Shown: piece after piece, positions 1 to 33,224 of the stretch | Layout: each line of letters begins with the position of its first letter | Position numbering within the stretch: the first letter of the stretch is position 1 | Notes under the pieces: generated by a model | The model's input: the letters and a program-made list of their open reading frames with translations, nothing else | Database searches by the model: none | Told to the model about the DNA's origin: nothing | Translations under genes and position numbers: made by a program | Source: Fidelibacterota bacterium | Lineage (GTDB): Bacteria; Fidelibacterota; Marinisomatia; SCGC-AAA003-L08; D37C17 | Assembly: GCA_030748955.1 (NCBI GenBank) | Contig: JASMKZ010000013.1 | Span: forward strand, 1 to 33,224 | DNA: 33,224 nucleotides | Direction: 5' to 3'

Positions 1-656
1 AGCTCACCACCAGCGAAGCGTACTCTTTCAACAATGGCATCCAGCCTGTCCTTAGATATGAGCTCTTGTGCAGGTATTCCTCCAATGGTTGCCAGGCGGG
101 TAATGGGTACCATGGTATCGCCATGACCGCCCAGCACCATGCAGTTTACATCCTGTGCTGAGTATCCAGTTTCCATGGCCAGAAATGCACGAAATCGCCC
201 GCTATCTAAGGCTCCCGCCATTCCGATGACCTTATTCTTAGCAAAACCGGAAACCTTATAGAATGAGTATACAATGGCATCCAGTGGGTTGGAAACCACG
301 ATAACAAAGGCATTTGGTGCATATTTTTTTACATTGTTGGCAACATCAGTAATAATTTTGATATTGATTTCTAAAAGGTCCTCACGGTCCATTCCCGGCT
401 TTCTAGGAATTCCAGCGGTAATAATAACCACATCTGCACCACTTAATTCTGCAGGGTCACTAGTACCTTCTAAATTGGCATCATAGCCATCATGGGGACG
501 AAGCTGCATAATATCCAGAGATTTTCCTTTGGTCATGCCTTCAGCTTGGGGGATGTCATATATTACTACGTCACCCAGTTCTTTTTGAGTAGCCAGAAGT
601 GCAAGATTTCCTCCAATTTGACCACCACCAATTAAGGCAATTTTTTTTCGTGCCAT
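1..656 (-). CDS. mdh: malate dehydrogenase (lactate/malate DH family), 3' part cut off by window edge
   Basis: Minus-strand translation from ATG at 656: [54 protein letters not shown]...; Rossmann GGGQIGG plus [17 protein letters not shown] motif. Not in the ORF track because it runs off the window. Confidence 0.93.
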
Positions 657-693
657 AAATTTGTTTCCTTAGTTATATTTTGGATAGAGATAC

Positions 694-1965
694 TTATCGT
701 TTGTCAAGGGGAATAAAATCCCTTTTGGCAACACCGGTGTAAATTTGTCTTGGTCTGTATATTCGAGGTTTTTCCGCATTCCGCATTTCTTTCCATTGCG
801 CAACCCAGCCAGGAAGCCTGCCGAGAGCAAACATGACTGTAAACATTTTAGTTGGGATTCCCAATGCTCTATATATAATCCCCGAGTAAAAATCAACATT
901 TGGATACAATTTTCTGGAAACAAAAAAATCATCTTTTAACGCAACTTGCTCTAACTCTTTGGCAATATTTAACAGAGGATCATTTTTCCCCATTTTTGTT
1001 AAAAGATCATTTGCGGACTTCTTTAAAATCTTTGCTCTGGGGTCGAAATTTTTATAGACTCTATGTCCAAACCCCATCATTTTAAAATTGGATTTTTTAT
1101 CTTTAGCCATATCTACATATTTTTCAAAATTGTCACCATCTGCGTGAATCATTCTCAGCATTTCAATGACACGCTGATTAGCTCCACCATGCAGAGCGCC
1201 CCACAATGCACCAATCCCCGCTGCTATTGAAATATACAGATTAGCATGGCTGCTTCCTACCATTCTAACGGTGGAGGTAGAACAGTTTTGCTCATGGTCG
1301 GCATGAAGTATGAGAAGTAATCTCAATGCCTTTGCCATAGTGGGGTCAACTGTATATTCTTCTGCCGGAACTGCAAACATCATGTGAAGAAAATTTTCTT
1401 CAAACCCTAGGTCATTTTTTGGATAAATCAATGGTTGACCGATGGACTTCTTATAGGCAAATGCGGCCAGAGTTTTTACTTTAGCCAGAAGACGAATGAT
1501 ATTCAGTTCAATATCTCCATCAACTCGTGCAGGGTAGAATGTAGAAAGCGCTGCAACCGTTGATGCCAGCACTCCCATTGGATGGGCATTCATAGGGTAG
1601 GCATCAAAAAATCGCTTCATATCTTCATGAATAAGGGAATGATAGGTTAATTTATTATTAAATGACTCCAATTCTTCCTTACTGGGTAGTTCGCCGTAGA
1701 GAAGTAAATAGATGACCTCTACAAAGCTCGAATTATCAGCCAACTGTTCTATTGGATATCCTCGATATCGCAATATTCCTTTCTCCCCGTCGATATAGGT
1801 AATGTCACTGGAGCAGGAACCGGTATTCCCATAGGATGGATCGAATGTTATATGATTCGTGTCAGATCTGAGCTGGGTTACATCTATCCCTTTTTCGTTT
1901 TCAGTACCTTTAATGATAGGCAGGTCAATTGTTTTGCCATCTAATATGAGTTGTGCTTTTTTCAT
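694..1965 (-). CDS. gltA: citrate synthase
   Basis: 423 aa; HADHEQNCSTSTVRMVGSSHANLYISIAAGIGALWGALHGGANQ and GFGHRVYKNFDPRA catalytic motifs. Confidence 0.97.
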   Translation of the reverse strand: MKKAQLILDGKTIDLPIIKGTENEKGIDVTQLRSDTNHITFDPSYGNTGSCSSDITYIDGEKGILRYRGYPIEQLADNSSFVEVIYLLLYGELPSKEELESFNNKLTYHSLIHEDMKRFFDAYPMNAHPMGVLASTVAALSTFYPARVDGDIELNIIRLLAKVKTLAAFAYKKSIGQPLIYPKNDLGFEENFLHMMFAVPAEEYTVDPTMAKALRLLLILHADHEQNCSTSTVRMVGSSHANLYISIAAGIGALWGALHGGANQRVIEMLRMIHADGDNFEKYVDMAKDKKSNFKMMGFGHRVYKNFDPRAKILKKSANDLLTKMGKNDPLLNIAKELEQVALKDDFFVSRKLYPNVDFYSGIIYRALGIPTKMFTVMFALGRLPGWVAQWKEMRNAEKPRIYRPRQIYTGVAKRDFIPLDKR

Positions 1966-2115
1966 GGATATCTTCGATCTAGTTTAGGTGTTTTTAATAA
2001 AAATTTAGCCAGAAAATTTAAACAGAATAATTGAGTCCTTACAATTGGTATTTGCGCTCAAATATTGCAATGGATTTACTTTACTTTTTATAGATTCGAA
2101 TGGCTAAACTTCAGT

Positions 2116-2913
2116 TTATGGGGATTTTATTTTTTGGATTAACGTTTCCCATCCATTTTCGTCTATCTCTTTTTGAAAAATAATAAAGGATTTTCCATAA
2201 GCTTCGTCTGCATTATTTTTCATAGCTCTTAGATGGATTTGAGAAAATTGGGTCCCATCATTTTCATAAATAAGAGAACTACCCAAATTGCAAAATCCTT
2301 CTGCAGTTATAATATCCAGATTAAGAGAGTTTATTTCCAGCCAAATATGGAGGAATTCATGTGCCAATACAGCTTCAAATTCTAATTGAGGTAATCCAGA
2401 TAAGATATAAATATGGTAGGGATTATCAATTTGTAATTTTGAATAGGACTTGCCGAGGAAATGAGTAAATCCTTTTAATTTTGCATGGGATAAATGTCCG
2501 GCTTTTTCGTTTAATATGTGAAGGTCTACTAATGTAATGGGAATGTTTTGTGGGATATTTATAATTCCAACCGCCTTCAACTGTGCCGTAACTGATTCAT
2601 ATGCATTATTAATTAACGAGTCGTTATGGATTGCTGTTATATGGCAGAGGCTACACATATGTCGTCCGTCTGAATAAACGTACCCCCCTTGAGTTACACT
2701 TTGAGAAATAATTCGTGAGCATGAGTGGCAAAATAATCCCTCCTTTTCATGGGTTGAATGAAAAGCATTTCCCCAAGCATCTAAAGAGTATTCTAAGGCT
2801 AAAGGTTGAAGACAAATTGAGCATTGTTTGCTTTCTGCAGAGGATATTATGCACATTGAACATATTCCAATTGCAGCAACAAGGTATTTATAAAGATCTA
2901 AAAAGTGATTCAT
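2116..2913 (-). CDS. DA1-like protein: N-terminal signal/TM, LIM-like Cys-rich zinc module, C-terminal HExxH metallopeptidase
   Basis: 265 aa; CxxC pairs (CSICLQPL, CHSCSRI, CSLCH) followed by LAHEFLHIWLEINSLNLDIITAEGFCNLGSSLIYE, resembling the DA1-like peptidase core. Confidence 0.75.
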   Translation of the reverse strand: MNHFLDLYKYLVAAIGICSMCIISSAESKQCSICLQPLALEYSLDAWGNAFHSTHEKEGLFCHSCSRIISQSVTQGGYVYSDGRHMCSLCHITAIHNDSLINNAYESVTAQLKAVGIINIPQNIPITLVDLHILNEKAGHLSHAKLKGFTHFLGKSYSKLQIDNPYHIYILSGLPQLEFEAVLAHEFLHIWLEINSLNLDIITAEGFCNLGSSLIYENDGTQFSQIHLRAMKNNADEAYGKSFIIFQKEIDENGWETLIQKIKSP

Positions 2914-2992
2914 TTATAGGGAGAATTTACTTCCTTCCAAATAAGTGTATGGTAGTAATTTATGGGCTTCAAATGTGTATCAAAAATATAAA

Positions 2993-4183
2993 ATGAAAGT
3001 TGCATTTTTAACTGCTGGCGGAATTGCTCCATGCCTATCTGCATCAATTGGCAGGCTTATTTGTAATTATTCTGAGCATGATTCCGATGTAGAAATGATG
3101 GGCTATTTAAACGGATATAAGGGCTTACTCACAGGTAAGAGTATCTTAATAGATGATGATGCAATTGATAGTGCAGAAATTTTGTATGAATATGGTGGAT
3201 CTCCAATTGGTAATAGCAGAGTAAAACTCCTAAATGCAGACGATTGTATAGAAAATGGGTATATTAAAAATGGAGAGAATCCTTTAAAAGTAGCAGCTGA
3301 TCAACTGGTAAAGGATAATGTGACAATTCTCCATACCATTGGGGGAGATGATACAAATACTTCCGCTGGAGATCTGGTACAGTATCTTGCGAACAATGGG
3401 TACAATTTAACCGTTGTAGGATTACCTAAAACTGTGGATAATGATGTGTTCCCAATTCAACAGACATTGGGTGCCTGGACTGCTGCGGAGCAAGGAGCTG
3501 TGTTTTTTGAAAATGTAGCGAATGAAAATACAACTAGTTCTCGGCAACTCATTATACATGAAGTGATGGGACGGAACTGTGGATGGCTTACGGCGGCGAC
3601 TGCTATGGAATATAGGCGGAGATTGGGTGGGAAAAAGTTTATTCCTTCTTTATTAATTACCAAAGAGCGCTGGGATGTGGATGCAGTATATATTCCGGAG
3701 GTGGATATTGATTTATCTAAGGAAATGAATCGGTTAAAAAAGCGAATGGATGAAAAAGATTCAGTAAATATATTTCTAAGCGAAGGAGCTGGAATTGACA
3801 GTATCGTATTAGAAATGGAAAGTAGGGGCAAAAAAATAGAAAGGGATGCATTTGGTCATCTCCGATTGGATGAAATTAATCCGGGACAATGGTTTGCCAG
3901 ACAATTTGCAAAAGAGATTGATGCCGATAAAGTATTGGTTCAGAAAAGTGGCTATTTTGCTAGATCTGCAAAACCTAATAAAAAAGATTTGGGGCTTATT
4001 TTCCAGACTGCAGATTTTGCAGTAAAATGTGCTATTAATGGCAACTCTGGTGTTGTTGGATTAGATGAAAATAATAATAATCAGCTCACCTGTATTGAAT
4101 TTGAAAGGATTAGAGGCGGTAAGCCATTTAACCCCCGGGTAGAGTGGTTTCAATCTATGATAAACGAAATTGGACAGAAATAA
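2993..4183 (+). CDS. 6-phosphofructokinase, pyrophosphate-dependent type
   Basis: MKVAFLTAGGIAPCLSASIGRL...; TIGGDDTNTSA and GLPKTVDNDV motifs (GGDDT/PKTVDND pattern of PPi-PFK). ATG at 2993 preferred over the upstream 2945 start of the ORF track. Confidence 0.88.
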   Translation: MKVAFLTAGGIAPCLSASIGRLICNYSEHDSDVEMMGYLNGYKGLLTGKSILIDDDAIDSAEILYEYGGSPIGNSRVKLLNADDCIENGYIKNGENPLKVAADQLVKDNVTILHTIGGDDTNTSAGDLVQYLANNGYNLTVVGLPKTVDNDVFPIQQTLGAWTAAEQGAVFFENVANENTTSSRQLIIHEVMGRNCGWLTAATAMEYRRRLGGKKFIPSLLITKERWDVDAVYIPEVDIDLSKEMNRLKKRMDEKDSVNIFLSEGAGIDSIVLEMESRGKKIERDAFGHLRLDEINPGQWFARQFAKEIDADKVLVQKSGYFARSAKPNKKDLGLIFQTADFAVKCAINGNSGVVGLDENNNNQLTCIEFERIRGGKPFNPRVEWFQSMINEIGQK

Positions 4184-4201
4184 ACAAAACTGAGGAGGAA
4201 T

Positions 4202-5236
4202 ATGAATAAAGAACAACTAAGAAGCACAGCAAATGCAATGGTGCAAAAGGGAAAGGGCATCTTAGCCGCTGATGAAAGCAGCCCTACATGCGGTAAACGT
4301 TTTGAAAGTATTGGCGTTGAGTCAACAGAACGCAATCGAAATATTTATCGCGATTTGCTCTTTACCACAAGTGGAATGGAAGAATATATCAGCGGGGTTA
4401 TTCTTTTTGATGAAACGCTCAGACAATCCACTATAGCTGATGGAACAGCGTTTCCTCAATATTTTAAAAATTTAGATGTAATTCCAGGCATAAAAGTAGA
4501 TAAAGGTGCAAAAGAACTTGCATCACACTCTGGTGAAAAAGTGACAGAAGGATTAGATGGGTTAAGAGATCGCCTGGCTGAATATTACAAATTGGGTGCT
4601 CGATTTGCAAAATGGAGAGCAGTTATTACTATTGGTGATGGTGGCATTCCAACAGAAACCTGCATTCATGTCAATGCCCATGCATTGGCACGGTATGCGG
4701 CTCTATGCCAGGAAGCGGATATTGTACCCATTGTTGAGCCTGAAGTGCTAATGGATGGCGCACATAGTATTGATACTTGTCATGATGTTTCCCAAAGGGC
4801 ATTTTCCAGAGTTTTTGATGAATTGAGTAGACAAAGGGTATTTTTAGAGGGTATTGTTTTAAAACCAAACATGATTGTTTCTGGTATTGGTTGTAGCGAA
4901 CAAGCCGGGGTGGAAGAGGTTGCAGACCGTACGGTGGAAGTTTTGAAAGCTACAGTGCCTGATGAAGTACCAGGGTGTGCATTCCTATCTGGTGGACAGA
5001 CAAATGAAAATGCTACCGCCCACTTAAACATGATGAATGTTAAATATGCAGAAAGCCTTCCATGGAATCTCACATTTTCATATGGACGTGCATTGCAGGC
5101 ATCAGCTCTTACTTCTTGGAGTGGTAAGGATGAAAATATTCCCACAGCTCAAGAGGCATTTTTTCAACGTGCCAAATTCAATGGGTTGGCTTCTAAAGGA
5201 TCCTATTCACAAGAATTGGAATCTGAAATGGCATAA
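4202..5236 (+). CDS. class I fructose-bisphosphate aldolase
   Basis: 344 aa; KGKGILAADESSPTCGKRFESIGVESTERNRNIYRDLLFTT, LEGIVLKPNM, FLSGGQTNENATAHLN, all class I FBA signatures. Confidence 0.96.
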   Translation: MNKEQLRSTANAMVQKGKGILAADESSPTCGKRFESIGVESTERNRNIYRDLLFTTSGMEEYISGVILFDETLRQSTIADGTAFPQYFKNLDVIPGIKVDKGAKELASHSGEKVTEGLDGLRDRLAEYYKLGARFAKWRAVITIGDGGIPTETCIHVNAHALARYAALCQEADIVPIVEPEVLMDGAHSIDTCHDVSQRAFSRVFDELSRQRVFLEGIVLKPNMIVSGIGCSEQAGVEEVADRTVEVLKATVPDEVPGCAFLSGGQTNENATAHLNMMNVKYAESLPWNLTFSYGRALQASALTSWSGKDENIPTAQEAFFQRAKFNGLASKGSYSQELESEMA

Positions 5237-5275
5237 TTTTACTTTATTTAATGACGCCATATGTAAAAAGAATAT

Positions 5276-6490
5276 TTATTCAGAAGGATAAATTTTAACT
5301 TGATGAATTTGCCGTGCAGATGCTTTTATGACAACCGTCTGACCAATGGGCATAAATAAATGCTCGCCTTTGTTGGGGATTCGACCAAGCTGTGAGATAA
5401 TGTATCCACCTACAGTCTCGTAATCACCTTTTGGAATCATGTTTCCATATTCGTCGTTAAAATCTTCCCAATCCATGCGGGCATCAACCACAATGGATCC
5501 GTCGGGCTGTTTTTCAGATTTTTTGGTATCCACATCAAACTCATCTTCAAAGTCACCAAATAATTCTTCAAATACATCTTCTGCAGTAATGAGGCCGGAT
5601 GATCCGCCATGTTCATCTAAAACTACGGCCATAGCATGATGTGCTGATTGAAATTCACCCAAAAGATCTATAACTGGTTTTGTATAAGGAATAAATAATA
5701 CAGGTTTTATAACTTCCTGGATACTTTCAGGAGAATGAAATAGGTCGTATAAATACACAACTCCTATAATATTATCTAAATCTTTTTCAAAGACGGGAAG
5801 TTTCGAATGTCCCGAGTCAATAAATGTATGCAGTGCTCTTTCAAGAGATTCTGTACTGGAAATAGCAGATATGTCTGTACGGGGTGTCATAACTTCACTA
5901 ACTTTACTCTCTCTAAAATCAAACACATTAGAGATCATTTCCTTCTGATCATCTTCCATTGCTTCCGGATCATCCACCTGTTCATATGCGTGTTGAATAT
6001 CATCCCGTTTTTCTTCTAATTCTTCATCGGTTTTACTAAATCGTTCGGTTACGTTCATCCATCTGGTCTGCCTCAAAAGAAAAATAATAGGGAAAAATAA
6101 AAAATAAGAGGACTTTAAGATCGGCGATAAAATAATCAGCCCCAAATTGGCATATCTCTGCATGATAGACTTTGGCAGAATTTCTCCAAATAGAAGAATA
6201 ACAATAGCAATAGGAATTATGATTAACTGATGGGGTAATAAATTTGAACGAAGCAAATACACTGTTGCGAATGATGTGGCAAGAATGTTGGACAGGTTTG
6301 TGCCAATTAGAATCACTGATAAATATTCAGGTTTTCTATCCAGAATAGAGGATGCCAAACGCGCCAGGTATTTTTCCTGTTTCTCCCACACATCTAATTG
6401 GAGGGTATTTGCAGACAGAAGTGCAATTTCTGCACTGGAATAAATAATTGAAAGTATGAGCCCCAGCAGAGCTAAGTTTAGGTCAAGCAT
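5276..6490 (-). CDS. CNNM/CorC-HlyC family membrane protein (DUF21, CBS pair, CorC domain)
   Basis: 404 aa; EVMTPRTDISAI, GHSKLPVFEKDLDNIIGVVYLYDLF, VVLDEHGGSSGLITAEDVFEELFGDFEDEFD. Confidence 0.92.
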   Translation of the reverse strand: MLDLNLALLGLILSIIYSSAEIALLSANTLQLDVWEKQEKYLARLASSILDRKPEYLSVILIGTNLSNILATSFATVYLLRSNLLPHQLIIIPIAIVILLFGEILPKSIMQRYANLGLIILSPILKSSYFLFFPIIFLLRQTRWMNVTERFSKTDEELEEKRDDIQHAYEQVDDPEAMEDDQKEMISNVFDFRESKVSEVMTPRTDISAISSTESLERALHTFIDSGHSKLPVFEKDLDNIIGVVYLYDLFHSPESIQEVIKPVLFIPYTKPVIDLLGEFQSAHHAMAVVLDEHGGSSGLITAEDVFEELFGDFEDEFDVDTKKSEKQPDGSIVVDARMDWEDFNDEYGNMIPKGDYETVGGYIISQLGRIPNKGEHLFMPIGQTVVIKASARQIHQVKIYPSE

Positions 6491-6532
6491 TCAGATTAAA
6501 AATAAAATAGATTTCAAAAATTAGATAGTTTT

Positions 6533-7447
6533 ATGTCTGTAAACAAAGGAAAGACTATGAGTTGGGAAAAGATTACAGAACAGCAGAATTTACTTTCAAT
6601 AAATATTGATGCAAATTCAACTTTGGAAATACTTAGTATTATTAATAATGAAGATGCAGGTGTTCCTACGGCCATACAAGAAGCAATACCTCATATTGAG
6701 GTTTTTATTGATGCACTAGTACCTAAAATGCAAAGTGGAGGAAGGCTGTTTTACGTAGGCACCGGAACCAGTGGCAGGTTGGGAGTATTGGATGCAGCTG
6801 AATGTCCACCAACCTTTAGTACGAATCCAGATATGGTGCAGGGAATTATTGCTGGTGGGTATGATGCTCTAGTGAGATCCATTGAAGGTGCTGAGGATAT
6901 TCCTGCTGATGGTGCAACGGAAATTTTAAATTATGAAATTAAAACAGAGGATGTAGTATTGGGAATTTCAGCCAGCAGTACTACACCGTATGTATTAGGT
7001 GCTTTGGAAAAAGCCAAAGCAATTGGAGCAATGACAGGACTGTTGTTGTGTAATGATCCGCCAAAATTAGAATATGTAGATTATGTAATTCCTGTAATTG
7101 TAGGACCTGAAGTTATAACTGGATCTACCCGAATGAAAGCTGGAACAGCTACCAAAATGGTACTCAATATGATTACTACTACCCTAATGATTAAGCTCAA
7201 TAAAACCTATGGGAATCTCATGGTGGATCTGAAAGCATCAAATGACAAACTGTGGGATAGAGGCACCCGTATTATTGAACATCTCACTGATTTGAATTAT
7301 GATGAAGCCCTGAACATATTAAAGTCTGCAGATGGAGAAGTAAAAACAGCAGTAGTGATGGAAAAATTAAAGGTGGGGGTAGAGGTTGCCCGTGATAGGC
7401 TGAGAAATCATAAAGGTTCTTTAAAGGACGTTTTTATTAAGAAATAG
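6533..7447 (+). CDS. murQ: N-acetylmuramic acid 6-phosphate etherase
   Basis: 304 aa; GRLFYVGTGTSGRLGVLDAAECPPTF, IAGGYDALVRSIEGAED, GPEVITGSTRMKAGTATKMVLNM. A second in-frame Met (MSWEKIT) near 6557 is an alternative start. Confidence 0.96.
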   Translation: MSVNKGKTMSWEKITEQQNLLSINIDANSTLEILSIINNEDAGVPTAIQEAIPHIEVFIDALVPKMQSGGRLFYVGTGTSGRLGVLDAAECPPTFSTNPDMVQGIIAGGYDALVRSIEGAEDIPADGATEILNYEIKTEDVVLGISASSTTPYVLGALEKAKAIGAMTGLLLCNDPPKLEYVDYVIPVIVGPEVITGSTRMKAGTATKMVLNMITTTLMIKLNKTYGNLMVDLKASNDKLWDRGTRIIEHLTDLNYDEALNILKSADGEVKTAVVMEKLKVGVEVARDRLRNHKGSLKDVFIKK

Positions 7448-7486
7448 CCAAAGATAAAAGAGCAAGATAAGAACAAATAATCAGTA

Positions 7487-8344
7487 TCATCTATTTTTTC
7501 TTATAAACCAGAATACAAAGGGCAGACAAACCAGATACATTAATATTCCATAAACTCCTGAGGGGAGGCTTAAGGGTGATAATCCCACATCTTGATTCAT
7601 TATAATATTGCCGACAGTGATTCCTATGGTTGCATTCTGTATACCTGATTCTATGGCAATGGTCACAGCTCGTTTTGAGTTCATTTTAAACCATTGGGCA
7701 CTGTTATAACCAATAAATAACATCGTCAAAATCAAAATAATAATTGATGGTCCAAGCGTGCCTACATTGGCAATGAATGCATCCCATTCACTGGCTAGCG
7801 CTCCTGCAACAATTACCATAAACAGGACAGTTGATATTTTACTCGCTTTGGGTTCAAAGGAGTCTGAAAAACGCTTATATTTTGTATTTAGCAGCAAGCC
7901 TAGTCCAACGGGAAGTGCCGTGATGAGGCACATGGTAATACCCAGCGACAGGATATTCATTGGAGGTGCATCTGCTCCCATGAAATGAGCTGTTGAAAAT
8001 CCTGTAATGAGTGGCAGTGTTATTACTGTTGCAATACTCATTACAGCAGTATAAGAAATAGACAGTGCCGTATCTCCCCTTGCTAGCTTAGTAATCATAT
8101 TAGAGGTTACCCCGCCGGGACAGCAGGCAAGAATCATCATTCCCACAGCCATTTCTTCTGTCAATCCCAAAAAATTCACAATTAAAAAAGCAACAACTGG
8201 GAGGATGATCATTTGGTTGAGGATTCCCACAGTAAATGCTTTAGGTTCCCGAAAAATATTGGTAAAATCAGCTATGGTTAGACCAAGCCCCAGAGTGAAC
8301 ATAATAAATACCAGTGAAAGGGGTAGAAAAATATCTATGATCAT
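7487..8344 (-). CDS. bile acid:sodium symporter (BASS) family transporter
   Basis: 285 aa hydrophobic; LACCPGGVTSNMITKLARGDTALSISYTAVMSI and ESGIQNATIG motifs. Confidence 0.9.
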   Translation of the reverse strand: MIIDIFLPLSLVFIMFTLGLGLTIADFTNIFREPKAFTVGILNQMIILPVVAFLIVNFLGLTEEMAVGMMILACCPGGVTSNMITKLARGDTALSISYTAVMSIATVITLPLITGFSTAHFMGADAPPMNILSLGITMCLITALPVGLGLLLNTKYKRFSDSFEPKASKISTVLFMVIVAGALASEWDAFIANVGTLGPSIIILILTMLFIGYNSAQWFKMNSKRAVTIAIESGIQNATIGITVGNIIMNQDVGLSPLSLPSGVYGILMYLVCLPFVFWFIRKNR

Positions 8345-8385
8345 TTTTTTATATTCTTTCTGATTGAAAAATAAATAATTATTAG

Positions 8386-9894
8386 TTATACTTTATAATA
8401 TATATCTAAATACTGCTTTAAGAAATCTCTCACTACACCTCTAAAGGGGAGCGTGGCCGCCATGCCGTAAACCGGAGCCATTTCCCCTGATTCTGATGGA
8501 TTTTCTTTCACAAAGTCAACAGCATCTTTCAAATGGGACAGAAATTGCTCAGCTACCCCTTGTTTGGTATGCCGAAGGGTGAGGCAAATATGCGCACAGG
8601 ATGGCTTATGCAGTCCGTTTAAGTTCCAACCTTTATTGGTCATCTGATCCATTATTTTATATATATCAAGCTCCTTGGATTCGAAAGCTATGACCCAGAG
8701 AGGGTCGCCCATCAGTTTTAGTTCTGAGATTTCATTGATGCCTTGTTTAATTACTTCTGCTGTTGCCAAGATTTGTTTCACCGATTCCAGATATCCATCT
8801 TCTCCCATAGAGAGCAATGCAGCCCAACAGGCAGCGCTTAGGGCTCCGGGTCGGCTTCCAGCAAAAGTGGGGGAGAAATATAACCCTCCGGGCCAATCTG
8901 CAATAGTATAATACTGGTAACGCCTCAATTCTGGAGTGCGATAGAGGATTACCGATGTCCCCTTGGCGGCATAGCCAAATTTATGGGTATCAGCAGAAAT
9001 AGAGCTTACTCCTGGTAATCGGAAATCAAATTCTGGAACAGGATATCCTAGCTTCTCAGCCCATGGGAGAACGAATCCGCCTAGACAAGCATCTACGTGA
9101 AAACAAATTCCTCTTTCACGGGCAATTTCAGACATCTCTTTTATGGGGTCTACAATACCATGAGGGAAATTGGGTGCTGATCCCACTATACAAATGGTAT
9201 TTCCATTAGCAGTTTTTCGTACTGCATTAATATCTGCTTGGTAATTTTCATCAATAGGAACTCGTTTAATTTTAATTTTGAAGTATTCGCCCGCCTTATC
9301 AAAAGCAGCGTGGGCTGTTACAGGTAGTACAATATTGGGTCGTCGAATTCCGTTTACCGCCCAGGCTCTGTCTCTATAAGTTTTCATAGCTAGCAGAATA
9401 CTCTCTGTGCCGCCTGATGTTACCACTCCGCACACCTCGTTGTTGGTTTTATCTGCACCCAGCATATGGGCAGTCATGGATACTATCTCAGCTTCAAATT
9501 TACTGGCACTGGGGAATAGATCAGAATGTAGAGGGTTATTCTGTGACTGTAGGGCATATACTTCATTTAAGAAATGAATGTGATCAGAATCTCCATGATA
9601 TACTGCACCGGATACTAGCCCATCTTTCCAGCGTTTTTCTTCCAAAGCTGAGATATTTTTCAATTCATCCAAAATTACGCTTCGATCAATACCCGATTCA
9701 GGCAATTTAGCATGGGATTGAAATTCTCCCGAATAAGGTTTAACCATTGATTCCAGATCACTGGCCATAGACTCTGTTTGCTTATTTATCTCTTTTTTTA
9801 CTGAAGGCAGTTTGCGTATCCACTTTTCCATAAAATGGATAAGTCCATTTGGTATCCACTTTACTTTCTCAATCATTTGATCCATGTTAGTCAT
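8386..9894 (-). CDS. PLP-dependent decarboxylase of the sphingosine-1-phosphate lyase type
   Basis: 502 aa; SGAVYHGDSDHIHFLNEVYALQSQNNPLHSDLFPSASKFEAEIVSMTA, GVVTSGGTESILLAMKTYRDRA, SADTHKFGYAAKGTSVILYR (PLP lysine). Confidence 0.88.
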   Translation of the reverse strand: MTNMDQMIEKVKWIPNGLIHFMEKWIRKLPSVKKEINKQTESMASDLESMVKPYSGEFQSHAKLPESGIDRSVILDELKNISALEEKRWKDGLVSGAVYHGDSDHIHFLNEVYALQSQNNPLHSDLFPSASKFEAEIVSMTAHMLGADKTNNEVCGVVTSGGTESILLAMKTYRDRAWAVNGIRRPNIVLPVTAHAAFDKAGEYFKIKIKRVPIDENYQADINAVRKTANGNTICIVGSAPNFPHGIVDPIKEMSEIARERGICFHVDACLGGFVLPWAEKLGYPVPEFDFRLPGVSSISADTHKFGYAAKGTSVILYRTPELRRYQYYTIADWPGGLYFSPTFAGSRPGALSAACWAALLSMGEDGYLESVKQILATAEVIKQGINEISELKLMGDPLWVIAFESKELDIYKIMDQMTNKGWNLNGLHKPSCAHICLTLRHTKQGVAEQFLSHLKDAVDFVKENPSESGEMAPVYGMAATLPFRGVVRDFLKQYLDIYYKV

Positions 9895-10826
9895 TAGATA
9901 ATCACCTGTAATGCTTTAGGAAGAATGGAATATTTTATTGGTGGAGTACCAATATTTTCACCATCTGTTTCAACGATAACAGTATCTGAAGTATTCAATT
10001 CAAATTCGTGACAAGTTTTATAATGCGCCAGTTTTTTACCTAAGATTGTTCCAGTAAAAAGGGATGGCATCATTGCAGCTAATCCAAATTTTGAGGTCCC
10101 ATCAATCCAGACTACAGACAGTTGTCCATCATCTTGAACGGTGTCAATGCCGTAGCTCATATCACCTCCAAAATTTGAGGTTTTAAAAACGCTCGTGTTA
10201 GATAGGCTTCGCAACGGAATTTTTTCTCCGTCTATTGACATTTCAGCATTAAAGGGCTCGAACTGAGTAATAGCCTGCAAGCCGCAGATTGCCGCGCCAA
10301 TATCCACACTCATCTGCTTCAGTGTTTTGGTAAGCCCGGTAACGGAGTTGAACTTTTCATTGGCAAAGCTAATAATGCCTATGCTAGAATTATTGATAAC
10401 ATAGCGGCTGATGGGTTTCCCTGAAAAATCCTGGCATTCAACCTTGAAAATATCAATTGGAACAGAATCATCTCCTTGAATACGGTCCAGCAAGCTCCGT
10501 TTATTCTTAAATTTCTTTTCAAAATCACAGCTGCTCCCAGCGGGTAAAAAAATAAGTTTTATTTCACTAGATATTATTTGATCTTCAATAAATATTCCCT
10601 GAAGGACTTCATTTAGGGTGCCATCTCCACTAAAAACACCAATGCGATTATAGCCGGAAGAAACCGCTTCAGATACAAGTTCTGTAGCATGGTTTTGGTA
10701 TTTTGTTTTTTCAGCATGGTAGGGAATTTGATTATTTATTAAGTCATTTTCAAATTTCTGCCAACGTTTCTTAGCCTGACCATCTCCAGCAGTGGGGTTT
10801 ACAATAATGAATGTTTCAGGTTTCAT
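9894..10826 (-). CDS. diacylglycerol/sphingosine kinase-like lipid kinase
   Basis: 310 aa; IIVNPTAGDGQAKKRW and IGVFSGDGTLNEVLQGI (DAGK catalytic-domain pattern); stop overlaps the start of the S1P lyase gene by 1 nt (TAATG). Confidence 0.88.
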   Translation of the reverse strand: MKPETFIIVNPTAGDGQAKKRWQKFENDLINNQIPYHAEKTKYQNHATELVSEAVSSGYNRIGVFSGDGTLNEVLQGIFIEDQIISSEIKLIFLPAGSSCDFEKKFKNKRSLLDRIQGDDSVPIDIFKVECQDFSGKPISRYVINNSSIGIISFANEKFNSVTGLTKTLKQMSVDIGAAICGLQAITQFEPFNAEMSIDGEKIPLRSLSNTSVFKTSNFGGDMSYGIDTVQDDGQLSVVWIDGTSKFGLAAMMPSLFTGTILGKKLAHYKTCHEFELNTSDTVIVETDGENIGTPPIKYSILPKALQVII

Positions 10827-11084
10827 AAATAAAAATAGTATATATTAATTTTCTGCTAGATGATTGTGATATTTAAAAGTAAAGTAGAGGTGATTATGAT
10901 TAAAATAAATGATCAATCCATTTAGCTGTGATGAATGAAAGTTACTTGGTTTTTTACTATAAGATGAATAATTAAAATGAAGAAAACATGCTGACTCATG
11001 AACTTTAAAATCCGTTAATCAATTCAATTGTGGTAAAAATGTCATTTTACTATATTGAGGGAGTTTTGTAAATTATAGGTCATT

Positions 11085-13073
11085 ATGGCAGAATTTAAAA
11101 TACATTCATCCTATGATCCCGCTGGAGATCAACCTCAGGCTATAGAGGAGTTGGTTGCAGGTATCAAAAAGGATGTAAAACATCAGGTCTTACTGGGTAT
11201 TACTGGATCTGGTAAAACATTTACTATGGCTAACGTAATTCAAACAGTACAAAAGCCAACGCTAATTTTGTCTCATAATAAGACACTCGCCGCTCAATTG
11301 TATGGAGAATTCAGGAGCTTATTTCCTGAAAATGCGGTGGAGTTTTTTATATCCTATTATGATTATTATCAACCCGAGGCGTATTTACCGGTGACAGATA
11401 CTTTTATTGAAAAAGATATGTCCATGAATGAAGAAATAGATCGCTTGCGACTGAAAGCCACCACGTCTCTCATTGGCAGGAAAGATGTCATTATCATTTG
11501 CTCTGTGAGTTGTATTTATGGTATTGGCTCGCCTGAAACCTATAAATCTATGTTGGTACATGTGAACAAATCATCGCCGCTAGATCAAAAGAAATTTCTA
11601 CATTCTCTGGTAAATATTCATTACGTTCGTAATGATTTGGTTTTAGAGCCGGGAACCTTCAGGGTGAGGGGGGATGTGATTGAGGTATTTCCTGCCTATG
11701 ATGAATGGGCTCTGCGCATTGAACTATTTGGTGATGAAGTGGAAAAAATTTATACTTTTGATCCCCTGACGGGTAAAATACAAAGCGAATTTGATGAATT
11801 CTGGGTGTATCCTGCAAAACATTTTGTAACTACCCGGGAAAATTTAAATAGTGCCATGGATGATATACGGGTTGAGCTGTCTGATCGCTTAAAGTATTTA
11901 CGAGGAGAAGGCTTGTTGCTTGAAGCTCAGCGATTAGAGCAGCGCACCTTGTACGATTTAGAGATGATGACGGAGTTGGGTTACTGCTCTGGTATTGAAA
12001 ACTATTCCCGACATTTAGAAGGCAGGAAAAAGGATGAGCGTCCCAGCACGTTAATTGATTTTTTCCCAAATGATTTTCTGATGTTTGTAGATGAGTCTCA
12101 TGTATCTATTCCACAAATAAGAGCCATGTATAATGGAGACAGGTCTCGCAAAACCAGTTTAATTGAACATGGATTTAGACTTCCTTCAGCCTTGGATAAC
12201 CGACCAATGAAATTTGAAGAATTTGAAAAAACAATTAATAAAGTTGCATATGTTTCAGCAACTCCTGGAGAGTATGAACTGAAAAAAACCGATGGAGTTA
12301 TCGTTGAGCAGATAATTCGACCAACGGGGCTTTTAGACCCAGAAATTATTGTGAAGAAAACTAAGGGGCAAATTGATGATTTGATTGGTGAAATTCGAGA
12401 AGTTATAGCTCGGGATGAGCGGGTTTTGGTTACTACGCTCACCAAACGAATGGCAGAAGATTTGACTGATTATCTCAAAGGGGTAAATATTAAAGCCGAA
12501 TATATGCATAGTGATATTGATACCATCGAGCGCGTACAAATTCTTCGCGGACTTCGAATGAAAGCTTTTGATGTGTTGGTGGGTATAAATCTTCTCCGTG
12601 AAGGATTGGATCTTCCAGAAGTGTCCCTGGTTGCGGTGTTAGATGCAGATAAGGAGGGATTTTTAAGGTCTCGGTCATCCCTCATGCAGGTATCTGGGAG
12701 GGCGGCGCGAAATATTAATGGAAAGGTGATTTTATACGGAGACAGAGTTACAGATTCCATGCAGTATCTAATTGACGAAACAGAACGGCGGAAAAAGGTT
12801 CAAATTGAATACAACAAAACACATAAGATTCAACCTCGAACAATCTATAAATCAGTAGAAGATATTAAGCTCACAACGGCTGTTGCTGATGAAAGCTTTG
12901 ATTATAATAATAATGATAAAATTATTATTGATGATTCAACTCTAGATGGAATTGAAACCAAGGCATCGTTGGAAAGACTGAAGAGAGAAATGTTACGCTG
13001 TGCAAAAGATCTTCAATTTGAACAGGCTGCAATCTTGAGAGATAAAATTAGAGTTATCGAAGAAGGCGTTTAA
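11085..13073 (+). CDS. uvrB: excinuclease ABC subunit B
   Basis: 662 aa; [59 protein letters not shown]-terminal UVR domain. Confidence 0.98.
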
Positions 13074-13130
13074 AAAAATTATTATTCTGATTAATGAGGG
13101 GCATTAAAAATGGTCAATAAAAAAAGCTAG

Positions 13131-14423
13131 ATGAAAAAAAAGGTATTGATTTTGGGTTCAGGCGGTAGGGAGCATGCCATGGCATGGGCATTTTCCAACG
13201 ATGATAATGTCAGCAAGGTCTATTGCGCTCCTGGAAATGGCGGTACAAATAAAATAGCAGAAAATATTACCATAAACCTCGCAAACCGCCAGGAGATTCT
13301 ACGATTAGCTCAGGAAAAAAAAATTGACCTCACAGTCGTCGGCCCTGAAAATCCATTGGCAAGTGGAATTGTAGATTCTTTTAAGGAGGAAGGATTGCGC
13401 ATATTCGGACCTGATGCTTATGGCGCTCAATTGGAAAGTAGTAAGTTGTTTGCACGCAATTTAATGGCAGAGAAAAAGATACTTCAACCATCATTCTATT
13501 CGTGTAATACTAGAGATGAAGTGGAGTCACTTAAAGTGATACTTGAACTGCCATTGGTGCTGAAAGCTGATGGTTTGGCCGCTGGAAAGGGAGTGATTGT
13601 CTGTGAAACAGACGAAGAATTTGAAAAGGCTTTAAAAACCATTTTTATAGATGGAGAATTTGGAGAAGCAGCGCATAGAATATCTCTGGAAAGGTGTCTG
13701 GTAGGTGAAGAATTGTCTGTATTTGCAGTTTGTGATGGCGAAAATTTTATAATCCTGAATACAGCTCAGGATCATAAACGTGCCTTTGATGGTGATAGTG
13801 GTCCAAATACAGGGGGTATGGGTGCCTATTCACCTACACCACTTTCTACTCCAGGACTCATTGATAGAGTAGGAGTGGAAATAATTCAGCCCACATTAGA
13901 TGCTATGAAAGATAGGGGGCATCCTTATACTGGATTTTTATATGTAGGGCTCATGATTGTGGATGGTGATCCCTATGTGATTGAGTTTAATGTTCGTATG
14001 GGAGATCCTGAGACACAAGTGGTGCTACCTTTGTTGGAGTCCAGTCTTTTTGAGCTATTATGGGATGCAACCGAAGGAAATTTAAACAAGTCTAAGGTGG
14101 CGATATCGTCCAAATCAGCAGTGACAGTAGTGCTGGCAGCAGATGGGTATCCGGGGAAATATGAAAAGGGTATGAAAATTAAAGGATTAGAAAAAGTGCA
14201 AGACCGCCTCGTATTTCATGCTGGGACCTTACAGAAAGATCATGATATAATTTCCAATGGAGGCCGAATTCTTAATGTTGTTGGATTTGGAAAAGATCTT
14301 AAATCTGCAATAGATGATGCCTATGATATTGCTAAATTAATTGAATATAGCGGGAAGTATTATCGTAAAGATATTGGCAAGCGAGGGATACAATATTTAA
14401 AGAAAGGGTCTAAAAATGATTGA
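13131..14423 (+). CDS. purD: phosphoribosylamine--glycine ligase
   Basis: 430 aa; MKKKVLILGSGGREHAMAWA, DHKRAFDGDSGPNTGGMGAYSP, FNVRMGDPETQVVLP. Confidence 0.97.
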   Translation: MKKKVLILGSGGREHAMAWAFSNDDNVSKVYCAPGNGGTNKIAENITINLANRQEILRLAQEKKIDLTVVGPENPLASGIVDSFKEEGLRIFGPDAYGAQLESSKLFARNLMAEKKILQPSFYSCNTRDEVESLKVILELPLVLKADGLAAGKGVIVCETDEEFEKALKTIFIDGEFGEAAHRISLERCLVGEELSVFAVCDGENFIILNTAQDHKRAFDGDSGPNTGGMGAYSPTPLSTPGLIDRVGVEIIQPTLDAMKDRGHPYTGFLYVGLMIVDGDPYVIEFNVRMGDPETQVVLPLLESSLFELLWDATEGNLNKSKVAISSKSAVTVVLAADGYPGKYEKGMKIKGLEKVQDRLVFHAGTLQKDHDIISNGGRILNVVGFGKDLKSAIDDAYDIAKLIEYSGKYYRKDIGKRGIQYLKKGSKND

Positions 14424-15636
14424 TATAGATAAAATCCGTAGGTCCGCAGATATCATCGGTGAATCTGTAGAAATTCAGGAAATGATCGCACTTATCGGTC
14501 AAGTGGCAAATACGGATATTTCCGTTTTAATTACAGGAGAATCTGGCTCAGGAAAGGAAGTGGTTGCAAAGGCTATCCATAAAAATAGCCGGCGGAAATT
14601 TGAAAAAATGATTACCGTTAACTGTGCTGCTATACCGGCAGGAATTATTGAAAGTGAATTGTTTGGACATAAAAAAGGGTCATTTACCGGTGCATCCGAT
14701 GCACGAGCCGGATATTTTGAGGCGGCTCACAAGGGCACCATTTTCCTAGATGAGATTGGGGAACTACCCCTTGAAACACAGGCGAAACTTCTTCGGGTAA
14801 TTGAGCAGGGCGAATTTATGAAAGTAGGTGATACTAATATCATGAAAACTGACGTACGGATAATAGCCGCCACAAATAGAGAATTGGCAGAAGAAGTGAA
14901 GAAGGGAAATTTTCGCCAAGACCTATATTTTAGACTAAAAACTATTAATATTGAAGCAGTTCCCCTTAGAGATCACATCAATGACATACATTTATTTATT
15001 GAAAGATTTGGGCTGCTTTTCACAGCAAAAAATGATATTCCCTTTAAAGGATTTTCCTCTGAAGCGCTTACAGTAATGAAGCGATATGCCTGGCCGGGGA
15101 ATGTTAGAGAACTTAAAAATGTAGTGGAAAGCCTCTTGGTGATGAACCGGGGTGAGCGTATAACGGATGTGATGGTTGCCAAGCAGTTAAAACTGGATAC
15201 TTTCCAAGCGAGCCCCAACCTGCCAGTGTTGGTTGATGCGGATGCTGATAAGGTCGAACGGGAGCTCATACTGAAACAGTTATTATTTCTTCGACAGGAT
15301 GTAAATGAAATTAAACAAATGATGATGGGAAGCAGGGGAGTGTCCGTCAATGAAGTACAACCATCTAATCCGGCATTATTTTTGCCCCCTGTCCCATCAA
15401 CATCTAATGCCCCGGGTACACTTGCCCATTTAGAAGATGGAGCTCTGCATGCCATTCAGGATGATGTCATAGGTGAAATTACTATGAGTGAATTAGAGCA
15501 GGAGATGATAGAGCGGGCTTTAGAAAAGTTTAGAGGAAACCGAAGAAAAACGGCTCGAGCGTTGGATATCTCTGAGCGTACCCTATATCGAAAAATTAAT
15601 GATTATGGAATTCAGAAAAAAATTAAAGAATCATGA
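14416..15636 (+). CDS. sigma-54-dependent transcriptional activator without an N-terminal receiver domain (AAA+ plus Fis-type HTH)
   Basis: 406 aa; GESGSGKEVVAKAIHKNS, ELFGHKKGSFTGASDARAGYFE, FLDEIGELPL, KYAWPGNVRELKN-type motif (RYAWPGNVRELKN), C-terminal NRRKTARALDISERTLYRKINDYGI. Confidence 0.94.
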   Translation: MIDIDKIRRSADIIGESVEIQEMIALIGQVANTDISVLITGESGSGKEVVAKAIHKNSRRKFEKMITVNCAAIPAGIIESELFGHKKGSFTGASDARAGYFEAAHKGTIFLDEIGELPLETQAKLLRVIEQGEFMKVGDTNIMKTDVRIIAATNRELAEEVKKGNFRQDLYFRLKTINIEAVPLRDHINDIHLFIERFGLLFTAKNDIPFKGFSSEALTVMKRYAWPGNVRELKNVVESLLVMNRGERITDVMVAKQLKLDTFQASPNLPVLVDADADKVERELILKQLLFLRQDVNEIKQMMMGSRGVSVNEVQPSNPALFLPPVPSTSNAPGTLAHLEDGALHAIQDDVIGEITMSELEQEMIERALEKFRGNRRKTARALDISERTLYRKINDYGIQKKIKES

Positions 15637-16253
15637 ATCAGATAATTACCAAAATCATCATTCCAATGTTACTATTCCAAGGATGTTTATTTTATTCAAC
15701 TAGAGGCTCTTTGCCGGTACATATCAATAGTATTTCCTTGGCACCTGTTGTCAATGAATCAGTAGAATTTGCAGCTGCTGAAATTTTAAATGAAGAATTG
15801 AATGAACTTATGGTGAATGAAAATGTATTGGATATTGTGCTTCCTGAACAAGCAGACAGCCGACTGGAAGTTGTAATATTATCAGTTACTGACAGACCTT
15901 ACACGGTAACCCTTTCAGCAAATTTTGGTATGGAAGAAGTGGAAGAGTGGAAATTAACTATTAAAACATCTATAAGATGGTTTGACCTAAAGCGGGACGA
16001 AGTGCTTTTCGAAAAGAAAATGAGCAGTTGGGGGTCATACAGACCAGGTGTGGATATCGGATCTGATAATATTGATAATGACGGTGATTGTCCGGGTGAT
16101 ACCAATAACGATGACTGTAGATGCTGCAGTGGAGATGAAAAAGTAGATGAAAACGACAGTGACGAAACTGGTTCTCCTCGAGAATCGGCCCTAAGTATTT
16201 CTGTTCGCCGTCTCACAGAAGATATAGTAAACGAAATAACAAATACATGGTAA
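15633..16253 (+). CDS. LptE-like outer-membrane lipoprotein with an acidic Cys/Asp-rich insertion
   Basis: 206 aa; lipobox-like LLFQGC, HINSISLAPVVNESVE; ATGA overlap with the sigma-54 activator, a neighbourhood recalled for Bacteroidota LptE-like genes; insertion DIGSDNIDNDGDCPGDTNNDDCRCCSGDEKVDENDSDETG. Confidence 0.55.
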   Translation: MNQIITKIIIPMLLFQGCLFYSTRGSLPVHINSISLAPVVNESVEFAAAEILNEELNELMVNENVLDIVLPEQADSRLEVVILSVTDRPYTVTLSANFGMEEVEEWKLTIKTSIRWFDLKRDEVLFEKKMSSWGSYRPGVDIGSDNIDNDGDCPGDTNNDDCRCCSGDEKVDENDSDETGSPRESALSISVRRLTEDIVNEITNTW

Positions 16254-16265
16254 ATTGAGGAGTAT

Positions 16266-17558
16266 ATGACAGTAGCACGAATAAATAGAATTTCTGAGTT
16301 TGAAGGTAAAACCGTTCAATTGAATGGATGGGTATATAATTCCCGGCGGAGTGGTAAGATTGGATTTTTAATGTTCAGAGATGGTTTTGGCATCATGCAA
16401 TGCATTGTAGCAAAAAATGATGTGGGCGAAGAGGCATTCGAAGTATTCAAAAGCCTCACGCAAGAGTCATCTCTTTCAGTGGTTGGAGAGGTTGTGAAAA
16501 ATGACAGGGCGCCGGGTGGATTTGAAATGGTTGTCTCAGAATTGATGGTGCACCAGTTAAGCAGTGAATATCCTATTACACCCAAAGAACATGGTACAGA
16601 TTTTCTTATGAATCACCGTCATTTATGGCTGCGGAGTAAACGCCAGCATGCCATTTTAAAAGTGAGACATGAAATCATTAAAGCAGTTCGTGATTTCTTT
16701 GATTCCAACGATTTCACACTTTGCGATTCGCCCATATTTACCCCAAATGCCGCAGAAGGAACATCAACTCTATTTGGTACTGATTATTTTGGTAATACAG
16801 CTTTTTTGGCACAAACGGGGCAGTTGTATGGGGAGGCGGCAGCTATGGCTGTGGGTCGGCATTACAATTTTGGTCCAACCTTCCGAGCCGAAAAGAGTAA
16901 GACCCGGCGCCATCTCACTGAATTCTGGATGGTAGAGCCTGAAATTGCTTACTGTGAAATCGATGAAAATATGAATTGGGCTGAGCGTCTAATATTATTC
17001 ATAATTGAACGTGTTTTAGAAAATCGAAAAAATGAATTAGACGTGCTGGAAAGAGACCTTGGGAAATTAGAACATATTAAAGCACCCTTCCCTCGACTAA
17101 GTTATACAGAGTGTGTAGAATTGCTCAACAAAGGGGGTATTAATTTTACATGGGGAGATGATTTCGGTGCTCCAGAAGAAACATTCATTGGGGAACAATT
17201 TAATCAGCCCGTTATGGTTCACAGGTTCCCTACTGCCATTAAAGCCTTTTATATGAAGCGTGACCCTGAAAATGAAAAGGTGGTTCTGGGAATGGATGTA
17301 TTGGCTCCTGAAGGATTTGGCGAAATAATTGGTGGCTCCGAGCGGGAAACCGAAATTAATTTGCTGGAAGATCGTATTAAGGACGAAGAGCTAAATCAGG
17401 CTGATTATGAATGGTTTCTAGATTTGAGACGCTATGGCTCCGTTCCACATTCGGGATTTGGTATGGGGATAGAACGGGTTGTAGCATGGATTTGTAATCT
17501 CCCTCATGTGCGGGAAACCATTCCCTTTCCACGAACCATTGGAAGGCTGAATCCCTAG
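16266..17558 (+). CDS. asnS: asparaginyl-tRNA synthetase
   Basis: 430 aa; class II aaRS motifs [28 protein letters not shown] and [16 protein letters not shown]-fold N-terminus. Confidence 0.95.
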
Positions 17559-17560
17559 CT

Positions 17561-19168
17561 GTGAAAGTTGTTTTAGCTCAAATTAATCCCACAGTAGGTG
17601 CATTAAAAAAAAATGCGCAGAAAATTATTGAAATAATCCGTGAGTACACTCCAAAGTGCGATCTTATAATATTTCCAGAAATGGCACTTACAGGCTATCC
17701 GCCTCAAGATCTATTATTAGATAAATCCTTCATTCAGAAGGCGGAGGAAGTCCTTAATGGTATAGCATCGTCTGTTAATTCTACGGTCGTAATTATTGGG
17801 TCTATCCGCAAAGAGAATCATAATCTATATAATACCGCCGCTGTAATCCAAAGGGGCTCTGTTATCGATTACCGAGATAAAATGCACTTGCCTACCTATG
17901 ATGTGTTTGATGAAGTTCGCTATTTCACCCCTTCTGAATTTGTAGAGCCGGTGGAGGTCGGTGTAAATGGAAAATCAGTCAAATTAGGACTTCAAATCTG
18001 TGAAGATCTGTGGGATGAGGAGTACGAAACAAAAGTAAGTAAGTCTCTTTGTAATCAGGGCGCTGAATTATTAATTAACATTTCCGCCTCACCTTTTCAT
18101 ATTAATAAGATCAGCGAACGTATTGAATTAATATGCGATAAGGCAAAAGACTTAAAGTGTTGCTTTATATACTGCAACCTGATTGGTGCTCAGGATGAAC
18201 TGGTGTTTGATGGTCAGTCTTGTATTGTCAATTCCGCTGGTGAAATAATATTTCTTTCTGCTGCCTTTGAAGAAAATGTTCAGTTGATTGATTTAGAAAA
18301 ATATAAACAAATAAAAGTATTAGAACTCTCTGAAGAAGAACAGATATTCAGAGCACTTTCCCTAGGGGTAAAAGATTATTTTAATAAAACAGGTCATTCT
18401 AAAGCAGTAATTGGGCTCAGTGGCGGTATTGATTCTGCCCTTACTGCAGCCATTGCCCAAAATGCTCTGGGCAGAGAAAATGTACTTGGAATCTCCATGC
18501 CGTCCATTTTTTCATCAGACCACAGTATAAGTGATGCCCAGGCATTGGCTGAAAACCTGGGAATTCAATTTGAGATTATTTCTATTAAAAAGATTAATGA
18601 ACAAATGCTTGAGGGACTATCTCCCATATTTAATGGATCGGCAGCTGGATTGGCTGAAGAGAACCTGCAAGCGCGAATCCGAGGAAATATTCTCATGGCA
18701 GCTACTAATAAAAAGGGAGCACTTCTTTTAAATACCGGCAATAAAACGGAAATTGCTCTGGGATACTGCACCATGTATGGAGATATGGCCGGAGCTTTAG
18801 CTGTTATTAGTGATTTGAATAAATCTCAGGTGTATGATGTTTCCAGATGGATAAATACTCATTTCAAAAAGGATATTATTCCCCAGAATACATTAACTAA
18901 GCCTCCTTCAGCAGAACTGAGACCTGATCAGGTTGATCCCTTTGATTATGATGTAGTGAGTCCGTTGGTTGATATCCTCATAACGGAGCCGGAGTGTGCT
19001 GATGAATTAGAGGAAGAAGGTTATGATCCAGCGCTAATTAATGATTTAATCAAAAAAATAAGATTAGCAGAATATAAGCGACGGCAGGCTCCCCCAGGCA
19101 TCAGAATTTCATCAAAAGCATTTGGAGTGGGAAGGAGATATCCAATAATTAATCAATTTACCATGTAA
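17561..19168 (+). CDS. nadE: NAD+ synthase (glutamine-hydrolysing: nitrilase plus synthetase domains), GTG start
   Basis: 535 aa; FPEMALTGYPPQDLL, QICEDLWDE, AVIGLSGGIDSALTAAIA, LLLNTGNKTEIALGYCTMYGDMAGALAVI. Confidence 0.95.
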   Translation: MKVVLAQINPTVGALKKNAQKIIEIIREYTPKCDLIIFPEMALTGYPPQDLLLDKSFIQKAEEVLNGIASSVNSTVVIIGSIRKENHNLYNTAAVIQRGSVIDYRDKMHLPTYDVFDEVRYFTPSEFVEPVEVGVNGKSVKLGLQICEDLWDEEYETKVSKSLCNQGAELLINISASPFHINKISERIELICDKAKDLKCCFIYCNLIGAQDELVFDGQSCIVNSAGEIIFLSAAFEENVQLIDLEKYKQIKVLELSEEEQIFRALSLGVKDYFNKTGHSKAVIGLSGGIDSALTAAIAQNALGRENVLGISMPSIFSSDHSISDAQALAENLGIQFEIISIKKINEQMLEGLSPIFNGSAAGLAEENLQARIRGNILMAATNKKGALLLNTGNKTEIALGYCTMYGDMAGALAVISDLNKSQVYDVSRWINTHFKKDIIPQNTLTKPPSAELRPDQVDPFDYDVVSPLVDILITEPECADELEEEGYDPALINDLIKKIRLAEYKRRQAPPGIRISSKAFGVGRRYPIINQFTM

Positions 19169-19183
19169 AAAATAGAATAAACA

Positions 19184-21499
19184 ATGTCGTCCCTTATCCG
19201 TTTCGTCCAACGGTACCCAGTATTTAAGTTTCTTCCCATACAAATTTGGGGAATATTTATAGGAACTCACTATACTTTTCCGTCAACTTTTCTTTTGATT
19301 TTTTCAGGTGTCCTGTTCCTTGTTCTGTTTACCCGATATTTTCAGATTACTTTGCCTATAATTATTTTTCTCATGCCAATTTTGGTATTACAGACTGGGA
19401 ATTCACATAATATTTCAGATTTTCTATCAGGCGAAGTATTAATTAAGGCAACGGTTTCCGATATTCAGAAAAAACGCAATTCAGATTACATCATTCTTGA
19501 TACTGGAGATAAACGAGTACTATTACAAATATCAGATTCTCTTAACATTCTTCCTGCTGATATCATCATTTTGAGGGGGGAATTAGAAATGCCCCAACTC
19601 CCTAGAAATCACGGAGAGTTTAATTACGGTAGTTATTTACGATCTCAGGGTATTCAGGCTGTCATTCACCGTAATTTTTCTGTAATTGCAATTATTGAAG
19701 GTGAACCAAGTGTAAAACGTTGGTTCTTCGAAATGCGGCAGGGGATTCGTCAGCGATTGACAGAAGCTGTAGGACACCCTTATGATGGATTAGCATCTGG
19801 ATTATTGTTGGGAGAAAAATCAGGTATTGAACCCAAGATGAAAGAGCAATTTCGACGGCTTGGTATAATTCACATATTGGCAGTGAGTGGGTTGCATGTG
19901 GGTTTTGTACTTTTGGTTCTTACAGTTATAGCAAAGATTGCAGTTTTCTCCAGGTTACACCGATTTTTATTTATTTCTGCAGGGCTATTATTTTATTTAG
20001 GGATTAGTGGAGGTGCCATTAGCGTAATGCGGGCAGTCACTATGGCGATTCTTTATATATATGGAAATTTAAGAGAAAAAGAAATAATACCCTGGAGTAT
20101 CGTAGGGTTTACAGCATTTATTTTTCTCCTTGTTGATCCATCACAACTGTTCAGTATTAGCTTTCAACTCTCATTTGGTGCAGTATTTGGGATTCTATTT
20201 CTCCTGGATCAATTCAAACAATTAACAGCTAATAATGAGTTTTTAGTATCGTTGCGAAAGTATAGGTTACTCCGTTGGCTTATGGATGCATTAGTGGTAT
20301 CTTTTGGAGCACAGTTAGGTACGTTTCTTCCCATCGCTATTACATTTGGAGAAATCCCGGTTTGGGCATTTGCAGCTAATTTGGCAATCATTCCTCTGGC
20401 AGGATTATCAGTTATAACCTCCCTCATTATTTCACTATTAATGCCCTTTTCAGCACAATTTGGGATATTCTATGGCGAAGCACTATGGGGACAATTGTTT
20501 CTTATGGATAAACTAGCCATGCTTTTAAATAAATTTCCTTATCAATCAATTTCTTTTCAAGGATGGGATAAACCCTCACTTTTAGTTTTATTTGCAGGTA
20601 TGGTATTTCTGGCAACTGTATCACAAGTTAAGTATAGGTTCCGTGCCTTTGTTGTTTGTTTATTGCTGGGTAACTTTTTCATATGGAAAGAAAATCTAAA
20701 CTCTCCTGAACTCATAGTTACTTTTTTGGATGTGGGACAGGGGGATGCCTGTGTTATTGAAGATGGAGAGCATACTATTTTGGTGGATGCGGGATATGCG
20801 GGATTCGGTAAAGATTATGGGAAGAAGACGGTGGTACCATTTTTAAAATATAAAGGAATTAGTGCAATTAATTTAGCAGTAATGACCCATCCCCATGCGG
20901 ATCATATTGGGGGATTAGAATCTGTCTTGAAAAATTTCCCTATAAATGAAATTTGGGATACCCATAATGATTTTGAATCCTCTATTTATAAACGAATTCT
21001 AAAGGGATCAGGGGAAAACAAAAGTACCATTAAATATCCACAACCGGGGAATATTTATCAGTTGGGAGAAATGAAGCTCACCGTGTTATTCCCCGATTCA
21101 ATTATTGCAGATAAAATGGAAAATATTAATAATGCCTCTATTGTTTTCCGGTTAGATTATGATAATTATAGTTTTCTGTTCACAGGCGATGCCGAAATCC
21201 AAGCCGAACGGATACTCTCAAATCTTGGCAATCTGTTGCAGGTAGATGTTCTAAAGGTAGGACATCATGGTTCCAGCACCAGTTCAATTGGGAGTATGGT
21301 AAAACATATTTCTCCAGAATTTGCTGTTATATCAGTAGGGGAAAATAATCGTTACGGACATCCATCGAAAAAAATAGTACAGAGATGGATAGATTCCGGA
21401 ACCGAGGTATTCCGCACTGATGAAAGTGGGGCAGTTATTTTTATAATTGATAATAAGGGAATACATATACAAACATTGGTCAAGAGGGACACGATATAA
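19184..21499 (+). CDS. comEC: ComEC/Rec2-family DNA internalisation protein
   Basis: 771 aa; GLLLGEKSGI, HILAVSGLHVGFV, C-terminal metallo-beta-lactamase-like FLDVGQGDACVIEDGEHTILVDAG...MTHPHADHIGGL...KVGHHGSSTS. Confidence 0.95.
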   Translation: MSSLIRFVQRYPVFKFLPIQIWGIFIGTHYTFPSTFLLIFSGVLFLVLFTRYFQITLPIIIFLMPILVLQTGNSHNISDFLSGEVLIKATVSDIQKKRNSDYIILDTGDKRVLLQISDSLNILPADIIILRGELEMPQLPRNHGEFNYGSYLRSQGIQAVIHRNFSVIAIIEGEPSVKRWFFEMRQGIRQRLTEAVGHPYDGLASGLLLGEKSGIEPKMKEQFRRLGIIHILAVSGLHVGFVLLVLTVIAKIAVFSRLHRFLFISAGLLFYLGISGGAISVMRAVTMAILYIYGNLREKEIIPWSIVGFTAFIFLLVDPSQLFSISFQLSFGAVFGILFLLDQFKQLTANNEFLVSLRKYRLLRWLMDALVVSFGAQLGTFLPIAITFGEIPVWAFAANLAIIPLAGLSVITSLIISLLMPFSAQFGIFYGEALWGQLFLMDKLAMLLNKFPYQSISFQGWDKPSLLVLFAGMVFLATVSQVKYRFRAFVVCLLLGNFFIWKENLNSPELIVTFLDVGQGDACVIEDGEHTILVDAGYAGFGKDYGKKTVVPFLKYKGISAINLAVMTHPHADHIGGLESVLKNFPINEIWDTHNDFESSIYKRILKGSGENKSTIKYPQPGNIYQLGEMKLTVLFPDSIIADKMENINNASIVFRLDYDNYSFLFTGDAEIQAERILSNLGNLLQVDVLKVGHHGSSTSSIGSMVKHISPEFAVISVGENNRYGHPSKKIVQRWIDSGTEVFRTDESGAVIFIIDNKGIHIQTLVKRDTI

Positions 21500-21579
21500 T
21501 GTTCCCCTATTCAGATTAATAATTGACACATAATAAATAATTGTTTCATCCCATTAATTCAATTCCCTAATTTTTTCCT

Positions 21580-22434
21580 ATGAGAGATTTGATATTACAC
21601 ATTAACTGCCCGGATCAGCGGGGCATCATTGCCCAGTTTACAGGTGTTTTGTATGATCATGGAGCCAATGTACTGAATCTGGAACAGCATGTGGAACCTG
21701 ATGAAAAGCTCTTTTTCATGCGCATTCATGCAGACCTTTCTAATATGGAAATTTCAGAAGATGCCCTCCATAAAATTCTCATGGCACAGGTGAAAAAGAT
21801 GAATGCGAAGATTCAATTTTATTATCCTGAGAATGTGTTGAGAATAGCAATTTTTGTTACAAAAGAATCGGCCCCTCTATATGATTTGCTCATAAAGCAT
21901 CAGTCAGGTGAACTGCCTTGCAAAATCCCCTGTATTATCAGCAATCATAAGCATTTAAAAGAAATTGCAGAACAATTCAATATTCCTTTTCATCACCTTC
22001 CTATATCACCTGAAACAAAGCCAGATCAGGAAAATGCAGTTCGTGAAATAATTAAAAAGGAAAATATTGATCTGTTGGTCCTGGCACGCTATATGCAGAT
22101 TTTATCCCCTGCGTTTGTGACGGATTACCAAGGCAGAATTATTAACATCCATCATGGATTTTTACCAGCATTTAAGGGAAATAATCCTTATAGAAAAGCA
22201 TGGGAGAGAGGGGTTAAGATGATTGGAGCTACAGCCCATTATGTCACAGCCGATCTGGATGAAGGCCCTATTATTGAACAGGATGTGGTTTCAGTAAACC
22301 ACCAGCATTCTGTTCAGGAGATGATACAGGCTGGTCGGGATATTGAGCGGCGAGTACTTACATCTGCGGTGAAAGCCCACTTGCAGCACCGCATTATTCT
22401 GGATGGGCAGCGAACCATTATTTTTCATATGTAA
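21580..22434 (+). CDS. purU: formyltetrahydrofolate deformylase
   Basis: 284 aa; N-terminal ACT (CPDQRGIIAQFTG), C-terminal formyltransferase core NIHHGFLPAFKGNNPYRKAWERGVKMIGATAHYVTADLDEGPIIEQD. Confidence 0.96.
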   Translation: MRDLILHINCPDQRGIIAQFTGVLYDHGANVLNLEQHVEPDEKLFFMRIHADLSNMEISEDALHKILMAQVKKMNAKIQFYYPENVLRIAIFVTKESAPLYDLLIKHQSGELPCKIPCIISNHKHLKEIAEQFNIPFHHLPISPETKPDQENAVREIIKKENIDLLVLARYMQILSPAFVTDYQGRIINIHHGFLPAFKGNNPYRKAWERGVKMIGATAHYVTADLDEGPIIEQDVVSVNHQHSVQEMIQAGRDIERRVLTSAVKAHLQHRIILDGQRTIIFHM

Positions 22435-22462
22435 AAATCTCGCTGCATTACGCTTGGAAAGC

Positions 22463-23500
22463 TCAGCTACTCTCTACACTATTTAACAAAAATCTGATAT
22501 ATACTGCTGTCATTAAAAGTATTACCGCCCCGGCCTGGTGCAGAACCCCAAGCCATACCGGTACTACCATGATCAGAGTAAGTACGCCTAATCCAAATTG
22601 AATGAGAATTGTCCACAGCAGCCAGTCGATAGCTTTTACCTGTTGTGGGGTAAGTTGAAATCCTTTGCAATAGCGCCAGAATCCCGGAATAAGCATAGTC
22701 AATACCCAACCCAGTAGGCGGTGAATAAACTGGACGGTAAAAGTATGTTCTATGAAGTTTTTCCAAATGGGAGACAGAGGGAGTAATCCTCTGGGAACCC
22801 ATTCGCCTGCCATTTTAGGGAAGGTATTCCAGCCATAACCTGCTTTTAGACCTGCTGTAAAGGCTCCATAAATAATTTGGAGAATTATTACTGCTATAAT
22901 CCAATTGAACACAGGCTGGAGTTTTTCTTTGTTATAAGCAGTAGATGGAATAAACACTTTCTTATTCACAGTCAGCGCTGTCCAGAGAATATATGCCATA
23001 AGTCCGAAAGCCAATATCAAATGTCCCGCTAAGCGGTAATGACTCACGTGGGGATCGTCCACTAATCCACTTTTTACCATATACCAACCATATAGACCCT
23101 GCAGTCCACCCAAAACAAACATAAATAGAAGTTTTTTCATTAGTGGAGGATTTAGTTTTTTCTTTATTAAAAAGTAAGCAAAAGGGATGATGAAAAATAT
23201 TCCTAATAATCGCCCAATAAGGCGGTGAACATATTCCCAGAAGAAAATAAACTTAAATTGAGAGAGTGTCATGCCCTGGTTCAGTTTCTGGTATTCGGGG
23301 TATTGTTGATATTTTTCAAACTCAGTTTCCCAAGCGGAATCATTCATGGGTGGGACTATTCCTGAAATGGGGTGCCATTCTACCATAGAAAGTCCCGATT
23401 GGGTGAGGCGGGTAACACCGCCAATTATTACCATGAGAAAGATAAGCAGGCAAGCAGAAATGAGCCAGATTGTTATTTGTTTATTAGTCTTAGGATCCAT
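22463..23500 (-). CDS. ctaA: COX15/CtaA-family heme A synthase
   Basis: 345 aa multi-TM; GGVTRLTQSGLSMVEWHPISG..PP, WEYVHRLIGRLLG, VQFIHRLLGWVL. Confidence 0.93.
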   Translation of the reverse strand: MDPKTNKQITIWLISACLLIFLMVIIGGVTRLTQSGLSMVEWHPISGIVPPMNDSAWETEFEKYQQYPEYQKLNQGMTLSQFKFIFFWEYVHRLIGRLLGIFFIIPFAYFLIKKKLNPPLMKKLLFMFVLGGLQGLYGWYMVKSGLVDDPHVSHYRLAGHLILAFGLMAYILWTALTVNKKVFIPSTAYNKEKLQPVFNWIIAVIILQIIYGAFTAGLKAGYGWNTFPKMAGEWVPRGLLPLSPIWKNFIEHTFTVQFIHRLLGWVLTMLIPGFWRYCKGFQLTPQQVKAIDWLLWTILIQFGLGVLTLIMVVPVWLGVLHQAGAVILLMTAVYIRFLLNSVESS

Positions 23501-23713
23501 TTAGATGTTTTTTCAGGCGGGAAAAATTAGGCATGAAATGATTATGTATTAAACGGTCATTTTTTTCATTTATTATTCCTTAGCTAACTTTTGAGCAAAG
23601 AGAGACCATAGGGGCATATAATTTGGTGCTGATTGGGTATCGGTTCACCCCACAAATGCAGAGCTAATCATTAAATACTAACGCAGAGAGTTAGGGATTT
23701 AATATTATATCTA

Positions 23714-24196
23714 TCAGCATTTTGTAGAAATCTTTTCAATTGCAGTAATTGTGAACTTCGTCTCTTTACCCCTGATTTCAAGCGTAAAATTCTCATCAAT
23801 TTTTTTCCCAACTATAGCTTGGCCAAAAGGTGAATGGTAGGTTACAATCATAGGATAAAGATCCAACTCAAATTCGATGGGACCTAAGAGGTAATAGTCT
23901 TCGGCATCATCTTTGCCTTCTTCACGGATTGTAACCTTATTGCCAAATCCTACCTCGTCGGTTTCAATTTCGCCATACTCGATGAACCGGAATGGCGCAT
24001 GGGACTGCAACAATTGTTTCTTATATATTATTAAACTCATCTCCTCTCTAGCAGCGTGGTATTCCGCATTTTCCTTAAGATCTCCATGGCTGGCTGCATC
24101 TCTAATTTTTATTGAAGTCTCCCTCTTTAATTTATCAATAGATTTCATTTCCTCTTCCAATGCGCGGTATGTATCCTGCAAAATCAAAGTTGCCAC
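23714..24196 (-). CDS. greA: GreA/GreB-family transcription elongation factor, GTG start
   Basis: 160 aa; REtsIKIRDAASHGDLKENAEYHAAREEMSLI coiled-coil tip, C-terminal SPFGQAIVGKKIDE. Confidence 0.92.
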   Translation of the reverse strand: MATLILQDTYRALEEEMKSIDKLKRETSIKIRDAASHGDLKENAEYHAAREEMSLIIYKKQLLQSHAPFRFIEYGEIETDEVGFGNKVTIREEGKDDAEDYYLLGPIEFELDLYPMIVTYHSPFGQAIVGKKIDENFTLEIRGKETKFTITAIEKISTKC

Positions 24197-24200
24197 ATTA

Positions 24201-24243
24201 ATCTCCTTATTTGGTTAGCCTGCGTAGCATAGGGGGTTAGTTG
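24201..24243 (-). repeat. Family B copy 1 (greA leader, mini-ORF MLRRLTK*)
   Basis: ctccttatttggttagcctgcgtagcatagggggttagttgtt. Confidence 0.7.
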
Positions 24244-24443
24244 TTTTCTGCTTGACTATCTGAATCAGCATCTCTTTTATTCTTTAAGTAGTCTTCAATT
24301 CGAATTCCCAATATACCACCCATTGCGCCAGCAGCAAATATTGACAAAAATTCAACAGTTCTAATTGTATTATCGTAAATAACTACGAAATATGAACAAA
24401 GTGAGAGAAAAAACATTATGCCTATAAGTTTAATTTTCTTCAT
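24237..24443 (-). CDS. small membrane protein, hypothetical
   Basis: 68 aa with two hydrophobic segments; preceded by the family A leader with SD (AAGGAGT). Confidence 0.6.
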   Translation of the reverse strand: MKKIKLIGIMFFLSLCSYFVVIYDNTIRTVEFLSIFAAGAMGGILGIRIEDYLKNKRDADSDSQAENN

Positions 24444-24446
24444 TTT

Positions 24447-24521
24447 AACTCCTTGATCAGATATGTAAACTTAATATGGTTTACCGATAAATAAAAAAGC
24501 CCTCGATTTTCTCAGGGCCTG
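24447..24521 (-). repeat. Family A copy 1: terminator hairpin plus leader plus SD
   Basis: ccttgatcagatatgtaaacttaatatggtttaccgataaataaaaaagccctcgattttctcagggcct. Confidence 0.85.
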
Positions 24522-24621
24522 TCTAACACTAAGTTTATTTAGGAAGTGCTATCTGAGATCTAAGATGTAATTTCTAATTTGGATAAGATTATTGTAGGTG
24601 AAGTCAGAATTGCTAATTATT

Positions 24622-25305
24622 TTAATTATATTTATTAATGTTTATTTCAACACGTCTATTTTGAGCACGGTTAGCTGGTATTACATTCCCACCCTCATCT
24701 CTATTTGGCACAATGGGTGCTGTCTCTGCCCGTCCAATTGGCTTTAATTTTTTAATATCAATTCCGCTTGCGTTCAATATTTCAACTATTCCGGTCGCAC
24801 GAATTGCAGAAAGATCCCAGTTGGAATTAAAGTCTGGATTGTCTTCAGGAATAGGATCATCATCTGTGTGCCCTTCAACCTCAATCATATAGTCTTTATA
24901 TGAGGATTCATCTAAAAGCTCTGTGATAGTTTTAGATATTTCTTCAATTACGGGGGTCATATTATCCATTACAATAGCAGAACCAGATGAATAAAGGGAA
25001 CTACCTGGAATTCGAATTTTTATTCCATTAGGACCCAGCTCAACTTTAACCTGACTTTCTAATTTTTTATCTTTAATAACTTTATTTAATTCTTTTTCTA
25101 ATTCTTTAAATTCATTTTCAGTATTTTCTGCAGCAAAAGCTTCTTTCATTGCCTCTGCTAAATCCTCATACTTACCAGGATCAGGGTCAGTAGTAGAATA
25201 GAGCATAACAAAAAATGCCATCAAAAGACAAAACATGTCAGCAAATGTCCCCATATAACCAGGTTGTACATCTAAATCTTCTCTTTTTACTCTTATTTTT
25301 TTCAT
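24622..25305 (-). CDS. motB: MotB-like protein (TM anchor plus OmpA peptidoglycan-binding domain)
   Basis: 227 aa; GTFADMFCLLMAFFVMLYST (proton-channel Asp), IEVEGHTDDDPIPED...RATGIVEIL...NRRVEI; 4-nt overlap with the motA-like gene. Confidence 0.88.
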   Translation of the reverse strand: MKKIRVKREDLDVQPGYMGTFADMFCLLMAFFVMLYSTTDPDPGKYEDLAEAMKEAFAAENTENEFKELEKELNKVIKDKKLESQVKVELGPNGIKIRIPGSSLYSSGSAIVMDNMTPVIEEISKTITELLDESSYKDYMIEVEGHTDDDPIPEDNPDFNSNWDLSAIRATGIVEILNASGIDIKKLKPIGRAETAPIVPNRDEGGNVIPANRAQNRRVEININKYN

Positions 25306-26105
25306 TCTTCTGCAATATCAAAATGATTAGACGAATCAAGGTACCTATTGAGATGGTCCTGAACAGTATATGGATGTGGTTTGTTGGGCAGCATAGATAT
25401 ACCTTCGAGTAAAACCATATCACGATATTTGATGATTGAATATTGTTGCTCTAGTTTTCTTGCAGCAGGTTTAAAAAATAGATTGGCAAAAAGTACGCCG
25501 TGCAAGGTAGTAATTAATGCGATTGCCATACCACCACCAATTGCTGTCGGGTCACCGCTCATATTCGACAACATAATAACCAATCCTACCAATGTTCCTA
25601 TCATGCCGAATGCAGGAGAAAATTGAGCCATTGTATCTAATATTGTCACTACATGCATCTTCCTGTCATATGTAGTGTCTATAAAATCTTCTGTTAATCT
25701 AGATATATTTTCAGATTTCCCACCATCTAATACCATCTCCATACTATACTTTATAACGGGATTTTTATTTTCATCTACATTAAATTTTTTTTGAAGCTCC
25801 TGGATTCCACCTTTTTTTACAATTTCAGCCCAACCGATTATTTTCCCAACATCATTATATATAGTTCTTGAATTTATATCTAAATGCTTAAAAATTTTAA
25901 CCATTTCTTTAAAGGCTTGAATGACATAATTATCTTTAAAAGCAATAAATGTAGCAGCTATTGTTCCTCCTAAAACCATAAGTAAACTATTAGGCAATAA
26001 AAAGATCCAAGGATAGGGAGGAGCAGAAGGGTCTTGCCCTGATATAATTGCGTATACAAATAGTCCTATACCTGCTAAAAAACCTATTATTGTACCAGTC
26101 GACAT
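25302..26105 (-). CDS. motA: MotA/TolQ/ExbB-family proton channel, MotA-like
   Basis: 267 aa; TIIGFLAGIGLFVYAII, FSPAFGMIGTLVGLVIMLSNM, GGGMAIALITTLHGVLFANLFFKP. Confidence 0.9.
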   Translation of the reverse strand: MSTGTIIGFLAGIGLFVYAIISGQDPSAPPYPWIFLLPNSLLMVLGGTIAATFIAFKDNYVIQAFKEMVKIFKHLDINSRTIYNDVGKIIGWAEIVKKGGIQELQKKFNVDENKNPVIKYSMEMVLDGGKSENISRLTEDFIDTTYDRKMHVVTILDTMAQFSPAFGMIGTLVGLVIMLSNMSGDPTAIGGGMAIALITTLHGVLFANLFFKPAARKLEQQYSIIKYRDMVLLEGISMLPNKPHPYTVQDHLNRYLDSSNHFDIAEE

Positions 26106-26303
26106 AAAAACCTCATATTTAATAATATTTTTTTGAATAACTATAAGTTATATAGTTATAATTCAATAATCCTTATTCTTCACTTTAGTCCTTGATTGAA
26201 TACAGTAATTTAATAACAACATCAGATATTAGTAGCTTATTGTTTTAGATGAGAGCAGGGGGGGGATAGCATTTAGAGTGATTCGGGTATCGGCATACCC
26301 TGT

Positions 26304-26343
26304 AAAAACACAAGCCGAAGTATTAAATACCCTCGGCTTGTGT
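26304..26343 (-). terminator. intrinsic terminator, minus strand
   Basis: ACACAAGCCGA-14 nt loop-TCGGCTTGTGT then TTTT(T). Confidence 0.85.
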
Positions 26344-26520
26344 GATTGGACGGAACAAGTTATAAAGAAGACAATGAAAAGTCTCTAACTTGATTTTCGA
26401 CCGTCCAAATCTGTTCTGTCAGCATACTTTGAGGAGTAGTTTACCCTACAGAACGTTAAAATGTACAAAGATTACAATATAAGTGCATATAGGTAAAAGT
26501 CTGATTTATATTGTAGGATT
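26304..26520 (-). ncRNA. candidate structured RNA with intrinsic terminator, no recognised family
   Basis: Four successive stems on the minus strand: 10-bp tacaatataa(26473-26482)/ttatattgta(26506-26515); 7-bp gttctgt(26413-26419)/acagaac(26448-26454); 8-bp ttggacgg(26346-26353)/ccgtccaa(26401-26408) enclosing caagtt/aacttg; 11-bp terminator stem 26308-26318/26333-26343 followed on the minus strand by TTTTT. No plausible long ORF across it. Confidence 0.5.
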
Positions 26521-26548
26521 CTTCTTACAAGAAAACTCCATTGGCTAT

Positions 26549-26621
26549 GATTAGATATGTAAACTTAATATGGTTTGCCAATAAATAAAAAAGCCCCACA
26601 AATGCAGGGCTGAAAGTTTGT
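26549..26621 (-). repeat. Family A copy 2 (leads into the candidate ncRNA)
   Basis: gattagatatgtaaacttaatatggtttgccaataaataaaaaagccccacaaatgcagggct. Confidence 0.85.
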
Positions 26622-26631
26622 TTAGGGAGAG

Positions 26632-26937
26632 CTATTTGTGATAGTGACATTGGTACACAACTTCTACTTGAATAACACTACACATTTTATCAAGACAAGT
26701 TTCTACTCCTTCACCAAATATTTCAGCTTCTTTATACCCCCAGTTTTGACATTTTTCTATTGCTGTTTTTAAAGCATCATCCCATTGAATATCAAGATTA
26801 GACAATATACCATCATATGTATAAGACATAGCAATAGTTGCACTTGCTTGATCTCCAGCTATTGGTGATAAAAATATAATTTGAGGTTTTCTCCAACACC
26901 CAACAACAAGTAATAATATAATTAGTCTGCGATTCAT
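26632..26937 (-). CDS. small lipoprotein, possibly YecR-like
   Basis: 101 aa; MNRRLIILLLVVGC lipobox; SATIAMSYTYDGI...DALKTAIEKCQNWGYKEAEIFGEGVETC resembles the YecR-like lipoprotein pattern. Confidence 0.6.
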   Translation of the reverse strand: MNRRLIILLLVVGCWRKPQIIFLSPIAGDQASATIAMSYTYDGILSNLDIQWDDALKTAIEKCQNWGYKEAEIFGEGVETCLDKMCSVIQVEVVYQCHYHK

Positions 26938-26953
26938 AGGGGGTTAGTTGTTA
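26894..26953 (-). repeat. Family B copy 2 (intact lipoprotein signal peptide MNRRLIILLLVVGC)
   Basis: aacacccaacaacaagtaataatataattagtctgcgattcatagggggttagttgtt. Confidence 0.85.
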
Positions 26954-27094
26954 TTCGGATTCCATGGCATCTTTATAGCCTCTTTTAAAATCATCAGACA
27001 ACCATTTCCAAATGAATAGAGATAGGGATACTATAAAAGTTACAGCGACTATAATCATTGATAATACTGCTCCACCAAAAATTATTTCTTCCAT
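26951..27094 (-). CDS. 47-aa small membrane protein (absent from ORF track)
   Basis: MEEIIFGGAVLSMIIVAVTFIVSLSLFIWKWLSDDFKRGYKDAMESE*; one TM segment; positioned directly after an A leader with SD-like AAGGAAT. Confidence 0.6.
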   Translation of the reverse strand: MEEIIFGGAVLSMIIVAVTFIVSLSLFIWKWLSDDFKRGYKDAMESE

Positions 27095-27097
27095 TTT

Positions 27098-27142
27098 GAT
27101 TCCTTGATTAGATATGTAAACTTAATATGGGTTGCCGATAAT
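27098..27142 (-). repeat. Family A copy 3 (leader only, no hairpin)
   Basis: ccttgattagatatgtaaacttaatatgggttgccgataat. Confidence 0.8.
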
Positions 27143-27143
27143 A

Positions 27144-27608
27144 TTACTCACCTATAGGTGGTGGATTTGACAATAAATCTTTTGTTTCATCTTTAAAAAG
27201 CGTCCAAAGTCCATAGATACCAATCATAGTGCCAATAGGAATACTAAGAAGAGATAAACATGATAATATTATTCCAAAAACCCAGCTCCATGCTTTCTTT
27301 GTTATTAGTCCATATCCACAAATAAAACCTGGTGCTGCAAAAATGAATAAAACTGTACCAATTGATTGACCTATAATAGATGTAATTCTTATTGCAGTTG
27401 AATCTCCACTTATTTCTCCTGCCATAGGCAGAAATTGGTTAATAGCAACTCCACCAATTACCATCAATATACTAAAAGTAAGAAATAATGTACCCAAAAT
27501 ATTAATATGTTTCGTCATATCATTAGGGTCTCTCTGTTTTTTTCCACAATGCTTACATATGATTGCCTCAGTTTGAATTTCTTCTGCACAATAGTTACAT
27601 ATTTTCAT
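27144..27608 (-). CDS. zinc-ribbon membrane protein, hypothetical
   Basis: 154 aa; MKICNYCAEEIQTEAIICKHCGKK zinc ribbon followed by several TM segments. Confidence 0.7.
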   Translation of the reverse strand: MKICNYCAEEIQTEAIICKHCGKKQRDPNDMTKHINILGTLFLTFSILMVIGGVAINQFLPMAGEISGDSTAIRITSIIGQSIGTVLFIFAAPGFICGYGLITKKAWSWVFGIILSCLSLLSIPIGTMIGIYGLWTLFKDETKDLLSNPPPIGE

Positions 27609-27616
27609 TATAACAT

Positions 27617-27670
27617 CCTTTATTTTATTAGCCTGTAAATCATAACAGTTTTTTATAAGGGGTTAGTTAG
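27617..27670 (-). repeat. Family B copy 3 (mini-ORF MIYRLIK*)
   Basis: cctttattttattagcctgtaaatcataacagttttttataaggggttagttagc. Confidence 0.6.
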
Positions 27671-28106
27671 CATCTTTATCTGATGAACATTCTTCCATGT
27701 AAATTTTTATATTCATATCACCCAATGAGATTCTATAGAATACTTTCAGGAAGTATTGGCTACATTGATGCATGCAATCACACCATTCATCTGAAGATAT
27801 TGTGGATGCTACACATTCTTTTTTACAATCTTTAATTATGTTCTCTGTTTTTAGAGTAGCTGAACCTGAACTTATATTGCCATCTAAAATATTCATTTCT
27901 ATCTCAGGTTTTTTCACATCAGGAACTTCTGGCATAACTCCTTCTGCTGGTTCTATTGTCTCTTCTGTACTCTCTTTAGGCTCAGAGGGTTCAGTATTCT
28001 CTTCTGTATTCTCTTTAGGCTCAGAGGGCTCTGTATTGTCAATGGCTTTAGCTGCACACCCTATAAAAAAACTTCCAACCGTAAATAATAATATTAATTT
28101 CTTCAT
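27663..28106 (-). CDS. lipoprotein with EPSEPKE(N/S)TEE tandem repeat and Cys-rich C-terminus
   Basis: 147 aa; MKKLILLFTVGSFFIGC lipobox, Glu/Pro-rich linker, CX3C / CXCMHQC C-terminal cysteines. Confidence 0.65.
   Translation of the reverse strand: MKKLILLFTVGSFFIGCAAKAIDNTEPSEPKENTEENTEPSEPKESTEETIEPAEGVMPEVPDVKKPEIEMNILDGNISSGSATLKTENIIKDCKKECVASTISSDEWCDCMHQCSQYFLKVFYRISLGDMNIKIYMEECSSDKDAN
27961..28038 (-). repeat. 39-bp in-frame tandem repeat (2 copies; 13 aa each)
   Basis: tcttctgtactctctttaggctcagagggttcagtattc / tcttctgtattctctttaggctcagagggctctgtattg. Confidence 0.85.
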
Positions 28107-28190
28107 TTTAGTCCCTGATTAGATATGTAAACTTAATATGGTTAGCCGATAAATAAAAAAGTTCTACAAATGCAGGGCTTTACTTGAAAT
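28107..28190 (-). repeat. Family A copy 4
   Basis: ccctgattagatatgtaaacttaatatggttagccgataaataaaaaagttctacaaatgcagggct; hairpin degenerate. Confidence 0.85.
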
Positions 28191-28211
28191 TTTCCTACTC
28201 TTCTACAATTG
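28179..28211 (-). repeat. Family C copy 1, overlapping the 3' end of the SSS gene
   Basis: tttacttgaaattttcctactcttctacaattg, 28 of 33 identical to copy 2 in ungapped alignment. Confidence 0.8.
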
Positions 28212-29690
28212 TGATGCTAATTTTATGCTACTTCTCAATTTCTTCCTATCAATAGTAAAAATAGCTAAACAATTGAATATCAATCCCCATAAACCAGCAT
28301 GGATACCAAATGGTTTTATTGGTATAGGAAAACCTATCCAGTTGCCAATCATAATACTTAAGGAAATAAAAGTGCCTATATAAATCCCTATTAGAATAGA
28401 TTTAGAACTTATAGATTTAATGTGCACGCCTAAAAATATAGCAGGTGCAATTTGACATAATAATTCAAGTTTTATCTGAAATAGTTGCCAAATCGTTTGA
28501 GGTAGATTTATTGCCATAACAACTGCAATTAGCATAATTATCCAAGATATGGACTTACCAAATAGAAGAAGTATTTTTTGAGATGAGTCAGGTTTTATTT
28601 TACGAAATAAATCTTGTGTTACAGTTGATGAAATAGCCAATAATGCAGAATCTACTGTTGACATAATTGCTGCTATGGCAGCTGCAAGGAACATTACTAT
28701 TAACCAAGAAATATTTGGTATTTGTTCTGCAAGATCAACTAACAGTAATATTGATATTTGTTCACTATTATTCCTATCTAAACCCTCTATTTGTGAAGCA
28801 CCTACTATGCCAACTATCACCATAAATAAGGTCGTTACGAAAGGCATAAATACCATGAGCTGCAATGATTTCCGCAGCGTTGATGAATCTTTTGCAGAAT
28901 AGATCCTTTGGATTGCATGAGGATAAACAGAAACTCCAACAGATACTACAAGAATTGTACTTAACCATAGACGTTTAGCGCTCCAGTCAGGTGGAGTCCA
29001 AAAATCAGGACGATATATCTGCAATTGAGAAGAAATTGCATTCAAACCCCCATATTGTTTATAAATTATATAAAATATAACTATAACACCAAATAATAAC
29101 AATATTCCTTGTAACATATCAGTCCAAGCAACACTTCTCATTCCACCTAAAGTTTCATAAATCACCATAATTAATGATAAAATAATTATAGCATTAACAA
29201 AACTTACTTGACCTGCCGTTGCACCTTCAATAATAAATCCGATTGCTTTTAAATTAGTAAGAATATAATTTCCTAAGGCAATAATGGAAATTATACTTAT
29301 GGTGATTGTTAAATGAATAGATTTAAAACGATGATATATAAAATCACCTAATGTTATAAAACTATGCTTTCTAGATAAATCATGTAGCTTAGGTGCATAT
29401 ATAAAGTATAAGCCTATAATTGCACACATGAAAGTAACTGTAACCAATGCTGTAAAACCTTGTCTGTATGCTCTACCTGAGAAACCAATCATAGTGTTAC
29501 CACTATATTGGGTTGCATAAAGAGTCAAAAATAATACAACCCCACCCATACCTCTTCCCGCTAAATAAAAATCTCCTAGACTATCTTCTTTCTTTGAATA
29601 GTAACCTAGAAAACCAACACCAATAAGAGAAAATAAATACAAAAATAAAAATATTATTCCTCCATGATTTAATAAAGGAGCTGTATCCAT
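28203..29690 (-). CDS. sodium:solute symporter (SSS) family protein
   Basis: 495 aa; SLGDFYLAGRGMGGVVLFLTLYATQYSGNTMIGFSGRAYRQG, AAAIAAIMSTVDSALLAISSTVTQDLF. Confidence 0.9.
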   Translation of the reverse strand: MDTAPLLNHGGIIFLFLYLFSLIGVGFLGYYSKKEDSLGDFYLAGRGMGGVVLFLTLYATQYSGNTMIGFSGRAYRQGFTALVTVTFMCAIIGLYFIYAPKLHDLSRKHSFITLGDFIYHRFKSIHLTITISIISIIALGNYILTNLKAIGFIIEGATAGQVSFVNAIIILSLIMVIYETLGGMRSVAWTDMLQGILLLFGVIVIFYIIYKQYGGLNAISSQLQIYRPDFWTPPDWSAKRLWLSTILVVSVGVSVYPHAIQRIYSAKDSSTLRKSLQLMVFMPFVTTLFMVIVGIVGASQIEGLDRNNSEQISILLLVDLAEQIPNISWLIVMFLAAAIAAIMSTVDSALLAISSTVTQDLFRKIKPDSSQKILLLFGKSISWIIMLIAVVMAINLPQTIWQLFQIKLELLCQIAPAIFLGVHIKSISSKSILIGIYIGTFISLSIMIGNWIGFPIPIKPFGIHAGLWGLIFNCLAIFTIDRKKLRSSIKLASQL

Positions 29691-29691
29691 A

Positions 29692-29904
29692 TTATTTTTT
29701 TAGAGTTTTTTCAGATGCAGATATTGACCAATATCTATGTAAGAAATAAAAAATACTTATTGCATAAATTAAAGTTGAGAACAAGGCATACAATGCCCAA
29801 TGGGGGAAACCGCCAGTTGATTCCATTTTAGTATTAATAAAAAACCATGGAACAGTCATTAAAAGCAAAAAAGAATTTAGCCCATATAATTTAATACGTG
29901 ACAT
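29692..29904 (-). CDS. small two-TM protein (DUF3311-like partner of SSS symporter)
   Basis: 70 aa, two hydrophobic segments, immediately upstream of the SSS gene (1-bp gap), an arrangement known for SSS permeases. Confidence 0.6.
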   Translation of the reverse strand: MSRIKLYGLNSFLLLMTVPWFFINTKMESTGGFPHWALYALFSTLIYAISIFYFLHRYWSISASEKTLKK

Positions 29905-29908
29905 GAAG

Positions 29909-29941
29909 TTTACTTAAATTTTCCCCACTCTTCTACCATTG
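29909..29941 (-). repeat. Family C copy 2, just upstream of the DUF3311-like gene
   Basis: tttacttaaattttccccactcttctaccattg. Confidence 0.8.
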
Positions 29942-29967
29942 CTTTATAATTAATAATTTTATTAAAC

Positions 29968-29993
29968 ATAATCTATTCTTTCATAGGGGCTTA
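29968..29993 (-). repeat. Family B copy 6, partial
   Basis: aatctattctttcataggggcttac; shares only catagggg(c/t)tta core. Confidence 0.35.
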
Positions 29994-30008
29994 CTCAAAG
30001 GTATTGGA

Positions 30009-30221
30009 TTATGTTGTAAAGAAATCAAATACATTTGCAAGTCCTGACGCAGGTTGGCCTTTATAAAATTCTGTATAAGAACACTTGCTACAGGAAACAG
30101 AACTATACTTTTTATTCTGAATATTGAATATCTTCGTCCAAAAACTCCCTGTTACTCTCATCTCTCCTACTTCATACTCTTTCTGACTACATTTTGGACA
30201 TGACCAATTATCGTGTTGCAT
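30009..30221 (-). CDS. small zinc-ribbon protein (DUF2082-like)
   Basis: 70 aa; CPKCSQKEYEVGEMRVTGSFWTKIFNIQNKKYSSVSCSKCSYTEFYK. Confidence 0.75.
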   Translation of the reverse strand: MQHDNWSCPKCSQKEYEVGEMRVTGSFWTKIFNIQNKKYSSVSCSKCSYTEFYKGQPASGLANVFDFFTT

Positions 30222-30225
30222 CTTT

Positions 30226-30300
30226 ATTTCTCCTTTATTAGATATGCAAACTTAATATTGTTAGCTGATAAATCAAAAAGTCTTACAAATGCAGGGATGT
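30226..30300 (-). repeat. Family A copy 5 (diverged)
   Basis: ttattagatatgcaaacttaatattgttagctgataaatcaaaaagtcttacaaatgcaggga. Confidence 0.8.
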
Positions 30301-30338
30301 GAGGCTAATGTTTACTCAGGAAGTACTGTTAGATTTGT

Positions 30339-30767
30339 TTAATCAATATTGAGCATTTTATACCAAAAGAATGCTAGTAATAAAAAGCTGAAGATAAGAA
30401 AAATGAAGGGTATATTAATATTAAATGCATAGGGAGTTACACTAATAATAGTAAATATTATCCATTTATAAAATAGTAACTTTACAATTGAGCTACTTTC
30501 TATTTTCTCAGCTCTATATTCCAATAATAATAAAATTGATTGAACAATAAAAGTAATTGTTATACCTATTAGTATATAATGTAATAATTTAAAAATATCT
30601 AATAGATTATTAATTCCTAAAAAAGGTTTAACAACTTTAATTGGAATAATATTAAAAGAATTTGGGATTAAACTGATTATTAGGATTAATAGAAGCAGAA
30701 AACTTATCCCCATATCAAAATAAATAGTAAACTCTAGATTATTAAATTTATTTTTAAGACTCTTCAT
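30339..30767 (-). CDS. multi-TM hypothetical protein; ATG start (MKSLKNKFN...) preferred over the TTG start of the ORF track
   Basis: Residues upstream of MKSLKNK are read out of the decayed family B repeat, so the track start at 30794 is probably wrong. Confidence 0.55.
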   Translation of the reverse strand: MKSLKNKFNNLEFTIYFDMGISFLLLLILIISLIPNSFNIIPIKVVKPFLGINNLLDIFKLLHYILIGITITFIVQSILLLLEYRAEKIESSSIVKLLFYKWIIFTIISVTPYAFNINIPFIFLIFSFLLLAFFWYKMLNID

Positions 30768-30781
30768 ATTCAATAGTTTCT

Positions 30782-30842
30782 TCACACCCAACAATAAGTA
30801 ATAATATAATTTAGTCTGCGAATCATAGGGGTTTAGTTATTA
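30782..30842 (-). repeat. Family B copy 4 (frameshifted signal peptide)
   Basis: cacacccaacaataagtaataatataatttagtctgcgaatcataggggtttagtta; one extra T/A breaks the frame. Confidence 0.85.
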
Positions 30843-30944
30843 ATCTCTATTAGCCTTTTTCAGTTTGTTCTCTGCTCTCTTTTCTTTTGCTGTTTTAGTA
30901 GTTGCTTTTTTAGTTGCTATTTTTGGATCTCTACCTTTGCCCAT
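30840..30944 (-). CDS. 34-aa highly basic peptide (absent from ORF track)
   Basis: MGKGRDPKIATKKATTKTAKEKRAENKLKKANRD*; preceded by TCAAGGAGATAATAATG (SD) at the end of an A leader. Confidence 0.65.
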   Translation of the reverse strand: MGKGRDPKIATKKATTKTAKEKRAENKLKKANRD

Positions 30945-30946
30945 TA

Positions 30947-31022
30947 TTATCTCCTTGATTAGATATACAAACTTAATATGGTTTGCCAATAAATAAAAAA
31001 GCACCACAAATGCAGAGCTATG
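30947..31022 (-). repeat. Family A copy 6
   Basis: ctccttgattagatatacaaacttaatatggtttgccaataaataaaaaagcaccacaaatgcagagct. Confidence 0.85.
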
Positions 31023-31045
31023 AAAAAAGAATTGGAGAGGTGGGT

Positions 31046-32287
31046 TTAGTTAGTAAGAATGATGTTAACTAATGCAACTACATCAAGAATATTAATTTCG
31101 CCATCATTATTTATATCTGCACCATCAAGTTCAACAGCTGCAGGACTAAGTATATGATTAACTAAAATAATCACATCAAGTATATCTATACTATCATCAT
31201 AGTTCAAATCGCCAATTATTGAATCAATAAATTTAGTAAAGAAATTCCAAATTTCTTGACTAGAATAGTTTGGCCAATCATGGCCTCCATTAACTACTTC
31301 ATAAAGCCATACTTCATTATTATTAGAACAATTAAAATATCGATGATGAATTGTATTCATACCTAATAATAAATTATTTTCACTATTTACACATTCATTT
31401 TGTCCAATCCAAAATTCTATTACTTCATTCATTCCTGGATATGGTCCCCAATAGGTATCGTTTAGGTCTCCATCCCACAATGTTACATTATCATTTGTTC
31501 CATGTATTTCTAATACTGGTATTTGTTCAGTAGAACAATCAGTCCAAGATTCCCCAAACATTGTACCAGCAACTGGAGCAATAGCTCCAAATTTATCTCC
31601 TGCAAAACAAGCCAACATATAAGACATCTCAGCACCATTTGACATGCCAGATGCAAATGTATTATCGGAACTTAAATCGTATTCATTTTGAAGGTGCACT
31701 GCTAATGTACTTAGAAAGCCTACATCATCCACGGTTTGATTTTGATGGAAATTATAGCCAACATTCCAAAATCTATCACCATTCTGATCAATTGTACCAT
31801 CTGGATAACAAACAGCAAAACCATTCTCATCAGCAACAGATTGCATCCCTGAATAGTTATACATTCCAATTGCTGAACCTGTAAATCCATGCATTAAAAA
31901 TATTAGCGGTGCATTTGGAGGTATTGATTCAGGAATATATAAAATATATTGACGCATATCTCCTTCATACATGAATGTAAATTCTTGCGGTAGATAGCTA
32001 CAGTATCCATTAGAATCTGTATATATATCGCCACAATCGCCACAATCGAAACTATATTCCGCACATTGAAAATCATAACCCCATTCTCCATCATCACACC
32101 AACCATCGCCAACCCATGCATCTGTAATACCATCACCGTTATAATCTTCACAATATTCATTGTATACATAACAATCAAAACCAAATCCAGGTTCATTATT
32201 ACAAAAATATTGCCCATTACAGTCAAACATAAGCATATTTTCATCACAATCTTGTCCCCAACTGAGACTTAATAGCGATAACAGCAA
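31046..32287 (-). CDS. secreted esterase / PHB-depolymerase-like hydrolase with N-terminal Cys/Asp-rich (LNR-like) region and C-terminal dockerin-type repeat
   Basis: 413 aa; PLIFLMHGFTGSAIGMYNYSGMQSVADENGFAVCYPDG, ASGMSNGAEMSYMLACF (GxSxG), NGGHDWP; C-terminal GDLNYDDSIDILDVIILVNHIL...GADINNDGEINILDVVALVNIIL. Confidence 0.88.
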   Translation of the reverse strand: MLLSLLSLSWGQDCDENMLMFDCNGQYFCNNEPGFGFDCYVYNEYCEDYNGDGITDAWVGDGWCDDGEWGYDFQCAEYSFDCGDCGDIYTDSNGYCSYLPQEFTFMYEGDMRQYILYIPESIPPNAPLIFLMHGFTGSAIGMYNYSGMQSVADENGFAVCYPDGTIDQNGDRFWNVGYNFHQNQTVDDVGFLSTLAVHLQNEYDLSSDNTFASGMSNGAEMSYMLACFAGDKFGAIAPVAGTMFGESWTDCSTEQIPVLEIHGTNDNVTLWDGDLNDTYWGPYPGMNEVIEFWIGQNECVNSENNLLLGMNTIHHRYFNCSNNNEVWLYEVVNGGHDWPNYSSQEIWNFFTKFIDSIIGDLNYDDSIDILDVIILVNHILSPAAVELDGADINNDGEINILDVVALVNIILTN

Positions 32288-32473
32288 TAATATGTAGATA
32301 TTTCTAATACTTCCTCCTAAATGTATATATCAATTAAAATTTACAGCACTTTACCTGATGCATCCAAATGGCTCTATCACATAAAATTTTCCAAAAAATA
32401 TTTGAGAATGGGTGTAAGACTTTTGTTATGTTGGTACACCCCGTTGAAAGTTTCCCTATGGGTTTAAATCAAG

Positions 32474-32794
32474 TTAGGAAATAATCCTTGTTGTATCTTT
32501 AGAATCGTGTTCGATTGGTGGCGCTGGTGGAGTGATTATCTCCTTATCTTTAGGGAAGTATCTGCCCTTTGAATTTTCTTCATTTCTAAATTCATACATT
32601 TTGTCCATCAAATGAAGATTATCTATAATACCGCCTTCAGGAGTTTCTCTTAATGGATGATCCCAATCCATACTATTTACATCATTTTGCTCCCAATAAT
32701 CTTCTTGAAATCGTCCATAATTCTTTGGTGGATTTTTATCCATATAAATGGATAAAGAAGTTGATAATAATAATGCTGTTAAGAAAGCTCCCAT
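32474..32794 (-). CDS. hypothetical secreted/anchored protein
   Basis: 106 aa with N-terminal hydrophobic segment MGAFLTALLLSTSLS; codon-biased ORF on the same strand as neighbours. Confidence 0.45.
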   Translation of the reverse strand: MGAFLTALLLSTSLSIYMDKNPPKNYGRFQEDYWEQNDVNSMDWDHPLRETPEGGIIDNLHLMDKMYEFRNEENSKGRYFPKDKEIITPPAPPIEHDSKDTTRIIS

Positions 32795-32823
32795 TTTACT
32801 GAAATATATTACTTATTGTTAAG

Positions 32824-32879
32824 TCAACTAACAATAAGTAATAATATAATTAGACTGTTAATCATAGGGGTTAGTTAGC
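32824..32879 (-). repeat. Family B copy 5 (signal peptide ending in premature stop MINSLIILLLIVS*)
   Basis: caactaacaataagtaataatataattagactgttaatcataggggttagttagcg. Confidence 0.85.
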
Positions 32880-33182
32880 GTCTGGTAATATCTTGCTTAT
32901 TAAAGTTAGTAGATTGACTTTAGTCGTAGAATCTGATTCACTATAAGCTGATTTTATACCATAATCAATTAGTAATATATCTTTTACATCGAGTTGTGTT
33001 GTTCCACCTTCAATATTAATAATTCTAGCAACTTTACCTTTTTTTGAATTGACAATAATTTTCCCATCTTCATACTTTTTAATTGTGCCAGTAACATATG
33101 TGCCATACTTATCTATTATAGTAACAGTAGGTTCTTCAGCAAAAAGACTTCCAAACATAAATATTATTATTATTTTTTTCAT
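32871..33182 (-). CDS. hypothetical exported protein
   Basis: 103 aa; MKKIIIIFMFGSLFAEEP signal peptide; preceded by A leader with AAGGAGT. Confidence 0.55.
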   Translation of the reverse strand: MKKIIIIFMFGSLFAEEPTVTIIDKYGTYVTGTIKKYEDGKIIVNSKKGKVARIINIEGGTTQLDVKDILLIDYGIKSAYSESDSTTKVNLLTLISKILPDAN

Positions 33183-33224
33183 TTGACTCCTTGATTAGAT
33201 ATGTAAACTTAATAGGGTTAGCCG
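33183..33224 (-). repeat. Family A copy 7 (cut by window edge)
   Basis: tgactccttgattagatatgtaaacttaatagggttagccg. Confidence 0.85.

Follow-up and report, generated by a model that had tools for sequence, protein, structure and literature searches.

What brings together a run of small, unrelated genes, all on one strand and parted by the same few repeats, beside a core gene such as greA? The window analysed here (33,224 nucleotides) is the whole of contig C44 of a Neomarinimicrobiota metagenome-assembled genome (MAG; G000, 1.79 Mb in 355 contigs, ~91% complete), and its initial annotation described, upstream of greA, seven copies of a repeat family A and five to six of a family B between unrelated minus-strand genes, in roughly A-gene1-B-gene2-A order, as a possible undescribed platform for gene capture or shuffling.

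Unrelated genes clustered between recurring repeats

From greA to the right edge all genes lie on the minus strand (Table 1). Seven A leader cores and five B-type joints, with a partial sixth, separate them, in agreement with the copy numbers first reported. When all proteins encoded in the array stretch were compared with one another no related pair was found, and the slots are thus occupied by unrelated genes. Pattern searches of the whole genome (1.79 Mb) recovered 14 A sites, 7 of them within the 9 kb of the array (Poisson P ~1.6e-12); since a reversed control pattern gave no match, this clustering is not due to chance. The array is also AT-richer (31.7% GC, versus 38.8% in the remaining contig). 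Because the right end of C44 falls within an A copy, and three other contigs of the same genome (C304, C308 and C288) begin in an array repeat or at most ~150 bp from one, we conclude that the array goes on past the contig end and that the assembly was broken there. The strict alternation of A and B holds in the window but not elsewhere, where we encountered the order A-g-B-g-B-g-B-g-A (L016) and a B joined straight to an A leader (L017:1261).

Table 1. Features of the array and its greA edge, from right to left along the window.
Feature	Position	Strand	Detail
Repeat A, leader of first gene (32871-33182)	33192..33223	-	core 33192-33223; contig ends inside
Slot gene, exported protein	32871..33182	-	103 aa
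Repeat B	32825..32877	-	encodes truncated mini-ORF MINSLIILLLIVS*
Slot gene	32474..32794	-	106 aa
Slot gene, esterase with dockerin domain	31046..32287	-	Esterase_PHB, Dockerin_1; probable ATT start a few bases upstream
Recombinase-gene tail, 30 bp	31027..31056	+	identical to 3' end of tRNA-associated tyrosine recombinase gene of G000:C155
Repeat A with terminator	30955..31023	-	core 30956-30987
Slot gene, basic peptide	30840..30944	-	34 aa; relative in G001:C1 (L081) has a different next gene
Repeat B	30785..30842	-	signal-peptide ORF frameshifted
Slot gene, TM protein	30339..30794	-	real start probably ATG at ~30765
Repeat A with terminator	30225..30296	-	core 30235-30266
Slot gene, Zn-ribbon DUF2082 protein	30009..30221	-	PF09855
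Partial B-like joint	29982..29996	-	AAGCCCCTATG
Slot genes, 70-aa protein and sodium:solute symporter	28203..29904	-	symporter PF00474
Repeat A with terminator	28111..28179	-	core 28116-28147
Slot gene, lipoprotein-like	27663..28106	-	147 aa
Long B variant (X2) with short ribosome-site leader (Y3)	27610..27669	-	
Slot gene, Zn-ribbon TM protein	27144..27608	-	
Repeat A without terminator	27100..27141	-	core 27105-27136
Repeat B	26897..26949	-	YecR-like lipoprotein start MNRRLIILLLVVGC
Slot gene, YecR-like lipoprotein	26632..26937	-	PF13992
Repeat A with terminator	26543..26615	-	core 26548-26579; leads into structured RNA
Non-coding, strongly structured	26240..26550	-	fold z = -7.2
MotA/MotB-like genes	24622..26105	-	
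Repeat A with terminator	24449..24512	-	core 24454-24485
Slot gene, TM protein	24237..24443	-	68 aa
B stop-restart joint (X1) fused to ribosome-site leader (Y3), ahead of greA	24197..24242	-	
greA, core gene at array edge	23714..24196	-	

Connectors are combined from recurring halves

Read in the direction of the genes, A begins with a terminator T-tract (TTTTTTATTTATC; terminator-like T-tracts stand ahead of five of the seven cores in the window) and continues with GGCAAACCATATTAAGTTTACATATCTAATCAAGGA, which bears the ribosome site for the gene that follows. B reads (TAA)CTAACCCCCTATGATTCGCAGGCTAATTATATTATTACTTATTGTTGGGTGT, providing stops, an ATG that shares the frame of the usual stop and, as a rule, a lipoprotein signal, MIRRLIILLLIVGC. 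All three frames are closed in B (TAA, TAA and TGA), and genes ending on different ones of these stops were observed. A and B have a core in common, GGCTAA..ATATTA, and hybrids between them occur. Across the genus we distinguish four left halves of connectors (X1, short B; X2, long B; X3, terminator; X4, hairpin) and three right halves (Y1, lipoprotein signal; Y2, A leader; Y3, short ribosome-site leader), which were found in the combinations X1Y1, X1Y2, X1Y3, X2Y1, X2Y3, X3Y2 and X4Y2. In several B copies the signal peptide ahead of an unrelated gene is truncated or frameshifted, yet their silent and non-coding bases remain near-identical, from which it follows that the protein is not what holds the B sequence constant. 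Promoter-like sites were no commoner in A than in shuffled sequences (52 versus 53.7), and no sigma-70 promoter was detected in A. Judged from these motifs, each connector would most simply be an expression signal (terminator, leader and ribosome site, or stop-restart), and at the same time it would present a short stretch of shared sequence to recombination.

Genes turn over between the connectors

Upstream of greA the window's genome carries the array, G003 has a dockerin nuclease gene and G004 has glmS (the last two identified by reading the sequence), and similarity resumes at the start of greA; the array is absent there from both of these sister species. An out-of-register join at greA was considered and rejected, as the alignment gives ATATGG to ATGTGG, an ordinary change from ATG to GTG. 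Content likewise differs among close relatives at two other conserved flanks, those of RNase H and of tRNA-Met.

The same genes are also found with different connectors. One family stands under three different leaders (G001:C3, G001:C19 and G005:C168), one of which is itself a hybrid, and two of its members are ~97% identical between G001 and G005, where rnhA is 81% identical. The Zn-ribbon TM gene of the window has a copy in G000:C308, 87% identical in DNA, whose leader and following gene are both different; a decayed copy of the YecR unit, conserved from joint to joint, lies in G000:C333; and in G001 the relative of the 34-aa gene is followed by a different gene starting from CCCCTATGA. Connectors or neighbours are altered in relatives of four genes (Zn-ribbon, YecR, 34-aa and MKKLL). 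The terminator found on its own, without A, in G005:C60 recurs in G001:C1 with an A leader attached, and identity stops at the T-tract TTTTTTTATTTA. With neighbours and gene order differing between species and leaders differing on one gene, the turnover of genes between the repeats is real, as had been anticipated from the window.

Within the joints, breakpoints were located at no fewer than five positions, that is, at least in the T-tract, in the core, in mid-leader, before the ATG and at CCCCTATGA; they were placed by eye from alignments, with no formal breakpoint test, and the informative pairs come from only about six gene families. All genomes compared are fragmented MAGs or single-cell assemblies that are broken at these very repeats.

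Proposed exchange through short shared sequence

We favour, with a probability of roughly 0.6, the view that the locus is an array of cargo genes on a flexible genomic island of a marine genus within Neomarinimicrobiota, in which expression connectors are reused and genes are exchanged by recombination within short shared sequence. Small and mostly exported genes would be kept as short operons linked by a small recurring set of connectors: A would close the previous transcript at its T-tract terminator and give the first gene its leader and ribosome site, B would end any upstream frame and restart translation at its ATG, often with a lipoprotein signal peptide, and a third connector half would contribute a ribosome site alone. 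Because the connectors are near-identical everywhere, recombination within them, whether homologous or microhomology-mediated, could insert, remove, swap or re-lead genes, and could exchange them between species. The occurrence of breakpoints at several positions inside the connectors favours short-homology recombination over the use of one fixed site. It counts against this scheme that selection acting on random joins could also give rise to the clean junctions near start and stop codons.

A and B might instead be ordinary dispersed leaders for regulation or translation initiation, kept alike by selection, with the turnover amounting to the usual gain and loss of island genes and the repeats having no role in recombination. 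Such an explanation, which we regard as unlikely though deserving of serious weight, sits well with the plain expression signals in both families (terminator, ribosome site and stop-restart) and with breakpoints that lie where selection would tolerate them. It is at odds with the constancy of silent and non-coding B bases despite broken peptides, which coding selection does not explain, and with the hybrid connectors and the change of connector on one gene, which mean that recombination happened inside connectors.

Proposals in which the connectors are themselves dedicated sites for the movement of genes appear less probable again. It is improbable, in our estimation, that they are genuine sites of recombination in a gene-capture system other than an integron, driven by an unrecognised recombinase or by a host recombination pathway; if so, a connector may work as a universal joint, able to close whatever frame runs into it, to start translation anew and to provide a signal peptide. 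More doubtful by a shade is a site-specific cassette system, in which an unrecognised recombinase would act at GGCTAA..ATATTA and genes would move from core to core. In keeping with it, the core is common to A and B, the switch from X1 to Y2 lies exactly there (L017:1261), and two loci retain the YecR unit from core to core; against it, there are at least five breakpoint positions and not one crossover site, the core is no inverted repeat and has no attC-like fold, and the array contigs inspected have no recombinase in common. Since the breakpoints do not agree with any one crossover point, we rate a site-specific system below short-homology exchange.

A tRNA-Met element in the same hypervariable neighbourhood

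The genome encodes three tyrosine recombinases, one of which (346 aa, with the usual motifs) lies at the end of contig G000:C155 beside a complete tRNA-Met and an array. A second, identical and complete tRNA-Met is found at the end of G000:C244, together with the ancestral upstream DNA, while the interior of the element between the two is unassembled; in G005 both flanks are joined via a single tRNA-Met, representing the uninterrupted site without the element. Tycheposon insertion leaves a full tRNA on both sides, and from the contig arrangement we read the C155/C244 pattern as the signature of an element that inserted at a tRNA in this manner. The array and the tRNA element share a hypervariable neighbourhood. 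Downstream of tRNA-Met, G003:C39 (L146) contains a tandem series of at least three ~130-bp repeats that all close with the tRNA 3' end (CCCTGAGGGCCCACC) and resemble stacked attachment sites.

Short 3' tails of the recombinase gene (its last 23-80 bp) are dispersed in the genus and in G014 (L130-L138, L085, L090, L141 and window positions 31027-31056). Their 3' end is almost fixed (GGTGGGTTTAG) and their 5' end variable, and they adjoin the 3' ends of cargo genes; in G005:C168 and G001:C43 such a tail abuts an array. The window itself contains no tRNA and no complete recombinase gene, only the one tail. In phage and plasmid collections the relatives of the recombinase among the matches listed are distant (<30% identity).

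It would be attractive to assign the movement of array genes to this tRNA-targeting recombinase, with the array as the body of a tycheposon-like element, given the position of its gene next to tRNA-Met and an array, the tails in the window and abutting two other arrays, and the contrast between the single-tRNA site of G005 and the two complete tRNA-Met copies of G000. We nevertheless hold this to be the least probable of the recombinase-based proposals so far, since an A-gene-B module lies beside tRNA-Met in G005, where the element is missing, so that the module is outside that insertion, and since neither A nor B resembles the 3' end of the tRNA. Tycheposons and flexible islands of marine bacteria are bordered by tRNAs and carry a tyrosine recombinase (ISME J 2024 wrad036, PMC10872708). 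The system described here shares with them a tRNA-associated tyrosine recombinase, a complete tRNA on both sides, hypervariable and AT-rich cargo and a streamlined marine host; it differs in its A and B connector families and their combinatorial reuse, which the available part of PMC10872708 does not describe, and in that the array at tRNA-Met lies outside the recombinase element and that of the window is bordered by greA.

Comparison with integrons, Xer sites and MITEs

In integrons, genes travel as cassettes with attC sites, in many of which the stop codon overlaps the start of the repeat, under the action of IntI. The array resembles this arrangement in its small, unrelated genes of one orientation, the repeat after each gene, the stop codons in, beside or overlapping the start of the connector, and the turnover between strains. 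Neither A nor B joints adopt an attC-like fold, however, the folding energy of B being -0.1 to -1.1 kcal/mol compared with ~-23 kcal/mol for the VCR attC control, which does fold; this substantiates the earlier impression by eye that canonical attC sites are lacking. The array-adjacent tyrosine recombinase (the one scored of the three in this ~91% complete MAG) reached 36.9 bits against an integron integrase cut-off of 265. With both defining features, fold and integrase, failing, the integron reading is rejected as extremely improbable; breakpoints at several positions and connectors that give the next gene its start codon and signal peptide set the array further apart from integrons. Nor did the dedicated capture platform first suggested find support, the attC fold being absent, the recombinase acting at a tRNA and not being IntI, and the breakpoints being scattered.

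Xer (pdif) modules, in which dif-like XerC/XerD sites flank the genes, were provisionally set aside: no dif-like consensus common to the genus, by which the host's own dif could be recognised, was found, and A and B lack the dif pattern that was searched. No inverted repeats pair the ends of A or of B, and the two sides of the joints vary independently, for which reasons MITEs were rejected. Dispersed intergenic repeats of the REP/BIME/MITE type are similarly short, near-identical, non-coding and present in many places, as A and B are within one genus; A and B differ from them in having no terminal inverted repeats, in joining gene to gene in one orientation relative to the genes, and in being clustered in islands.

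Distribution of the connectors

Among named genomes, exact matches to A occur in Candidatus Neomarinimicrobiota only. Exact or nearly exact A is present in 4 of 23 genomes of the family, all four belonging to the window's genus, and B in 5 of 245 genomes of the phylum, four from that genus and one, with a single copy, from a sister genus; some of the apparent absences may reflect repeat-rich arrays that the MAGs do not include. Copies of A are on average 92% similar between species and 90% within a genome, and rnhA differs by 9-22% from that of the window's genome. By the initial annotation, its proposal would be refuted if A and B were ordinary dispersed elements with conserved synteny of the genes between them and no cassette turnover; what we find is turnover, along with repeats that are closer across species than core genes are.

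A phage or plasmid origin of the array was rejected: viral contigs gave no match to the A core or to the recombinase-gene tail, and a single match to B, in IMG/VR contig L142, probably a chimeric assembly, in which a phage portal gene takes over after B and a cut SRAP-like gene. Scanning viral contigs for proteins related to the DUF2082 product found nothing. We also discarded a defence island, as ten cargo proteins had no PADLOC match. Titles and abstracts of the literature on repeats and islands in Marinimicrobia contain no description of A/B joints that we could find.

A streamlined ocean bacterium could in this way keep exchanging small exported proteins, each expressed at once on arrival in a ready-made joint. 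If the joints drive the exchange, gene arrays can be built without an integron, and such arrays could be common yet unseen, since short-read assemblies break at these repeats.

Further features of the arrays

In a sister species, two adjacent frames resembling an IS3-type transposase pair lie beside an array (L083:1318-2489, G001:C19). The structured stretch behind an A leader in the window folds far better than shuffled sequences; it had no match in Rfam, and relatives contain nothing close to it beyond 40 bases in G004. Finally, a leader consisting of AGGAGG and then ATT, in place of ATG, GTG or TTG, is common to window positions 32277-32352 (minus strand) and L085 (~10688-10766), where it belongs to two dockerin-type or exported proteins from two species, which suggests that ATT may serve as their start codon.
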